NCBI RefSeq assembly: GCF_000258425.1
Contig: NC_017461.1
Coordinates: forward strand, 1,084,949-1,148,948
Reading direction: 5' to 3'
DNA: 64,000 nt
Source: Fervidicoccus fontis Kam940
GTDB taxonomy: Archaea; Thermoproteota; Thermoprotei_A; Sulfolobales; Fervidicoccaceae
Part shown: positions 1 through 64,000 of the stretch, one piece after another
Layout of the letters: each line of letters opens with the position of its first letter
Numbering within the stretch: the stretch's first letter is position 1
Notes under the pieces: model-generated
Told to the model about the DNA's origin: nothing
The model's database searches: none
Seen by the model: only the letters and a program-made list of their open reading frames with translations
Position numbers and translations under genes: made by a program

Positions 1-1268
1 TCCTTTAAGCCTGTAGGAAGCTTGACAGTTATAGTTATCTCGTATACTTTTGATATCTGTCCCCTATCTATGAATATGACGGTATCAATAATGCTAGGAA
101 TAACGCCGAGCTCAACTCTGTTAATAAACCTCTGTATTGCGTCAATCGGGCTCGTTGCGTGGAGTACTCCCACCATTCCAATTCCAGCCAGCCTTAAATC
201 GACATACAACTTAAAGTCATCATCTCCTCTCAATTCATCGAAAAATGTGTAGTCAGGTCTGCTTAACAATAAGATGTCATGTATCTCGTCCTTCTCGGCG
301 AAGTGCTTGCTGTATTGAACTATTTGAGGAGACAGCCTCATGTCTCTAGGCGATTCTATCGTCGTGACAATTTTCCCTTCTTTTTGATAGAATTCTGCTA
401 GAGCCTGCGCAAAAGTTGTCTTCCCCATTCCAGGGGCGCCTGCTATCAGAATACCTTCAGCCCTCTTCTTAAACCTCTCGAGAAGCTTTTCTGGCAACAT
501 ATAATCTTCAAGAGAGAGCTTTACAAGCGGCTTTACTGCAGTTATCATCCATTTGCTACCGAGAGGAGGTCTAACAATAACTATCCTGTATGCTCCGAGC
601 TGAACTATTGTGCTTCCAGATCTGTCTATTTCTATGAAAGAATCCTCCCTCGACTTTGCAGTTTCCACAATTTCATCAAAAATGCTCTGGATCTCAGCCC
701 TAGTTATGGGCTTATCAGACAATTGGACAAATGACCAGGATCCCGGTCTTCCCTTCTTTGCTATAGGCGGGACATCCTCTATTAAGTGCACGCTCATCGT
801 TTCATTATCAAAGAAATCCTCAAGCTTAAGCCTTTTAGATGCTGACGCTGGAACGTAGAGGGTCTTTATTCCCGTTGCTTGAGCAATCTGTGATGCTATC
901 TTGTCGCTTGTTATCAGGACGCTTTCAGTAGATATTGCAAGCTCTCTTACAATTCTAGAAAGCTCCAATATATCTACTTGAGAAAAAACTCTTTGAGAAT
1001 CTCCTACAATTTCCACTTCTATATTCCTTTCTTTTGCAAGCTCCCTTATTCTTTGGAGTTCTTCTATTCCTGCTAATCCGACGGCTTTCCCCTCAAAAGC
1101 CTCTTTCTCAATAAAAGAAACTAGCGTTTTATGTATGTATATCTTAGAAAGCTCTGGTATTTCATTTGATAATATTAGCTTCGTTACAATTCCTCCGATG
1201 AGTGAAGAATGGTCTGGGACAAAATTATCTGGAAATTTTTTATTTTCTGCAAAGAAACGGCTTTCCAT
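1..1268 (-). CDS. PIN domain-containing ATPase (PilT/VapC-type), C-terminus cut by window
   Basis: This gene runs off the left edge, so its stop and any C-terminal KH domain are not visible. The N-terminal ~150 residues look like a PIN nuclease-type domain with acidic residues. A P-loop ATPase follows, with Walker A GAPGMGKTTF around residue 285 and later motifs TIESPRDM and HATSPIDAI typical of PilT/GspE-like ATPases. This architecture is a known archaeal family (PINc/VapC-type ATPase); its cellular role is poorly defined, probably in RNA handling. The start is the ATG at 1268, with an AT-rich upstream region and no strong Shine-Dalgarno. Confidence 0.85.
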   Translation of the reverse strand, partial: MESRFFAENKKFPDNFVPDHSSLIGGIVTKLILSNEIPELSKIYIHKTLVSFIEKEAFEGKAVGLAGIEELQRIRELAKERNIEVEIVGDSQRVFSQVDILELSRIVRELAISTESVLITSDKIASQIAQATGIKTLYVPASASKRLKLEDFFDNETMSVHLIEDVPPIAKKGRPGSWSFVQLSDKPITRAEIQSIFDEIVETAKSREDSFIEIDRSGSTIVQLGAYRIVIVRPPLGSKWMITAVKPLVKLSLEDYMLPEKLLERFKKRAEGILIAGAPGMGKTTFAQALAEFYQKEGKIVTTIESPRDMRLSPQIVQYSKHFAEKDEIHDILLLSRPDYTFFDELRGDDDFKLYVDLRLAGIGMVGVLHATSPIDAIQRFINRVELGVIPSIIDTVIFIDRGQISKVYEITITVKLPTGLK

Positions 1269-1569
1269 GCTTTATTAAGCCCTCTTAAATTATGGTGTAT
1301 CACTAATTCTTAATTATTCCTAATTATATAAGAAAAGCCTTAATAATACTTCAGGTAATAAAATTTCTCTTGCGAGTATTTATATTTGCTTATTAGCCAA
1401 TTTACTAAAATAAATAAATTCAAAATGTATAATCAATTAATTAAGCAACAGTTATTTACGGCCGACTGAAACTTTCACTCTTTAAAATAGAGTAAGGTCA
1501 AAAGAATAAATTTGAAAACAAATTGTATTGCAAGAATACAATTTCAGCTATATGTTATAAATGCAATAA

Positions 1570-1634
1570 GCCCGCATCTCCCCGCCTTGAAAGATGAGGG
1601 CTCTCTACCCTGCCCATTGAAGGGGCGATGCTTC
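1570..1634 (-). repeat. Solitary IS605/tnpB right-end-like double hairpin (degenerate)
   Basis: A GC-rich island in AT-rich DNA. Read on the minus strand it has a first hairpin (GCCC, loop CTTCAAT, GGGC), a spacer GGGTAGAGAG, then a second imperfect stem ending AAGGCGGGGAGATG. This order resembles the 3' end of archaeal tnpB-associated (omega) RNAs and IS605 right ends. No tnpB is adjacent. It lies directly before the UbiA gene and creates a spurious 41-residue in-frame extension there. Confidence 0.45.
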
Positions 1635-2522
1635 ATGATAGAAAAGGTGAAAAATACGAAGGTAAATAGAAAAGAAAAAATAAAAGCATACATAGAAATA
1701 ATAAGAATTCCCAATTCCTTTATGATGGGTTTAGCCGTTTTGGTCGGAGTTCTTATAGCAAATCATGAGTACTTTTTAAATTTTAGAAACTATTTGACTA
1801 TATTGTCCGGCTTTGCAACAGGCTTCTTTCTAACAGCATCATCTATGGTCTTCAATGACTACAATGATAGAGAGATAGACCTTATAAATCAGCCTTCTAG
1901 ACCAATTCCAAGCAAAAGAATCGGAGAAAGGGAAGCGCTTTCTTATGGGATCCTTCTGTCTTTAATAGGAATTATTTCCTCTTTGTATACAGGTCTTTAT
2001 ACATTTGCTATTGCAATTTTGACATTCGGTATAGCTCTTCTATATAATTTCTGGGGAAAAAAGACAGGGCTCATCGGAAACTTTATGGTAAGTTATAGTG
2101 TAACCATCCCTCTAATTTATGGTGCAGTAATGATAAACTCTTTTACGTTTAAGATAATGATATTCGCATCTATGGTCTTCCTAACTAATACCGGTAGAGA
2201 GATAATAAAAGGAATTGCAGATATAGCAGGAGATTCTGTTAAAGGAATAAGAACCATTGCTGTTAAGTACGGTGCCAAAAGGGCATCAATTGTCGCATCT
2301 TGGTTTATTTTGGTAGCTGTTTTTCTGTCTTTTATCCCAACAATAACCAGAATGACCGGCCTGCTTTATTTTATTTTAGTCTTAGCTGTAGATGGAATAC
2401 TTATCTCATCTGTCCTCACCATTTTGAATAAAGCCGATAAGGAAATCGCCTTATTGGTAAAGAAGAGGATACTATTTGCAATGTTCTTGGGATTGATAGC
2501 GTTTTCACTTAGTTTTGTGTAG
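1635..2522 (+). CDS. Geranylgeranylglycerol-phosphate geranylgeranyltransferase (DGGGP synthase, UbiA family)
   Basis: UbiA-family membrane prenyltransferase that adds the second geranylgeranyl chain to GGGP in archaeal ether-lipid synthesis. The Mg-diphosphate motif NDYNDREIDLINQPSRPIPS (about residues 65-84) is characteristic of DGGGP synthases, and a second acidic motif DIAGDSVKGIRT follows near residue 195. Eight or nine membrane segments are apparent. The frame is open upstream to 1512, but that stretch is the hairpin repeat. The ATG at 1635 gives a normal family N-terminus (IKAYIEIIRIPNSF). Two geranylgeranyl-reductase-type genes elsewhere in the window belong to the same pathway. Confidence 0.9.
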   Translation: MIEKVKNTKVNRKEKIKAYIEIIRIPNSFMMGLAVLVGVLIANHEYFLNFRNYLTILSGFATGFFLTASSMVFNDYNDREIDLINQPSRPIPSKRIGEREALSYGILLSLIGIISSLYTGLYTFAIAILTFGIALLYNFWGKKTGLIGNFMVSYSVTIPLIYGAVMINSFTFKIMIFASMVFLTNTGREIIKGIADIAGDSVKGIRTIAVKYGAKRASIVASWFILVAVFLSFIPTITRMTGLLYFILVLAVDGILISSVLTILNKADKEIALLVKKRILFAMFLGLIAFSLSFV

Positions 2523-2709
2523 CTTATTTTTGCTGAAATGAATTTTGCTTTTAAGAACACAAGTTAATTTTCTCAAGTTTTATTCGACTCAAATTGTAAT
2601 ACAAAGAATTTAAACAATTATCTTTGGTTTACTGTAAGATTCCTTTTAACCCTTACTTAAATTTAATAATAAAAGTAAGGGAAAAAATGATTCGGGGTCT
2701 CAGTAAAAA

Positions 2710-3129
2710 ATGCTATCTGCAAGCCAAATACAAGTTCCGAGCGACAGTTACTCAACAAAGATTTACGCATACAAACCTAAAATTACGTTAATTTTGGACT
2801 GGAGTTATGAAAGTAGTGAAACTATAAAAAATGTATTGAAAGCAAAAAAGACGCTCTTCATGAATTATCTTATTGATATAGATGTCGATATGATAAATCT
2901 TCAGTTAATAGCACCAAGTGAAAATTTAAACAATAACTATAACCCGCCCGCTGTTTTTTTGAATGGAAAGCTACTTTCAGAAAGCAGAACAGTAAGCGAA
3001 GAAGAAATTATTGACTTGGTGCTAAGCGAATCAATTTCAGAGAATAAAGATCTACAAATTGAAATTCCATCGTCAATAAAGCAAAATCCTGTATTTGGAT
3101 CTTCTGCCCTCGCGTATAGCTCTCTATAA
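2710..3129 (+). CDS. Hypothetical protein, possible thioredoxin-like fold
   Basis: I do not recognise the family. The 139-residue product has a strand TLILDWSY near residue 27, a helix, and a PPAVFLNGKLL segment near residue 78. That last segment resembles the cis-proline strand of thioredoxin/glutaredoxin folds, but there is no CxxC motif, so a redox role is unlikely. There is no signal peptide or membrane segment. A TATA-like AT-rich tract lies 40-60 nt upstream, and a GGGGTC sequence precedes the ATG. It converges on the HTH gene, with 3 nt between stops. Confidence 0.6.
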   Translation: MLSASQIQVPSDSYSTKIYAYKPKITLILDWSYESSETIKNVLKAKKTLFMNYLIDIDVDMINLQLIAPSENLNNNYNPPAVFLNGKLLSESRTVSEEEIIDLVLSESISENKDLQIEIPSSIKQNPVFGSSALAYSSL

Positions 3130-3132
3130 CTT

Positions 3133-3432
3133 TTAAGCCGTTTTATTTGTTGAAAATTGTATTAGATTTCTTAACCTCTTGTATTCTTCGAGGAATTCTC
3201 TTCCCTTTTCGGTAATGTAAATTTTTCCATCCAATTGTTTAACTAATTCCTCCTGTATTAGATAACTTAAATATTTCTTCATTACTTTGTAGTCAAGCAT
3301 GGATTTATTAGAAAGATGAGTGGGTTTTGTTCCATCTTCCTTGATATTCGCTAAAATTGAAACCACAATTTCTAAATCATTGCGTCTCTGTCTGCTATAA
3401 ACAAAACTTCCAAGCTTGTTTGTACGTTCCAT
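3133..3432 (-). CDS. Winged-helix transcriptional regulator (HTH_45-like)
   Basis: About 99 residues with the pattern of short archaeal winged-helix proteins. Residues ~15-30 form helix 1 (NDLEIVVSILANI); THLSNKSMLDYKVMKKYLSYLIQEELV is the recognition helix region; KIYITEKGREFLEEY is the wing plus last helix. It probably binds DNA as a dimer; its target is not evident. The start chosen is ATG 3432, with a TGTGAT Shine-Dalgarno-like sequence just upstream; the frame extends 3 codons further. Monocistronic on the minus strand. Confidence 0.75.
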   Translation of the reverse strand: MERTNKLGSFVYSRQRRNDLEIVVSILANIKEDGTKPTHLSNKSMLDYKVMKKYLSYLIQEELVKQLDGKIYITEKGREFLEEYKRLRNLIQFSTNKTA

Positions 3433-3561
3433 TTTTATCACATCATGTAAAAATTTTATTTTATTTCAACCTTTTCCTAAATTCCTTATAATATATAGGT
3501 GCCTTTTTAACCTTTTTTTCTTGTCAATTTTTTTCCATAAAAGAATAAATGTTATATAAAT

Positions 3562-3990
3562 TTACTTTGTTAAATTATTTAAATCATCTAAGCTTAGTGA
3601 ATTAGAGGCGAGGTCCTTCGTAACTTTTATATTTCCATCCTTTGTCACTTCAGCTTTTTCTAGTGGAACAAACTTCCAACCTATTTTCCTATCAAAGTAA
3701 ACTGCAATAAAGCATCTCGCATTGCTTCCAGCCCTGCTAGACCACTCCTTAAGCTTACTTACTTGAAAAGAATCGACATATACGGTATCAGTTGCTCTTC
3801 TGGTCTTTACCTCAATAACGAAAATTCGGTTATTTTTTGCGGCTATAATATCAGGTTGATAGGTTTTTTTTGCCTTTGCTCCACTTGCTGGCGCTCTTAT
3901 CGTTGCAAATCCCATTTCCCAGAGCTTTCTCACGAGATCTCTCTCTTTCTGGAATCCTCTTATTCTGTTTTTTCTTTTTTCAATGTCCAT
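3562..3990 (-). CDS. hjc: Holliday junction resolvase Hjc
   Basis: Archaeal Hjc cuts four-way junctions during recombination and fork repair as a dimer of restriction-endonuclease fold. Visible motifs are RGFQKERDLVRKLWEMGF with the catalytic Glu, the RAPASGAK loop, PDIIAAKNNRIFVIEVKTR carrying the catalytic Asp and E-x-K, and a later Lys/Gln-rich segment. The length (142 aa) is normal for the family. The start is ATG 3990, preceded by AAGTGA; an upstream in-frame GTG at 3999 is inside that Shine-Dalgarno. Confidence 0.93.
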   Translation of the reverse strand: MDIEKRKNRIRGFQKERDLVRKLWEMGFATIRAPASGAKAKKTYQPDIIAAKNNRIFVIEVKTRRATDTVYVDSFQVSKLKEWSSRAGSNARCFIAVYFDRKIGWKFVPLEKAEVTKDGNIKVTKDLASNSLSLDDLNNLTK

Positions 3991-4026
3991 TTTTTTCACT
4001 TATTATGAAAGTTTTACATAAATATT

Positions 4027-4425
4027 TTAGGTTTTTTCGCTACTCATCATTTCTTCTTCTCTTTTTATCATTTCCTCAACGATGTCATAGCCATAAATAG
4101 ACTTTAACTGCTCCCTCCCTTCTTTTGTTATCATTTTTGCAGACCAAGGCTTAGAAATGTCTATATCAACGTACACCTTCTTAAAACCTAAAGAGCTTAG
4201 CTTCTTTTCTACCTCTTCCTCTACTACTGAAACAATCGATGATACCATTGGGCAAAAAGGCGTGGTGAGCCCCATTCTTATATAAACGCTCATATCGTCA
4301 TTGACCTGTATCTCATATATTAGTCCTAGATCATAAATGTTTACTGGAATTTCTGGATCGTAAACTCCCTTCAGTGCTTCTATTATTTTTTCTCTTATTT
4401 CGCTTTTATTAATAGCCTCACTCAT
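4027..4425 (-). CDS. MIP18/DUF59 family Fe-S assembly protein (SufT-like)
   Basis: A 132-residue DUF59-domain protein. The signature GVYDPEIPVNIYDLGLIYEI and the TTPFCPMVSSIVSVVEEEV segment with its conserved Cys are both present. The family helps deliver or mature iron-sulfur clusters; the exact partner is unknown. SufS lies elsewhere in this window (44.2 kb) and is not adjacent. The start ATG at 4425 has GGTGTGA 6 nt upstream. A charged C-terminal tail of ~30 residues extends past the core. Confidence 0.87.
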   Translation of the reverse strand: MSEAINKSEIREKIIEALKGVYDPEIPVNIYDLGLIYEIQVNDDMSVYIRMGLTTPFCPMVSSIVSVVEEEVEKKLSSLGFKKVYVDIDISKPWSAKMITKEGREQLKSIYGYDIVEEMIKREEEMMSSEKT

Positions 4426-4511
4426 AGTTTCACACCAAGATTAAGTATAATTTTCCAAATTTATTAATTCTACATACAGATGGTTCAGTCTTTTGAATTT
4501 AATGCTTCTTT

Positions 4512-4736
4512 TTAAGTCTTATCCTTTGAAATCTTCCTTTTTACCAGGTATATTGATAATGGAGGGGCAATAACAATTATGACTGCCCCTATTATGAAGA
4601 GGAACATGCCTAAAGATGTCTCAACATTTAAAAAGACTGAGAATATTATAAGAGCTATGCCTATAATAAAAAATGGGATCTGGTAACTGAAAAAAAGCTT
4701 GAAAATTTCCTTCTCTCTTTTTTTTCTATCGCTCAA
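4512..4736 (-). CDS. Small two-TM membrane protein
   Basis: The TTG at 4736 follows GGAGGTAAAA, an excellent Shine-Dalgarno. The gene would overlap the end of the cinA-like gene by 11 nt, suggesting translational coupling. An in-frame ATG at 4769 also exists but would give a 44-nt overlap. The 74-residue product has a basic N-terminus ([10 protein letters not shown]), two hydrophobic helices of about 20 residues, and a basic C-terminus (VKRKISKDKT). No family is recognised. The last gene of a glyA-cinA-like-membrane protein run. Confidence 0.65.
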   Translation of the reverse strand: MSDRKKREKEIFKLFFSYQIPFFIIGIALIIFSVFLNVETSLGMFLFIIGAVIIVIAPPLSIYLVKRKISKDKT

Positions 4737-5568
4737 TTTTACCTCCACTGAACTTTGTTTCGATTTCATTTATAATATCACTTGTTATCTCGCTTGCTAA
4801 TTTGTTTGCTTCCTCTTCAGTATTTCCAGTAGCAAGTATTTGGATTTCAATATACGGCTCGTTGCTTTCTTTTCCCTTAGGATGAGTTTTTATGTAGGCA
4901 TTTAGATATTTTTTGGAAGCTTTCTCTATCAACGGCGCAATGGCAGATTCCATTATTCCTCTCACTTTAATAATGTTTTCAGAAACTTTCTTTTTGCTCC
5001 ACATCTTTAAGACGGATTCGAGATCTTCTTCAAAGATTGCTTTCATTTCTGAAGGAACGCCTGGAAGCGATATGATGTAAGAGCCACTATAATAAAGCAT
5101 CATGCCAGGTGCTGTCCCGACAGGATTTTTCAGTGGGATTGATCCTTTTGGCATTTTAGCCATTTTCTCCCTCTCTTTTGTTAAAGGTTCAGACATCGCT
5201 TCATAAACTTTCTTTACCATATTAAGGGCATCTTCATTAACTTCGTACGGAATTTTTAACGATTTCGAGATAAATAGTAACGTGTTGTCATCATATGTTG
5301 GACCAAGTCCACCAGTAGTTATAACTATCCCGGCTTTATTTTCCAATGCTCTTTTTAGCTCGTTGCTGAATTCTTCAAATTCATCCGGCACAACAATAAT
5401 CCGTTTCACTTTAAATCCTAAGAATGAAAGCTTTCTTGCCAGCCAAGATGCATTTGTATTAACAGTTATTCCATTAAGAAGTTCAGTTCCAGTATTGATA
5501 ATCCAAACATTTTCATTTTGAGGAGGGGAAAAAAATCTTTCCATATTATACATTACCTTCTCTTTCAC
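4726..5568 (-). CDS. CinA-like molybdopterin-binding-domain protein
   Basis: The N-terminal ~175 residues form a MoaB/MogA-like domain: [10 protein letters not shown] with [40 protein letters not shown] and [14 protein letters not shown] are hallmark CinA-family motifs. The C-terminal ~80 residues match the small extra domain of archaeal CinA relatives; the bacterial NMN-deamidase domain is absent. Function in archaea is not settled (nucleotide-sugar/NMN metabolism has been proposed). GTG 5568 overlaps the glyA stop (GTGA); ATG 5553 behind GAGAAGGTA is an equally good start. Co-directional and coupled with glyA. Confidence 0.88.
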
Positions 5569-6875
5569 CTTAAAATTAAGATCTTGTCTTTAAGATCTCC
5601 TGCGTCTTCTAGTGTAAATCCATATTTTACTTCAAGGAAGCCTGATCTAAGCTCTATTACATCTTTTTTAACTTTTTCCGGATCCTCGTTATCTATCAGC
5701 AGTCTTCTCATTAGATGTGCTATTTCATACATTTCCTGCTTTCCCATCCCATACCTTGTCATTTCTTGTGTACCGAGTCTCAACCCGCTCGGATTCTGCA
5801 CATTTTCTGGAGGGTCATATGGTAATAAGTTTTTATTAGTAATGATGTTAGCGCTTTCTAGTAACGTTGCACATTTAGCTCCTCCGCCTTGTTTAGCAAC
5901 ATCTACTACAACCTGATGACTCATCGTATATCCCAGGTTTTCTCCAAGTACTTTAAATCCTTCCTCTGCTAATGCTTCAGCAAATTTTTTAGCATTCTCA
6001 ACAACAGCTTTAGCATACTGCTCTCCGTACTTCATCATCTCTAAAGTTGTGACTAAGGTTGCTGGTATCCTATGAAGATGGTGGTTGCTAAGGAAATATG
6101 GAAAGATCGTCTTTGAAACCTGCTTGTACAACCCCTCATCACTAAAAGCTATCAATCCTCCTTGCGGACCTGGGAAAGTTTTATGAGTACTCGCTGTCAT
6201 TACATCCGCTCCTTCCCTTAGCGGATTCCTCCAAACACCCCCGACTATCAGACCAAAGACGTGAGCCGCATCATATACTATTTTTGCTCCCCTTTCCTTT
6301 ACGGCATCAGCAAGCTCTTTAACTGGATGAGGGAATAAATATACACTTCCTCCAAGGACTAAAAACTTAAACTTTTCTTCTTTTATCATTTTTATTGCTT
6401 TATCTACATCAACATTCATCCTTTCTTCGTCATATGGAAGATAAACCTGCGTCATGCCTAAAGCTCCTAGCGTCCCAAATTTAGTATGACTGACATGGCT
6501 CCCGGCTTGTACGGGCGCAACAAGCGCTCTGTCTCCGGGTTCTCCCAATTCTTTAAAAACAGATGCATTTGCTATTGTTCCGCTAATAGGCCTAGTCTCT
6601 ATATACTGAATGTTGAGAATTTTTCCCATAAGTTCAGCAAGCATTATTTCGAGCTCATCGATGTATTTTGTTCCCTGATAGTACCTTTTTTTCGGTTTAC
6701 CTTCAGCATATCTGCTCATGAAGTCGCTCAAATATACAGCTTCAGCAAGAGGGCTCATTACGTTTTCGCTTGCTATTAAATTTATTGATTTTTTCCTCCT
6801 CCACTCATTTGCTTCATTTGTTAATTGCAACACATTTCTCAAGAGATTTTCAGGAGAGGACAATTTTATCACCAT
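5565..6875 (-). CDS. glyA: Serine hydroxymethyltransferase
   Basis: PLP enzyme interconverting serine and glycine with a one-carbon carrier (a pterin). [13 protein letters not shown] at the N-terminus, [12 protein letters not shown], the DAAHVFGLI cofactor aspartate, and [12 protein letters not shown] with the Schiff-base Lys near residue 231 identify the family. The length of 436 is normal for archaeal GlyA. The longest start is ATG 6875; a TTG four codons in (6863) is preceded by GGTGAT and fits the local start grammar better. Together with tdh/kbl at 54-56 kb it gives two routes to glycine. Confidence 0.95.
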
Positions 6876-6959
6876 AAATTTTTACATCATTAATTAATTA
6901 AATTCTCATTTTAGTTATAAATTTTTCAATAAAATTCAGCCCGCTTAATAGCTCTCTTA

Positions 6960-7067
6960 TTAAGATTTCGAATAAAATGGTTCAGCTTGCATGTGCATCC
7001 ATAATCTTACTTGGTCTTTTCTTTCCATCAGTGATAAGTACTCTTTAGAGGGATCATATTCCCCAAC
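6960..7067 (-). other. Possible short coding remnant or non-AUG small ORF
   Basis: The minus strand between glyA and the UPF0201 gene has an open frame of ~35 codons with coding-like composition (GEYDPSKEYLSLM, then QVRLWMHMQAEPFYSKS), ending at TAA 6962-6960. No ATG, GTG or TTG lies at its 5' end; an out-of-frame ATG at 7069 is one base off. It may be a tiny protein with an unusual start, a one-base frameshift, or a fossil. A TATA-like GCATATAAATC lies ~40 nt upstream. The rest of this gap shows nothing. Confidence 0.3.
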
Positions 7068-7150
7068 ATTTATTTAACCTTGGCTTATTAAGTATTTAGC
7101 AATATTCAAAAGATTTATATGCTTTAAAAAGGATAGAGATTCAGAGAAAA

Positions 7151-7603
7151 TCAATAGCAGTCAGGTTCTGGTACTCCTCTTTCAAAAACCGGTCTTCCTT
7201 TTCTAGTTGGAGGTGCCAACCAATCTATGACATCGTGAGGATTATCATGATATATATAGAGCTTAACAGCACCAAGGGGAGATTCTCTTTCTTCACTTAC
7301 AAAAGAAATCCTTCCAGCCGCTAATGCTTGTTTGTGTAACATTACAACTATCATCTTATCAGCTACACCTTCCTTTAGATATCTTCTTGCCGAATCTAAT
7401 ATCCTCTCGCTTCTAAGCAAGTAGTGCATTTTCTTCAGGCTTGAAATGCACTTAGATCTCGCTACAATTTTTTTCTCTATACCTAAATCTTCACTATATA
7501 TCTCTTCTGGCTCCATAATTTTTTCAACCAGCAAGGCTAGATTCTTTTCACTTTCTGTAGGTTTTACAGGTATTTCCATACGGACTCTTTCTTGCAATTG
7601 CAT
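7151..7603 (-). CDS. UPF0201 family putative RNA-binding protein
   Basis: A 150-residue member of UPF0201 (PF01877). Seen are the opening strand VRMEIPVKPTES, the helix around LLRSERILDSARRYLKEGV, HKQALAAGRISFVSE, ESPLGAVKLYIYHDNPHDVIDWLAP and the C-terminal tail. An RNA-binding role is only inferred from the fold. The ATG at 7603 has GGAGG 7 nt upstream, so the 40-nt overlap with the upstream kinase-like gene is probably real. In some archaea these two families are fused in one polypeptide, which supports functional coupling. Confidence 0.85.
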   Translation of the reverse strand: MQLQERVRMEIPVKPTESEKNLALLVEKIMEPEEIYSEDLGIEKKIVARSKCISSLKKMHYLLRSERILDSARRYLKEGVADKMIVVMLHKQALAAGRISFVSEERESPLGAVKLYIYHDNPHDVIDWLAPPTRKGRPVFERGVPEPDCY

Positions 7604-8139
7604 ATTTCATCCTCCTTACTTTTCAGGTAATCTATGACTTTACTGGGCGATTCATCATTAATTATCATGAAATCACTTAAAGATATTACATTGCCAATTC
7701 CGAAGCTTAGCTCTTTCAGATCTCTTTCAATGAGCTCTTCAAAGCTCCTAGGATCACCAGGTCTGCCTCTATAAAGTAGCCTTTCAAATCGCATATAAGG
7801 AGGCGAGTACACAGCTATAATGTTTATGCATTTGCTCACCTTTTTAAATTCACCAATTTCGTTTATGCTTCTCACTCCATCAATAACAACCGTCTCGGAT
7901 TTTTCTTTTTCAAGAATAGGTATCATTAGCTTAGCTACCCCACTCGGACCATACTTATTTCTTATCTCTTGGGCAATTGACAGTAGATTTTCTAAAGTTT
8001 TTTCTACGCCTCTTTCTTCCGCAATATTTCTAACTATGTCGCCCATAGAATAGACGGTATAACCTCTGCTTTTAAAGTAGCTTGAAACTATCGACTTTCC
8101 AGAACCTGGCATTCCTGTAATTAATATAAGCTTTCTCAT
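7564..8139 (-). CDS. UPF0200 family nucleoside/dephospho-CoA kinase-like P-loop protein
   Basis: Walker A ITGMPGSGKS near residue 10, then YSMGDIVRN, VVIDGVRSINEIGEFKK, RLLYRGRPGDPRSFEEL and IINDESP show the adenylate/dephospho-CoA kinase-like fold of UPF0200. The substrate is not proven; archaeal dephospho-CoA kinase or a nucleotide kinase are the usual suggestions. ATG 8139 follows GGGAGAT; another ATG lies 4 codons upstream (8151). It overlaps the UPF0201 gene and is transcribed with it. Confidence 0.85.
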   Translation of the reverse strand: MRKLILITGMPGSGKSIVSSYFKSRGYTVYSMGDIVRNIAEERGVEKTLENLLSIAQEIRNKYGPSGVAKLMIPILEKEKSETVVIDGVRSINEIGEFKKVSKCINIIAVYSPPYMRFERLLYRGRPGDPRSFEELIERDLKELSFGIGNVISLSDFMIINDESPSKVIDYLKSKEDEICNCKKESVWKYL

Positions 8140-8176
8140 ATCTCCCAGCATCTGGAATTAATTTTAAATCGTTATT

Positions 8177-9334
8177 TTATAATTTGATCTTTTCTCTTGC
8201 TATTAATTTAATTTTCAGGCATTTATATTTGGGAAGAGGCAAAACGATAGTATTTGTATCAACACTAATTTTCTCAGGATTTTGTTCTATATTATTTATA
8301 TAAAATTCTCTCATGTAAAAAGGCGGCTTCACATAAATTCTTAATACTTTATCGTAGCTCAGGACATTGCATGCATATAATTCATACTCAAACTCTCTTT
8401 CGCTTAGATCTTTAATTTTTTGGCTGTGTAAGAAGGTGGAAGGGTCATTTATCTGAACTTTTGGTAACTTTGAAGAAAACAGGTTGTTCTCATCAACAAA
8501 TACTCTTAGATAACTTAACAATGAGTAATTTGGAAGTGTATCAAGTGAAATGATCGTTTTTCCTCTGTTTTCTACAAATATTTCTTTTTCTTCGTGTTTG
8601 AGAGTTATTGGATATAAAGATGCAAAGGTTATTGAGAAAGAAGGCTGCGATAGAATAATAAAATTGCTCGATAGCTTTTCTCCGTGAGAAAGAGTGTCGA
8701 TAACAATTCTATACGGCTGGATCCACTGTACTAAAGAGTTTATAGATATTGTGTTAATTCTTATATCTGATTTTTTATTAACTTGAAACATATTCCCCTC
8801 TTTAAACATAAATAACTCGTTTCCGCTACAGAAGTAATATGTGATCTCAGGCGTGAGGGTTTTTTCACAGCTCTCATTAAAATTTATATTTATTGGACCA
8901 ATGTTAAGCTCTTTTCCAATTTTTGTTTGGTTTTTTCTACTTATTTTTTTAACATTTCTATCGTTATCGTTCAGCTCATATGGGCCAGTTCCCTCTCCTT
9001 TGAAAAAGTATTTTTCACCCTCAATTTCTTGAATGAATGTTATTGGAAAAGGGTTGACTATACCTATAATGTTGCTTGCAGATATTTTTGTGTTTGTTTC
9101 ATGAATAGTTTTAATGGGTAACCAGCTAGTATTTTTCATAGGTGTTGTGGCTTCGCTCCACAGGATTTTTCTTGTTTTTTCAATGCTGTTACCTATACTT
9201 ACTTCTTCATTGTAATAGTCAATTATCATGATATTTTCATTATCGAATTTTTCGTCTAATGCTTTTTTCGCAGCGGAGTTGTTCTTTAGGATTTGCACGA
9301 TTTCCTTTAGCCCAACTATATTGAAACCATTCAT
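8177..9334 (-). CDS. Hypothetical protein, 385 residues
   Basis: I do not recognise this family. The protein is soluble, without signal peptide or membrane helix. A short helical N-terminus (LKEIVQILKNNSAAKKALDEKF) is followed by a predominantly beta-strand body rich in Asn, Ile and Ser, with few obvious catalytic motifs. Three Cys are scattered and do not make a zinc site. ATG 9334 has CGTGAAATGAT upstream. It is divergent from the zinc-ribbon gene at 9589, sharing a promoter region with repeated palindromic boxes. Codon use resembles its neighbours. Confidence 0.7.
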   Translation of the reverse strand: MNGFNIVGLKEIVQILKNNSAAKKALDEKFDNENIMIIDYYNEEVSIGNSIEKTRKILWSEATTPMKNTSWLPIKTIHETNTKISASNIIGIVNPFPITFIQEIEGEKYFFKGEGTGPYELNDNDRNVKKISRKNQTKIGKELNIGPININFNESCEKTLTPEITYYFCSGNELFMFKEGNMFQVNKKSDIRINTISINSLVQWIQPYRIVIDTLSHGEKLSSNFIILSQPSFSITFASLYPITLKHEEKEIFVENRGKTIISLDTLPNYSLLSYLRVFVDENNLFSSKLPKVQINDPSTFLHSQKIKDLSEREFEYELYACNVLSYDKVLRIYVKPPFYMREFYINNIEQNPEKISVDTNTIVLPLPKYKCLKIKLIAREKIKL

Positions 9335-9442
9335 ATCATTTCACGCTTTTATTGTTGATCTTTATTATTAATGAAGATTTTACTAAGTGAAGTTTAATTA
9401 TATATAAAAACGGCATGACGAAATTCCGTCCATAAAACAGTT

Positions 9443-9536
9443 GGTATTACTTTATAAATTTGAAAATTTCTATCTTTTCAAAATTTCAAACTCATGACAC
9501 TCATTAAGGTAATACAAAAAAAGTAAAGGTAATACC
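9443..9536. promoter_or_regulatory. Three GGTAWTAC palindromic boxes in a divergent promoter region
   Basis: GGTATTAC at 9443-9450, GGTAATAC at 9508-9515 and GGTAATACC at 9528-9536. The third is a perfect 9-nt palindrome and the first is its reverse-complement form. They lie in the 254-nt gap between divergent genes, beside TATA-like tracts (minus strand near 9396-9408; plus strand TTTATAAATTTG near 9451). They look like binding sites of a dimeric regulator; which gene they control cannot be told. Confidence 0.4.
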
Positions 9537-9588
9537 CTTATCGTCATTCATTTCTTTTTTTAATTCCTTAAATAAAAATGGTGATATC

Positions 9589-9900
9589 TTGCCAATCGTA
9601 TATAAATGTAAAAATTGCGGATATGTTTTTCATTATTTAGAGCATGTCGGTCAAGATTATATTGGCATTCCTTCATTAAATGAAATAATTGGAAAATATG
9701 GGTCAGTTTGTCCAAAATGCGGTAGTAAGTTGTCAAAACCGTCACAAGAGGATATCGTGATAACTTCATTATCGACTGCAGTAAAGAAAAATATGCTCCC
9801 AGTATCTGTAGGAGGTAGCTTATACGTGCTTTCAAGTATATTAGATACGAGCGTATACAAAGGAGAATTAGACAAAGTTAAGATTCCTGTCGAAAAATAA
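9589..9900 (+). CDS. Zinc-ribbon small protein
   Basis: The 103-residue product starts with a zinc ribbon: CKNCG at residues ~7-11 and CPKCG at ~43-47. A helical/strand tail follows (SVGGSLYVLSSILDTSVYKG) without recognised motifs. The TTG at 9589 has GGTGAT 4-5 nt upstream. Function is unknown; it may bind nucleic acid or a protein partner. Its 3' end overlaps the convergent kinase-like gene by 23 nt. Confidence 0.72.
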   Translation: MPIVYKCKNCGYVFHYLEHVGQDYIGIPSLNEIIGKYGSVCPKCGSKLSKPSQEDIVITSLSTAVKKNMLPVSVGGSLYVLSSILDTSVYKGELDKVKIPVEK

Positions 9901-10642
9901 TATTTAAAATCTTCTCAATTACTTTTTCTATTTCTTCTTGCATACATCTTTTTTTGAAGCAGTTTTTATACAAAATTAATAGTTCTCTTAGCTTGTTTTG
10001 TTTTATCTCATCGATTTTAAAACTCTTGGTAATCCTTTCATTAATTCTAGATTTCGAAAGGAAAAGAGCTGAAGATATTTGTAAAAAATTTGAGTTATTT
10101 CCGTTTATAGTTGAGCTACCGAAATCTAAGAAAATTGGAGTTATCTTTTCGCGATTTTTGATAAAGAAAACATGGTGATAAGGCCGGCTGAGCTCATTAT
10201 GAGATAATCTGATCGAGTCTAATTTTAAAGAATAGATCAGCAAACTTCTTAAGGCATCTTTTAACTCATCTTCGCTTGCACTAAAAATAAAGTCTGAGAT
10301 TGAAATTCCGTTTATTCTCTCCATTAATACGTGATACTTTGAAAAAGAATATAGTTCAGGCGCAATTTTTATCCCTGTTTTTTTAAAGTTTCTTTCCAAT
10401 ATATATAATGACATTCCTTCTTTTAATAGCGAAATTTCTCTATCTAATCTTACTACCTTTAAAGCGTATTTTTCATCCAGCGATAGAACAATTGAGTCTG
10501 TTCCTTTAGCTAGAAGTGTTAATTTTCTCCCCTCTAGGTCTAAGATTTTTTCAATTACTTCCTCAATTTCCAGGCATTTTTTTGCATATTTGTCATTAAA
10601 AGGAAAACAAATTACGTATTTCAAACTCTCCATTAATCTCAT
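9878..10642 (-). CDS. Predicted Ser/Thr protein kinase (COG2112-like)
   Basis: A 254-residue atypical kinase. LLAKGTDSIVLSLDEKYALKVVRLD gives a glycine-rich-like loop and the VAIK-type Lys near residue 62. LSHNELSRPYHHVFF replaces the HRD catalytic loop, and PIFLDFGSS is the metal-binding DFG. Such RIO/Bud32-like archaeal kinases are grouped as COG2112; substrates are unknown. It is 7 nt downstream of the CCA enzyme and co-directional with it. Start ATG 10642, or ATG 10633 three codons in. Confidence 0.75.
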   Translation of the reverse strand: MRLMESLKYVICFPFNDKYAKKCLEIEEVIEKILDLEGRKLTLLAKGTDSIVLSLDEKYALKVVRLDREISLLKEGMSLYILERNFKKTGIKIAPELYSFSKYHVLMERINGISISDFIFSASEDELKDALRSLLIYSLKLDSIRLSHNELSRPYHHVFFIKNREKITPIFLDFGSSTINGNNSNFLQISSALFLSKSRINERITKSFKIDEIKQNKLRELLILYKNCFKKRCMQEEIEKVIEKILNIIFRQES

Positions 10643-10649
10643 CTTAAAC

Positions 10650-12107
10650 TTAAGCGCCTTTAATTGTGTCTGAATATTTCGAGCTTTTCAAAGAAGATAT
10701 TTTTTCTTCGAATATAGAAAGGTAATATGGCATAATCCATTTGGGCTTGTTCATAATAAATGTCTTTAGCCAAACACCTCTTTTTCCTGAGAGTTTTTCA
10801 GTTCTCCAAGAAAGAATATACATGTCAACCAAAGAGTCTGCAAAATCAGAAATAGCAATTTCCTTTTTTCTTTCCAAGAGGAGCTGTAGTGCATTTAAAA
10901 ACTTTCTCTCATTAAGTGACCATAATCTACCGTCATCACCTATCCACGGTCCTTCAACGGGTCTTAAAATGTGCTCATTAATAAATGCGAAGAAATGCTC
11001 TTTAAAGAACATAGGCGGACCTATAGACACGTTTTTACTTGGCAAAAATATTGATGTTAGTAAACAAGCAATGTATGCTTCCTTTTTCTCATCGCTCCAA
11101 GGTTCGCATTTGACGACATCAAACCCCTCATTCTTCAAGATATTAAAGGCATTTTTGCTCATTCTTTTTAGCTCTCCCCATATAACATCTTTACTAATTT
11201 CTTTACGGATTTCAAACTCGATTATTACAACGTTTTTATAGTAAGGCTCAAGCGATTCAAAATTTATTGTACTGATGACTTTTTCATCATTATCCTCTTC
11301 GAAGAAATAAAGCGTTGGTTTCTTTAAATAAAGCTTCGAAGCAGAAGAAAATTCAAATATTTTTCTTTTTGATACTGCAGCTGCAACATTTCTTTCACTA
11401 TCTGTAGGGTCTTCGACTATCATAGGACAATTCTCATATTTGCTTAAGAGACGCTTTATTGATTCGCTACTTGAAAATGATATCTTTATGGGGATTCTCC
11501 ACTCAGATGCTTTATTCAGTAGCTCTCTGAAACCTCCATATTTTATTGTTAAAAGCTCAATCAAGTATCCAGAAAATCCCTCGATTTTTGTCTCTGCTCC
11601 ATAAACACCAATACTTCTTGCAAACTTTTTTGCAACTCTAATTTCATCCCTAAGCTCCGGAGTGGTATTTTCAAGTATAAAAAGCGTATGAAGAGGGGTT
11701 CTATCCACAGCTGTTTTAGTTCTCTTTCCTTTTTCGTATTTAATAGCTGGAACAATGTCGACGTTGTACTCATCCACTTTTATTGTTAGGTAAGGATGCT
11801 CGGCATATTGCTTTGCAGGTTCATATTCATTTAAAATACTCGCCAATTTATTAACAATGGATTCAAAGTCTTTTTTATCAAGCTCATTTTCAAAAACGAT
11901 AAAAACGTCCATTTCAGGGCTTGTTCTGAGCCATGTATCCTTAGCTATGCTTCCTTCAAGCAATACCTCAAATTTTTCGTTACTCGCTTTCAATCCTTCA
12001 ATTATCTTGTTTTTTACTATATTAAAAATAGCATTTGCCTTAGCCCTATCTTCATCAGTCGGCTTTATTTTTTTTAAAATTTCAACTTCAATAGAAGAAA
12101 GGGTCAT
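10650..12107 (-). CDS. cca: CCA-adding enzyme (archaeal class I tRNA nucleotidyltransferase)
   Basis: Adds or repairs the tRNA 3' CCA. The tRNA-Arg gene in this window encodes no CCA, so the enzyme is needed. GSIAKDTWLRTSPEMDVFIVF carries the two catalytic carboxylates as E-x-D (archaeal CCA enzymes use Glu and Asp here). The third is in YNVDIVPAIKY near residue 115. HTLFILENT, RVAKKFARSIGVYGAETKIEGFSGYLIELL and the C-terminal region fit the class I fold. 485 aa is typical. ATG 12107 is preceded by GGAAGGATAG. First or second in a run thpR-cca-kinase. Confidence 0.93.
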   Translation of the reverse strand: MTLSSIEVEILKKIKPTDEDRAKANAIFNIVKNKIIEGLKASNEKFEVLLEGSIAKDTWLRTSPEMDVFIVFENELDKKDFESIVNKLASILNEYEPAKQYAEHPYLTIKVDEYNVDIVPAIKYEKGKRTKTAVDRTPLHTLFILENTTPELRDEIRVAKKFARSIGVYGAETKIEGFSGYLIELLTIKYGGFRELLNKASEWRIPIKISFSSSESIKRLLSKYENCPMIVEDPTDSERNVAAAVSKRKIFEFSSASKLYLKKPTLYFFEEDNDEKVISTINFESLEPYYKNVVIIEFEIRKEISKDVIWGELKRMSKNAFNILKNEGFDVVKCEPWSDEKKEAYIACLLTSIFLPSKNVSIGPPMFFKEHFFAFINEHILRPVEGPWIGDDGRLWSLNERKFLNALQLLLERKKEIAISDFADSLVDMYILSWRTEKLSGKRGVWLKTFIMNKPKWIMPYYLSIFEEKISSLKSSKYSDTIKGA

Positions 12108-12110
12108 TAT

Positions 12111-12680
12111 CTATCCTTCCCTAAGGTCTTTTGATAGTATATCATCATATATTGGACCTTTTGGCGTAAGTGTGCTTTTTTTAAGTTTTAATTTGTCGAA
12201 AACTACTTCGCCAATTTCAATACTTGAAAACTCATTTATAAAGCTCGCGAGCCTTTTGATATTTTCTCTCCCCTTTATTCTCGCAATAGTAAGATGGGGG
12301 GTAAAGTCCTTTTCCCTTTCAAAAGGAACTTTATGAGCTACTAAGCTACTTGATACCTTTTTGTACAACTCCATAATAGAGATGCTCGCTTTATCGTCAA
12401 CTCCTATCCAAACAACTCTCGGCGAGTTTGAATTTGGAAAAGCTCCAATTCCCTTGAGTTTTGCTTTAATTTTCGTATGCTCTATTTCTTTAATTGCTTC
12501 TATTGCATCTTGAAGAGTGTCTTCACTAATTTCTCCGATGAATGCAAGAGTTATATGAAGATTCTCCTTTTCTACAACTTTCATAGGAACTTTTAATGAT
12601 AGCATCTGCTCTTCAATGTTAATAATTTTCGAGACAACATTTGGATCATTAACCTCTATTGCCACAAATGTCCGAACCAA
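12111..12680 (-). CDS. thpR: RNA 2',3'-cyclic phosphodiesterase (ThpR, 2H family)
   Basis: 2H phosphoesterase with the paired motifs HITLAFIGE and HLTIARIKG, each H-x-T, that form the active site. These enzymes open 2',3'-cyclic phosphates and can make 2'-5' RNA links. A role in tRNA half or splice-product processing is suggested by neighbours cca and the EndA-like gene, but is inferred. Start TTG 12680 follows GGGGAAG and gives the usual MVRTFVAIEV N-terminus; the frame extends 9 codons further. Ends 3 nt before cca. Confidence 0.9.
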   Translation of the reverse strand: MVRTFVAIEVNDPNVVSKIINIEEQMLSLKVPMKVVEKENLHITLAFIGEISEDTLQDAIEAIKEIEHTKIKAKLKGIGAFPNSNSPRVVWIGVDDKASISIMELYKKVSSSLVAHKVPFEREKDFTPHLTIARIKGRENIKRLASFINEFSSIEIGEVVFDKLKLKKSTLTPKGPIYDDILSKDLREG

Positions 12681-12751
12681 AATACTTCCCCATTTTATTA
12701 TTATCAATACAACATAGTATTAAATAATATTTTTATCAATACAAAAGAAGC

Positions 12752-13204
12752 TCATGAAAACTTTTCAAATGTATAGTAAGATACGTCTCCGTGTTTATCT
12801 ACTACAGCTAAAATCGCTTCTCTATTTAGTCTCTTAGCCGCATCTAATAAATCTAGAAGAGTAGAAACCTTAAATTCAAAAGTTTCTTCATATACAAATA
12901 CTAAGCTAATTGGCTTATTATTCTGATAAAGAGTAAAGCTGTTTTGAAAAGGTCCATACTTCAATATTCTGCCTCTTTCTCGCAGATCATAGTATACAGA
13001 AAATAGAATCCAGGCATTATTCTCTAATTGAGATCTATCTAAAACGATGTCGTACCATTCTAAAGTTTTTTGGTCTTCGTCAGTTATAATAATCTTTCCT
13101 TTTTTGCACATGTATACAGTTTCATAAAAATCCAGCTTTTCTCCAGTGTAACATACGAGCTCTCTTTTTTCCCTTAAGTATTTAGCTTTTGTACATTCTT
13201 TCAC
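12752..13204 (-). CDS. tRNA-splicing endonuclease structural (beta) subunit-like
   Basis: The C-terminal half matches the EndA catalytic-domain fold: YYDLRERGRILKYGPFQNSF, then a core strand, the LLDAAKRLNREAILAVVD helix-strand and KHGDVSYYTFEKF. The catalytic His is missing after the Tyr segment, and the usual Lys of the rK..vLAvvD motif is Arg. I therefore call it the non-catalytic subunit of the crenarchaeal heteromeric enzyme; the catalytic partner is not in this window. GTG 13204 lies 5 nt after GGTGAAGC. Confidence 0.8.
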   Translation of the reverse strand: MKECTKAKYLREKRELVCYTGEKLDFYETVYMCKKGKIIITDEDQKTLEWYDIVLDRSQLENNAWILFSVYYDLRERGRILKYGPFQNSFTLYQNNKPISLVFVYEETFEFKVSTLLDLLDAAKRLNREAILAVVDKHGDVSYYTFEKFS

Positions 13205-13389
13205 TTATGCTTCACCACTATGTTAAATTCATAATCTGCAATATTTTATAAATGAAATTTTAAGCATAATAGTATGAACATCAGAAATTTATATTAGTAT
13301 GAATAAAACTAATATTAACAAATATCTTTTGACTATAATTGCGACTAAATAAATTTTTGATTCTTAAATCTAAAAGGGTGAAATTAACT

Positions 13390-13665
13390 TTGGGACAGAA
13401 TTCAATTAAAGACGAAATAATAGAATCTATAATTTCTGCGGGTCTTCTTGAAGATTTAATTTCATACTTGAGCAAAAATGGAATCGATATAGATGGGATA
13501 AAGAAAATTACCGATATAGACGAAGAGGTTTTGTTAAAATATGCAAAAGAAAAAGGGCTGCTATTTGAAAGCGACCCATCTCAAGTACTAGAAAAAACTG
13601 ATGAATATGAAGATATAGAACCTTACGAACAAAGACCAAAAACTCCTCCAAAAAATAAAAGATAA
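13390..13665 (+). CDS. Hypothetical acidic small protein
   Basis: No family recognised. The TTG at 13390 sits 8 nt after GGGTGA; the longer frame from 13339 lacks a ribosome site. The 91-residue product has a helical body (IKDEIIESIISAGLLEDLISYL; DIDEEVLLKYAKEKGLL) and a disordered, charged tail (EYEDIEPYEQRPKTPPKNKR). No membrane segment. It stands 18 nt before a solitary hairpin element and upstream of the encapsulin operon, with its own promoter. Confidence 0.6.
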   Translation: MGQNSIKDEIIESIISAGLLEDLISYLSKNGIDIDGIKKITDIDEEVLLKYAKEKGLLFESDPSQVLEKTDEYEDIEPYEQRPKTPPKNKR

Positions 13666-13679
13666 TTCTGTTTTTCTTT

Positions 13680-13722
<43 letters not shown>

Positions 13723-13805
13723 AATCGAGGCGATTAAGATACCTGATAATCCAGTAGGTGAAAGAGCGTTTAAAGGTTTTTTAAAGGATAATCCCACTAT
13801 AATCA

Positions 13806-13842
13806 TTTCCTAAAATTAATTTTTCCTAAAAATATATATTTT
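13806..13842 (+). promoter_or_regulatory. Encapsulin operon promoter with repeated TTTCCTAAAA
   Basis: TTTCCTAAAA occurs at 13806-13815 and again at 13822-13831, 16 bp apart. The second copy abuts the TATA-like AAAAATATATATTTT (about 13828-13842). The encapsulin ATG is 48 nt past the TATA end. Two copies on nearly the same helix face, overlapping the BRE/TATA, are a reasonable operator for an iron- or stress-responsive regulator. The regulator is unknown. Confidence 0.45.
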
Positions 13843-13889
13843 GAATTTTTATAATTATTAAGAAATTAATAAAATACAAGGTGTAAAAA

Positions 13890-14972
13890 ATGTTATCTAA
13901 AAATCCATTGGAAATTCCTATGGATAGGAAATTAAAAGCTAATGAAATTGCCGATGCGTTGAGGCTTTCGATAATTGCTGAATTGGACGCAATAAATCTA
14001 TATTTGCAACTTTCAAAGTCTGTTGAAGATGAGAACGTTAAGAAAGTTTTTGAAGACGTAGCTAAGGAAGAGAAAACTCATGTCGGAGAATTCCTTGCAC
14101 TTCTTAATTCTTTAGATGCGGAACAAAAGAGTGAGCTTGAGGCTGGACTCAAAGAAGTAAAGGAGCTAACTTCTATGAACATAAAAGATGACCCAAGCAA
14201 CTTAGTATCCAATGAGGAAAAGAAAGAAGAAAATAAGGTTAAGAACAGTAATGGAGATTTTCTTTCTATTGTTGTAAATGAATATCAAAAAGCTCTTGAA
14301 GAAATGAGGATTTTCAGAAAATATTTACCTATAAAAAGAATCGAAAAAGGCACTCAGGCTATATTTGTTGAGAAAAGTGATGAAAAAGGAGAAAGAGAAA
14401 TAATTCCTCTAAATGAGATAGAGTCTTATTTTATAGTCTCGCAAATGTCAATAGATTCTATAGATAAAAACGGGGAATTGGAGGCTCCCGACTTATACAG
14501 ATCTGCGTTGGAACTATCTAATAATGAAGATCGCTTGATACTTGAGACTATATTGAATCGCGAAGGTACGATAAAGTTACCAGTTGACGAGTGGAATGAA
14601 CCGTCTCAGTCTGTAAATGATATAGCTAATGCTTTTACGGAGATTTTAAGATCAGGAGCAACTAAGCCATTTGCATTGTTTATAAGCCCGAAAAAATATG
14701 TGAAGCTTTTGGCAATAAGCGATAAAACTGGAACTACAGATCTTGAGAGGATCAAAGCTTTTATTGATAATATAGTTATTCTTCCGATTTTACCTGATAA
14801 TGTGACCATAATAGTTTCATTGCAGCCCAGAATTCTGGAATTAGTAATTGGCATTGACAGTGAAATAAGATATCTCGGTCCAGAAAAGGGTTACCACAAC
14901 TTTAGAGCAAGGGAAAAGCTCGCTTTAAAAGTAAAGGATGCGAGAGGAATAGCTATATTGGAGGGGAAATAA
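13890..14972 (+). CDS. Encapsulin shell protein with N-terminal fused ferritin-like domain
   Basis: Residues 1-~100 are a two-helix ferritin-like (EncFtn/rubrerythrin-like) domain with IIAELDAINLYLQLS (Glu31) and AKEEKTHVGEF (E61-x-x-H64). A charged linker of about 20 residues follows. Residues ~123-360 are an HK97-fold encapsulin (linocin-M18 type): YLPIKRIEKGTQAIFV, EIESYFIVSQ, ILNREGTIKLP, FALFISPKKYVKLL and a C-terminal GIAILEGK. The order and the opening residues closely match the Pyrococcus furiosus fused encapsulin (family 1) as I remember it. The expected product is an iron-storing icosahedral nanocompartment with ferroxidase inside. ATG 13890 is preceded by GGTG. It is 2 nt from the next ferritin-like gene. 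Confidence 0.93.
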   Translation: MLSKNPLEIPMDRKLKANEIADALRLSIIAELDAINLYLQLSKSVEDENVKKVFEDVAKEEKTHVGEFLALLNSLDAEQKSELEAGLKEVKELTSMNIKDDPSNLVSNEEKKEENKVKNSNGDFLSIVVNEYQKALEEMRIFRKYLPIKRIEKGTQAIFVEKSDEKGEREIIPLNEIESYFIVSQMSIDSIDKNGELEAPDLYRSALELSNNEDRLILETILNREGTIKLPVDEWNEPSQSVNDIANAFTEILRSGATKPFALFISPKKYVKLLAISDKTGTTDLERIKAFIDNIVILPILPDNVTIIVSLQPRILELVIGIDSEIRYLGPEKGYHNFRAREKLALKVKDARGIAILEGK

Positions 14973-14974
14973 AG

Positions 14975-15451
14975 TTGGTTGAAGAAGAAATTAAGAAAGA
15001 AGTGAAGGAATTCGCAATTTTAGAAAAAGAATATGCTAAAATCCTTTTGGAGCTCTCAAAGAAGATAAAGCATAAGGCTTTGAGTTCTATTTTTGAATCA
15101 CTCTCAAAAGATTCTGAGAAGCATGCCACATTGTATGAAACGATATCAGAGCTATTAAGCAACGAACAGCCTTTTATTTCGGAAGAGGACTTTCGGCTGA
15201 TTGAACGTACCATAAATGAACATATAACAACAGAAGCAAAAATGATAGAAGAATCTAGAAAAATTCTAAATAACATAAAAGATCCTAGGGTTAGGTTATT
15301 AGCCGCTATCATATACGAAGATGAAGAAAAGCACCATAAGCTTCTACTTACTGTCAAGGAAGACATTGCAAAAAAAGAGACATTTTCTGAAACAGATTTC
15401 TGGAATATGGTTTGGAGAGATAGCCCATATCACGGAGCCCCAGGAGGATAA
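14975..15451 (+). CDS. Ferritin-like four-helix protein, probable encapsulin partner
   Basis: A 158-residue four-helix bundle: helix A with E17/E19, helix B KDSEKHATLYE, helix C TTEAKMIEES (Glu87), helix D IIYEDEEKHHKLLL (E117-x-x-H120). In helix B the usual first Glu of ExxH is Ser47, so one iron ligand may be lost or replaced by Glu48. After the bundle comes an extended tail WNMVWRDSPYHGAPGG, a candidate docking peptide. TTG 14975 is 2 nt after the encapsulin stop, with GGAGGGGAAA before it. Co-transcription and a cargo or accessory role are inferred. Confidence 0.82.
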   Translation: MVEEEIKKEVKEFAILEKEYAKILLELSKKIKHKALSSIFESLSKDSEKHATLYETISELLSNEQPFISEEDFRLIERTINEHITTEAKMIEESRKILNNIKDPRVRLLAAIIYEDEEKHHKLLLTVKEDIAKKETFSETDFWNMVWRDSPYHGAPGG

Positions 15452-15456
15452 AAAAT

Positions 15457-16370
15457 ATGTTATTCTTTTTTTTGACTGCAGAAACTCTTGATATCCTTAA
15501 ACTTATAGTCAAAATACCTGTTTTAGAACTAAATAAAATCAAACTAAAAAAATTACAGATTATTTGTGAAGCTCGAATAACTCAATCCTACTGGCAGTCA
15601 CAAAGATAGAATAGCTCTATACATGGTAAGTTCTGCAATCAAAGAGCATAATCTCAAACTAGGAGAATATATAGTTGAAGCTTCGAGTGGAAATACTGCT
15701 ATATATGTTGCATTTGTAGCGAGAAAATTAGGTCTTAATCCAATAATTGTAGTTTCCCGGCAAACTAGTGTAGCAAAAGTTAAATTAATAAAGATTTTAG
15801 GAGCTGAAATATTTTACGGTTCAGATGATAAGGATGCTGATGATTATTATATCAAATAAGCAAAAAAAGATCGCCGAAGAGAAAGGAGGAGTTTTTTTGA
15901 ACCAATACGAAGATAAAAATAACTTCAGGGCACATTATGAAACAACAGGTCCAGAAATATGGAGTCAAATGAATGGAAAAATTGACGCTTTTGTGATGGG
16001 AATTGGAACAAGGGGAATGTAATGGAAGTTGGAAGATACTTGAAAGAAAAGGACAAAAAAATTATTGGCATAATACCGGAAGGTTCTAGACTTGCAGGGG
16101 AAAAGGTTATGAAAGAATAGAAGGTTTAATGCATAAAGATATTCCGGGCCTTCTTGATAAAAAAATCTTGGATGGCTTAATTGAAGTAAAATTTTCAGAT
16201 GCAAAAGAAATGACGGAAAAATTAGCAAAAGAAGAAAAGGGATTCTTGCCGGTTATTCCTCTGGTGCTAATGTGTATGCTTCACAAAAATTAGCAGAGAA
16301 TATTGAAAGCAATTCTACGATTGTAACTGTAATAGTAGATTCCATCTTAAGATATTTGACTGAATCATGA
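15457..16370 (+). pseudogene. Decayed cysteine synthase/PLP fold-type II gene
   Basis: Pieces of one protein lie in order in different frames. They are VKIPVLELNKIK, then (after a shift) LFVKLE-stop-LNPTGSHKDR with the PLP lysine, then EASSGNTAIYVAFVARKLG and [20 protein letters not shown]. After these come [14 protein letters not shown] and [11 protein letters not shown], then RYLKEKDKKIIGIIPEGS and a final SSGANVYASQKLAENI. At least one nonsense codon and several frameshifts interrupt it. An ATG at 15457 behind GGAGG, 5 nt after the ferritin-like gene, shows it was once the third gene of that operon. Confidence 0.85.
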
Positions 16371-16505
16371 GCAAATAAGCTTAATTACTTTTTTATTACA
16401 ATATTCATTTTTGCTCACGAGAGATACATCCTTTAGGGCGAAAAGTTAAGTATAAATAACAAAGATAGAAAGCTTTAGGGATATTCCCTAAAAAACAGAA
16501 GTCAA

Positions 16506-16659
16506 AATCGCCTGAATGCATCAATTAACATAGCCCTTGCCTTAACGAGAGGTAAGGGTCGAGGGTTATGTAAACACCCAAAGGAGATATAAAGGTGAAT
16601 CATGAAGGTCGCTGGAAACCCAAAAGCCCTGCAGAAATGAAGGTAGTTTACTCTAGGTA
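16506..16659 (+). pseudogene. tnpB: 3' remnant of an IS605-family tnpB
   Basis: The frame reads NRLNASINIALAL, then TRGKGRGLCKHP; a single missing base shifts it, and the other frame continues KGDIKVNHEGRWKPKSPAEM, then KVVYSR and stop at 16657-16659. The NASINIA segment is the conserved C-terminal RuvC-III/Asp region of TnpB and the rest is the usual tail. Nothing convincing of the N-terminal two thirds is left between 16371 and 16505. The last codons form a hairpin (AGTTTAC/GTAAACT) followed by TTTTA. Confidence 0.75.
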
Positions 16660-16722
16660 AACTTTTATACATAAGTTGAGATTTTTTAGTTTGTTAAATT
16701 GTTAAATAAGGAGTGCGAAGAC

Positions 16723-18456
16723 ATGCGAAAAGAAGAAACTTCTTTTGAAAATTTGCTAAAAACTAGGACTTATATAAAAGATCCGGTACATAAGCTTATT
16801 CCAATTAACTTCGTAGAATATAAAATTCTTCAACACCCTTTAATGCTTAGACTTCATGGCATTAAGCAATTGGGCTTTACGTATTTAGTCTATCCACAAG
16901 CGAAACACTCTAGGTTCGAGCACTCTTTAGGTGCTATGCATGTTGCGGGCATGATTTGGACTTCTTTCATGAATAACAGCCCTGGGATAATTTCTGAACT
17001 TTTCCCAACTTCCAGCTCCAGAAAAGATCAGTCTGCTTTCTACTTAGCAACAAGAATTTCTGCGCTACTTCATGACGTTGGTCACTTGCCTTACAGCCAC
17101 GTCACAGAGAGCGCCCTTGAAACTGCATATGAAAACGGGGAATTGCCTGAAGAAATGAACGAAATTTTTGAAAAAGCCGAAAAAAGAAAATTAAAATTGC
17201 ATGAATATTATGGATGCATATTTTCAGAAAAACTGCTAAAAGACATACTAACAGGTTTCAAAAAAGAAGAGTTTCCTAAACAGACAATAAAAATGCTCTC
17301 TGAGGCTTTTAAATCGGTGAAAGCTGTTCTTTGTAGAGATGATGATACTATTGAGGGGAGGCTTTTTAAAAAGGAAGCTCACAACATCATGAAACAAATA
17401 ATTTCCGGCGAAATTATAGATGCTGACAAGATCGATTATTTGGTCAGGGACGCATATAACACAGGTGCTACCTTTGGAGCTATTGATATTGAGAGGCTTA
17501 TAAGCGGTCTAATGCTTTATGATGAAGGAGGAAAAGTAAAGATTTCCATTCCGACGAAAATAATAAGCAATTTGGAAGACCTATTTTATGCTAGATATAT
17601 GATGTATAAATGGGTATATCTTCACCATAAGGTCATATCATTAGAACTCTCGTACATAAATGCCTTGCAGACAATAGGCAGAAATTGGAGCAAAAATAAG
17701 AAAAAAATTCTTAAAGTTTTTGGACATCTGCCAAACAATTTCTGGGAACTATTTCATCCTGAATATATATACAAGTCAACTACTAAGTTTTGCCTTAGAA
17801 TAGATGATAGCTTTATTGATATAATTCTAAGATATTCTCTTTCTGCTAATGCAAATTCAATTGCTGAGGATGTTAATGCACTATTAAATAGAAAAGCAAA
17901 GTTCAACTCGATTATCAAAAGAGAAGAAGATCTACTAGTCGAGCTCTTTGAAGTATTGTCGTCTGAAAATGAGAAGCGTATCAAACCTATAGATGTTTTG
18001 GAAAAGACTGGAGAGCTACTTCAGAGCTCTTCAGTGGAAATCTTAGATGTTGTTAAAAAAACATGGCCAGAGGGTTTTGAAAAATTGAACGAAGAATGCG
18101 GCAAAGTTAAAAATAGCTCTTACGATACTTTAAAGTGCTGTCTTGAAAAAATCTTAGGTGAAAAAATTAACAAAAAACTCAAAAAAGATATAGAGTTAAC
18201 TCTATATTTCTCGCAGAGGATATCTCCTAAAAGCTTAGGAGGTCTATCACTGATGTCTGATGGTAAGGCATTACCTATCGAGCATGTATCATCTATTATA
18301 AGCCAGATTAATAGAGCCGGTCAGCATCCAATGATATTTTTATATTCAAAAGAAAAAATCGGCAAGTCAGAAGAAAGCTCTATTAGAAGGATTCTTGCCG
18401 AAGCTTTAATAGAACTCTACCTATCTTTAAGAAAGAACGGGTCAAAACCGTCTTAA
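16723..18456 (+). CDS. HD-domain phosphohydrolase (SAMHD1/dGTPase-like, COG1078)
   Basis: 578 residues. IKDPVHKLIPI at the N-terminus, QAKHSRFEHSLGAMHVAG (His), ALLHDVGHLPYSHVTES (HD pair, about residue 115) and IDADKIDYLVRDAYNTGA (Asp, about 233) complete the HD metal site of the dNTP triphosphohydrolase-like COG1078 family. Substrate is unproven. The C-terminal 250 residues are helical and family-specific. ATG 16723 is 6 nt after GGAGTG; the frame extends 8 codons upstream. Monocistronic, directly after the tnpB fossil. Confidence 0.87.
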   Translation: MRKEETSFENLLKTRTYIKDPVHKLIPINFVEYKILQHPLMLRLHGIKQLGFTYLVYPQAKHSRFEHSLGAMHVAGMIWTSFMNNSPGIISELFPTSSSRKDQSAFYLATRISALLHDVGHLPYSHVTESALETAYENGELPEEMNEIFEKAEKRKLKLHEYYGCIFSEKLLKDILTGFKKEEFPKQTIKMLSEAFKSVKAVLCRDDDTIEGRLFKKEAHNIMKQIISGEIIDADKIDYLVRDAYNTGATFGAIDIERLISGLMLYDEGGKVKISIPTKIISNLEDLFYARYMMYKWVYLHHKVISLELSYINALQTIGRNWSKNKKKILKVFGHLPNNFWELFHPEYIYKSTTKFCLRIDDSFIDIILRYSLSANANSIAEDVNALLNRKAKFNSIIKREEDLLVELFEVLSSENEKRIKPIDVLEKTGELLQSSSVEILDVVKKTWPEGFEKLNEECGKVKNSSYDTLKCCLEKILGEKINKKLKKDIELTLYFSQRISPKSLGGLSLMSDGKALPIEHVSSIISQINRAGQHPMIFLYSKEKIGKSEESSIRRILAEALIELYLSLRKNGSKPS

Positions 18457-18586
18457 CACTTTTCACTAAAAATTCGTTAAAATTGCTCAAATAAAATCGA
18501 AACATCCAGCTAGAAAAATTAGATATACATTTATTAATTTTATTTGTTAGAGTGTCAATAATGCATAGATATTATAGTGAATTGCA

Positions 18587-19864
18587 ATGAAGTTTTTTAT
18601 AAAGACTTTTGGCTGTGCGCTAAATAGGAGTGACAGCGAATTAATGAGAGAGATCCTTATAAGCAGAGGGTTTGAAGAAATAGACAACTTAGAAAATGCT
18701 GATGTTATTATAGTCAATACGTGTACAGTTAGAAAAGATAGTGACCAAAAGGCGATTGAATATATAGAAAAAGTGAAACAGCTTAACAAGAATTCAAAAA
18801 TAGTAGTAGCTGGTTGTATACCAGGAAGTCAACCGTATCTAATCAAATCAAGATTTCCTGATGCGGTTTTAATTTCACCGTATGAAACTAACAGGATCGT
18901 CGATGCTATTTTTTACGAAACGGACTTCCTAGGCTATGAAGAATTCAAGCGTTATAACGTTCCAATAGTAAAGACGGGCAATATTGCTATTGTACCCCTC
19001 AATGATGGCTGCCTTTCTAACTGTAACTTTTGTATTACGAAGGTAGCAAGGAGAAGACTTTTAAGCAGAATGCCTAAAGTAATCCTTAAAGCGATAAAGG
19101 ATCTTGTTGAAAACGGTGTTTACGAAATCCAGCTTTCTAGTCAGGATGCTTCAGTTTATGGGATTGATTTTAAAGGGAGACCATTGTTACCAGATTTAGT
19201 TGAAACGATCAACCAAGAGATTAAAGGGGAATACATGCTAAGGATCGCGATGATGAATCCGGATGGAGTAAAAAAAGATCTAGAAAATTTCGTAAAAATT
19301 TTTGAATATGAGCATGTATTTAAGTTCTTGCATTTACCAATACAAAGCGGAGACGATGAAGTTCTGAAGATCATGGGAAGGGACTATAGCATAGAAGATG
19401 CTCTATATGTAGTAAATGAATTCAGAAGTAGAATTAAAGACCTGAGAATAGCAACAGACATTATAGTCGGTCATCCAGGGGAGAGTGAGGAGGCCTTTGA
19501 AAATACATTGAAAGTAGTTGTAAGCGGCTTGTTCGATAGGGTACATATCGCACAATACACACCAAGACCTTTCACCCTATCAGCGCGAATGCCTCAGATT
19601 TCTGATTCTGTTAAAAAGAAGAGAAGCAGTTTACTTAAGGAGGAGCTGGAGAAAGTATTGAATAAAAAAATGGAAAAATATGTTGGTAAGATCATAGAGG
19701 GAGTTGTAGTAGAAAAAGATGAAAAAAGAGAGAGTTATATTGCTAGGACAAAGAATTACATAAGCATTGTGCTGAAAGGAGGAAAAAAAGTTTCTTTAGG
19801 GATGAAAGTAAACATTGAAATAACTGATTATACACCATATGACTTAAGAGGAATAGCGCTCTAA
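18587..19864 (+). CDS. tRNA t6A37 methylthiotransferase (MtaB/CDKAL1-type radical SAM)
   Basis: Order of domains: UPF0004 (KTFGCALNRSDSELM, VNTCTVR, VVAGCIPG with three cluster cysteines), radical SAM (DGCLSNCNFCITKVAR, C-x3-C-x2-C), and a C-terminal TRAM-like domain from about residue 365. The archaeal/eukaryotic e-MtaB group converts t6A to ms2t6A at position 37. Length 425 is normal. ATG 18587; TATA-like sequence lies ~50 nt upstream. Probably co-transcribed with the two small genes that follow. Confidence 0.92.
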   Translation: MKFFIKTFGCALNRSDSELMREILISRGFEEIDNLENADVIIVNTCTVRKDSDQKAIEYIEKVKQLNKNSKIVVAGCIPGSQPYLIKSRFPDAVLISPYETNRIVDAIFYETDFLGYEEFKRYNVPIVKTGNIAIVPLNDGCLSNCNFCITKVARRRLLSRMPKVILKAIKDLVENGVYEIQLSSQDASVYGIDFKGRPLLPDLVETINQEIKGEYMLRIAMMNPDGVKKDLENFVKIFEYEHVFKFLHLPIQSGDDEVLKIMGRDYSIEDALYVVNEFRSRIKDLRIATDIIVGHPGESEEAFENTLKVVVSGLFDRVHIAQYTPRPFTLSARMPQISDSVKKKRSSLLKEELEKVLNKKMEKYVGKIIEGVVVEKDEKRESYIARTKNYISIVLKGGKKVSLGMKVNIEITDYTPYDLRGIAL

Positions 19865-19886
19865 TTGTAATACTCTGGTGAGAAAA

Positions 19887-20135
19887 ATGGGAGAGCTATG
19901 CATGTTGAAAATAGCAAATTCTGAAGAAGGAATATCTGCAGAGATTAGTTTATATGACGAATCTACCGGTAAGATGGTTAGAAGAGAAGAACTTGGAAAA
20001 GAAAAGAATATCAGGCAAATCAGCATAAAAAATAGCGTTCTAATTACAAGCGGAATTTTCGGCTTCACTATTACTTTAATTGTCAAGGATGTTACAGATA
20101 TTAGGTTAAATAACGATATTCTTATAATTAATTAA
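19887..20135 (+). CDS. Hypothetical small protein
   Basis: No family recognised. 82 residues with a beta-rich pattern (AEISLYDES, KNSVLITSGIFGFTITLIV, IRLNNDILIIN). One could read KNSVLITSGIFGF as an RNA- or lipid-binding strand pair, but that is a guess. ATG 19887 has GGTGAG upstream; the longer frame begins three codons earlier. It lies 22 nt after the MtaB gene and 16 nt before the next, so all three are likely one transcript. Confidence 0.55.
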   Translation: MGELCMLKIANSEEGISAEISLYDESTGKMVRREELGKEKNIRQISIKNSVLITSGIFGFTITLIVKDVTDIRLNNDILIIN

Positions 20136-20151
20136 GATTTGGTGATTTGTA

Positions 20152-20568
20152 CTGAACATCGAGCTTATAAAAGAAAGATCTAAAAGTCTCACAGGAAAAC
20201 ATGCAGTTTATCACTGGTCATTTCTAGTTAGTGAAAATGACGTGAAAGAAGTGCAGGAATTGAAAAAAGAAAAGATAACGACGAAATACAGAAAGGGTGA
20301 AGCTTTTAAGATCATCGTAGAACCTCCTCAAGATGAAAAAACATACATACTAGACGTATATCTTTTAAAAAACCTGAAGGGGCATATAAGCGGAAGAATC
20401 AAAGTTATAAACAATAATGGAGACGTTGTTTTAGAATGCGTATATAGAAAGATGAAGGTTAGAAGAGTAAGGGGGAGTTCTCATCTCATTTGGGCAGTAA
20501 AAAAGCTTTTAGAAAAGCTAAAAGTTCCCGTAAAAAGATATAATGTAAAAACGGGGGAGCCTATATGA
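20152..20568 (+). CDS. Conserved-looking hypothetical protein, probable CTG start
   Basis: No family recognised. The open frame begins right after a TGA at 20143-20145 that is inside the Shine-Dalgarno GGTGAT. No ATG, GTG or TTG occurs until GTG 20242, but the 30 codons between them read as protein (NIELIKERSKSLTGKHAVYHW). CTG 20152, 5 nt after GGTGAT, is the only well-placed initiator. The 138-residue product is basic (KMKVRRVRGSSHLIWAVKKL; PVKRYNVKTGEPI), which suggests RNA contact, unproven. Confidence 0.6.
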   Translation: MNIELIKERSKSLTGKHAVYHWSFLVSENDVKEVQELKKEKITTKYRKGEAFKIIVEPPQDEKTYILDVYLLKNLKGHISGRIKVINNNGDVVLECVYRKMKVRRVRGSSHLIWAVKKLLEKLKVPVKRYNVKTGEPI

Positions 20569-20576
20569 ACTTATTA

Positions 20577-20650
20577 AAGGGATGACCGGATTTTAGCGGA
20601 ATGATCCTTCACAGGAAATGATTTTTTCACGGACCGGGGGACCTTTTAGA
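20577..20650. other. GC-rich patch, possible small RNA or 3' structure
   Basis: Between the convergent genes ending at 20568 and 20684 lies a stretch much richer in G+C than its surroundings (GACCGG, GCGG, CACGGACCGGGGGACC). It can form small hairpins such as TCCT/AGGA with loop TCAC and CCG/CGG. No C/D or H/ACA boxes and no tRNA fold could be made. Possibly a transcription-end structure. Confidence 0.2.
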
Positions 20651-20683
20651 TTTTTGTAAGTTTAAGCTTTTTTATAAAGATCC

Positions 20684-21043
20684 TTACAATAATATACTTC
20701 CTTTCATTGATGATGAGCTTTCAGTTATATAAAACCATGGTCCTTCTATTCTGAACGACTTGCACTTGGGACACTTCGATGGCCTTTTTGCCTTTCTGTT
20801 GTCTTTGAAAGTGTATCCGCAATTTAAACATCTTGCAGGCAAAATTGCTATTCTTTCTTTACCATTGCTTCTGCTTTTTAAGCTTAAGGCTAAATGCTCA
20901 ATATCTTCTTCTACTTTTCTTTTCTCTCTAACTGAATAACCAAGCATATTAATTATATCTTCAACAGTCAAAGGGATAGGAGAATTTTTGAGGATTAAAT
21001 ATATTTTTTCTCTGGTAGTAAGAAAATTTTCTTCCCCGCTCAA
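20684..21043 (-). CDS. HTH plus zinc-ribbon transcriptional regulator (COG3357-like)
   Basis: Residues ~8-60 form a winged helix (REKIYLILKNSPIPLTVEDIINMLG). Residues ~70-105 hold a zinc ribbon with CLNCG and CPKC pairs and a closing strand GPWFYITE. This domain pair defines the archaeal COG3357 group. TTG 21043 lies 8 nt after GAGGTC. Monocistronic and divergent from the NaPRTase gene, which it might control, though the sequence does not show this. Confidence 0.82.
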   Translation of the reverse strand: MSGEENFLTTREKIYLILKNSPIPLTVEDIINMLGYSVREKRKVEEDIEHLALSLKSRSNGKERIAILPARCLNCGYTFKDNRKAKRPSKCPKCKSFRIEGPWFYITESSSSMKGSILL

Positions 21044-21148
21044 AATAATTGACCTCGAAAAGCTTTAGAATACTAATATAAGTTATAAAAACTTCATTAA
21101 TTTATTTTAATTATTTTAATATAACAAGTTTTTGAAAAGGTGAAATTT

Positions 21149-22336
21149 TTGAGAAGAAAATTCTACATTGCCACTGATGAGGAAATTTTAAATGGAGAGG
21201 CAACAGATGTCTACTTTACAAGAGTTGAAAAAATTTTAGAAAGTGCAGGATTAAAGGACAAAAAAGTCAGAGCAGAATTTCATACTTATGGGCTACCTAA
21301 AGATTACAGCTGGGCTATATTTGCTGGATTAGAGGAGGCACTTAATGTTCTTGAAAACCACAAGGTAGATGTTTATGCGTTGCCAGAAGGCATACTTTTC
21401 AGGGAAAGAGAACCTGTAATGCTAATTGAAGGAGAATACTATGATTTTGCACTTTATGAGTCTATAATATTGGGAATTTTAAGACATTACACAAGCATCG
21501 CAACGAAAACCGCTAGAATAAAATACGCAGCAGGAAATAAACAGGTTCTATTTTTCGGTTTAAGATCTCTACATCCAGCGCTTGCTCCACTTGCAGATAG
21601 AGCAGCTTTGATAGGAGGCGCGGATTCTGTCAGCGGGGTTCTATCAAAAAAATATCTTGGAGTAGAACCTTCTGGAACTATGCCCCACAGCCTGATGATA
21701 ATAGTGGGCGATCAAGCTAAGGCTTGGAAGCTGTTTGATGAAAATATAGATGAAAGCGTTCCAAGAATAATACTTGTTGATACTTTTTGGGATGAAAGAA
21801 TAGAAACTGAGCTTGCAATGAAAACTTTAGGGAAAAAGCTTTATGGTGTTAGGCTAGACACTCCAAGCTCACGAAGAGGGAATTTCAGAAAAATTATTGA
21901 AGAGGTTAGATGGGCTCTAGACCTTAATGGATTCAAAAATGTAAAAATTATAGCAAGTGGAGGGTTAAATGAAGAAGATATTAATGAGCTTAAGGATATC
22001 GTTGATGCTTTTGGTGTTGGGACGTCTATAGCATTTCCTCCAAGCGTAGATATTAGTATGGACATCGTTGAAGTATATGAAAATGGAGAGTGGATACCTA
22101 GAACAAAAAGAGGTAAGTTGCCAGGTGCAAAGAAAATTTATAGATGCCCAGGATTTAAAGACCAGATATTGCCTTGGAACAAATCTCCTGAGAAATGTGA
22201 AGATGGCAGTGAGCCGAAGCTTTTATTAAAGAAATATATTGAAAATGGGAAATTGATCGAACCTCTTCCGGACTTAAAAGAAATTCGAAAATTAGTTCTA
22301 TCTCAACTCAATGAGCTTGCAAATATCACTTTTTAA
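21149..22336 (+). CDS. Nicotinate phosphoribosyltransferase-type enzyme
   Basis: First step of NAD salvage from nicotinate. Motifs include [11 protein letters not shown], a long [29 protein letters not shown] stretch, [13 protein letters not shown] (PRPP site), [30 protein letters not shown] and [11 protein letters not shown] zinc-type C-terminal tail [21 protein letters not shown] is usual for the short archaeal form. TTG 21149 follows GGTGA by the normal distance; GTG 21140 is part of that Shine-Dalgarno. Confidence 0.9.
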
Positions 22337-22345
22337 GATTTTTTG

Positions 22346-22385
22346 CAACTGAAAGGTTTCGCTCTTCAGAGCGTAAGGAGGTCAG
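22346..22385 (+). repeat. Solitary hairpin element, copy B
   Basis: CAACTGAAAGG, stem CGCTC/GAGCG with loop TTCA, then TAAGGAGGTCAG. Relative to copies A and C the stem has changed on both sides so pairing is kept. It starts 10 nt after the NaPRTase stop. No transposase is nearby. Confidence 0.7.
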
Positions 22386-22503
22386 CTAAAGTCGGTATAA
22401 AAGAGTTATAACTTAATAATTAATATAAATTTAACGAATATTTTATTATCTTCAAAAATTACATATGAATAAAATATTAAAAAACGAATGGGGATGATGC
22501 GTT

Positions 22504-23163
22504 ATTTCCAACGAAACAGAAGAAGAGAGAAAATATAGGTCAGACACTGAAATCTTATATGAAATAATGAATGTTATTTCCAGTGGAGGAGATTTTGGGA
22601 TAAAGAAGACTCATTTGATGTATAAGACCAACTTAAATTCCAAAATGCTTCAAAAATATCTCGACATACTTCAGAGAAATGGACTGATAATAGAAGAAAG
22701 TAAGGGAAAGCAGAAAATAATAAAAATGACGCCAAAAGGAAAAAGCGCATACTTTTCATTAAAGATGTTTTCTTCCTATCTCAACATAGTACAGACTCCG
22801 CAGGAAATTGTTGAAATATATGAAAGATTAAGAGGATTAAAGGGAGAAAATGTTAACATAAGTTACAACAGTATGCTCTTAGGAAAAAGCGGAATAGAAT
22901 ATGCGGCTTTAGTTGTAATTACAAAAGAGAAAGATAGGTACGTAGTTGGACATGTGCTAAGTAAAAACAAGCTTGATATGGTAGTAGATCTTATGCAGTA
23001 TATAATTATGATGCTAGATACAAATTCAAAAATTATATTAATAGTTTCAGATGAAAGCATTTCAAAAATAATACCGGAAAAATTGGAAAATGATATCAAA
23101 ATAATTCCATTAGAACCAAAAGAGAACTTGATTGAAAGGATCAGGAATTCGATAAAAATCTAA
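22504..23163 (+). CDS. Winged-helix regulator (HTH_45), probable ATT start
   Basis: Residues ~10-65 form the HTH_45 domain, including RSDTEILYEIMNVI, FGIKKTHLMYKTNLNSKML and YLDILQRNGLI, then a wing and helix (IIKMTPKGKSAYFSL). The C-terminal ~130 residues (VVITKEKDRYVVGHVLSK...) are unrecognised. The first ATG (22567) would delete part of helix 1. Upstream there is no ATG/GTG/TTG after TGA 22495; ATT 22504 is 5 nt after GGGGATGAT. I use that start. Confidence 0.68.
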   Translation: MSNETEEERKYRSDTEILYEIMNVISSGGDFGIKKTHLMYKTNLNSKMLQKYLDILQRNGLIIEESKGKQKIIKMTPKGKSAYFSLKMFSSYLNIVQTPQEIVEIYERLRGLKGENVNISYNSMLLGKSGIEYAALVVITKEKDRYVVGHVLSKNKLDMVVDLMQYIIMMLDTNSKIILIVSDESISKIIPEKLENDIKIIPLEPKENLIERIRNSIKI

Positions 23164-23169
23164 AGTCCC

Positions 23170-23454
23170 TTATTTTTCAACTCTTTCTAATACTGTCTTC
23201 ATTGCTTCCTCCTCTTTCATCGATGAGTACCTTTTTGCCTTTGAATATAGGGCTTTTAGTTGTTCATTTGAAGCGTAATCAATTGGAAATCCTTTCTCGT
23301 TATTCTCTTCCCACAACTTGTATAAAATTTCCATAATTTTTGATACTTCTGAATCGGAGAAATATGCTGCCTTTATCCAGTTGCTGGGATTTTCGTCTAT
23401 CATAGATATGATTTCCAGTTTCATTCTTTCATTTTGGTTATACTTCTTTTCCAT
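23170..23454 (-). CDS. Hypothetical small helical protein
   Basis: No family recognised. About 94 charged residues, nearly all helical (MKLEIISMIDENPSNWIKAAYF; SEVSKIMEILYKLWEE; EQLKALYSKAKRYSSMKEEEAMKTVLERVEK). ATG 23454 lies 4 nt after GGTGAT; ATG 23460 and GTG 23463 overlap that site. Convergent with the HTH_45 gene, 6 nt between stops, and divergent from slipin. Confidence 0.6.
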   Translation of the reverse strand: MEKKYNQNERMKLEIISMIDENPSNWIKAAYFSDSEVSKIMEILYKLWEENNEKGFPIDYASNEQLKALYSKAKRYSSMKEEEAMKTVLERVEK

Positions 23455-23538
23455 TTCCATCACCTTTTGTCATCTTTTATTTAAATAAAAAAGTAAATAT
23501 AACCATTTTTCTTAATTAAATTAATTAAGGGAAAAGTT

Positions 23539-24387
23539 ATGGATGCATATACTTTAGTTTCAAACCTAACAACTATAATATTCATCATCATAATATTGAT
23601 AATTTTCCTTTCAATGGCTATAAAAGTAGTCAGAGAATATGAGAGGGCTGTTGTCTTTAGGCTTGGAAGGCTACTTGGAGCAAAAGGTCCGGGACTTTTC
23701 TTCATAATTCCTTTTGTAGATAGGCTTTTAAAAGTGGATTTGAGAATTGTTGCGGTTGATGTTCCTGAGCAAAGGAGCGTTACGAGGGATAATGTTTCAG
23801 TAGGAGTTGATGCAGTAATCTATTATAAAGTTCTAGACCCAGTAAAGGCTATTATGGCTGTGGAAAACTACTCATATGCTGTTCTCATGCTTGCGCAAAC
23901 AACTTTGAGGGATGTAATCGGGCAGGTAGAGCTGGATGATCTTCTTTCAAAAAGAGAAGAGCTAAATAAGAGAATTCAGGGGATATTGGACGTGCTGACC
24001 GATCCCTGGGGCATAAAAGTGACTGCAGTTACTTTAAAAGAGGTAAAATTACCGGACACAATGTTAAGGGCATTAGCTAAGCAAGCTGAAGCCGAACGGT
24101 TTAGGAGGGCGAGAATAATTGAGGCAGAGGGTGAGAGGCAGTCTGCTAGTATAATGTCTGAAGCTGCAACATTTTATGAATCTCATCCAATGGCTATGAG
24201 ACTTAGAGAGCTTCAAACCCTTATTGAAATCGCTAGAGAGAAGAATCTGATAATTGTGACTCCAGAGAGTAGGGGTGAAATTCTTGGGACCGTAGTAGGT
24301 CTTACAAAAGGTATCCAGGTAGGTGGAAAAGAAACTTCAACCTCTTCTCCCATGAAAGCTTCAAGTGAGTCAGAAAGTGAAACATAA
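23539..24387 (+). CDS. Slipin (SPFH/stomatin-like membrane protein)
   Basis: One N-terminal membrane helix (residues ~10-31), then an SPFH domain (VVREYERAVVFRLGRLLGAKGPG, DVPEQRSVTRDNVSVGVDAVIYYKV) and a coiled-coil tail with AEAERFRRARIIEAEGE. It scaffolds membrane microdomains. In archaea slipin is paired with an NfeD/STOPP serine protease that can cleave stomatin. That partner gene starts 1 nt past this stop. Confidence 0.93.
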   Translation: MDAYTLVSNLTTIIFIIIILIIFLSMAIKVVREYERAVVFRLGRLLGAKGPGLFFIIPFVDRLLKVDLRIVAVDVPEQRSVTRDNVSVGVDAVIYYKVLDPVKAIMAVENYSYAVLMLAQTTLRDVIGQVELDDLLSKREELNKRIQGILDVLTDPWGIKVTAVTLKEVKLPDTMLRALAKQAEAERFRRARIIEAEGERQSASIMSEAATFYESHPMAMRLRELQTLIEIAREKNLIIVTPESRGEILGTVVGLTKGIQVGGKETSTSSPMKASSESESET

Positions 24388-24388
24388 A

Positions 24389-25729
24389 ATGAGTCTGAAA
24401 GCTAAAGCATTGTTTTTCATAGTGGTTTTTTTATTATTATTTTTGCTTTTTTCTGAGAGTAAGATTTCATATGCTCAAAGCAATAATGTTATAGGAAACA
24501 GAGTGATAGTCATAACTGTTAGCGGTGTAATTGATTCGGCGGTAGAAGAATATGTAAGCAATGCAATTGCAGTAGCAGAGAAAGAGCATGCGATTTTAGT
24601 TATATATCTAAATACTCCAGGAGGTCTTCTCGATTCTGCGATGAACATCGCTATAGATATCGATAAATCTACCATTCCTGTGATTGGATTCGTAGTAGAT
24701 AAATGGGCGGAGAGTGCTGGAACACTGATTTTTGTCTGCACACATATAGCTGCAATGCAACCGGGAACAATAATAGGTTCCATGCAACCTATTGAATATG
24801 ATCCTACTACTGGAACATATACATTAGTGAATGATACTAAAATAATCAACCCGATACTAAAGTTTCTAGATGAGCATGCTGGAAATAAAGATAGAAATTT
24901 AACGTCAATACATGATTTCGTGTTGGAAAATTTAAATTTGGGGCCTCAAGAGGCTCTGGAGTATCATGTTATTAACTATATAGCTTATAACATCGACGAC
25001 CTTCTTAGGCAAATTAATGGAACGCAGGTTTACCTCCCAGGTACAAACATCACATATATAATAAATACTTCGTCTTATACATTAGAATATTTTGATATGA
25101 ATATAAGAGAATATATTGTGCATGCGATATCAGATCCTACTCTTTCCACACTTATGTTATCCTTAGGCATGATGATCATATTATTCGGCATACTTTCAGG
25201 GCATCTAGGAGTAGTTCCTGCAGGCATTCTTCTACTTCTTCTTGGATTTGTAGGAAATGGTTATAGTATAAGTGCAACAAGCATATTACTAATTCTCTTT
25301 GGGAGCATTTTATTGGTTGTAGAGCATTTCATTTCTAGTTTTGGAGTTGCAGGAGGGATTGGGATAGTTATGATCGTCCTTGGCATAGCTTTAGCACCAA
25401 CATCAATAGGTTTTTCTTTTAGTGAGCAGTATGCACAGAGTGTTTTATACTCCGCATATGCCGTTGGAGTAGTTTTAGGGGCAATTACCGCTTTCATCAT
25501 TTACAAAATAATAGCGGTCAGAAGGAGGAAGCCTTTTTCATGGAAATTAGAGGGCGCTTTAGGGAAAGCAGTTGACCCTATTTCACCTGACAATGAAGGC
25601 TTTGTAGTAATTGATGGAGAATACTGGAAAGCTAAAAGCGAAAGCGAAAGTATTTCTCCTGGCGATGAGGTTATTGTAGTGAAAAAAGAAGGACCAATTC
25701 TTATTGTTAGGAAAAGGATAGAAAAATAA
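24389..25729 (+). CDS. NfeD family membrane serine protease (ClpP class, STOPP-like)
   Basis: Signal peptide-like hydrophobic N-terminus ending near SYAQS, a ClpP-like domain (VITVSGVIDSAVEEYV, YLNTPGGLLDSAM, and AESAGT with the nucleophile Ser near residue 108), four or five membrane helices, then an NfeD OB-like domain at the C-terminus (GKAVDPISPDNEGFVVIDGEYWKAKS). ATG 24389 immediately follows the slipin stop; an upstream GTG 24365 would overlap it. The pair acts on membrane proteins at the outer face of the cytoplasmic membrane. Confidence 0.92.
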   Translation: MSLKAKALFFIVVFLLLFLLFSESKISYAQSNNVIGNRVIVITVSGVIDSAVEEYVSNAIAVAEKEHAILVIYLNTPGGLLDSAMNIAIDIDKSTIPVIGFVVDKWAESAGTLIFVCTHIAAMQPGTIIGSMQPIEYDPTTGTYTLVNDTKIINPILKFLDEHAGNKDRNLTSIHDFVLENLNLGPQEALEYHVINYIAYNIDDLLRQINGTQVYLPGTNITYIINTSSYTLEYFDMNIREYIVHAISDPTLSTLMLSLGMMIILFGILSGHLGVVPAGILLLLLGFVGNGYSISATSILLILFGSILLVVEHFISSFGVAGGIGIVMIVLGIALAPTSIGFSFSEQYAQSVLYSAYAVGVVLGAITAFIIYKIIAVRRRKPFSWKLEGALGKAVDPISPDNEGFVVIDGEYWKAKSESESISPGDEVIVVKKEGPILIVRKRIEK

Positions 25730-25806
25730 TACATATGCGTAAATTATATATTTTTGCATATAGTTAATATTTTTGACAAATCTTCTAAATTTAAGGTGTT
25801 GTTATT

Positions 25807-27996
25807 ATGAGCGAAGAAGTTAGAGCTATTGTAGCAGAAGCAAAATCAAGAGATGTCGGTAAGAAAAGGGCTAGGGTTTCATTTAGGTTAATGAGCAAAC
25901 TAGGAGTTACTTCTGGAGACTTTATTGAAATAGAAGGTAGAAAAGGAACTACATTAGTTCAAGTTTGGCCTGCTTACCCAGAAGATGAAGATAAGGATTA
26001 TATCAGAATTGATGGTGTAATAAGGAATGCGATAGGTGTTAGCGTTGGTGAGACTGTAACAATTAGAAAGGCAGAAGCATCTCCGGCAACAAAGATAGTG
26101 TTGGCACCTACTGGTATAGAAGGCAAGCTTAGTAAGGATTATGTAGAATACTTTGAAAACTTACTTAAAGAGGAGCTTAGCGGGAAACCTCTGAAGAGAG
26201 GCGAAACGATCATCGTTCCGCTTTCATTCTTTGGCTCTGAGCTTACATTTGTTGTTACTAATACACAACCCACAACAAATGTCTTTGTTACAAGTTCTAC
26301 AGAAATTCAAGTAAGAGAAGAGCCGGTGAAGGAGGGAGAAATAGTAGGAGAAATTCCTAAAGTTACTTGGGAGGACATCGGAGATTTAGAAGAAGCCAAA
26401 AGGAGGCTAAGGGAAATTGTAGAACTTCCCATGAGGCAACCACAACTATTTAGGCATTTAGGTATAGAGCCTCCCAAAGGAGTTCTACTCTATGGACCTC
26501 CAGGAACCGGAAAAACCTTACTCGCAAAAGCATTGGCAAATGAAATTGGAGCCTACTTTGTAGCAATAAATGGTCCTGAGATTATGAGCAAGTTCTACGG
26601 AGAGAGTGAACAGAGGCTGAGGGAAATATTCCAGCAAGCACAGGAAAATGCACCTGCCATAATATTTATTGATGAAATTGACAGTATTGCACCAAAAAGA
26701 GAGGAAGTCACCGGTGAAGTGGAAAGAAGGGTCGTCGCTCAATTGTTAACGCTTATGGATGGTCTGAAGGAAAGAGGAAGAGTTGTTGTTATTGGAGCTA
26801 CAAACAGACCAGATGCGCTCGATCCAGCTTTAAGAAGACCGGGAAGGTTTGATAGAGAAATAGAAATCGCCCCTCCAGATGTTAAAGCCAGAAAAGAAAT
26901 ATTAATGGTTCATACAAGAAACGTTCCATTGGCTGAAGATGTCGATCTTGATAAGCTCGCTGCTATAACTCATGGATTTACCGGAGCAGATCTTGCTGCT
27001 TTAGTAAAAGAGGCAGCAATGAATACTATTAGGAGGTTTATCGAAGAGAAAAAAGTAGATTTGGACAAGCCGATTAAGCCTGAGCTTTTGAAAGATGTAA
27101 AGGTCACATGGAGCGATTTTATGAATGCGCTTAAAGATGTGAATCCGTCGCTTATTAGAGAAATATATGTAGAGGTTCCAAATGTTAAGTGGAGCGATAT
27201 AGGTGGGCTTGAAGAGGCAAAACAGCAGCTGAGAGAGGCAGTTGAGTGGCCTCTCAAGTACCCTGAGATATATGAAAAAATGGGAGTAAGACCTCCAAGA
27301 GGCGTATTACTCTTTGGACCTCCTGGTACTGGGAAAACGATGCTCGCTAAGGCTGTTGCAACTGAGAGCGAGGCGAACTTTATAGCAGTCAGAGGTCCAG
27401 AGGTGTTGAGCAAGTGGGTTGGAGAGAGTGAGAAAGCTATAAGGGAAATATTCAGGAGAGCAAGACAGGTCGCTCCGACTGTCATCTTCTTTGATGAAAT
27501 TGATTCAATTACTCCTGCAAGAGGATTAAGGTATGATTCTTCTGGAGTGACAGATAGGATTGTCAATCAATTACTTACGGAAATTGACGGAATACAACCT
27601 CTTTCAAACGTTGTTGTTATTGGAGCTACAAACAGACCAGACATACTAGATCCTGCTCTATTAAGACCGGGAAGGTTTGATAGATTGGTGTATATTCCTC
27701 CGCCAGACAAAAAGTCGAGGTTAGACATATTAAAAATACATACGAGAAAAGTTCCTCTTGCAAGTGATGTAGATTTAGAAAAGCTGGCAGACATGACTGA
27801 AGGCTACACTGGCGCAGATCTGGAAGCTTTAGTTAGAGAAGCAGTGATGCTCGCTCTTAGGGAAAAACTTGAAGCTAGACCTGTTGAGTTCAAATACTTC
27901 CTTAAGGCCATGGAGACTGTAGGACCATCGCTGACTAGAGAAGAAGTAGAAAAGTATGAGAGGCTGGCAAAGCAGCTTAAAAAAATGACGATCTGA
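25807..27996 (+). CDS. Cdc48/VCP-type AAA+ ATPase
   Basis: 729 residues: N-terminal double-psi barrel (~1-180), D1 with GPPGTGKT (~230) and [12 protein letters not shown], and D2 with GPPGTGKT (~503) and [13 protein letters not shown]. Both second-region-of-homology blocks ([38 protein letters not shown]) are intact. The hexamer unfolds proteins for the proteasome. ATG 25807 follows GGTG. Monocistronic; a TATA-like AT-rich tract lies 40-60 nt upstream. Confidence 0.97.
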
Positions 27997-28238
27997 GCTT
28001 TCAATGGAATTTTTTAATTTAGGATTATCATGAGTGGCAAGTGTGTTATTCCCGATCCACGAATTTCCCCTCCTCTTCATTTATGTTCAAGAATTTGGTA
28101 TTGACGCTTTAAGCTCAGCTCTACCTCTATATTGCATAAATGATGAATGTTCATATAATGTTTGAGTCACTAATAGCAAAACTTCAAAGTATTGCTTTAC
28201 GAGAGATATCTTAGCTTAAAAAGGTGGTATCTACGACT

Positions 28239-30719
28239 ATGAAGAGAGAAGAAATAGAAGCTATAGCTTCTGACTACATAAAAACTATAGGAAAAGAACC
28301 TCCGCACGAGATTAAAAAGTTTGCAAGAAGATTGAGAGATAATACTGAAAAATACGTAAAACTGAAATATAGAAGACTGGTTGTCGTTTCTGGCGGTGAT
28401 GAAAAGAAACAGGGGTTCATAAGCGGGTATATTACTTATCATTATCTGCTTGAACTATCGAGGCTTAGAGGCGGAAAAAAGTTAAAGTTACTTTATATGT
28501 ATCATGATGAGTATGAAGAAGCCAGAATTAGGAAGGAGACTTTTAGACAATTTATGAAAATGGCCAGAAAAAAACTACAAAATATTGAAAGAAATATTGA
28601 CGTCTATGAAAAAAGTGACAGATATTTAGGAACAAGCTATGACGTCCTTATTTTAGACCTAACTAACGACTTAAGACCTAACGATATTGGAAAGCTTGTA
28701 GAAATAGTAAACGGTGGAGGTCTCATTATTTTCCTAACGCCCGATTTAGAAAAGTGGGACAGATGGATGACGGCATTCAAGCAAAAGCTTGTAGTACCAG
28801 GATTTAATGAGCCTAGACATATATTTATAAGATGGTTCAAAGAAACCATATTAGACTCAGACAGCACTTATGTTTATGATGCAGAAAAAGACCAGCTCGT
28901 TAAGAAATTCTATGTACAGAGGGTAAAAGGAGAAGAAAAGAAGTCCGAAGTAGTGAGAGAAAAGGGGCTCAAAGAAAAACACATATTTGACGAAAGATTA
29001 TATTCGCTAGCCTTAACTGAAGATCAACAAAAGGTTTTAGAAGTTATGGAAGAACTTCTAGGGAAGACGAAAAAGAAAAAGGTACTTGTAATTACATCTA
29101 ACAGAGGGAGAGGAAAATCTTCCGTACTAGGAATTGGGGTAATAGCTCTTGCTAATCATATGAGTCAGTTTAAGCACAAAGTCAGAATATTAGTGACGGC
29201 ACCAGAAATCACAAACGTTCAATCTCTTTTTGACTTGGCATATCTTTCAGCAAAATCAATAGGCTTAAACGTGAAACTGTTGAAGAAGGGCGGAATGATA
29301 ATAGAAATACAAGGGCAAAATTTTAGTATAGAGTATTGGGAGCCAATAAATATTCCAAAGATAAAGGGCGATGTGGTTGTAGTAGATGAGGCTTCTGGAA
29401 TTTCAGTGCCGCTTCTACTGAAAATATTAAAAACACACAAAAGGCTTATCTTTTCAGCGACCATACATGGATATGAAGGCGCAGGAAGGGGATTTTCTGT
29501 CAGATTTTTAGGAAGCTTAAGAAAAGACCCTAATGTAGAATTAAGTACATGTGAGATGAAAACCCCAATACGATATGGAGAAGGAGATCCTATAGAAAAG
29601 TGGCTCTACAGAGCGCTACTTTTGGATGCGGAACCTACGGACCTTAGTGACGACGATCTGACAAAAATAAAGAACCAAGAGCTTGAATATGTATATTTAG
29701 ATCCTGCTGAGTTATTTAAGAAAGAAAATGAAGAACTACTGAGGCAACTCTTTGGTATATTCGTTTTAGCTCATTACAGAAATCAGCCAGACGACTTAGC
29801 AATGATGGCAGACGCGCCACATCATATGATAAGGGCTGTTATGATAAAGGGGACAAATAAGATTGTATGTTCTCTTCAAATTGCAGTTGAGGGAGGGTTG
29901 GATTCGCAAACAGTTGATACTTTGCTTAGAGGAAACAAAATACAGGGAAACATAATCCCGGATAGAATTATAAAACATTTAAGAATATGGGAAATGGGAT
30001 GGCTGAGAGGATATAGAATTGTGAGAATCGCAACACATCCTGAAGTTCAAAACTTAGGAATAGGGTCTTTTGCATTAGAAAGGCTTTATGAAGAAGCAAG
30101 ACAGAAATCGTTTGACTGGATTGGGAGCGGATTTGGCGCCAATTACAGTCTCTTGAACTTTTGGATAAAAAACAAGTTTATACCTGTTCATATTAGTCCG
30201 GACAAAAATCCGATCAGTGGAGAATATACAGTGATTGTTATAAGACCGATAAACCATATTGCTGAAAAAATCACAAGAGAAGGGCAAATTTACTTGAGAA
30301 AGAAAATTGTAAAGGGAATGCGGGATGTATATAAGGAGATGGAGCAGGACCTTGCATTATTGATATTGAATTCTATAGAAAAGATGGAAATTGAAATTCC
30401 TAAGCTTCATCCTATAGATGTTGATAGATTATGGATATATGTTTATGGTCCAATGACGTATGAAGCTATAAGTGATGTCTTTTTAGATTTGGCAATATAT
30501 TACTTTCTTGGAGATATGGAAAAGTTAGTTGAGTTGAATAACGAAGAAAAAATAATACTTTTAGCAAAAGTATTGCAAGGAAAAGATTGGAGTGAAATGT
30601 CAAAGATGTTGAGAAGAAGGAGAATCGATCTGATGCTCATATTAAAGGATATTGCAAAAAGAATGCTAAACAGCTATTACAATAAAAACCTAGAGTCATC
30701 TGTAGGCTATCATATATAA
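28239..30719 (+). CDS. tmcA: tRNA(Met) cytidine acetyltransferase TmcA
   Basis: Makes N4-acetylcytidine in tRNA (and, in archaea, rRNA) with ATP and acetyl-CoA. DUF1726-like N-terminal domain, a helicase-type ATPase with TSNRGRGKSSVLG (~287) and VVVDEASGISVPLL, a GNAT domain with RIVRIATHPEVQNLGIGSFAL (~595), and a helical tRNA-binding tail. 826 aa fits archaeal TmcA/NAT10. ATG 28239 follows GGTGG by ~10 nt; GTG 28224 is part of that signal. The 28000-28223 gap shows a C-box-like ATGATGA but no D box. Confidence 0.93.
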   Translation: MKREEIEAIASDYIKTIGKEPPHEIKKFARRLRDNTEKYVKLKYRRLVVVSGGDEKKQGFISGYITYHYLLELSRLRGGKKLKLLYMYHDEYEEARIRKETFRQFMKMARKKLQNIERNIDVYEKSDRYLGTSYDVLILDLTNDLRPNDIGKLVEIVNGGGLIIFLTPDLEKWDRWMTAFKQKLVVPGFNEPRHIFIRWFKETILDSDSTYVYDAEKDQLVKKFYVQRVKGEEKKSEVVREKGLKEKHIFDERLYSLALTEDQQKVLEVMEELLGKTKKKKVLVITSNRGRGKSSVLGIGVIALANHMSQFKHKVRILVTAPEITNVQSLFDLAYLSAKSIGLNVKLLKKGGMIIEIQGQNFSIEYWEPINIPKIKGDVVVVDEASGISVPLLLKILKTHKRLIFSATIHGYEGAGRGFSVRFLGSLRKDPNVELSTCEMKTPIRYGEGDPIEKWLYRALLLDAEPTDLSDDDLTKIKNQELEYVYLDPAELFKKENEELLRQLFGIFVLAHYRNQPDDLAMMADAPHHMIRAVMIKGTNKIVCSLQIAVEGGLDSQTVDTLLRGNKIQGNIIPDRIIKHLRIWEMGWLRGYRIVRIATHPEVQNLGIGSFALERLYEEARQKSFDWIGSGFGANYSLLNFWIKNKFIPVHISPDKNPISGEYTVIVIRPINHIAEKITREGQIYLRKKIVKGMRDVYKEMEQDLALLILNSIEKMEIEIPKLHPIDVDRLWIYVYGPMTYEAISDVFLDLAIYYFLGDMEKLVELNNEEKIILLAKVLQGKDWSEMSKMLRRRRIDLMLILKDIAKRMLNSYYNKNLESSVGYHI

Positions 30720-30721
30720 GA

Positions 30722-31744
30722 TCAAATTGAATGAAGATACTTTAGTCCTGAACCCGTTAATGGAATAAGAATTTTACTACCTATCAATTCTTCTCTGTTA
30801 AGTAACTCAAAAGCCTTCCACACTACCGAACTCGAAGGCTCGACAATAAACCCTCTACTGTAGAGATTCCTCATTCCTTCTTTTATATCTTCATCATCTA
30901 CGATTATACCTCCTCCTTTAGTTTCATTTATTGCATTGATTATATCATTGATTCTTGCAGGATTGCTAACAACAAGCGCGTCTGCAGAATCGCTTCTTCC
31001 TTGAGATTCATGTACAATTTTTACTTTTCCCCTCAAATAGCCGGTTCTAGTCGGCTGAACAGCCCAAATCTTAGGCAATCCTCCGTTCTTATCGATATTT
31101 CTCTTAAAGCCCTCAAATATTCCAAGCAATAGAGTTCCTGAAGCAAGTGGAACAATAACGTCAGTTATGCCAATTGTTTTCTTGAGCACTTCTTCTACTA
31201 AAAATGACATTCCATAGTTGAATATTGGATTTACCATGTGCCCTATGTAGCACGCATTTTCATATTTTTTTGCCATTTTTACTGCAAGATTAAAGGCTTC
31301 CTCCCTTGTCTCAGTTATCGTGAGCTTTGCACCGAGAAGGTTTAAAAGTTTTTTCTTAGATTCAGCTATAGTTTTTGGGGAAAAAATATAGGATTCTCTA
31401 TTGACCCTTCTTGCGTAAACAGCTGTGCTTATTCCTGTATTTCCAGAAGAGTCTTCAATAAAAGATGAGCATTTTTTCTTCAAAAAGTATTGCACTGTAG
31501 CTGATGTTCCTCTATCTTTAAAGCTTCCTGTGGGATTCAAATATTCAAGCTTAAAAAAGAGTTCTTTTCCTCCTATCTTTTCCTTTACAAGCGGCGTATT
31601 TCCTTCTCCCATGATCCTATATCTAAATATCTTGGGCTTCTTGGCCAAGTTTAGCGAAGAACCACAATAAGGACATTTCCAATCTTTAGGCGCATCCTCG
31701 AACTCCTTTCCGCATTTTGGGCAGATAAATGTATAGCCTTCCAT
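30722..31744 (-). CDS. thrC: Threonine synthase
   Basis: PLP enzyme converting O-phosphohomoserine to threonine. N-terminal zinc-ribbon-like CPKCGKEF...CPYCGSS (~5-30), GEGNTPLV, LEYLNPTGSFKDRG with the Schiff-base Lys (~77), DSSGNTGISTAVYA and C-terminal PLTGSGLKY match the family. 341 residues is at the short end. ATG 31744 is used; GTG 31753 precedes it. Product feeds the Tdh/Kbl pathway at 54-56 kb. The stop is 2 nt from the TmcA stop (convergent). Confidence 0.92.
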   Translation of the reverse strand: MEGYTFICPKCGKEFEDAPKDWKCPYCGSSLNLAKKPKIFRYRIMGEGNTPLVKEKIGGKELFFKLEYLNPTGSFKDRGTSATVQYFLKKKCSSFIEDSSGNTGISTAVYARRVNRESYIFSPKTIAESKKKLLNLLGAKLTITETREEAFNLAVKMAKKYENACYIGHMVNPIFNYGMSFLVEEVLKKTIGITDVIVPLASGTLLLGIFEGFKRNIDKNGGLPKIWAVQPTRTGYLRGKVKIVHESQGRSDSADALVVSNPARINDIINAINETKGGGIIVDDEDIKEGMRNLYSRGFIVEPSSSVVWKAFELLNREELIGSKILIPLTGSGLKYLHSI

Positions 31745-31762
31745 TCTGTTCACTGATTATAT

Positions 31763-32008
31763 CTACTGTACATTGAGAGTCCTTAAAATTATCGGCGCAA
31801 GATGTTCAGGTTTGCTATACCACTTGTCATATTTATATGTCTGCCCTTTGTATGATAGTTCTATATAGTCTCCCTTATCAGTAATCGTCATTATGATCTC
31901 CATGTCCTTCACTAGTCTAAGCATCTTTTCCTTAGGCAATATCTTTATACCTGCGGCATTTAGCTTTACTGATATTTGTTCTTTTAATTGTTCTAAATAG
32001 TCTGCCAT
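31763..32008 (-). CDS. Conserved-looking small hypothetical protein
   Basis: 81 residues, no recognised family. Helix (YLEQLKEQISVKLNAAGIK), then two strands (MEIIMTITDKGDYIELSYKGQTYKYDKWY) and a short helix. ATG 32008 is 7 nt after GGAGGT. It ends 18 nt before thrC on the same strand, so the two are probably co-transcribed. Upstream 32009-32365 holds only AT-rich DNA with a small TAGGG/CCCTA hairpin near 32217. Confidence 0.6.
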   Translation of the reverse strand: MADYLEQLKEQISVKLNAAGIKILPKEKMLRLVKDMEIIMTITDKGDYIELSYKGQTYKYDKWYSKPEHLAPIILRTLNVQ

Positions 32009-32365
32009 TTTTGATACCTCCTAATAAACTGATTAACCTTAAATTTGATTTTAGTAGGTTAAAATTTTTTTACCTGAGTTTCTTTCTGTTACGAATGATG
32101 ATGAGATCAAGATTTAAACAACTTTAAAGATTTATTCTATTTAATCTACGCATTTCCTTTTGTCAGGAGGTTCGCAAAAGGTCAAAGCAAAATATTAAAA
32201 ACATATTGAAGTGCTAGGGAAAATACCCTATTTACCTATCTTATATGCAGATTAAAGATGTAAGCTTGAAACAAGTGTAAACTGATATCCGATTTTAGGG
32301 AACTTTAATCTTTTATAGCAACGAGAAGGTCAAAGAATCAACTATAACTCCTTTTGTTACTTTAT

Positions 32366-32700
32366 TTAAAAGATATCTTTATTCTTTTCTCTCTTGGATA
32401 CAATTTCAAGAACATCTGGGATTATTCCCTTTCTACTAGGTTCTGATAAACTCTCCAAATTCTTTTTACTATGACAGAACTCATATCAAATACATTTTCT
32501 TTTAGGAGTCTTATAGCTATTTCAGGAAATTACTCTGGATGAAGTCCTTTGGCCATTAATGAGGCTTCTTTACAGCTTCTACTATGTCTCTGTTACTTGG
32601 AAATCAGGCCTTTCCCCGGTTTATTTTCACTTTCATATTTTTTCATCAAGAAGGTCCCCAGGTATGAATTCGCCATAATCAAATTCATCTTTTATCAGAA
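32366..32700 (-). pseudogene. Decayed unidentified gene next to tRNA-Arg
   Basis: Coding-like pieces appear in order on the minus strand in shifting frames: DEFDYGEFIPGDLLDEKI-stop, RDIVEAVK, then (shift) EASLMAKGLHPE-stop-FPEIAIRLLKENV, FDMSSVIVKRIWRVYQNLV and (shift) IPDVLEIVSKREKNKDIF-stop. Two nonsense codons and two frameshifts make it dead. The parent family is not recognised; it is mostly helical. Confidence 0.65.
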
Positions 32701-32814
32701 ACACCTGTAACTACATTATTAAATAATATATTGTTATGTAAATAATAAATTTAGCAACAATAAATAATTAATTGTTTTTTGTTAGAAATCTTAGACTTTT
32801 GTAAATAATGTACA

Positions 32815-32889
32815 CGGGCCCGCGGGGATTTGAACCCCGGATCACCGGCTCCGGAGGCCGGCGCCCTATCCTGGCTAGGCTACGGGCCC
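32815..32889 (-). tRNA. tRNA-Arg (anticodon CCG)
   Basis: Cloverleaf on the minus strand: acceptor GGGCCCG/CGGGCCC, D stem GCCT/GGGC, anticodon stem CCGGC/GCCGG with loop CTCCGGA (anticodon CCG), and T arm CGGGG-TTCAAAT-CCCCG. Discriminator G, no encoded CCA, no intron, 75 nt. Its first 15 nt are also the last five codons (with stop) of thiI, and no separate promoter is visible, so it is probably made from the thiI transcript. Confidence 0.96.
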
Positions 32890-34065
32890 GCTACTACAGA
32901 GATCCTTTTTTTCAATCTTTTTCACGTTATCTAAGACGTTTTGCTTAATTTCATTAAGTGGCAAGTACTTTTCAAAAAAGGTTTCAAGCTTTTTTCCATC
33001 CACTGCGGTACTTGCTTTACTAGAAGCAATAGCACAAAATTCTGGGACTCTACTACTCACCTCATAAGTTCCCACTTTTTTTGATAGCTCTATTATTTCT
33101 TCTTTATCAAAGCCAATCAATGGCCTAAATACTGGAATATCGATAAAGCTCTCTGTAACTGCAAGGTTATGAACAGTTTGGCTTGAAACTTGTGCTAGGT
33201 TTTCTCCTGTTGAAATGGCTTTTATCCCAAGCGACTTTGCGAGCGCTTCAGCCCCTACATACATAGATACCTTAAGCGCGACGGTTCTATATCCTTCTGG
33301 GAAGTAATTAAACAGGTACGGGAATATCCACCTATGTTCTACGATGTACACATTCTGGTTTGGACCGTAGGACCAGCCGCATATAAGCTTCTTTGCAACA
33401 TCTAGGAAGTACTCTTTATGTTCTTTCCCTCCTATGTTAAAGAACAGTATATCAACAGGTGAGCCTCTCTTCATGAGCATCCATGCAGCAACAGGCGAGT
33501 CAAATCCTCCGGAAACGAGAGAAAGTATCTTCAACTCGCTACCTAAAGGTAAACCGCCAACACCATTTATGATATCTTTATATACAAAAAACAATCCCTT
33601 TCTAGCTTCTACATATATGGATATTTCAGGGGACTCCAAGTTCACTTTTCCAGCTCCCATTTCCTGAAGCTTCGCGCCTATCCTTCTTTCTATGTCTTTG
33701 CTTGTAAATCTATTTTCGTCGGCCCTTCTCCCTCTAACCATAAATACTTTTCCCCTAACATCTTCAATTGAAGCCTCGCTCACCTTATCTACCAAGTCGT
33801 CTAGATCTCTATACTCGCCCATCAGAGCAGGGCTTGAGCTTGTAACCCCAAAAACCCTAGAAATTAACTCGGCCTCCTTCCTCGGATCCTCAGGAGTTGT
33901 TACTAAAACTCTGCCAGGGATAACTCTTACAATCGATCTTTCGAATCCATTAGATTTCAAAGCATTTTCGATATTCTTTGCTAAAATTGATTGCATTCTT
34001 CCCCTTGTAATTTTTCCCTTTATGCCTATTTCTCCAAATCTTGCTATAATACAGTTTGCATCCAT
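32875..34065 (-). CDS. thiI: tRNA 4-thiouridine synthetase ThiI (no rhodanese domain)
   Basis: N-terminal ferredoxin-like and THUMP domains (IIARFGEIGIKGKITRGRM), then a PP-loop ATPase SLVSGGFDSPVAAW (~180). The PEFCAIASS segment (~345) aligns with the first catalytic Cys of ThiI. There is no C-terminal rhodanese domain, as in most archaea. The reaction is s4U8 formation in tRNA. The stop codon and last four codons are the first 15 nt of the tRNA-Arg gene. ATG 34065 is used; ATG 34080 is in frame five codons upstream. Confidence 0.92.
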   Translation of the reverse strand: MDANCIIARFGEIGIKGKITRGRMQSILAKNIENALKSNGFERSIVRVIPGRVLVTTPEDPRKEAELISRVFGVTSSSPALMGEYRDLDDLVDKVSEASIEDVRGKVFMVRGRRADENRFTSKDIERRIGAKLQEMGAGKVNLESPEISIYVEARKGLFFVYKDIINGVGGLPLGSELKILSLVSGGFDSPVAAWMLMKRGSPVDILFFNIGGKEHKEYFLDVAKKLICGWSYGPNQNVYIVEHRWIFPYLFNYFPEGYRTVALKVSMYVGAEALAKSLGIKAISTGENLAQVSSQTVHNLAVTESFIDIPVFRPLIGFDKEEIIELSKKVGTYEVSSRVPEFCAIASSKASTAVDGKKLETFFEKYLPLNEIKQNVLDNVKKIEKKDLCSSGPVA

Positions 34066-34149
34066 TTTTTTCCAACTCATTGATATAAGTATATTATAAA
34101 ACTTTATAATTAAAAAAATAAAAAATATTGAGTTTGAAAGGTGGCTTGC

Positions 34150-34725
34150 TTGAGTGAAGATGACAGAAGCAGAAAGATATTCTATATATTGGGAATAAGT
34201 GGGCTACTAGCTGTAATATTCTTAATAGGCGCAATAGTATATGCTGAAATAGACACTCCATCTTTAAAGCCTATGTATTCGCAGCCTGGACTTAAGCTTG
34301 ATTATTTAATGAACGTCAGCTTTGGTAATTTTTCAGTACAGTATGTTAGAATTGAAACGGTTGTAAGTAGATATCCTCCTTATAACTATACAGTGAATGT
34401 AATTGTTGCAAACACAACGCAGTTCCCTCCTCCACCTAGAACGATAGAATATAACAATAACGTCACATTTCCGATGGGAAACGGATATGCAATGGAAGGG
34501 TTGCAACTAAATTCTCTAGTTCCAATCGGCACTGTAGATTACGAGCTGAATGGAGTTAAAATTTTAGGTGAAAGGTTTCTTGACCCACAAACAGGTTCAA
34601 TAATAACAGTTGATCTCGATAAGGGGATAATTTTAGAAGTGAGATACTCTTACTACGGAGTGCTTAACGATATAAAACTTATTGACATGAGCGGGGGCTC
34701 TCTTTCTTATGCCTGGTCTCGCTAG
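34150..34725 (+). CDS. Membrane-anchored hypothetical protein
   Basis: No family recognised. One membrane helix near the N-terminus (IFYILGISGLLAVIFLIGAIVYA) follows a charged start; the remaining ~155 residues are predicted outside the membrane and beta-rich, with several Asn-x-Ser/Thr sequons (NVSFGNFS, NYTVN, NTTQ, NNVT) compatible with N-glycosylation. TTG 34150 is 6 nt after GGTGGC. Its end overlaps the acylphosphatase gene by 17 nt. Confidence 0.62.
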   Translation: MSEDDRSRKIFYILGISGLLAVIFLIGAIVYAEIDTPSLKPMYSQPGLKLDYLMNVSFGNFSVQYVRIETVVSRYPPYNYTVNVIVANTTQFPPPPRTIEYNNNVTFPMGNGYAMEGLQLNSLVPIGTVDYELNGVKILGERFLDPQTGSIITVDLDKGIILEVRYSYYGVLNDIKLIDMSGGSLSYAWSR

Positions 34726-34990
34726 GGTGCACATAAAAGTCTACGGCATAGTTCAAGGGGTTTTTTTCCGCTCCTTTACTAGGAAAGTAGCAAAAGAATT
34801 GAACGTAAAAGGATGGGTAAGGAACTGTATTGATGGCAGCGTAGAGATAGTCGCAGAAGGGGAAGAAGACGCTCTGTTTAAACTAATAAATGAGGTAAAG
34901 AAGGGCCCCCCTGCTGCTGTGGTAGAAAATGTAGATGTAAGCTGGGAGGAGTATAGAGGTGAATTTGACGATTTTGTGATCATTAGGTAG
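34709..34990 (+). CDS. acyP: Acylphosphatase
   Basis: 93 residues with the signature GIVQGVFFRSFTRKVA (catalytic Arg) and GWVRNCIDGSVEI (catalytic Asn), and a C-terminal strand. Hydrolyses acyl phosphates in the cytosol. ATG 34709 lies inside the upstream gene (17-nt overlap, different frame), implying coupled translation; GGGGGC lies ~15 nt upstream. Confidence 0.93.
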   Translation: MPGLARVHIKVYGIVQGVFFRSFTRKVAKELNVKGWVRNCIDGSVEIVAEGEEDALFKLINEVKKGPPAAVVENVDVSWEEYRGEFDDFVIIR

Positions 34991-35114
34991 ATTTCTCATT
35001 GCGATGGAAGTTTAAACTCTCTTATGGAATAATGATTTTATTTTAAAGCAAATTACACATGCACTAAAGTGTATAACGAAAACTCCTCATTTATTCTCCC
35101 GAATTTTATAGTAT

Positions 35115-36122
35115 TTAAATTTTGAAAAGCACTTTCCTAGGGTCAATTACATTTTTGGTAATATAATCGTCAATAGCATGTTTAATTCTTCTCAGAAGAC
35201 TTCTTCTCATTGATAAAGGGAGCTTTTGGTATATTGTTAAGAGATTATATTGTAGTTTAAGTTGATCGGAAAGCTCTTTGAAGTCTGCGTGGTTTATTAC
35301 AGTGTTGTAAGCTTTATTGAAGTCCCTCAATTCGATCAGAAATTTTCCCAATAGTGAGGACTGAACATATGAAGGTCTTATTCCTTCTCCAGTTAGAGAA
35401 AAGACTGTTCCGTTAGCTTCTCCAATCGTATAGCCAAAAGTATATATGGGCTTAGCTCGATATTGAAGAGTTATTAGCGATGTCTTTATGTTCAAAATTC
35501 TTAAGTTTCTAAATTTTTTATTCATAAACTCCATTAGCTTGCTTGTAGGGTTCTTTATCAGCAAAGACCCATATCCAACGTTTATTAATTTTCCAGCACT
35601 GGGAAAAACCCAGTAGAATCCTATATTTTCTGCGTCAAAAATCAGTTTTACTTCACTTTCAAGAGAAAGATCTGAGGAAATAATCGCTCTAGCTATAGGT
35701 ATTTTCCTCAACTTATTGAATGAAAATGGACCAGTAGCATCTATAACTAGATCCTCGCTACCATTTTTTTCTTTAAATGGATTTACTTTTTCGTAAGAAA
35801 GCAGTATACCGCTTTTTTCTGCATACCTTCTGTGCTCTTCAATCCACTTCCTTTTATCTATGATGAACCATTTTCCTGAGGAGTAATGTCTTTCTTCTAT
35901 TAAATTTTCTCCGTCGTAAATGTAGAAGTCTTTTATTTCGTGCAATATTTCTGGTTCAACATAATAGATATTCATGTTTAAGTTCAGAAGCGCCTCTCCG
36001 CATGGCTTCTCATAATTTCTCTCTCCATCATATACTTTTATTTTTTCATCTTTTCTACTGTTGATAAGGTAGCTTATTGCAAATGAAATGCCAGAGGGTC
36101 CTCCTCCCACTATTTTTATCAT
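35115..36122 (-). CDS. FAD-dependent oxidoreductase, geranylgeranyl reductase-like
   Basis: KIVGGGPSGISFAISYL is the FAD dinucleotide motif, followed by KPCGEALLN typical of the geranylgeranyl reductase (GGR) family. IDKRKWIEEH, DLVIDATGPFSFN and LTGEGIRPSYVQSSLLGKFL correspond to the middle and C-terminal FAD contacts. Shorter (~335 aa) than the second GGR homolog at 41886. Likely saturates isoprenoid chains of lipids or quinones; the exact substrate is not shown. ATG 36122 follows GGAGTGGTTGAT. Confidence 0.82.
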   Translation of the reverse strand: MIKIVGGGPSGISFAISYLINSRKDEKIKVYDGERNYEKPCGEALLNLNMNIYYVEPEILHEIKDFYIYDGENLIEERHYSSGKWFIIDKRKWIEEHRRYAEKSGILLSYEKVNPFKEKNGSEDLVIDATGPFSFNKLRKIPIARAIISSDLSLESEVKLIFDAENIGFYWVFPSAGKLINVGYGSLLIKNPTSKLMEFMNKKFRNLRILNIKTSLITLQYRAKPIYTFGYTIGEANGTVFSLTGEGIRPSYVQSSLLGKFLIELRDFNKAYNTVINHADFKELSDQLKLQYNLLTIYQKLPLSMRRSLLRRIKHAIDDYITKNVIDPRKVLFKI

Positions 36123-36214
36123 AATCAACCACTCCTTTTAAATATGTTTTTGAAAAATTTATAAGCTTAAATAACAAGAGAAAAGAGTTGACTTTTAATA
36201 AAAGGTGAGTTAGT

Positions 36215-36448
36215 GTGTCAGTAGGAAAGGTCAAAGGAATTAACACTCACGGACATTTAGGATGGGTTATGAAAAAGTGCAGGATCTGTGGCAAACATCT
36301 TGATGTAACGAGGAACATTGTTTATAAGTGCCCTAACTGTGAGAAAAAATATGATGCTTACTTCTGCGAATCAGATGCAAAGGTCCTGCACTACAGATGC
36401 CCATACTGCCACGGTCAGCTAGTTCTCTTCTCAGAGAAACCCGGTTGA
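36215..36448 (+). CDS. Small zinc-binding protein with three CxxC knuckles
   Basis: 77 residues with CRICG, CPNCEKKYDAYFCESDA and CPYCHG, so six or seven cysteines plus His arranged for two zinc ions. The fold is of the rubredoxin/RING-knuckle type and the function is unknown. GTG 36215 is the start, 6 nt after GGTGAG. The next gene begins 5 nt past the stop. Confidence 0.7.
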   Translation: MSVGKVKGINTHGHLGWVMKKCRICGKHLDVTRNIVYKCPNCEKKYDAYFCESDAKVLHYRCPYCHGQLVLFSEKPG

Positions 36449-36453
36449 AAGTT

Positions 36454-36801
36454 ATGCCAACAAGGAGTATATGGCTAAATAACTACGAAAGGGTTACAGA
36501 AGTTTTTTCTCCAGAACTCAATACTTATGTATACTTTATTGATATCTTCAAGCAATGTAAAGTGCTTAAAAATTTAGAATGTAAAGAAATATCTTCAACA
36601 GAGGGAAAACTTTCATTATTTAGTTGTGAGTTAAAAGTGGAAGCAATAAATTCGGCCGTAAGCCTAGAAGTTTTAGTTGATTCAGAACACGATATTACTC
36701 AGGCGATAAGCGTACACTTTTCTAGAAGTCTTCCCCTCGATCCTCAGCTTTTAATGAAAGTAAAAGAAGAAGTGAGCATTTTCTTAGACAAAAATTGTTG
36801 A
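36454..36801 (+). CDS. Hypothetical protein
   Basis: 115 residues, not recognised. Alternating strands and helices (YVYFIDIFKQCKVL; LSLFSCELKVEA; SLEVLVDSEHDITQAI), soluble. ATG 36454, preceded by GGTTGAAAG; the same frame is open upstream inside the zinc-protein gene, but no initiation site is visible there. Likely co-transcribed with the zinc protein. Convergent with valS, 29 nt apart. Confidence 0.58.
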   Translation: MPTRSIWLNNYERVTEVFSPELNTYVYFIDIFKQCKVLKNLECKEISSTEGKLSLFSCELKVEAINSAVSLEVLVDSEHDITQAISVHFSRSLPLDPQLLMKVKEEVSIFLDKNC

Positions 36802-36830
36802 ACGATATAAAAATTTTCCTTTAGGATTTA

Positions 36831-39293
36831 TTACTTTTCTATATAGACAATGTTGTCTAGCTTTATAGCACCTTCCCCCGGAGGAGGGTACTCGTATGAT
36901 ATGTATTTTAATTTATGCAAAGCCTTCAAGTCTTTTTCTGCTTCTTTTAATTCTTGCGGAATGTAGACAACTTTTGCTATCTCATCTGAGAACTTCAGTC
37001 CATTCTGTTTTTTATACTTCCATATATCACTATTAACTTTAACCATCAAATCGATTATTTGTGTTAATTTATCATTAATGCCTTCCTCCGCATTAATTTC
37101 TTGAGTTAATGATGCTTGATGTATGCTTCCGCAATTTTTCATAAGCCTCCAAATCTCATCAGAAATAAATGGCATTATTGGGGCAGTCATTAGCAGGATT
37201 GTTCTTAATACTAAATGCAATGTGGCCCAAGCAGATTCCTGATCTTCTTTGCTCCATTCATTGTTTAAATTATATGCCCTCTGCTTCACTAGTTCTATAT
37301 AATTGCTTGCAAATATATCCCAAGTAAAGCTGTAGACTAAGTTAGAAGGTTCATAAGTATCCATTTCTTTGAAGCTACTTATATACTTCCTAAGTGTCAT
37401 TTTTGTATATTCTAAAATTGCTTTATCAATTGTATTCTTTCCAGCTTTTTCCTTTCCAGGATCTGGAAACCTAGATATGAACCTTGAGATATTCCAAAGT
37501 TTTGTAGTAAATAGAAGACCTGTTTTTAAGAGGTTTGGATTAAACCTGTAGTCATATCCTACTTTAGCTGCTGAAGCAGCCCAAAATCTAAATGCATCAG
37601 CGCCATAGCTTTCAATTACCGGAAACGGGTCTATTACATTTCCCTTGGACTTGTGCATAGCTTCTCCTTTCTCGTCTAGACCCATACCTGTAATCCTAAC
37701 GTACTTGAAAGCAGGTCTTCCTGTCAGCTGATATACTCTAAGTATGCTATAGTATAGCCAGGTTCTAATGATCTCATATCCTTGAGGTCTTAAAATATCG
37801 TTCTTCAATTTTTCATATAATTCATTGTCTCTCATGTACCCGGTGATATATAGGGAAGATATGCTTGAATCGAACCACGTATCAAATACCTTTTTCTCTC
37901 CTTCTAAGTAGCTCTTGTCAGCGCCACAGACAGGGCATTTTTCAAAAGGCGGTTCATCTTTCCATGGCCTATAGTATTTAAAGTCTTCTGGTACTAATAT
38001 TGAATTGCATTTTTTGCACCTCCATGTAGGAATTTCTGTAGCGTAATACCTATCTCTAGAGATGGGCCAATCAGTCTTTATTGAGTTGATCCAGTCAATA
38101 AGCTTCTGCTTATGCATTTCAGGGTAAAACTTCATTTTATCAATAGCTTCTAAGAGCTTATCTTTAAATTCTATCTGCTTTAAAAAGTATTCTCTAACGT
38201 GAATAAATTCTATTGGAGTTCCGCATCTCCAGCAGACTGGTACCTTGTGCATAAGTTTTTCTTTTTTTACCATCAGACCTCTCTTTTCCAGCTCTTCAGC
38301 AATTTTAGTTCTAGCTTCATGCGTTTTCATCCCCTTTAGAAATCCTGCTTTTTCATTTAGTCTACCATCCCTGTCGACCACAATTTCAGGCTCTAAACCG
38401 AGCTCTCTAAACATCTTTATATCATCTTCATCTCCGTAGCTACATATCATGACAAGCCCGGTACCAAAGTTCGGGTCAGCGTTTTCATTCTTGTAAATTT
38501 TTAATTCTTTTTCATAGATTGGCGAAATGGCTGTTTTTCCCTCGAGCCCTGAATAGCGAGGATCAGATGGATGGTAAATTAAAGCCTTGCATGAGGAAAG
38601 TAGCTCTGGCCTTGTAGTTGCAACTGTCACGTAATCGTTAGTTTCCCTTATTTTAAATTTAATATAGTATAAGTATGTTTCGAGCTCTTTATATTCAAGT
38701 TCTGCATCGCTTAAGGTGGTTTTGCATCTTGGACACCAATTTACAGGCCTTTCTGCTACATAAATCAATCCCTTCTTCCAAAGCTCCCTGAATGTTGCTT
38801 GGGTGAGCTTTCTATATTCTTCGCTGTCAGTTCCGTTTTTCCAATAATCGTAGCTGCATCCAAGCCTTTCTAGTAGCTTTACCATTTCTTCCTCTATAGA
38901 ATCAAGCTCCTTTTTGCAAAGCGCTAAAAACTTCTCCCTTCCTTCTGGTGTGGAGGAAACTTCATGAGGATTTATTCCTGTTTTCTTTTCAACACTCACT
39001 TCAACAGGCAAGCCGTTTCTATCAGCATAAAAAGGAAGAAGAACATTATAACCAATCATTCTGAAAAACCTTGCAATCATGTCATGATGGACGTAATGCG
39101 CTGCCCCAGCGACGTGCCATTTTCCGCTAGGATATGGAGGTGGGGTATCAATTACAAGAGTTGGCTTCCTTCCTAAATCCTCCTTCCTGAATTTTCCTAT
39201 GTTCTCCTTTTTCCACCTTTCAATGATCTCGTTCTCCTTTTTTATATCCCATCTTTTCTCTTCTATAATATTGCTACTGCCGTTGTTTTCCAA
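36831..39293 (-). CDS. valS: Valyl-tRNA synthetase
   Basis: Class Ia synthetase. PPPYPSGKWHVAGAAHYVHH carries the HIGH signature as HVAG; DRNGLPVEVSVEKKTGINPHE follows; VNWCPRCKTTLSDAELEY and VPVCWRCGTPIEFI are editing-domain and zinc elements. HKSKGNVIDP (~547) is the KMSKS loop, preceded by QGYEIIRTWLYYSILR, which favours Val over Ile and Leu. ~820 aa. TTG 39293 is used, 4 nt after GGTGGA; GTG 39302 is inside that signal. Confidence 0.86.
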   Translation of the reverse strand: MENNGSSNIIEEKRWDIKKENEIIERWKKENIGKFRKEDLGRKPTLVIDTPPPYPSGKWHVAGAAHYVHHDMIARFFRMIGYNVLLPFYADRNGLPVEVSVEKKTGINPHEVSSTPEGREKFLALCKKELDSIEEEMVKLLERLGCSYDYWKNGTDSEEYRKLTQATFRELWKKGLIYVAERPVNWCPRCKTTLSDAELEYKELETYLYYIKFKIRETNDYVTVATTRPELLSSCKALIYHPSDPRYSGLEGKTAISPIYEKELKIYKNENADPNFGTGLVMICSYGDEDDIKMFRELGLEPEIVVDRDGRLNEKAGFLKGMKTHEARTKIAEELEKRGLMVKKEKLMHKVPVCWRCGTPIEFIHVREYFLKQIEFKDKLLEAIDKMKFYPEMHKQKLIDWINSIKTDWPISRDRYYATEIPTWRCKKCNSILVPEDFKYYRPWKDEPPFEKCPVCGADKSYLEGEKKVFDTWFDSSISSLYITGYMRDNELYEKLKNDILRPQGYEIIRTWLYYSILRVYQLTGRPAFKYVRITGMGLDEKGEAMHKSKGNVIDPFPVIESYGADAFRFWAASAAKVGYDYRFNPNLLKTGLLFTTKLWNISRFISRFPDPGKEKAGKNTIDKAILEYTKMTLRKYISSFKEMDTYEPSNLVYSFTWDIFASNYIELVKQRAYNLNNEWSKEDQESAWATLHLVLRTILLMTAPIMPFISDEIWRLMKNCGSIHQASLTQEINAEEGINDKLTQIIDLMVKVNSDIWKYKKQNGLKFSDEIAKVVYIPQELKEAEKDLKALHKLKYISYEYPPPGEGAIKLDNIVYIEK

Positions 39294-39496
39294 GCGCTCC
39301 ACCCATTAGAGCTACTATTAGTGAAAAATTCGTTCAGGCATTTTAATTTTGTAATTAATTCCTTTAATTTTCTTTTCTTTAAAAACATGAGTTTTCCTTT
39401 AAGCTTTTAGAAATAAGACATAATTGGTAATTTATAAATAGCTTGCATTCCTAATATAATACATTCCGTAAAAAATGTTTCAAATTGGAGGTACAT

Positions 39497-40300
39497 ATGT
39501 TGCAAAGAGAAGAAGTTGTAGTTTCTCCCCAGCTTTTAGAGAAGCAACTTTCTAAGGAACCATTTTTAAAAAAGGCGTACGAAATAGCATTGCGCGACGA
39601 GGAGCTTCAGGTTTTATTAGAGCATAGTAATGTAATGGCAGTTAAAAGATTGAAATATAACGACCACGGTCCTACACATGCAAAAATAGTTTCAGGCTCT
39701 AGCTTAGAAATATTCGACAGAATATTCTCCGCCGGCATTGAGCCTACTACTATAAAAGACGGTATTTTTCAGAAGACAGAAGAAGCAAAGCTGGTGGTCC
39801 TTTTAGGTTCGCTTTTTCATGATATTGGAAATAGTATTCACAGAATAAATCACGAGTTTATAGGAATGCTTATGTCCGCAAGTATTCTAGATAGAATTCT
39901 TTCTTCAATATTTCCAAACGATAAAAGGAAAGCTATATTAATGAGAGAAGAAGTGCTTCATGCTATATATGCTACAAGCTATACTGTTCCTGCACTTACT
40001 ATTGAGGCTGGCTGTGTTAAGGTTGGAGATGGCACCGATATGTCAGAAGGAAGAGCAAGGATCCCTTATAGGTTAGGAAAAAACGATATTCATGCTATTT
40101 CTGCTCTAAGCATAGACAAAGTGACGATTTCTTCCGAAGACGAGACTCCAGTTGTAATAACCATTTATATGAAGGAGAGAGCTGGAGTGTTCCAGGTTGA
40201 GCAGGTTCTTTATCCAAAGATAGCGACGAGCGGTATAAAGAAGTATGTCAAGCTTAAAGCAGTATGGGGAGGAAAAGAAATGAAAATGGATCTTTCATAA
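39497..40300 (+). CDS. HD-domain hydrolase (COG2316-like)
   Basis: About 267 residues. NDHGPTHAKIVSG supplies the first His, LLGSLFHDIGNSIHRINHE the HD pair with extra His, and GDGTDMSEGRARIPYR the distal Asp. This is the pattern of archaeal COG2316 predicted phosphohydrolases; substrate unknown. ATG 39497 lies 5 nt after GGAGGT; the track-like longer start is inside that site. The CYTH gene follows 23 nt later, a possible nucleotide/phosphate pair. Confidence 0.82.
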   Translation: MLQREEVVVSPQLLEKQLSKEPFLKKAYEIALRDEELQVLLEHSNVMAVKRLKYNDHGPTHAKIVSGSSLEIFDRIFSAGIEPTTIKDGIFQKTEEAKLVVLLGSLFHDIGNSIHRINHEFIGMLMSASILDRILSSIFPNDKRKAILMREEVLHAIYATSYTVPALTIEAGCVKVGDGTDMSEGRARIPYRLGKNDIHAISALSIDKVTISSEDETPVVITIYMKERAGVFQVEQVLYPKIATSGIKKYVKLKAVWGGKEMKMDLS

Positions 40301-40323
40301 AGAGAATTGCTGAAGGTAACAAT

Positions 40324-40851
40324 ATGATAGAAACTGAAGTAAAAATAAAAATTGATGACAACGATGAAAAGAGGATCAGGGATTTTGCAGAAAGTAGTTG
40401 CATATTTAGAGAAAAAGTATCCATAAATGACATATATCTGATCCATCCTTGCATCGATTTTTCTAAAACAGATGAGGCAGTAAGGATTAGAATTGAAAGT
40501 ACTGCCGGTATTGAAAAAGTAAAAATAACATATAAAGGCAAAAGAAATAAAGACACAGATTTCAAAAAAAGGGAAGAAATAGAATTTGAGGTTAAAGCGA
40601 GCCCAAATGACGTAATATCATTTTTCTTAAGAAATAGGTACAGGGTCCTTTGTAATATAGAAAAAGATAGGGAGATATATGAGTGTAAGGGTTTTTACCT
40701 CATGATAGATAATGTGAAGGATCTAGGAAAATATATTGAGCTCGAGCAAATAGGCAAAAACGAAAAATCTATACAAATCTTTCTCGAGTCTTTCAATCTC
40801 AAAGAAAAAATTGAACCTCTTACATACTTAGAACTAATTATGAAAAAATGA
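40324..40851 (+). CDS. CYTH-domain protein (class IV cyclase/thiamine triphosphatase-like)
   Basis: The N-terminal METEVKIKID region carries the E-x-E-x-K signature of the CYTH superfamily. Further conserved features are DEAVRIRIE, KITYKGKR and the late MIDNVKDLGKYIELE motif. Members hydrolyse triphosphates or cyclise ATP; the archaeal activity is usually unknown. ATG 40324 follows GAAGGT; frame is open upstream into the HD gene. 175 residues is normal. Confidence 0.85.
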   Translation: MIETEVKIKIDDNDEKRIRDFAESSCIFREKVSINDIYLIHPCIDFSKTDEAVRIRIESTAGIEKVKITYKGKRNKDTDFKKREEIEFEVKASPNDVISFFLRNRYRVLCNIEKDREIYECKGFYLMIDNVKDLGKYIELEQIGKNEKSIQIFLESFNLKEKIEPLTYLELIMKK

Positions 40852-40911
40852 AAAACATACATACGCAAAGATAATAATTTTTTTAAAAACATCAATAAAA
40901 TGGTGATTTAA

Positions 40912-41889
40912 ATGTCATTGAGGCTACAAGTTAAAAAGCCGAAGGAACAGTCCACAGAATATGATGTAGCAATAATAGGTTCAGGTCCAGCTTCATTATC
41001 GTGTGGATTATATTCTGCGAGGTATAGGATGAAGACGATAATAATAGGAGATACGATTGGTGGGCAATTAAATCTTACAAATATAGTTGAAAATTATCTC
41101 GGTTTTCCAAAGATTACAGCAACAGATCTAATCTCGAGATTTAAGAAACATGTAGAAGAATACGATGTGGAATTCAACCTAGACAGAGTTAATAGTATAA
41201 AAAAAGAGGGTAGCTACTTTATTATTAGAACTGTAAATGGCAAAGAAATAAAAGCTAAGTCAATCGTTTTAGCTATAGGGCTTAAAAGGAGAAAACTTAA
41301 TGTGCCGGGAGAAAATGAATTTGCAGGAAAAGGAGTCAGCTATTGTAGCATATGCGACGCCGCATTTTTTAAGGATGCAGCTGCAGTAGCTATTGTTGGC
41401 GGAGGAGACTCTGCTTTGGAAGGTGCACTACTTTTGAGCGAATATGCTAAAAAGGTTTACTTAATACATAGAAGAGATCAGTTCAGGGGACAGCCGATAT
41501 TAGTAAATGCAGTAAAGTCCCGAAAGAATATAGAAATAGTTTACAACAGTATAGTAAAAGAAATTAAAGGAGATAAGAAAGTAAACTCAGTTAAAATAAA
41601 GAATGTAGTTAGCGGAGAAGAAAGAGAACTTCAAGTTAACGGAATATTCATTGAAATAGGATTTGAGCCTGACATAGAATTACCTAGAAGCATCGGCATC
41701 GAGCTCGATGAGAACGGATTCATAAAGGTCAATGAATATATGTCAACAAATGTAGAAGGAGTTTTCGCTGCTGGAGATTGCACCAACATGTGGAAGGGAT
41801 TTAGACAAATAATTACGGCGACAGTGCAGGGTGCTGTTGCAGCATATTCAGCTTATAAGTATTTAAGTGAAAAATGGAATAAAAATTAA
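40912..41889 (+). CDS. trxB: Thioredoxin reductase
   Basis: FAD-binding IIGSGPASLSCGLYSARY (~18-35), GGQLNLTNIVENYLGFP, redox-active YCSICDAAFF (C-x-x-C, ~143-147), NAD(P)-binding VAIVGGGDSALEGA and C-terminal VFAAGDCTNMW. 325 residues. The redox pair has Ser-Ile between cysteines instead of Ala-Thr. ATG 40912 is 4-5 nt after GGTGAT. Its stop overlaps the convergent reductase gene by 4 nt. Confidence 0.93.
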   Translation: MSLRLQVKKPKEQSTEYDVAIIGSGPASLSCGLYSARYRMKTIIIGDTIGGQLNLTNIVENYLGFPKITATDLISRFKKHVEEYDVEFNLDRVNSIKKEGSYFIIRTVNGKEIKAKSIVLAIGLKRRKLNVPGENEFAGKGVSYCSICDAAFFKDAAAVAIVGGGDSALEGALLLSEYAKKVYLIHRRDQFRGQPILVNAVKSRKNIEIVYNSIVKEIKGDKKVNSVKIKNVVSGEERELQVNGIFIEIGFEPDIELPRSIGIELDENGFIKVNEYMSTNVEGVFAAGDCTNMWKGFRQIITATVQGAVAAYSAYKYLSEKWNKN

Positions 41890-43268
41890 GCTTTTATTTC
41901 TGCTTTAAAGTTCTTAAGAATTTCTGCAACGTTTTCCTTCCACCTTGACAAGCCGTAAGGAGTTTCTGGGTATTCATTATATGCGTTTTTCATTTTATTC
42001 ATAAATGTCGAAAGTGTCCTCAGCTTTAAAAGTAGAGACGGCTTCGAAGTCATTTTTAAAATCTTAAAGAAATCGCTCACTATCTTCACTGACTTTTCTA
42101 TAGCGGATTCATTTAACTCTCCTTTTCTTCCGAGAATGTCCACATCATTTTCGTCAACAATTTTCTTCTCCATGATGAAATCGAGCTCCTCGTCACTGAG
42201 CCTTTGAAGGAACATTCTTGTAAGCTCAAGAGATGCCTGCTTTGTTCCTATCATCTTCATGTACCCAACATTTGTGATCCATAAGTTGAACCTGTTAGGC
42301 TCTCCTTTTTCAAATGCATTTTCTATTCCTTTTGATGCCCAATATGCGGATATCATAGCATAACCCATTCCGCCACCGTGGACAGGATTGACTGCAAACG
42401 CAGAATCGCCGATGGCTATGAAATTGTCCCAAACTAAGGAATCTAAGGGTCTTCTTGTTGGTACTTGTGCCCCGCCTGAAGAGATTACTTCTTTTTTGCT
42501 CCTTATCTCAGGTCTTTTGCTCAATAAATTTTCGTATATTAGTTTTGGATTTGGATATCCCATACCGCCCTGAACGCCAAGTCCTATGTTTGCGCTGTCT
42601 ATTCCCTCTGGGAAATACCACCAATAACCCCCTGGAGAAACTTTCTGATTCAGGTATATTTTCAATATACTGGGCTCCTTTATCTCATAATTAAGCTTGA
42701 CTATTTCTCTATATGCTATATCTGAGTCTTTGGGATCCAGTTCTTCAGAAACGGGCCATTCCTTTGGCAGGTATCTTCTTATCACTCCAGCAGTTCCAGT
42801 AGCATCAACTATAATTTTTCCCTTGAATTCTTCAATTTTATCATTGATTTTTACCTTTATTCCAGCAAGTTTTGCGTTTTCAAAAACTGGACCCAAAACT
42901 TGCGTTCTTGGATAAAATTCTACTCCGTTATCAACTGCTGTCTTAAGAAGTCTAGTGCCGAACTTTTTCCTATCAATGATGTACCCTTCACCATAAATTC
43001 TAAATTCTACATGTTCACTAGGACTGATTATACTGATTCCTGTCACAGTTTGTTTTATTTCATCTCCTTGGGGTTCTGGAATTCCAAGCTCGAAAAAGTG
43101 ATGCTTACCAATAGCATTTCCGCAAGGCTTACCCCATAGGTCTTCCCAGCTTCTTGAGTCAAAGACAGCTACCTTATAGCTCTTTTTTTGTGATAAAAAA
43201 TAAGCAAGAGTGGATCCGCTCGGTCCTGAACCTGCAATTATAACATCATAATCATTGTTGACAATCAA
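41886..43268 (-). CDS. Geranylgeranyl reductase family flavoprotein
   Basis: 460-residue FAD enzyme: IIAGSGPSGSTLAYFLS, KPCGNAIGKHHF, EGYIIDRKKFGTRLL, IIVDATGTAGVIRRYLP, PGGYWWYFPEG and IGDSAFAVNPVHGGGMGYAM are the GGR-family blocks. It is the best candidate for hydrogenating the geranylgeranyl chains of archaeal phospholipids after DGGGP synthase. TTG 43268 follows GGTGAAAAG. Monocistronic. Confidence 0.88.
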   Translation of the reverse strand: MIVNNDYDVIIAGSGPSGSTLAYFLSQKKSYKVAVFDSRSWEDLWGKPCGNAIGKHHFFELGIPEPQGDEIKQTVTGISIISPSEHVEFRIYGEGYIIDRKKFGTRLLKTAVDNGVEFYPRTQVLGPVFENAKLAGIKVKINDKIEEFKGKIIVDATGTAGVIRRYLPKEWPVSEELDPKDSDIAYREIVKLNYEIKEPSILKIYLNQKVSPGGYWWYFPEGIDSANIGLGVQGGMGYPNPKLIYENLLSKRPEIRSKKEVISSGGAQVPTRRPLDSLVWDNFIAIGDSAFAVNPVHGGGMGYAMISAYWASKGIENAFEKGEPNRFNLWITNVGYMKMIGTKQASLELTRMFLQRLSDEELDFIMEKKIVDENDVDILGRKGELNESAIEKSVKIVSDFFKILKMTSKPSLLLKLRTLSTFMNKMKNAYNEYPETPYGLSRWKENVAEILKNFKAEIKA

Positions 43269-43496
43269 CTTCTTTTCACCAGAATGTTTTTTTGCAAATA
43301 AGATTATTTATTCTTTAATTGTTAAGAATTAAAAGTTTATGCTATTTTCATCTATGTATATTTTTAATTATTAACAATTATTAAGATTTTTAATTTTTAA
43401 ATGAAAATAAAGAAAATAAATTAAAATAAATTATTTATTATATATATAAAATAAAAAATATTTAAATATTATTTTTCCTAATTAAATATTACTAAT

Positions 43497-43524
43497 ATCA
43501 TTATTGAGGTATCATTATTGAGGT
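43497..43524 (+). repeat. Tandem 14-bp duplication containing a Shine-Dalgarno
   Basis: ATCATTATTGAGGT occurs twice head to tail, ending 7 nt before the DUF981 ATG. Each copy ends in GAGGT. Upstream 43320-43496 is almost pure A/T and shows no gene. Confidence 0.85.
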
Positions 43525-43531
43525 GTAAGTA

Positions 43532-44131
43532 ATGGCGATAACATATACAGACCCACTAACTGCTCAGTTGTTTGGAATAACAGGATCAACGATTCTTGTA
43601 GCATATGCTATGTTAAGGATGGCAATGGGCCAAGATATAAAGACAGTATTGAAAGGATTGTATGCTCCACTACTTGCAATGGGAGTGTATGTCTTTTTTA
43701 GCGGACTATATGGATACTTCATATGGCCGTTGCCAGGAAGCTATGACATACTATTTTATGATATGTATGCAGTGCTTGGCGTAGGATTAATTGCAATAGC
43801 ATTGTGCATTAAGCATGACACGAAACTGGAATACATCGGTTTTCTCGCTTTGATATATGGCGTCATAACTATATTCTACGGATATTCCGGATATAGCTTA
43901 GGAATGACGAAAGAGCCAGCAGGAATGTTCGCCCTCTATGCTCTAGTAGGATTATCATCAATAGTGTTCTATTTCGTTTCTTTTGGCATCGATTCTGGAA
44001 AAGTCAACAAGCCTTTGCTATATATAGAAGCTTTGCTTTTAATACTCGGAGGACTAGCGGCAGCATACATAGCTGGAAGTGCAGTGCCTTCCCATCTCAA
44101 AATGTTCGGTCAGTACGTGCCTTTCATCTAA
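43532..44131 (+). CDS. Six-TM membrane protein, DUF981-like
   Basis: 199 residues with about six hydrophobic helices and short loops (STILVAYAMLRMA; YAPLLAMGVYVFFSGLYGYFIW; YAVLGVGLIAIALCI; and others). It resembles the archaeal DUF981 group by length and layout, but I cannot confirm this without a profile. No transport or catalytic motif is seen. ATG 43532 is 5-6 nt after GGTG, which belongs to a duplicated leader segment. Monocistronic behind a very AT-rich promoter. Confidence 0.72.
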   Translation: MAITYTDPLTAQLFGITGSTILVAYAMLRMAMGQDIKTVLKGLYAPLLAMGVYVFFSGLYGYFIWPLPGSYDILFYDMYAVLGVGLIAIALCIKHDTKLEYIGFLALIYGVITIFYGYSGYSLGMTKEPAGMFALYALVGLSSIVFYFVSFGIDSGKVNKPLLYIEALLLILGGLAAAYIAGSAVPSHLKMFGQYVPFI

Positions 44132-44218
44132 TTTTCAAATAAATAATAAAATTTTTTTATAAAAAGGTACAATAATAATACAAGTTAAAATTCTTAACTT
44201 CCATAGAAGGGGAAAAAA

Positions 44219-45454
44219 TTGGGATTAGATGTAGAGCAAATTAGGGAGGACTTTCCAATTTTAAAGCAAGAAGTGAGGGGAAAACAGATAGTTTATTTTG
44301 ATAACGCGGCTACATCACAGAGACCTATTCAAGTTATAAATGCCATAAAAAAATATAACGAAGAATTAAACTCAAATGTTCATAGAGGGCATCATTATTT
44401 GAGTAAAAAATCAACTGAGCTCTATGAAGAAGCTCATGAGATAGTAGCAAAGCACATTAATGCAGATTCATGGCAAGAAATAATTTTCTCTTTAAATACT
44501 TCTTATGCTGTTAACCTAATGGCATATCCTTTAGTGATGAGAGGGTTAAAAGAAGGTAGAGATAAGATAGTGATCACTGAAATGGAGCATCATAGCAATA
44601 TGCTACCATGGAGAAATGCAGCAAAGATATTTGGGGCAAGAGTAGAATATGCGAGAGTTGACAAAGATGGTTACATTGACGTTAAAAGGTTAATTAATAA
44701 GCTAGATGAAAAGACATCTGTACTCGCTATAACTCATGCAAGCAACGTCACAGGGATAATAAATCCAATAGAAAATATTAGTAAAGAAGCGAAAAAGTAC
44801 GGAATAACCGTTTTCGCTGACGTTGCTCAAAGTATTCCTCATTTAAGTATTGACGTCAAAAAGCTTGGAGCGGATTTCATCGTGTTTAGCGGACACAAGA
44901 TGCTGGGCCCACTTGGAATTGGAGTATTATATGGAAAATTAGAGATGCTTAGAGAAATTGATCCATTTATAGTTGGGGGAGGGACTATAAAGGACGTGAC
45001 TTTGGAGAGCGTAATGTACGACGAGCCTCCATATAAATTTGAAGCTGGTACTCCAAACGTATCTGCGGCTGTAGGATTAATGGAGGCTGTCAAATATCTT
45101 GAAAAGGTCGGAAAAGATAACATTATTCAGCATGAAAGAATGTTGCTAATGAAGGCTAGAAAAGGCTTAAGCGAAGTTGAAAAAATTAAATTATATCCGA
45201 AAGATCTCAAGAGCGAGTCGACTGGAACTTTGGCTTTTAATATAGATGGTGCAAACCCACATATAGTAGGGAGTGTACTCAATGATTTTTATGCTATTGC
45301 AGTAAGAACAGGGCTTCACTGTGCTCACCCGTACCACTATGCAATAGGAGCGAATGAAGGAACTATTAGGGCGAGTTTTTATTTATATAACACTGAAAGT
45401 GAGATAGAGTATTTTATAAGGTCAATGAGTGAAATAGTAAAAAAATATTTTTAA
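44219..45454 (+). CDS. sufS: Cysteine desulfurase SufS-type
   Basis: PLP enzyme that frees sulfur from cysteine for Fe-S clusters. YFDNAATSQRPIQVINAI, EMEHHSNMLPWRNAAK, DVAQSIPHLSIDVK, SGHKMLGPLGIGVL (Lys ~227) and RTGLHCAHPYHYAIGANEGTIRASF (catalytic Cys ~366) are all present. 411 aa. TTG 44219 behind GGGGAAAA. No SufBCD neighbours; the SufT-like gene is 40 kb away. Confidence 0.94.
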   Translation: MGLDVEQIREDFPILKQEVRGKQIVYFDNAATSQRPIQVINAIKKYNEELNSNVHRGHHYLSKKSTELYEEAHEIVAKHINADSWQEIIFSLNTSYAVNLMAYPLVMRGLKEGRDKIVITEMEHHSNMLPWRNAAKIFGARVEYARVDKDGYIDVKRLINKLDEKTSVLAITHASNVTGIINPIENISKEAKKYGITVFADVAQSIPHLSIDVKKLGADFIVFSGHKMLGPLGIGVLYGKLEMLREIDPFIVGGGTIKDVTLESVMYDEPPYKFEAGTPNVSAAVGLMEAVKYLEKVGKDNIIQHERMLLMKARKGLSEVEKIKLYPKDLKSESTGTLAFNIDGANPHIVGSVLNDFYAIAVRTGLHCAHPYHYAIGANEGTIRASFYLYNTESEIEYFIRSMSEIVKKYF

Positions 45455-45497
45455 AATTAAATATTTCAAATATTATAGTAAAACATAGGTGCAGAAA

Positions 45498-46592
45498 ATG
45501 GACGTAGAAGAGAAGATTAAGCTAATAACAAGAAATACAGAGGAAGTTGTAACCGTAGAAGAGCTCAGAGATCTTTTAATAAGAGGGGAAAAGCTCGAAG
45601 GTTATCTTGGGTATGAGCCAAGCGGGTTATTTCATATAGGTTGGATGGTTTGGGCATATAAGGCTAAGGATCTAGTTGAAGCTGGAGTTAATTTAAGGCT
45701 ACTTGAAGCTACTTGGCATGCATGGGTTAATGATAAATTCAACGGAAACATGCAAGTGATAAAGGATGATGCGAAATATATAAGACATAGCTTGAAAGCG
45801 ATTGGTATTCCTGTAGAAAAAATAAAATTTATAGATGCAGAGGATCTAGTTAGTGATAAAGATTATTGGGCACTCCTATTGAAAGTTGCGAAGAATACTA
45901 CATTAGCTAGAGCTAAGAGAACTTTAACTATAATGGGAAGAAAAGAAGAGGAAGCCGAACTTGATTCAAGTAAAATAATATATCCTTTTATGCAGGCAAC
46001 AGATATCTACTATATGGGGCTAAACATCGCTCTGGGGGGCATTGATCAAAGAAAAGTCCATATGCTCGTAAGAGAGTTGGCGGAAAAGGTCGGGGCAAAG
46101 AAGATAGTAGCAATACACACTCCACTACTCACTGGTCTTCAAGGATCAGGAAGGGCAGGTGGAGGATCGAGCAAAGATGAAATAATGTCCGAAGTAAAAA
46201 TGAGCAAGTCAAAGCCAGAATCTACCATAATAATTCACGACAGTCCAGAAGATATAAGGGAAAAAATAATGAACGCGTACTGTCCGAAGCAAGTGGTAGA
46301 ATTTAATCCTATAATCGAGATCAACAAATATTTGCTATTTTCTCAGGATAACTTCTCACTTTATGTCGAACGGCCTAGCGAATATGGCGGTCCTATTGAA
46401 ATATATAGTTACGACGAATTAGAAAGAATGTACCTGAAAGGCGAAATACATCCTCTCGATTTAAAAAAAGCAACAGCAGATGCTTTAATAAAGAAACTAG
46501 AGCCAGCTAGAAAATATTTTGAAGATAATAAAGAAGCGAAAGAGCTCGCATTAAAAATTGCTTCTGAGCTAAAAATTGAGATAAATTTATAA
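45498..46592 (+). CDS. tyrS: Tyrosyl-tRNA synthetase
   Basis: Class Ic synthetase of archaeal/eukaryotic type. LGYEPSGLFHIGWMVWAYK is the HIGH region (~35-50), YPFMQATDIYYMGLNIALGGIDQRKVHML the amino-acid pocket with Tyr/Asp/Gln contacts, and KMSKSKPES (~233) the KMSKS loop. 364 residues, no C-terminal extension. ATG 45498 follows GGTG; GTG 45489 is inside the signal. Starts 43 nt past sufS. Confidence 0.93.
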   Translation: MDVEEKIKLITRNTEEVVTVEELRDLLIRGEKLEGYLGYEPSGLFHIGWMVWAYKAKDLVEAGVNLRLLEATWHAWVNDKFNGNMQVIKDDAKYIRHSLKAIGIPVEKIKFIDAEDLVSDKDYWALLLKVAKNTTLARAKRTLTIMGRKEEEAELDSSKIIYPFMQATDIYYMGLNIALGGIDQRKVHMLVRELAEKVGAKKIVAIHTPLLTGLQGSGRAGGGSSKDEIMSEVKMSKSKPESTIIIHDSPEDIREKIMNAYCPKQVVEFNPIIEINKYLLFSQDNFSLYVERPSEYGGPIEIYSYDELERMYLKGEIHPLDLKKATADALIKKLEPARKYFEDNKEAKELALKIASELKIEINL

Positions 46593-46709
46593 AAATTTAC
46601 TATCTATACTTTCATAATTTTTCAATTTTTCTATAATTCTTATCTAAGGGAAAAGTTTAATTTTTGTTGAATTGAAATTTAATTGAAAATGGCGTTTATC
46701 TCAATTAAT

Positions 46710-46807
46710 GGCGACCTATGCTAACCTCTTAGTTGATACGAGACAACAACTAGGAGAAGCTGTAAGTATAATAGATAAGTGTTTGTTAGGTTTTAGCATG
46801 GGTCGCC
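46710..46807 (+). ncRNA. Structured RNA candidate of 98 nt upstream of dnaG
   Basis: The ends pair over 18 bp: GGCGACCTATGCTAACCT at 46710-46727 with a matching arm at 46788-46807, interrupted only by a TT bulge. Inside, CTTAGTTG pairs with CAACTAGG (46728-46754 region) and ~33 nt are unpaired. Two pairs (T-G at position 8 and in the inner stem) are wobbles on the plus strand but A-C mismatches on the minus, so RNA from the plus strand is favoured. It ends 35 nt before dnaG. It is not a tRNA: there is no T loop. Confidence 0.5.
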
Positions 46808-46842
46808 GCTATTTACTATCAATGCATGGAGGATGATTATAT

Positions 46843-48075
46843 ATGAAATATCTGATAAAAGCAAAAATCGAAATTGATGGTGTAGTTGATAAAAACGATG
46901 TAATAGGGGCTCTCTTCGGGCAAACCGAGGGTCTTTTATCGCCAGACCTCGATCTAAGGGAGCTTCAGGATAAAGGAAGGATTGGAAGAATAGCTGTAGA
47001 TTTAAAACCTCAGAATGGAAAGATAAAAGGAGAAATAAAGATTCCCTCAAATCTGGATAAGGCTGAGACAGCTCTTATTGCAGCTCTTATCGAAACAGTT
47101 GATAAGGTAGGACCATATAACGCTAAAGTACAGGTAACTAGAATAGTTGACCTTAGAATTGAAAAATTGAAGAAGGCCGTTGAGAGGGCAAAAGAACTAC
47201 TGAAAACTTGGCAGAGTGCTGAAGCACCAGACGTAAAAGATCTTTTGAAAGAGATACAATCTTCTCTGAAGCCTGCCGAAATAATCGAATATGGTCCTGA
47301 AAAGCTTCCAGCAGGAAGTGAAATAGAAAAAAGCGATACTCTCATTATTGTTGAAGGAAGGGCTGATGTCTTAAATCTGCTTAGATATGGATACAATAAT
47401 GCAATAGCTTTAGAAGGAGCAAAAGGAACAATACCTGAAAGCGTTAAGCAATTAGCAAGCAAAAAGCAGAAGGTAATAGCTTTTACCGACGGAGATCACG
47501 CAGGAGAGCTGATATTGAGGACTTTATTAAATAACGTGAAGATAGATTTAGTTGCAAAAACTCCTCAAGGGAAAGAAGTTGAAGACCTTACAGGAAAAGA
47601 AATAGAAATGGCCCTCCAAAACGCGGTACCTCCACAGCAGTTCCTTTCTGAGCTAGAGAAGAGGGAAGAAAAGGAAGAAGTGACACAGAAGGAGCTGGAG
47701 AAGAAAGAAGAAAAGTTAGCGCCTCAAATAACAGTTACAGAAGAGCAACAAAAACCTTCAATGCCTCTATCTATTGAAATACCTGAAAATGTAATGAAAG
47801 ATATGAATGAACTCAAGGGAACGCTCGAGGCCATCCTTTATGATGATAACTGGAATGTAGTTGCAAGAGTGCCTGTAAGGGATCTCTATGATACTTTATC
47901 TAAGCTTGAAGCTAATAAGGTTAAAACTGTTGTATTTGACGGGATCATAACTCAGAGACTTATTGATATAGCATCTCAGAAGAATGTAAGCTATTTAATT
48001 GGTGCAAGGATAGGAAACGTCTTGAAGAGAGATGAAAAAGTAGTATTACTTTCAATGTATGATTTATTGAGCTAG
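46843..48075 (+). CDS. dnaG: DnaG-type primase (archaeal exosome-associated)
   Basis: 410 residues. N-terminal region KYLIKAKIEIDGVVDKNDVI...GLLSPDLDLRELQ typical of archaeal DnaG, TOPRIM domain with LIIVEGRADVLNLL (~167), FTDGDHAGELIL (~214), then a Glu/Lys-rich linker (~285-320) and a conserved C-terminal domain (LEAILYDDNWNVVARVPV). It is known as an exosome subunit and possible primase. ATG 46843 lies ~7 nt after GGAGG. The upstream hairpin RNA may be its leader. Confidence 0.95.
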   Translation: MKYLIKAKIEIDGVVDKNDVIGALFGQTEGLLSPDLDLRELQDKGRIGRIAVDLKPQNGKIKGEIKIPSNLDKAETALIAALIETVDKVGPYNAKVQVTRIVDLRIEKLKKAVERAKELLKTWQSAEAPDVKDLLKEIQSSLKPAEIIEYGPEKLPAGSEIEKSDTLIIVEGRADVLNLLRYGYNNAIALEGAKGTIPESVKQLASKKQKVIAFTDGDHAGELILRTLLNNVKIDLVAKTPQGKEVEDLTGKEIEMALQNAVPPQQFLSELEKREEKEEVTQKELEKKEEKLAPQITVTEEQQKPSMPLSIEIPENVMKDMNELKGTLEAILYDDNWNVVARVPVRDLYDTLSKLEANKVKTVVFDGIITQRLIDIASQKNVSYLIGARIGNVLKRDEKVVLLSMYDLLS

Positions 48076-48125
48076 CCCCAAAACAAAGGATTTTTTTAAT
48101 ATAAATCATATAGGTGTTTTACCTA

Positions 48126-48854
48126 ATGATCGATAAATATTCCAGCGAAGATGCCATTATCCTAAGACCTGGAACAAAAATCTTTCTTAAAAGAATTCTT
48201 TCCTACAACCTGGATATGAGTAAAATTCTAGAAGAGCCTAAATTCTCTTTTTTAAAAAGCGATGAAAAAAAAGGAAGGTATGTTGCCATTGAAGGGATAG
48301 ATGGATCAGGGAAAACTACAATAGCCGAAAAAGTTTGCAACCTTCTGATGCAAGGAGGAAAAAGATGTATTTTGGTTAGAGAGCCATGGACACTGGAAAT
48401 AAAAAAGCTATTAGAAAACAATCCAAAAATTGATCCTGTTGTAGAAGCCTTTCTTTTTGCGACAGATAGGATGATTCTAAACTATAATGTAATAAGTAAC
48501 GCTTTAAAAGAAGATACATATGTAATATCTGACAGGTGCTACTTATCTAGTCTAGTTTATCAGTATATCAGAGGTGCAGAGGAAAGCATAATTTTTGCTT
48601 TAAATTCGCTTATAATTAAACCGGATGCGATCTTTCTGCTTGATGTTTCGGTTGAGACTGGCTTGAAAAGATTAATGGAAAAGAAGAAAAGGGAGCTGAC
48701 GCACTTAGAAGGTTTTGAATTTTTGAAAAAAGTAAAAGAAAGGTATTTGGAGATTTCGAATACTTTAAAGGATCAGAAAATATTTAAAATAGATGGAGAA
48801 GCAAAGCCAGAAGAAATTTCAGAAGCAATTTTCAATAAAATTATAGCGCTTTAA
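48126..48854 (+). CDS. tmk: Thymidylate kinase with N-terminal extension
   Basis: dTMP kinase. P-loop IEGIDGSGKTTIAEKV (~56), LVREPWTLEIKKLLE (the DRX/REP motif), AFLFATDRMIL, VISDRCYLSSLVYQY and LLDVSVETGLKRL. About 46 residues precede the P-loop (YSSEDAIILRPGTKIFLKRI), longer than in bacterial Tmk; their role is unknown. ATG 48126 follows GGTG at ~8 nt. The stop is 13 nt before hairpin element C. Confidence 0.88.
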   Translation: MIDKYSSEDAIILRPGTKIFLKRILSYNLDMSKILEEPKFSFLKSDEKKGRYVAIEGIDGSGKTTIAEKVCNLLMQGGKRCILVREPWTLEIKKLLENNPKIDPVVEAFLFATDRMILNYNVISNALKEDTYVISDRCYLSSLVYQYIRGAEESIIFALNSLIIKPDAIFLLDVSVETGLKRLMEKKKRELTHLEGFEFLKKVKERYLEISNTLKDQKIFKIDGEAKPEEISEAIFNKIIAL

Positions 48855-48866
48855 AAATAAATTTAA

Positions 48867-48905
48867 CAACTGAAAGCCTCGCCCTTTAGGGCGGAAAGGA
48901 GTCAG
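48867..48905 (+). repeat. Solitary hairpin element, copy C
   Basis: CAACTGAAAGCCT, stem CGCCC/GGGCG with loop TTTA, GAAAGGAG and TCAGTTG. Here the ends extend to a 7-bp inverted pair (CAACTGA/TCAGTTG). It sits between convergent genes, 13 nt past tmk, and its TCA (48902-48904) is the stop codon of the minus-strand gene. Confidence 0.7.
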
Positions 48906-49600
48906 TTGATATGTAAAATCCCCCCTTTAAATTCGAGTTTTTTCCTTTTTATTAGTTCATAAAGCAATTTTTTAGCTTCATTTTTTGATATTTTCAGTCT
49001 TCCCATTAAAACATTAGTTGCATCTTCTAAAGTAATTTCCCCAAATTCTAGCATGCTGTCTAGCAAGACTTTATAAGCCTTCTCGAGAAAGTAGCTTTCT
49101 CCTTCATCAGCCTCAAGTAACTTTCCATTTTTATATTTCAAGTACTTTTTTAATCCCCCGTATTTTATATAAAAGCCAGAATAATCTTTTTCTAGCCTTA
49201 AAATATTCATACCAAAAATCCTGTTAATCCCTTTACTCACATGTGTGAATAGAAGCCTTACATTTCTTTTTAGCCTTAAAAAATCATTAATATAATCATC
49301 AAGGTTTTCTCCTATTGAAAAGATTATTATAGGAACATTTGTATTGTTCTTCTTCATTTGCAACTCTTCGATGCTATGAGGAGGAATTATATTTATGGAA
49401 GCTTGATTGCAATTTGCTTGAATGTATTTTTCAATAATATTTCTGTTTATTGGGGAGATCTCTACAGCAAAAACTTCAACTCCCTCACTTTTGTAAATGT
49501 TACATACGGACTGTGCTAGCAATAAGCTAGACTCCAGTGAGTAATGTGATATGACTACCAACCTGAGCTTGGTTCCTATTTTTTCTAAAATGCTTTTCAA
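48902..49600 (-). CDS. Hypothetical protein with C-terminal winged helix
   Basis: 232 residues, not recognised. The N-terminal ~140 residues have alternating strands and helices (LRLVVISHYSLESSLLLAQ; VEVFAVEISPINRNIIEKYI; VPIIIFSIGENL). The C-terminal ~60 look like a winged helix (EFGEITLEDATNVLMGRLKISKNEAKKLLYELIKRKKLEF). TTG 49600 is 4 nt after GTGGAG but lies 74 nt inside the upstream gene; a TTG at 49561 is an alternative. The stop is inside hairpin element C. Confidence 0.62.
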   Translation of the reverse strand: MKSILEKIGTKLRLVVISHYSLESSLLLAQSVCNIYKSEGVEVFAVEISPINRNIIEKYIQANCNQASINIIPPHSIEELQMKKNNTNVPIIIFSIGENLDDYINDFLRLKRNVRLLFTHVSKGINRIFGMNILRLEKDYSGFYIKYGGLKKYLKYKNGKLLEADEGESYFLEKAYKVLLDSMLEFGEITLEDATNVLMGRLKISKNEAKKLLYELIKRKKLEFKGGILHIN

Positions 49601-50993
49601 ATTTCTCCACTAACTTACTAAATAGTGCCGCGAGCTCTTTTAATTTTTCATAATAAAATCCTGAAATGTTATAGTACCCGATAAACAGCAAAATAGACAA
49701 GGGAAAAAGCTCATAATATATTGGAGAAATTTGTGTGAAGTAAAAACTATAAAGAGTTTTGTTTCCTGCAAAATATGTAATATAGTAGAAAAAGAAAAAG
49801 AAAAAAGAAAGCAATGAAAGCCCTGCGAATTTTTCCAGATTTTTGTTCTCTGAAATTTTAAAGAAATATACTGGAAAAGTCAGAAGAGATGCAAAAAAGA
49901 CAGGTATATATATGAACGGAAGTCCTTTAGCTGGGATGTCTGGATTGTAAGATAAGTAAAAAGAGTGCAAACCAAAGACCCAATCGATGGGAGTGCTTGC
50001 AGGAGGTCCTGGAGGTCTGCTTTGTGTGTTCCATATTATTGCTGAAACGAATTGAGATATAACCCATACAGGTCCAAAATGAATAATGTATGGTAGGAAA
50101 ACTATGATTGCAACTATAAGCTGGGCTAGTGCAACCTTGAAAAATGCACCTATTATATCATTTTCTTTTTTATAAAGAAATAATATTAAAAATGGAATCA
50201 GAAACAGACCACTGTATTTTATCGTAGATGCAAGAGAAAAGAACAATAGGGAAAAATTCTTCTTATCATAGATATAAAAGAGAGATCCAAGTGCCGTAAA
50301 AAAGGCTAGGTGAATATCTAGCATTGCTACAGAAGCCATGTTAGTTGTTAATGGATCAAAGAAAGCGGCAGTTGAAGCTAGTATCATTCCAAAAATACCA
50401 GCCAATCTCCATCCTGCTAAAGCAGCTATTATAACTATAGCTGCACCCTCTATAATACCGGGCAATCTCCAACATATAGGTTTATCACCTAAAAGGTATA
50501 TTGCTAAAGCAATTATGTATTTACCTAGCGGCGGATGCTCAGGATTTATATATGTATTAACGTTTGAGGTATCTGGAAGCGGAAAGCCGGGAATTATGTC
50601 AGTTAAGTCTTTGCATTGGCCTAATGATTTTACTAAGTTATTTGGCACTGCGACAGCTATTGCTGTATTTTTAATATAGTCACCTTTGAGGATTTCTCCG
50701 CCGTTTTGCAAAACAAAATTTTCGCATGTAAGCATTCCTTGGTACGAAGAAAAGAAGAGATTTAGACCTGTTAAATTATTTACCTCGTAGGTTGCATTCA
50801 AATGAAAAATATCTTTCAAAATCAAAACCGAGCTTGGAACGTACCAAATTTCATCGCTAACATACCAATTTTGGCTTTTTGCGATGTTGTATTCATTTTC
50901 AAATTTGTATCCAGAAAGGACTAAACAAATAATAATACCTATAATGAAAAGCTTTAAACCTCTTGCGTCCGTAATTTTTTTGATTATATTCAT
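49527..50993 (-). CDS. PMT-family membrane glycosyltransferase
   Basis: About 488 residues with around 11 membrane helices. The large first loop carries NTYINPEHPPLGKYIIALA, the acidic/HPPL region of PMT_2/ArnT-like GT-C enzymes, and MLDIHLAFFTALG is in the following helix. Likely moves a sugar from a lipid carrier to a protein or lipid outside the cell. ATG 50993 is preceded by GGTG; the frame is open to 51047. Overlaps the next gene by 74 nt. Confidence 0.78.
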   Translation of the reverse strand: MNIIKKITDARGLKLFIIGIIICLVLSGYKFENEYNIAKSQNWYVSDEIWYVPSSVLILKDIFHLNATYEVNNLTGLNLFFSSYQGMLTCENFVLQNGGEILKGDYIKNTAIAVAVPNNLVKSLGQCKDLTDIIPGFPLPDTSNVNTYINPEHPPLGKYIIALAIYLLGDKPICWRLPGIIEGAAIVIIAALAGWRLAGIFGMILASTAAFFDPLTTNMASVAMLDIHLAFFTALGSLFYIYDKKNFSLLFFSLASTIKYSGLFLIPFLILFLYKKENDIIGAFFKVALAQLIVAIIVFLPYIIHFGPVWVISQFVSAIIWNTQSRPPGPPASTPIDWVFGLHSFYLSYNPDIPAKGLPFIYIPVFFASLLTFPVYFFKISENKNLEKFAGLSLLSFFFFFFYYITYFAGNKTLYSFYFTQISPIYYELFPLSILLFIGYYNISGFYYEKLKELAALFSKLVEKFEKHFRKNRNQAQVGSHITLLTGV

Positions 50994-51274
50994 TGAAATT
51001 AACACCGTATTACCGATACGAATTCGAAAATGTAGCTTGCTTACCACATATCATAGCTTTTACTATTATGATAATATTTCATATCTAGAAATAATTATTT
51101 ATTATTTAAAATCTATTCTAAAAATAAGTAAGGAGCCTTTCGTTAACAAAAGCTTTTAGGATAAAAGATTGTTTATCTTTCAATATAATTAAAAAGTTTT
51201 TATAAAACATCATCAATTTTAGTAATAAATAATGGAAAATATTCATAAATATAATTGATCGTGGTGAAGTTTTT

Positions 51275-51760
51275 ATGGCAAAAAAAGAGAAAAATACCAT
51301 ATATCAATTAGATGAAATAGATTTAAAAATACTGACGCATTTATCCAATAGTTCAAAGACAAGTTTAAACCAGCTATCAAACATTTTAGGAATCCCGGTT
51401 TCTACGGTTTTTGCTAGAATAAAAAAGCTCGAAGAAAAGGGGATTATTGATAAGTATACCTTAAGCGTTGATCCGAAAAAGCTCGGATTTAACGTGACTG
51501 CAATAATCAATTTCAGTGTAGAGGGCTCTCATATAGAAGAATTTGAGAAGCAGATATCAAATCATCCCAACGTTTTGTTTTTGTATGATATAACTGGAGA
51601 TTTTGATGTCATTGCAGTAACAAGATTCAGAAACATAGAAGAACTCGATTACTTTATAAAAAACGTACTAAAAAATCCATATGTAAAAAGGACAATAACA
51701 AATATAGCATTAAGGGTTGTAAAAGAATCATATCCTCATGTTCCTTTGTTGATAGAGTAA
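51275..51760 (+). CDS. Lrp/AsnC family transcriptional regulator
   Basis: 161 residues. HTH at ~12-50 (DEIDLKILTHLSNSSKTSLNQ, ILGIPVSTVFARIKKLEEKGII) and RAM ligand-binding domain at ~65-150 (VTAIINFSVEG, VLFLYDITGDFDVIAVTRF). Effector and targets unknown. ATG 51275 follows GGTGAAG. A small membrane ORF starts 23 nt after its stop. Confidence 0.93.
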   Translation: MAKKEKNTIYQLDEIDLKILTHLSNSSKTSLNQLSNILGIPVSTVFARIKKLEEKGIIDKYTLSVDPKKLGFNVTAIINFSVEGSHIEEFEKQISNHPNVLFLYDITGDFDVIAVTRFRNIEELDYFIKNVLKNPYVKRTITNIALRVVKESYPHVPLLIE

Positions 51761-51783
51761 AAAAATTTTAGAGTGAATTTGAT

Positions 51784-51945
51784 TTGCATGCAAAGATAAG
51801 GACTTTAAAAAAGGTTGCAATATCGCTGGTTTTAGCATGTATTTTTCTTTCAATCTTTTCTTATATCTTGACTAGAAATACTATACATTTGATAGAACTA
51901 TCCATATTTATCTTTCTGCTTGTAATTGACTGGATCCTTATATAA
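51784..51945 (+). CDS. Small membrane protein of 53 residues
   Basis: TTG 51784 opens a frame with a short basic start (HAKIRTLKKV) and two hydrophobic helices (AISLVLACIFLSIFSYIL; LSIFIFLLVIDWILI). GAGTGAAT lies ~8 nt upstream. No family recognised. Adjacent to the Lrp gene and close to the converging 5S rRNA gene. Real translation is likely but unproven because of its size. Confidence 0.5.
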   Translation: MHAKIRTLKKVAISLVLACIFLSIFSYILTRNTIHLIELSIFIFLLVIDWILI

Positions 51946-51974
51946 ATTCTTAAAGAATTAGTTTATCTAATAGG

Positions 51975-52100
51975 AGCCTGGCACCGGCTTGAGGCCCCTG
52001 CGAGCCCTCTCGGCGCTCACGGGGAACCTCAACGCAACCGGCTTAACTTCCGGGATCTGACGAGTCCGGGTGTTGCCCGGTTGCTATGGCCGGTCCAGGC
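51975..52100 (-). rRNA. 5S ribosomal RNA
   Basis: The minus strand reads GCCTGGACCGGCC at the 5' end and GCCGGTGCCAGGC at the 3' end, which pair as helix I. Between are the archaeal 5S hallmarks CAACACCCGGACTCGT, GATCCCGGAAGTTAAGCCG, and the GTGAGCGCCGAGAGGGCTCGC arm. About 126 nt. No 16S or 23S nearby, as in many crenarchaea where 5S is separate. Ends are approximate to 1-2 nt. Confidence 0.95.
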
Positions 52101-52119
52101 AATAAATTATTAATTTTCA

Positions 52120-52137
52120 ATAGGTTTTTAAATTTAA
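52120..52137 (-). promoter_or_regulatory. 5S rRNA TATA/BRE
   Basis: Minus-strand TTTAAAAACC with AT-rich flanks, centred ~28 nt before the predicted 5S 5' end, the spacing expected for an archaeal TATA box. Confidence 0.5.
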
Positions 52138-52177
52138 TGGTTATCTTTAAGCATCAAAATTTAAAAAGGTGATATAC

Positions 52178-52972
52178 GTGGATAATTTAAAAAGAGGTGT
52201 TGAGCTTATAAATAAGCTTGCAAATATTGATTCAATTGCTACTGATGTTGATGGAACTATTACCGCTAATAGAGACGGATATTTCATACCAAGTGAAGTT
52301 ATAGAATGCATTAGAGAGATAAGAAAGTATAACATAATGCTCATATTTGTTTCAGCTAATGCTTTTCCAGTTTTGTATGGGTTGGCGAGATATATTGGTG
52401 CAAAAGCAATCGTTTCAGAAAATGGTTGCATTATTGCTTCATTAAATGAACATGGAAGAGAGATGAATATCTACGAAATTTGTGGGCGAGGATACAGAGA
52501 ATTAGTTTCAAAAATTGTATCTGAAATGGGAGATTTCTTAAAAGAAAGCTGGCAGAATGATTATAGAAAATACGATTTTGCTCTTATTCAAAAAGATAAT
52601 AGAGTATCTCATATAGAATTGATACAAAAAATTAAAAAAATCGTTATAAAAAACGGATATGACAGCAAGGTAAATGTTAATTATAGCGGTTACGCTTTTC
52701 ATATTACTCCAAAAGAAGGTGGCAAGTCAGTTGGTCTAAAAAAGATTTCAGAAATTTTGGGAATTGAACTAAAAAATACTTTAGGAATTGGTGATAGTTA
52801 TATGGATTTAGAATTCATTCAGCTAACTGGGGTAAAAGTTGCTGTTAGAAATGCAGACGAAGACCTTAAAAGGAACGTTGATATAATAACCGACGAAGAA
52901 AGCGGATATGGTTTCGCTCAGATATGCGAGACCATAATAGATGCAAAAAAATTAAAGCTTCAATCTCTTTAG
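52178..52972 (+). CDS. HAD-family phosphatase (archaeal phosphoglycolate phosphatase type)
   Basis: 264 residues. IATDVDGTIT gives the D-x-D-x-T nucleophile, LIFVSANAFPVLYGL motif II, a Cof/PGP-like cap, K in PKEGGKSVGLKK and GIGDSYMDLEF motif IV. This is the archaeal PGP/SPP group. GTG 52178 is 4-6 nt after GGTGAT. The 3' end overlaps the DHH gene by 21 nt (convergent). Confidence 0.88.
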   Translation: MDNLKRGVELINKLANIDSIATDVDGTITANRDGYFIPSEVIECIREIRKYNIMLIFVSANAFPVLYGLARYIGAKAIVSENGCIIASLNEHGREMNIYEICGRGYRELVSKIVSEMGDFLKESWQNDYRKYDFALIQKDNRVSHIELIQKIKKIVIKNGYDSKVNVNYSGYAFHITPKEGGKSVGLKKISEILGIELKNTLGIGDSYMDLEFIQLTGVKVAVRNADEDLKRNVDIITDEESGYGFAQICETIIDAKKLKLQSL

Positions 52973-53863
52973 AAGATTAATTATTTTTGATTTAATCGAC
53001 TCTTTGTCTTGAACATCATCAATAAGCGAAATTCCTGCAGCATATGGATGCCCACCTCCTCCTAAAGCTGAAGCTATCTGTAGCACATTTATTTTATGGC
53101 TTCTTAAAGAAATTCCCTTATCATAAATAAATACATAAAGATCAGCCGGTCTTTTTCCCTCACTTTCTAACTCTCTAACTATATCGCCTGGATGTAATTT
53201 TTCACTTGAACTTATAAAGGCTATAACTCCTTGCTCAGTTTGAACATATTCTGAAGCTTCAATTGCACTTTTTATCAATTTTTTGTACTCGAGATCGATT
53301 CTTTCAAACTCCCTCTGAGCCCATTTAGGCCAAATATAACCATCAATCCAGCTTTCGAGTGTTTTATATCTTATACTCCAATCACCCCACCTTAGCAACA
53401 CCCTCCACTTGTATGTCATTTCATATTTATTGGAGAAAGTATCATCATCAATAGCTAATTTAAGTACATCTTCAATATACGATGGAGGACGTTGCTCGCC
53501 ATATAAGTAATTTTTTACCAGCTCAGCAGCGCAAGAAGCTTTCTCATCTACGATGATTTCAGCCCCCCGCGTTTTTAAAAAATTTTTCGCTTCTTCATCC
53601 CAAGCATGATGATCTATCCATACCAGCTTTATCTTCTTTTTTTCTGCAATTTTGATGATGTTTTCAGCTATTTGAAAACTGGGATTTAAATCAGTAATAA
53701 AAACATTCTGGACTTTGTTCTTACTAATTTCATTGAAATATTTGTCAATTTTTATAGTGCTAGAAAGCTTAATGTTTCTAGTGGGAATTCCATAATTAAT
53801 AGAAAGAATAACGGCAGAAGCTATGCCATCTATGTCCCAATGCGAAATTATACCTCTCATCAT
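52952..53863 (-). CDS. DHH-family phosphoesterase
   Basis: 303 residues. ISHWDIDGIASAVIL (metal Asp), FITDLNPSF, LVWIDHHAWDEEA (DHH), and a C-terminal DHHA1 domain with SALGGGGHPYAAGISL. Related to archaeal RecJ/nanoRNase-like proteins; nucleic acid or nucleotide substrate is not defined. Start ATG 53863 or the next ATG at 53860; the Shine-Dalgarno is weak. Confidence 0.88.
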   Translation of the reverse strand: MMRGIISHWDIDGIASAVILSINYGIPTRNIKLSSTIKIDKYFNEISKNKVQNVFITDLNPSFQIAENIIKIAEKKKIKLVWIDHHAWDEEAKNFLKTRGAEIIVDEKASCAAELVKNYLYGEQRPPSYIEDVLKLAIDDDTFSNKYEMTYKWRVLLRWGDWSIRYKTLESWIDGYIWPKWAQREFERIDLEYKKLIKSAIEASEYVQTEQGVIAFISSSEKLHPGDIVRELESEGKRPADLYVFIYDKGISLRSHKINVLQIASALGGGGHPYAAGISLIDDVQDKESIKSKIINLLKRLKL

Positions 53864-54026
53864 TTTCAGCCTATATATTTATCCCAAATTATTCTTCTAT
53901 TCAAAGGTTAAGATTTTTTACCTGTTACACTATAAGCACTAATATCCAATATCTAAGAATTTTTTTTTGCATATTAATTAAAAGCTTTTTTATATATAAA
54001 ATTATAGGACTAGAAGCATTGTTAAT

Positions 54027-54055
54027 TATCCATATATATTGTCATTTTATGGATA
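54027..54055. repeat. Inverted repeat TATCCAT/ATGGATA
   Basis: Arms at 54027-54033 and 54049-54055 with a 15-nt spacer, within the very AT-rich 347-nt gap 53864-54210. It may be an operator or 3' hairpin for tdh. Nothing else is seen in the gap. Confidence 0.35.
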
Positions 54056-54210
54056 TCTAATCATCTATAAAATTATATCTACAGATTTTAGAAAATTATA
54101 TGAAACTCAAAACAGCTTGTCTATGGCAATACTGATTTACCTTTCATTTCTGTGCTATAAAAAATATTAAATAGTTAACATAACTTTTTTTATTATAGTA
54201 TTGCACTAAA

Positions 54211-55170
54211 TCACTTTATGTTAATGCTTTTTCCTAGCTTTTTTGATATCTTCATTAACATATCCTTTACCATGGATTCAAAGACCCACTCAGGACTCCA
54301 ACCCCATTCTTTCCTCGCGACACAGTCGTCGATAGTTCTAGGCCAAGAGTCAGCTATTTGTTGCCTATAATCCGGCTTGTATTCTACTTGAAATTCTGGT
54401 ATATATTTCTTTATTTCTTTTTCAAGCTGTTTTGGCGTAAAGCTAAATGCTGAGACATTATAGCCGACAAATGTTTCCAATTTTGACTTATCTGCATTCA
54501 TGAGCTGAATTATGGACTTTATTGCATCAGGCATATACATCATAGGAAGCATCGTATCTTCATGAAGATAACAGGTATATTTCTTCCCTTCGATCGCATA
54601 GTAAAAGATTTCAACAGCATAATCAGTAGTCCCCCCTCCTGGGAGGGCTTCGCTACTAATTATTCCCGGCCATCTAACTCCTCTTACATCAAGGTCGTAT
54701 TTGTTGACGTAATATCGTGATAGTAGCTCGCCTGCGTATTTTGTTATTCCGTACATGGTTGTGGGCTCTATTATTGTGTGCTGTGGAGTGCTATACTTCG
54801 GAGTAGTCGGACCGAACACTGCAATAGAACTCGGCCAAAAGACTCTTGTTCCGTATTTTCTAGCTACTTCAAGTACATTAAAAACTCCCAATAAATTTGT
54901 CTTAAAAGCTAGCTGTGGATTTTTTTCACCAGTAGCAGACAATATTGCAGCGAGATTATAAATTTCGTCTACATCATATTTCTTCACTACTGATTCAACT
55001 AAGTCTACATTCAAAACATCTATATATTCGCGAGGAGCTTCTAGTTTAATATCAATTTTTTCAGGATAATATCCAGCAATTACATTTTCTGAACCATAAA
55101 GCTTTCTAAGTACCGGCACAAGCTCAAAGCCTATTTGTCCGTTAGCTCCTATAACTAAAGCTCTCGTCAA
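54211..55170 (-). CDS. L-threonine 3-dehydrogenase, SDR type
   Basis: Extended SDR fold: VIGANGQIGFELVP for NAD, NLAAILSATGEKNP, WPSSIAVFGP, and the YGITKYAGELLSRYY catalytic Tyr-x3-Lys. GVRWPGIISSEALPGGGTTDYAVEIF matches the GalE-like threonine dehydrogenases of bacteria and animals. It oxidises threonine to 2-amino-3-ketobutyrate. TTG 55170 follows GGTGAT. It lies 17 nt downstream of kbl, which uses its product. Confidence 0.88.
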   Translation of the reverse strand: MTRALVIGANGQIGFELVPVLRKLYGSENVIAGYYPEKIDIKLEAPREYIDVLNVDLVESVVKKYDVDEIYNLAAILSATGEKNPQLAFKTNLLGVFNVLEVARKYGTRVFWPSSIAVFGPTTPKYSTPQHTIIEPTTMYGITKYAGELLSRYYVNKYDLDVRGVRWPGIISSEALPGGGTTDYAVEIFYYAIEGKKYTCYLHEDTMLPMMYMPDAIKSIIQLMNADKSKLETFVGYNVSAFSFTPKQLEKEIKKYIPEFQVEYKPDYRQQIADSWPRTIDDCVARKEWGWSPEWVFESMVKDMLMKISKKLGKSINIK

Positions 55171-55187
55171 TAGAGTATCACCTTAAT

Positions 55188-56378
55188 TTATATTATGCCA
55201 AGTTTTTTGCCCCACTTTTCATATGCCGCAAGAGTTTTGTCTAGGTCCTCTCTGGTATGTCCAGCGCTGACTTCATTTCTGGTCCTCTCTGTGCCTCTTG
55301 GCACCATCGGATAGACTATTGGCACTACAAATATGCCGTCGTCGAATAAAGCTTTAGCAAGCTCTCTAGCCTTTTTAGTATCTCCAATTATTACGGGAAT
55401 CATCGGAGTTTCACTCTTTCCCGTGTTGAAGCCTATGGATTGTAGCTCTTTTCTAAAGTAATTTGCATTCTCATGGAGCCTTCTCACTCTTTCCTTTCCT
55501 TCTTGGCTCATCACTATTTCTAAAGCTTTGAGATTTGCAGCTATAGCACCTGGAGATGGTCCAGTGCTCAAAAGCCAAGATCTGGCTGTATTTCTTACAT
55601 ATTCTATTATCTCTCTGTCTGAACCTACCATTCCTCCCGATGATCCTAGAGCCTTTGAAAAAGTTCCCATATGAATATCAATTTTGTCGTCAACTCCAAA
55701 ATGAGCAGGAGTTCCTCTTCCTTCACCTAGCACACCTTCTCCATGGGCATCATCAACATAAACTATGGCATTGTACTCTTCAGCAAGCTTAGATATATCT
55801 TTGAGAGGAGCAATATCTCCGTCCATAGAAAATACACCATCGGTTATGATTAGTATCTTGTTGTATTTTCCATGAGCTTTGCGAAGTTTATCTTCTAAAT
55901 CGGCTACATCACAATGATTGTAAACGATTTTTTCTGCTCTAGAAAGCCTAATTCCATCTATTATACTTCCGTGATTAAGCTGATCCGATAAAATGAGGTC
56001 TCCAGTTTCTACCAACGTTGGAATCGTTCCTACATTCGTAGCATAGCCTGTCGGAAAGAAAATACCAGCTTCAGTTCTTTTGAATTCTGCTATCTTTTTT
56101 TCCAATTCTGACAAAATTTCATGAAAACCAGCTATAGCCCATACCGCACCAGGCCCCCACCCATATTTTTCTATTGCTTCAACGGCTGCTTGCTTCAGCC
56201 TTTGATCATTTGCAAGATTGAGGTAATTGTTCGTTGCGAACATAATTACTTCTTTTCCTTCAACAATAGCATGAGGACCTGTAGGTCCCATTAGCTTTTT
56301 AATTTCCCAATATTCTCCTCTTTCAAGGAGCTCCTTAAGTCTCTTACCATAAAGGTCTTTTACCCAACCTTTAGCCAA
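55188..56378 (-). CDS. kbl: 2-amino-3-ketobutyrate CoA ligase (glycine C-acetyltransferase)
   Basis: PLP alpha-oxoamine synthase. NNYLNLANDQRLKQAA, GPGAVWAIAGFHEILSELEK, DGVFSMDGDIAPL, DDAHGEGVLGEGRGT and GTFSKALGSSGGM (Schiff-base Lys ~243) with a downstream RSWLLSTGPSPGA. 396 aa. With Tdh it splits threonine into glycine and acetyl-CoA. TTG 56378 follows GGTGG. BioF is an alternative by fold, but the tdh neighbour decides. Confidence 0.93.
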   Translation of the reverse strand: MAKGWVKDLYGKRLKELLERGEYWEIKKLMGPTGPHAIVEGKEVIMFATNNYLNLANDQRLKQAAVEAIEKYGWGPGAVWAIAGFHEILSELEKKIAEFKRTEAGIFFPTGYATNVGTIPTLVETGDLILSDQLNHGSIIDGIRLSRAEKIVYNHCDVADLEDKLRKAHGKYNKILIITDGVFSMDGDIAPLKDISKLAEEYNAIVYVDDAHGEGVLGEGRGTPAHFGVDDKIDIHMGTFSKALGSSGGMVGSDREIIEYVRNTARSWLLSTGPSPGAIAANLKALEIVMSQEGKERVRRLHENANYFRKELQSIGFNTGKSETPMIPVIIGDTKKARELAKALFDDGIFVVPIVYPMVPRGTERTRNEVSAGHTREDLDKTLAAYEKWGKKLGII

Positions 56379-56542
56379 AATCTACCACCAAACATAGTAT
56401 CTATTTTATTTTATAAAAATTTTTGTATTAGAAATACATATGTTTAAAATTGTGAGCATCACTATATTGGGAAAGTAAAATTCGAAATCTGATGTCTTTT
56501 AATTAAAAAACTTGAATTTTTTAACAAGTTAGTTTTTGAAGG

Positions 56543-56608
56543 GATCAGCGGCTACCATTCAATTCATCCGGTTGCCCGTCTTTAATTATCCCCTACGCTC
56601 ATCATTTG
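56543..56608 (-). ncRNA. Possible C/D box guide RNA
   Basis: On the minus strand ATGATGA (C box, 56605-56599) and CTGA (D box, 56548-56545) are 61 nt apart end to end. A GGATGA-like C' box lies inside, 15 nt before D. No convincing D' box or terminal stem is present. The region is otherwise AT-rich and untranslated. The predicted D guide is complementary to CGGCTACCATTC. Confidence 0.3.
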
Positions 56609-56733
56609 GATTTGTTGAATTTTTCTTTCGCAACCACTAAAGCTTTGTATCTAAAAATGCTCGAATATATGCGTCATAAATAGATTGATCAAATTATAGC
56701 TTAAAAATTCTTCTAGCTAAGATTGGTACTAAT

Positions 56734-57000
56734 TTACGAAATATTACTAGAAAGCTTCTGTCCAACAAAAATTTTCTTTTTATAGTATACAGTAAATTTC
56801 CACCAACTATAAAGCCAAAAAACCACAAAAGCTCCAAAAACAACAAATCGAAGGATTACGACTTCTACATTTTCGCTTTGGATATATAAAAATATAACTT
56901 TCATGAGGAAAGTAATAGCAATAAATCCAAACCATCCATATGCTAAAATCGGTAAAATTACAAAGACGGATCTAGCGACTTTTTTCGCAGAAAATGACAT
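56734..57000 (-). CDS. Small membrane protein
   Basis: 88 residues, no recognised family. Basic N-terminus (SFSAKKVAR), two or three hydrophobic helices (SVFVILPILAYGWFGFIAITFLM; VVILRFVVFGAFVVFWLYSWW) and a basic tail (KFTVYYKKKIFVGQK). ATG 57000 is preceded by GAAGG; the same frame opens upstream at TTG 57036. Downstream of eS30 on the same strand, 45 nt apart. Confidence 0.55.
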   Translation of the reverse strand: MSFSAKKVARSVFVILPILAYGWFGFIAITFLMKVIFLYIQSENVEVVILRFVVFGAFVVFWLYSWWKFTVYYKKKIFVGQKLSSNIS

Positions 57001-57044
57001 CCTTCTTTTCTGCCTCGTATTAACAATTACTAACAAAATTTATC

Positions 57045-57203
57045 TTATCTTCTTGAAGAGCTCAATGTCGGTTTTACTACTCTAACAAAATATTCTATCC
57101 TGTTTCTTACAATTGGAGGCTTGTTCTTTCTCCCTTTTGGTTCAATTTTAGGCGTTTGATTTCTGACTTTTCCTGCTTTTGTCAATGAACCGTGACTGGG
57201 CAT
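57045..57203 (-). CDS. rps30e: Ribosomal protein eS30 (S30e)
   Basis: The 52-residue product begins [20 protein letters not shown], the conserved eS30 start, followed by [19 protein letters not shown]. Archaeal eS30 has this size and high basic content. ATG 57203 is 7 nt after GGGTGA. It is part of the small ribosomal subunit. The C-terminal ~10 residues ([11 protein letters not shown]) vary. Confidence 0.9.
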
Positions 57204-57259
57204 GTTATTTTCACCCTTTTCTTAATTATTTTTTCTAAAAGGGTTTATAATAAATTCGC

Positions 57260-58351
57260 CTATTTTTGCGAAGGGAAGAACCTCTTTTCTAAATAAGCTA
57301 TTATTAAAGTTAGTGCACCAGCAATCACAAGACCAACTAGCAGTATTTCTAAAAATCCTGAATCAAATAAAGAACTTCTCAGTATATCTAATGCAGTACC
57401 CCCTGGATAAGTTGTTAGATATTGACCTAATCGTAAAAACGCGATAATAAATATCAGTGTTACGATCATCCCTAGCACGTCTCTCCAAATTCTTATGTTT
57501 CTTTCTATAATTTTCACAATTCCCTTTCCTATATAAATAGAGAAAATGCTTAATCCAATCAAAGGAGTCGCAGACTGTAGAGCTTCCCCCCAAGACCTTA
57601 TGTTATATTCGCTATATAATGTGTATCCAAATATAACTGCGCCTGATATCAAGAAAATTGTAGCTATTGTAGAAGAAATAAACATTATAGGACTGCTAGC
57701 CCAGAGCTCATAAATTTTGCTTTCTAAATTGAACCCTCTGATTATCATAGCACCTCCGATAAGAAATCCTGCAACCATAACTCCATATTGAATATATCCA
57801 AAGAAGTCTAGTATTACAAACGCCAAAATTATTGCACCTGGGAGACCTAGGAAAATCTTCGAAAATCTTGGCTCAAATATTGCTTTTTTTAGATATTTAC
57901 CAATAAGAATATATGTTTCTTCAACTCCCCTCCATTGTTCGACAACAACTCTTTTTATTGAAATTACTGGGAGAATGGTCTCTATAACTGGCAAAGTAAG
58001 CTCGTCTTCGGTCCCATCGCTAACCATTATAATTCCAGTCACTCCAGTCTTCTCCTTTAAGAATTTAACGGCATCTCTGATCTTCATATCAGCTTTTATT
58101 GAATCAGTTTCATGTCCTCCGACGACAGCAATTTCAACATCCATTCCTTCGTTTCTGAGCTTTTCATATAATTGAAGAGCGGAAAACATCACGTTTAAAT
58201 CGCTGTCTTCTGGCGATTTTAGGGCGAACTCTACTGCGATTTTGAAAACATCATCTTTTCCGAAAATTGGCGTACTCTTTCCAGTAACTCTTTCAATGTC
58301 GTTATCTCTGTCTACAACCAACAGAAGAACTTTTCCTTTCTCCACTTTCAA
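57260..58351 (-). CDS. DUF373 family membrane protein
   Basis: Cytosolic N-terminal half (~1-175): LLLVVDRDNDIERVTGKSTPIFG, a conserved opening of DUF373/COG2237, then VEIAVVGGHETDSIKADMKI and GIIMVSDGTEDELTLPVIETI. The C-terminal half has five or six membrane helices. Function unknown. TTG 58351 follows AAGGTC. Located 56 nt upstream of eS30 on the same strand, which suggests co-expression. Confidence 0.88.
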   Translation of the reverse strand: MKVEKGKVLLLVVDRDNDIERVTGKSTPIFGKDDVFKIAVEFALKSPEDSDLNVMFSALQLYEKLRNEGMDVEIAVVGGHETDSIKADMKIRDAVKFLKEKTGVTGIIMVSDGTEDELTLPVIETILPVISIKRVVVEQWRGVEETYILIGKYLKKAIFEPRFSKIFLGLPGAIILAFVILDFFGYIQYGVMVAGFLIGGAMIIRGFNLESKIYELWASSPIMFISSTIATIFLISGAVIFGYTLYSEYNIRSWGEALQSATPLIGLSIFSIYIGKGIVKIIERNIRIWRDVLGMIVTLIFIIAFLRLGQYLTTYPGGTALDILRSSLFDSGFLEILLVGLVIAGALTLIIAYLEKRFFPSQK

Positions 58352-58485
58352 GACCTTTGCGAGCTTCCTGTTAGATCAAATTAAGCTAAATAATAAAATT
58401 ATTAGTCTATTTAATATATCTATTTTTAGACAAGACATAAACTTCCCTCAAAAATTAAGATTATAAAAATAATACCGTTATCATT

Positions 58486-59124
58486 TCATTTTAAAACTTT
58501 ACCAGTTTCCATATACCATAAATATAAGTCGAGTTCTCCCAAAGACAGTATAGAAGTTGTTGCTATTTTTTCTAAAACTTTTTCTATTTCTTCGTATCTT
58601 TTTCTAGTAAGAGTCTTAAATTCCTGTTTCAAAAGCTTATACTTTTTTAATATATCTAATATATGAAAATCGATGATTGCTAAATTGAAAAAGCCTGTAT
58701 TTCTAAGAAAATGGCTGCTCTCTTTATACCCTATACCATAAATATTGTCAGCCATCCATTTTCTAATCTGTTTTGAACGGTCTTCATCGGAATTCTTCAC
58801 TAATTCACATATTTTATCCTTGAATTTCCTGGCTTTAACAATATATTCAGCTCTTTTCTCGGGATATCTATGTCCAAGCTCTCTCAGCCTTCTAGCAAGC
58901 GCTTCCTCAGAAAGATAAAGAAATCCAATGCCAATTTCTTTCTGTATGAAGATTCCTCTTTCCGCACTAAAGTTCGCTGTAAGTATACAAAAAGAAAGCT
59001 CACTAAAAATATCTTCGCAACTCCCCTCTTCTTTTAATTTTCTAAATTCAATTATTCTTCCATTTATCAATTCCCTCAGTTTCTCATCTTTTTTTAATTC
59101 GATAACTTTCTCGACTAATTCCAA
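58486..59124 (-). CDS. N-glycosylase/DNA lyase (archaeal Ogg2 type)
   Basis: 212 residues of the HhH-GPD superfamily. FSELSFCILTANFSAERG, WMADNIYGIGYKESSHFLRN (catalytic Lys ~128) and LAIIDFHILDILKKY (Asp ~148) are the Ogg2 signatures. It removes 8-oxoguanine and nicks DNA. TTG 59124 follows GGAGGAGC. The C-terminal YLWYMETGKVLK is usual for the family. Monocistronic. Confidence 0.9.
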   Translation of the reverse strand: MELVEKVIELKKDEKLRELINGRIIEFRKLKEEGSCEDIFSELSFCILTANFSAERGIFIQKEIGIGFLYLSEEALARRLRELGHRYPEKRAEYIVKARKFKDKICELVKNSDEDRSKQIRKWMADNIYGIGYKESSHFLRNTGFFNLAIIDFHILDILKKYKLLKQEFKTLTRKRYEEIEKVLEKIATTSILSLGELDLYLWYMETGKVLK

Positions 59125-59329
59125 GATGCTCCTCCATTTAATACTTTGTCATGTTTATCTTCGTTTAAATGAAATTAAATATTTTATAAAGTTAGCAATT
59201 ATTGCAAAAACTCTAAAAATAAAAAACCATTTAATGTTTTGGGAAATTTTTCTATCTTGGATAGAAAATCTTATATACAATATTAAAAGAGCATAAAATG
59301 GATTAAAATATAATAGGAAGTGTTTTAAA

Positions 59330-59587
59330 ATGCAGGAAGAATACTGTAAAGAGCCACCTTGCATACATGTAGTATCTAATGATAGAAAGAAAATTTTTGC
59401 AGTGTTTTTTGAAGATAGCGAAGGGGTTATTACTTGGATTGAAAATAGGAAAATGAAAGAAGCACTTCAAAAAATTAGAGAAGCTGAAAGCAAAGGATAT
59501 AGAGAAGCTACTCAAGACGAATTGGATAATTTAGCTAGGGAAAAGCTGGGAGTTGAGCCTATACCTGAAGAGGAAGAGGAGTGGTAA
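59330..59587 (+). CDS. Hypothetical small protein
   Basis: 85 residues, not recognised. YCKEPPCIHVVSND with two cysteines, a strand KIFAVFFEDSEGVITWI, a helix of alternating charge (MKEALQKIREAESKGYREATQDELDNLAREKL) and an acidic tail EEEEEW. ATG 59330 follows GGAAGTG. A TATA-like ATATACAAT lies ~55 nt upstream. Confidence 0.6.
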   Translation: MQEEYCKEPPCIHVVSNDRKKIFAVFFEDSEGVITWIENRKMKEALQKIREAESKGYREATQDELDNLAREKLGVEPIPEEEEEW

Positions 59588-59695
59588 ATATTTTTATGTA
59601 AATGAGTTTTTTGGAATTTATTTTAGTCTGAAAAATATATATAGAGAAAATTTTTAAAATAGTAAGCAAGTTAAATAAAAGTAGGTGTAAGATTT

Positions 59696-61669
59696 TTGGT
59701 TGAAATATCAATAATAGATAAAGTCATCAATATTGAAAGCGGTAGAAAAATAGACGTTAATCCTAACAGCAAATTAGGTTCGCCGATTTTTATATATGCA
59801 GTAACAAAGGAAAGAAAAAAAGAGGTATTTCCTATTGATTCGGTAGTTAAAGATGATTGGGAAAAGGCCGAAGTAGTCTTTTTCTTCAGCAAAAAAGGAT
59901 TGGAGGTATTTATGGATACTCTGGGTCATGTTGTTGAAGCTTCATTAAAAACACTATATCCCGATTATAAGCTTGCAGGAATAACAGTTAGGGAAAACGA
60001 GGTGAGAATAGACTTCTTTACAAACGGTTCGGAGTTTTCTTCTGAACAGGCAGAAGAGGTAATAAGAAAGGCGGTAGAAATCGCTAAAAATTCAAGAGTT
60101 GAAGTAGATGAAATTGAAAGATCTAGAGTAGAAGAAATGCTGAAAAATTCTGGAGAGACATTTTTGCTTGATTTAATGAAGCGTATTGAAAAGCCTAAGT
60201 TGATAAAAATAGGAAATATTTTAACAATATGCGAAAACAGCATCCATCTTCCGGACTTATCTATTATAAAGAAAATAGAGGTAACTAATTTAAGTACATC
60301 CCATTGGATGGGAAGGGAAGATGCTCCCCTACTGACTAGCATTCACGTGACAGGTTTTCCCAGTGAATTTGATGAGAACCTTTACAGTGCGAGAAAAGAA
60401 GAAGCAATGAAAAGAGATCATGTGATGCTAGGGAAGGAAATGGACCTATTTCTAACATCTCCTCTAGTAGGAGCAGGGATTATCTTATGGCCTCCAAATG
60501 GAGCGATAATGAAGAGGGCCTTGGAGGATTATATCGTAAAGGTACATATGAAAAAAGGATACCAACTAGTATCGACTCCAGTAATATCTTCGGCGGAACT
60601 GTTTAAAATAAGTGGGCATCTCTCTCATTACAGGCAGAATATGTTTCTCTTCAATTTAGATGAAAAGGAGCATGCTATAAAGCCGATGAATTGTCCCTTT
60701 CACATCATAATCTTCAAGAGGAAAAAATGGAGCTATAAGGAGCTTCCAGTTAGATATTTTGAACTTGGAAATGTACATAGGTATGAGAGAGCAGGAACAC
60801 TTCACGGCTTAACAAGGGTGAGAGGGTTCACCCAAGACGATGCACACATATTTGCAAGAGAAGATCAGATAGAGGAGGAAATCTCTGGAGTATTAAAGCT
60901 GACTAAGGAAATCTATGATACAATGGGACTTAAAGATTACAAATTTATTCTGAGCCTGAGAGATCCTTCTGACAAAGAAAGCTATATGGGAAGCGAGGAG
61001 ATCTGGCAAAAGGCAGAAGTTGCACTAGAAAATGCCCTTAAAAGCCTTAATGTTCAATATACAAAATCTATTGGAGATGCAGCATTTTATGGTCCAAAAA
61101 TAGATGTAATATTTACCGATGCCTTAGGAAGGGAATGGCAGTGCGCAACTATTCAGCTTGACTTCAATCTGCCAGAAAGGTTTGATCTCACATATATAGA
61201 CAAGGACAACAAGGAAAAAAGGCTGGTAATGATACACAGAGCTATTTTGGGAAGCATTGAGAGGTTTATTGGAATACTCCTTGAACAATATGCAGGAAGA
61301 CTTCCTTTATGGATTTCTCCAATTCAAGTAGCAGTGTTGCCAGTTGAAGAGTCAGATCCTCAGCAGGTCAAAAGGGCAGAGGAGATCAATAACTATTTGA
61401 TGCAGAGTGGCATCAGAACTCAACTAATGGTAGAAGGAAGATTGAATGCTAGGCTAAGAGATGCAAGATTGCTTAGAATTCCATTGATTGCAGTAATAGG
61501 AAAATCCGAGCTTGAAAATGGAAGTTTGACTGTTTCCTACCTAACTTATGGGGAAGATAGCGATAAGAGATATAAGCCTAAAGAAGAAAAGCTTTCCTTC
61601 TCTAGTGAGAAAGAGTTTGTCGAATGGATCAAGAATAAAGTTAGAGAACAGACCGGCGGTGTTCTTTGA
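59696..61669 (+). CDS. thrS: Threonyl-tRNA synthetase with degenerate N2 editing domain
   Basis: 657 residues of bacterial-like layout. The region ~70-225 aligns with the N2 editing domain (LGHVVEASLKTLYPDYKLA; ILTICENSIHLPD; HWMGREDAPLLTSIHVTGFP; KRDHVMLGKEMDLF). The H-x3-H zinc/editing motif is reduced to HVVEA, so editing is probably lost. The catalytic core is complete: motif 2 YFELGNVHRYERAGTLHGL and GFTQDDAH, then motif 3 LVMIHRAILGSIERFIG, and an anticodon-binding domain. TTG 59696 follows TAGGTG. TatD starts within its stop. Confidence 0.93.
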   Translation: MVEISIIDKVINIESGRKIDVNPNSKLGSPIFIYAVTKERKKEVFPIDSVVKDDWEKAEVVFFFSKKGLEVFMDTLGHVVEASLKTLYPDYKLAGITVRENEVRIDFFTNGSEFSSEQAEEVIRKAVEIAKNSRVEVDEIERSRVEEMLKNSGETFLLDLMKRIEKPKLIKIGNILTICENSIHLPDLSIIKKIEVTNLSTSHWMGREDAPLLTSIHVTGFPSEFDENLYSARKEEAMKRDHVMLGKEMDLFLTSPLVGAGIILWPPNGAIMKRALEDYIVKVHMKKGYQLVSTPVISSAELFKISGHLSHYRQNMFLFNLDEKEHAIKPMNCPFHIIIFKRKKWSYKELPVRYFELGNVHRYERAGTLHGLTRVRGFTQDDAHIFAREDQIEEEISGVLKLTKEIYDTMGLKDYKFILSLRDPSDKESYMGSEEIWQKAEVALENALKSLNVQYTKSIGDAAFYGPKIDVIFTDALGREWQCATIQLDFNLPERFDLTYIDKDNKEKRLVMIHRAILGSIERFIGILLEQYAGRLPLWISPIQVAVLPVEESDPQQVKRAEEINNYLMQSGIRTQLMVEGRLNARLRDARLLRIPLIAVIGKSELENGSLTVSYLTYGEDSDKRYKPKEEKLSFSSEKEFVEWIKNKVREQTGGVL

Positions 61670-62409
61670 TTTCTGCGGCAAGCTTTAAATATATTGATGC
61701 TCATACTCATGCGTATGAATATGAAGAAAAAAGCCTTTCCAATTATGAAAAAGAATTTCTTTTAATAGCGGTTTCGGATGATGCTGAATCTTCTAAAAGA
61801 ACAGTAAAGCTGTCAGAAGATTTTAAAGCAGTATATCCTTGTGTTGGTATACATCCATGGAACGTCTCAAGGTCTTCTAGAGAAGACATAAAAACAATAG
61901 AAAACATGCTTGAGAATTCTGAATCGCCTTGTCTTGGAGAAGTTGGGCTGGATGCCAGAATGCATCCTGAAACATTTGAGAGACAAAAGGAATTCTTCGC
62001 CTCTTTTTTAGATATTGCGAGGGAATATGATGCCATATTGAATATACATACCTTAGATGCTTGGGAACTTGTCTATGAGCTAATTACTAAAAAAGAAATA
62101 AATAGAGCAATATTTCACTGGTATAACGGTCCCATTGAGTTAATGCAAAAAATACAAGAGACAGGATATTATATTTCAATAAACGTTGCATTAAAAATGC
62201 AAAAAAAGCATGAAGAAGTGGCTAGAAAAGCTGATTTGAAAAAATTGCTTACGGAGAGCGACGGTCCCTACATATACAAAGGCACACTCCTTAAAACAGA
62301 AATGATTCCTGAAGCGATTAAATACCTTGCGGAAATCAAAGGTGTTGGGGAAAACTACCTTAGAGAAAAAATATATGAAAACTTTTTTGACCTGGTGAAA
62401 AAAATTTGA
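61666..62409 (+). CDS. TatD-family metal-dependent hydrolase
   Basis: 247 residues. YIDAHTHAYE (metal His pair), VGIHPWN, CLGEVGLDAR, LNIHTLDAWE, IFHWYNG and LTESDGPY supply the TatD metal ligands. The family cuts DNA or small substrates; role in archaea unclear. TTG 61666 overlaps the thrS stop (TTGA), with GGCGGTG upstream. Coupled with thrS and the next phosphoesterase. Confidence 0.87.
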   Translation: MISAASFKYIDAHTHAYEYEEKSLSNYEKEFLLIAVSDDAESSKRTVKLSEDFKAVYPCVGIHPWNVSRSSREDIKTIENMLENSESPCLGEVGLDARMHPETFERQKEFFASFLDIAREYDAILNIHTLDAWELVYELITKKEINRAIFHWYNGPIELMQKIQETGYYISINVALKMQKKHEEVARKADLKKLLTESDGPYIYKGTLLKTEMIPEAIKYLAEIKGVGENYLREKIYENFFDLVKKI

Positions 62410-63149
62410 AGTTGTTTTTCACAAGTGATATTCACCTGCCATTGTTTAAAAACGAGTTTTCTCTCTCTATAGAAAGGTTATGCAATAGAGAGGAAGAATT
62501 TGAGGTTGCAATGTTTGCAGGAGATATTATAGATAGGGGCAAAATTCAACATTTCAGCGATTTTTTCTCTATAATTAAAAAGTGTAAGTTTAAAAAAATT
62601 ATTTCGATTTTTGGAAATGATGAATATGAAGAAGAAAGGGAAAAGGTCAAAAAAGAATATAGCTGGGTTATTTGGCTTGATGATGAAAATGTACAATTAA
62701 ATATAGAAAATTACACTGTAACGGTATTGGGGACTACTGGTGTTTTAGACGTGCCTACTAAATGGCAATATAAAAATATTCCGAACATAAGAGAAAAATA
62801 TGAAAGAAGACTTGTGCTTATTGAAAAATTCCTAAAAGCTGAAAAGAGAGAAAGAGAATTAAAAATACTATTAACGCACTATCCGCCCACTTTTAAGACA
62901 TTGCAAGGTGAACTTCCATTTGCCTGGCCTCAAATGGGCTCAGAAAGGGCTGAAAGACTTATTAAAGATTTAGATACTCTAGATTACGTTATCCACGGTC
63001 ACGCTCATAATGGAAAAATATTAGATACTGAAATAGGAAACACTCGGGTTTTCAATGTAGCTTTTCCGGCGAGGAAAAATATCTTTATATTAGAAATTGC
63101 TAAGAAGGTTTTGTTAACGGACTTTTTTTCTAAGAAATCTTCCAGCTAA
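62406..63149 (+). CDS. Calcineurin-like metallophosphoesterase
   Basis: 247 residues. FTSDIHLP, MFAGDIIDRG, ISIFGNDEYE (the usual GNHD as GND), LLTHYPP and VIHGHAHNGK form the dimetal site. Substrate unknown. TTG 62406 overlaps the tatD stop by 4 nt (TTGA). It is the last gene of the thrS-tatD-phosphoesterase operon; the next gene has its own leader. Confidence 0.88.
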   Translation: MKLFFTSDIHLPLFKNEFSLSIERLCNREEEFEVAMFAGDIIDRGKIQHFSDFFSIIKKCKFKKIISIFGNDEYEEEREKVKKEYSWVIWLDDENVQLNIENYTVTVLGTTGVLDVPTKWQYKNIPNIREKYERRLVLIEKFLKAEKRERELKILLTHYPPTFKTLQGELPFAWPQMGSERAERLIKDLDTLDYVIHGHAHNGKILDTEIGNTRVFNVAFPARKNIFILEIAKKVLLTDFFSKKSSS

Positions 63150-63222
63150 ATCTTTTTATTTTGAAAAAATTTTATTTTATAACTAGTTTTTATAAAATAA
63201 ATCTATATATGATGTGATTAAA

Positions 63223-63513
63223 ATGGAAAAAGAAAACGATATCAATAGAGAAATAATCAACCATCTTTCTTTTCTTTCAAGAATAAAGCTTGATGAAGAT
63301 GAAGTGGAAAAAATGATTGAAGATTTGAAAATGATAAAATCTTACATCGATGAAGTTCTTTCAATTGAAGTGGAGGATGAGGGCGAAATTTATCTCACCA
63401 CTGGAAGGCTTAGAGAAGACGAGGTTACAAATCAAATGATAAATCCAGCAGATTTCATTAAACCAGAATTTATTGAAGATGGTTATGTAAAAGGTCCAAA
63501 AGTTTCTAAATAG
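63223..63513 (+). CDS. gatC: Asp/Glu-tRNA amidotransferase subunit C
   Basis: About 96 residues. INHLSFLSRIKLDEDEVEKMIEDLKMIKSYIDEVLSIEVE is the GatC helical pair, followed by an extended tail that wraps GatA (TTGRLREDEVTNQMINPADF). ATG 63223 is used, with TGTGAT upstream; the frame opens at 63214. gatA follows directly. The complex makes Asn-tRNA and/or Gln-tRNA by transamidation. Confidence 0.9.
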   Translation: MEKENDINREIINHLSFLSRIKLDEDEVEKMIEDLKMIKSYIDEVLSIEVEDEGEIYLTTGRLREDEVTNQMINPADFIKPEFIEDGYVKGPKVSK

Positions 63514-64000
63514 GTGACTTTTACGAAGAAAGAGACAAAAGTAATTGAACAGGTGCAAATGATCAAAGAAGGTACGCTCGATCCTGAGAAGCCATTTGAA
63601 GATGCTGTTGAACAAGCTATAAAAAATGATCCTAAGTACAATATTTTCATAACGCTCACTTCTAATGAAGATAAAAGCATTTTTAAGAAAGGAAAACTGT
63701 CAGGAATACCTATAGCAGTAAAAGATAACATTTCCACTAAAGGGATAAGGACAACTTGTGCTAGCAAGATCTTAGAAGATTATGTACCAGGATATTCTGC
63801 TACCGTAGTCGAGAGGATAGAAGCAGAGGGGGGTATAATTTTTGGAAAGACGAATATGGATGAATTTGCTATGGGAGCTCTTGGAACGACCAGCGCTTTT
63901 GGACCGACCTTAAACAACTTAAATATCGAACTTTCACCCGGCGGAAGTAGTTCGGGAAGTGCTGTAGCAGTTTCCTCAGGAACAGTTAAGCTTGCTTTGG
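63514..64000 (+). CDS. gatA: Asp/Glu-tRNA amidotransferase subunit A, C-terminus cut by window
   Basis: Amidase-signature family. [20 protein letters not shown] has the first catalytic Lys, TNMDEFAMG and [17 protein letters not shown] carry the Ser-cisSer-Lys signature. The gene runs off the right edge. GTG 63514 overlaps the GGTGAC that would be its Shine-Dalgarno; by the spacing rule ACG 63523 is the better placed codon. A later in-frame GTG lies at 63553, where the family-conserved region has not begun. Confidence 0.92.

Follow-up and report, generated by a model that had tools for sequence, protein, structure and literature searches.

The window, a 64,000-nucleotide stretch of Fervidicoccus fontis Kam940, carries on its forward strand a gene for a fused ferritin-encapsulin shell protein followed by a second ferritin-like gene, here termed P2, which begins 2 nt after the shell stop codon. 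The first-pass annotation had described this closely set pair, and both ORFs were recovered where it had placed them. The features of the locus are listed in order of position.

13890-14972, + strand: shell gene ORF, ATG start, 360 aa, coordinates as in the first-pass annotation
13890..14189, + strand: FLP, an EncFtn-type two-helix ferritin-like domain (residues 1-100; E31, E61, H64), from alignment and PDB 5n5e
14190..14339, + strand: low-complexity linker of the shell gene between the FLP and HK97 parts (about residues 101-150), poorly aligned with 2e0z
14340..14972, + strand: HK97-type family 1 encapsulin shell domain, from PF04454 (over residues 165-344) and 2e0z
14960-14966, + strand: Shine-Dalgarno-like element of P2 (GGAGGGG), still within the 3' end of the shell gene, read from the sequence
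14975-15451, + strand: P2 ORF, TTG start, 158 aa, predicted tandem-hairpin ferritin-like protein, from the model and family alignments
14978..15160, + strand: P2 hairpin 1 (residues 2-62; E17, D46, S47 replacing the ExxH Glu, K49, H50), from the FLP offset of +14 and invariance
15182..15370, + strand: P2 hairpin 2 (residues 70-132; H83, E87, D116, E117, H120, H121), from the FLP offset of -56 and invariance
15383..15448, + strand: P2 C-terminal module (about residues 137-158, ...FWNMVWRDSPYHGAPGG), motif WxxxW...HGxPGG, lower-confidence fold
15466..15473, + strand: run of 8 T, 15 nt past the P2 stop, possible archaeal terminator, read from the sequence

The GGAGGGG element and the T-run after the P2 stop codon fit a two-gene unit. 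Just 3' of the operon (15623-16022) a pair of ORFs that overlap in different frames matches successive parts of a PF00291 PLP-dependent enzyme, apparently a broken cysteine-synthase-like gene.

The shell protein passes the PF04454 cut-off (E=2e-23, 83 bits against 24.3), and its closest solved structure is the P. furiosus virus-like particle (2e0z), matched over the full length with E=9e-52. The FLP domain matches P. furiosus EncFtn (PDB 5n5e, E=2e-26), its ligands E31, E61 and H64 are unchanged in an alignment of 23 relatives, and the protein also matches the Rubrerythrin profile (E=1e-8). Two NCBIfam models fall below their curated cut-offs on the shell protein, encap_f1 (NF041155) with 86.9 bits against 100 (E=1e-24) and EncB_fam with E=4e-22, the encap_f1 score being consistent with a divergent fusion class. 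Judged by homology, the shell gene belongs, with nothing unusual about it, to the known family 1 encapsulins with an N-terminal FLP (EncFtn) domain, and the earlier reading of a two-helix FLP (E31, E61xxH64) joined to an HK97-type shell is borne out. Relatives of the fused shell are known to form T=3 iron-storing capsids (PMC8346489, PMC11202242), and PMC8346489 reports that most members of the fused class are crenarchaeal and that ferritin-like genes are frequent neighbours. The P. furiosus FLP-fusion encapsulin (2e0z, 5n5e) has the same domain order with the FLP ligands retained, whereas the described P. furiosus system has no P2 component.

Predicted fold and ligands of P2

P2 is modelled as four helices with a mean pLDDT of 88-91 and a C-terminus of lower confidence. 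In profile searches the P2 protein of the window passes no curated family cut-off and has no match to Rubrerythrin (PF02915). The same Pfam family gives weak matches in 15 of 24 P2 relatives (best 2e-6), and a P2 profile matches bacterioferritin and, weakly, EncC (E=0.0012); together with a gapless register against FLP, these matches argue that P2 is ferritin-like. Each gapless comparison returns a single clear register, expressed in alignment columns as +14 between hairpin 1 and FLP, -56 between hairpin 2 and FLP and 70 between the two hairpins, with runner-up offsets scoring below 0 and with BLASTP and profile comparison agreeing on both hairpin-FLP registers. E17/S47/H50 and E87/E117/H120 of P2 therefore correspond to E31/E61/H64 of FLP. 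The P2 ligand spacings of 30 residues (E to E) and 33 residues (E to H) equal the EncFtn values; in rubrerythrin and bacterioferritin these spacings are 33 and 36. Register and spacing therefore describe P2 as two EncFtn-type hairpins joined in tandem within one chain, of which hairpin 2 gives a complete ligand fit and hairpin 1 fits with S47 in place of the helix-B Glu. This Ser is present in 63/63 P2 sequences, and D46, H83, D116 and H121 are invariant or nearly so.

The predicted helices and the ligand register together place P2 in the ferritin-like superfamily, with paired hairpins carrying Glu and ExxH residues as predicted metal ligands. The first-pass description of a four-helix ferritin-like protein agrees with the predicted helix count and the superfamily, but P2 appears not to be a standard ferritin bundle. 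The B-C loop that joins the hairpins has a length of only some 7 residues, and comparison of the P2 models with solved ferritins and rubrerythrins gives a TM of at most 0.48, an rmsd of about 20 Å and no E below 0.03. PDB fold comparison yields no significant match for either P2 model, and the PDB matches of the window P2 protein include no close P2 relative. The single-chain diiron four-helix proteins rubrerythrin, bacterioferritin and symerythrin share ExxH-type ligands and weak profile matches with P2, whereas P2 differs from them in the short 7-residue B-C loop, in the 30/33 ligand spacing as in EncFtn, in the change of the helix-B Glu to Ser and in the WxxxW...HGxPGG tail. Elsewhere in the window's genome a 311-aa frame (G000:C1:896015-896449) gives weak matches to the P2 profile as well as to the FLP profile and probably encodes another ferritin-like protein. 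Because one P2 ligand Glu is Ser, the earlier suggestion of two different iron sites in one compartment is graded no higher than plausible.

The C-terminal tail of P2

The first-pass annotation had taken P2 for a co-packaged or shell-docked protein. As a genuine cargo, P2 would be loaded through a non-canonical peptide in its tail, or would enter shells by binding the internal FLP hairpins, which its own hairpins match, so that two kinds of iron site would share one compartment. Other encapsulins carry two FLP cargos, and M. xanthus EncA with EncB and EncC (7s5c, 7s8t; PMC11202242) resembles the window operon in having more than one ferritin-like protein per encapsulin. EncB and EncC are, however, single-hairpin proteins with canonical targeting peptides, whereas P2 is built of two hairpins and lacks such a peptide.

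The tail itself provides evidence on both sides. It occupies the usual place of cargo peptides, is predicted with low confidence (pLDDT 53-76 across the last 18 residues) and is the most conserved part of the protein, with mean conservation of 0.72 for about residues 137-158 and 0.78 for the last 16 residues, against 0.50 for the bundle. W147, H153, G154, P156 and G158 are invariant across 63 P2 sequences. However, the canonical targeting pattern [LF]x[VI]xx[LI], as described in PMC11202242, occurs in 0/63 tails, and genomes without a shell, like those of Asgard archaea, show the tail conserved to the same degree. On these two grounds P2 was rejected as a canonical encapsulin cargo.

That the tail might also form part of other large proteins was rejected: in 121 genomes of the order and 250 of the phylum, it was met on frames of P2 size, the exceptions being short frames that either stand alone or are remnants. 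Apparent remnants are present in two genomes (G089, G098); the P2 copy of G098 (L143:839-1590), whose tail occupies a frame of its own about 250 nt further downstream, is apparently a second copy in decay. In three species of genus g31 the tail comes without the P2 bundle, as stand-alone ORFs of 34-41 aa ending in TPFHG[AT]PGG.

L144:2782-2883, - strand: stand-alone tail ORF of G064
L162 about 2937-3050, + strand: stand-alone tail ORF of G065
L163 about 2335-2460, - strand: stand-alone tail ORF of G056

The TPFHGAPGG core differs between G056 and G065 by four synonymous and no non-synonymous changes (chance of all being synonymous, P=0.004), a small-sample hint that the stand-alone peptide is under selection. 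That such peptides occur in genomes with no shell or a shell fragment only (G064, G056) also speaks against a loading function. The tail would have to engage a partner distinct from the shell, or make contacts inside P2 oligomers. A bolder proposal, which we hold to be doubtful, is that the HGxPGG C-terminus may be a transferable tag, for docking or for modification, that serves an archaeal partner and is selected also as a free micropeptide, and that P2, itself a pseudo-dimer of FLP, may join with FLP hairpins in mixed iron sites inside and outside shells.

Distribution and linkage

Orthologues with 40-57% identity to P2 are spread across Thermoproteota, and P2 is therefore not a chance ORF. 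Among 121 genomes of the order that are at least 90% complete, P2 is present in 56 (two weak or broken hits not being counted), the shell in 61 and FLP in 80. P2 occurs with the shell in 39 genomes (OR 4.5, p about 1e-4) and with FLP in 47 (OR 5.1, p about 1e-4), in tests that ignore phylogeny. No shell was detected in 17/56 P2 genomes of the order, short of the consistent co-occurrence expected of a cargo, and 7/56 have neither shell nor FLP. Many Asgard genomes likewise contain P2 with no shell nearby.

P2 lies directly 3' of 11/39 fused shells, that of the window included, and of 3/8 unfused FLPs, with gaps of -20 to +72 nt. Where a genome holds both P2 and the shell, the two are adjacent in 10/39 cases and apart in 29/39. 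The refuting condition set beforehand, that P2 is not conserved beside encapsulins in relatives, counts against P2 as shell-docked cargo: besides these 10/39 and the 17/56 P2 genomes without a shell, P2 is absent from 4/4 shell-bearing relatives in the window's own family. These four absences might suggest that the adjacency is due to chance or to an annotation artefact, an explanation made highly improbable by the strong conservation of P2 and by the eleven fused-shell cases in several families of the order, to which Thermofilales add further ones, with Thermofilaceae (L092, L095) having the same operon as the window. The P2 tree demands at least 9 switches between adjacent and non-adjacent states, on which basis a single origin of the pairing was rejected; an ancestral linkage with many losses could still fit. 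Wolframiiraptor genomes (L111, L113, L114) have a divergently oriented second P2-like gene directly upstream of P2.

The locus in genus g13 separates the shell from its neighbour. Three genomes share flanking genes there: G034 has FLP-shell then P2, G044 has a 105-aa FLP then P2, and G015 has FLP-shell without P2. In a DNA alignment of G034 with G044 the FLP parts and the P2 parts match and the shell is missing in between, and the complete single-contig genome of G044 has no PF04454 match anywhere. Either the shell was lost from G044 while FLP and P2 were kept, or it was never present, and under both histories the FLP-P2 unit does not need the shell. Shell-less adjacency of FLP and P2 is also found in G025 and G085, and the two lie within 3 kb of each other in G064, G076 and G077. 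Because this operon exists where the shell is absent, which weighs further against P2 as cargo, it is the FLP part, rather than the shell, to which P2 is linked. FLP is not an obligate partner, since P2 also occurs without it in the seven genomes lacking both.

That broad distribution without FLP or shell, the repeated switches on the P2 tree and the flavodiiron-type protein (ODP beta-lactamase fold) and peroxiredoxin genes downstream at the g13 locus could also describe an independent rubrerythrin-like stress protein, co-regulated with FLP and the shell and in no physical contact with either. Beyond g13, enrichment of redox genes near P2 is weak (13 such neighbours over 426 kb of inner sequence, compared with 9 over 683 kb of outer sequence, from a biased choice of queries). 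We consider an independent stress protein unlikely, as separate families and orders repeatedly show the adjacency, their genes overlapping or nearly so, and the FLP-P2 linkage persists without the shell.

A proposed role for P2 beside the ferroxidase

We favour, with somewhat better than even confidence, P2 as a metalloprotein that partners the FLP ferroxidase independently of the shell, within a two-gene iron/oxidative-stress operon. By analogy with relatives, gene 1 would form a T=3-type shell with FLP (EncFtn) ferroxidase hairpins on its inner face; as shown for those relatives, the hairpins would oxidise Fe(II) and the shell would store the mineral. P2, a single-chain tandem of two hairpins whose homology to FLP is shown by the register, would form a metal site made asymmetric by a Ser in place of one canonical Glu, and would work alongside the ferroxidase, most likely as a cytosolic partner in iron and peroxide handling. 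The WxxxW...HGxPGG tail would serve as a docking module for a partner that, judging by the distribution of the tail, is not the shell and need not be FLP. In genomes with a shell, P2 could lie either inside or outside it.

The earlier interpretation of the operon is retained in part. An iron-type FLP-fusion encapsulin with a second ferritin-like gene, in a pairing that recurs in several families and in Thermofilales, is supported; P2 as a shell-docked cargo is not, given the P2 genomes without a shell, the equal conservation of their tails and the missing targeting peptide. Tight and recurrent adjacency to fused shells in these groups speaks for enclosure, but the sequence evidence does not favour it and we think genuine cargo improbable.

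The combination had also been presented as uncharacterised in Crenarchaeota. It is known in outline, as a class of operons pairing a fused shell with a ferritin-like gene was reported computationally in PMC8346489, whose main text does not describe the partner; the tandem-hairpin nature of P2, the Ser substitution, the tail module with its stand-alone form and a linkage that follows FLP and not the shell are new. No description of P2 was found in the literature searched. In a cultured Thermoproteota lineage (PMC12542729) encapsulin-like compartments of 35-40 nm are described, with ferritin-like genes present and an encapsulin gene undetected.

P2 represents a widespread archaeal family, extending from Thermoproteota to Asgard, of predicted metalloproteins with an invariant C-terminal motif and no curated name. 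The occurrence in related species of FLP-shell with P2, FLP with P2 and FLP-shell without P2 at one locus means that the roles of shell and partner are separable, and the question is no longer which second protein is packed as cargo but why a ferroxidase travels with P2 even without a shell.
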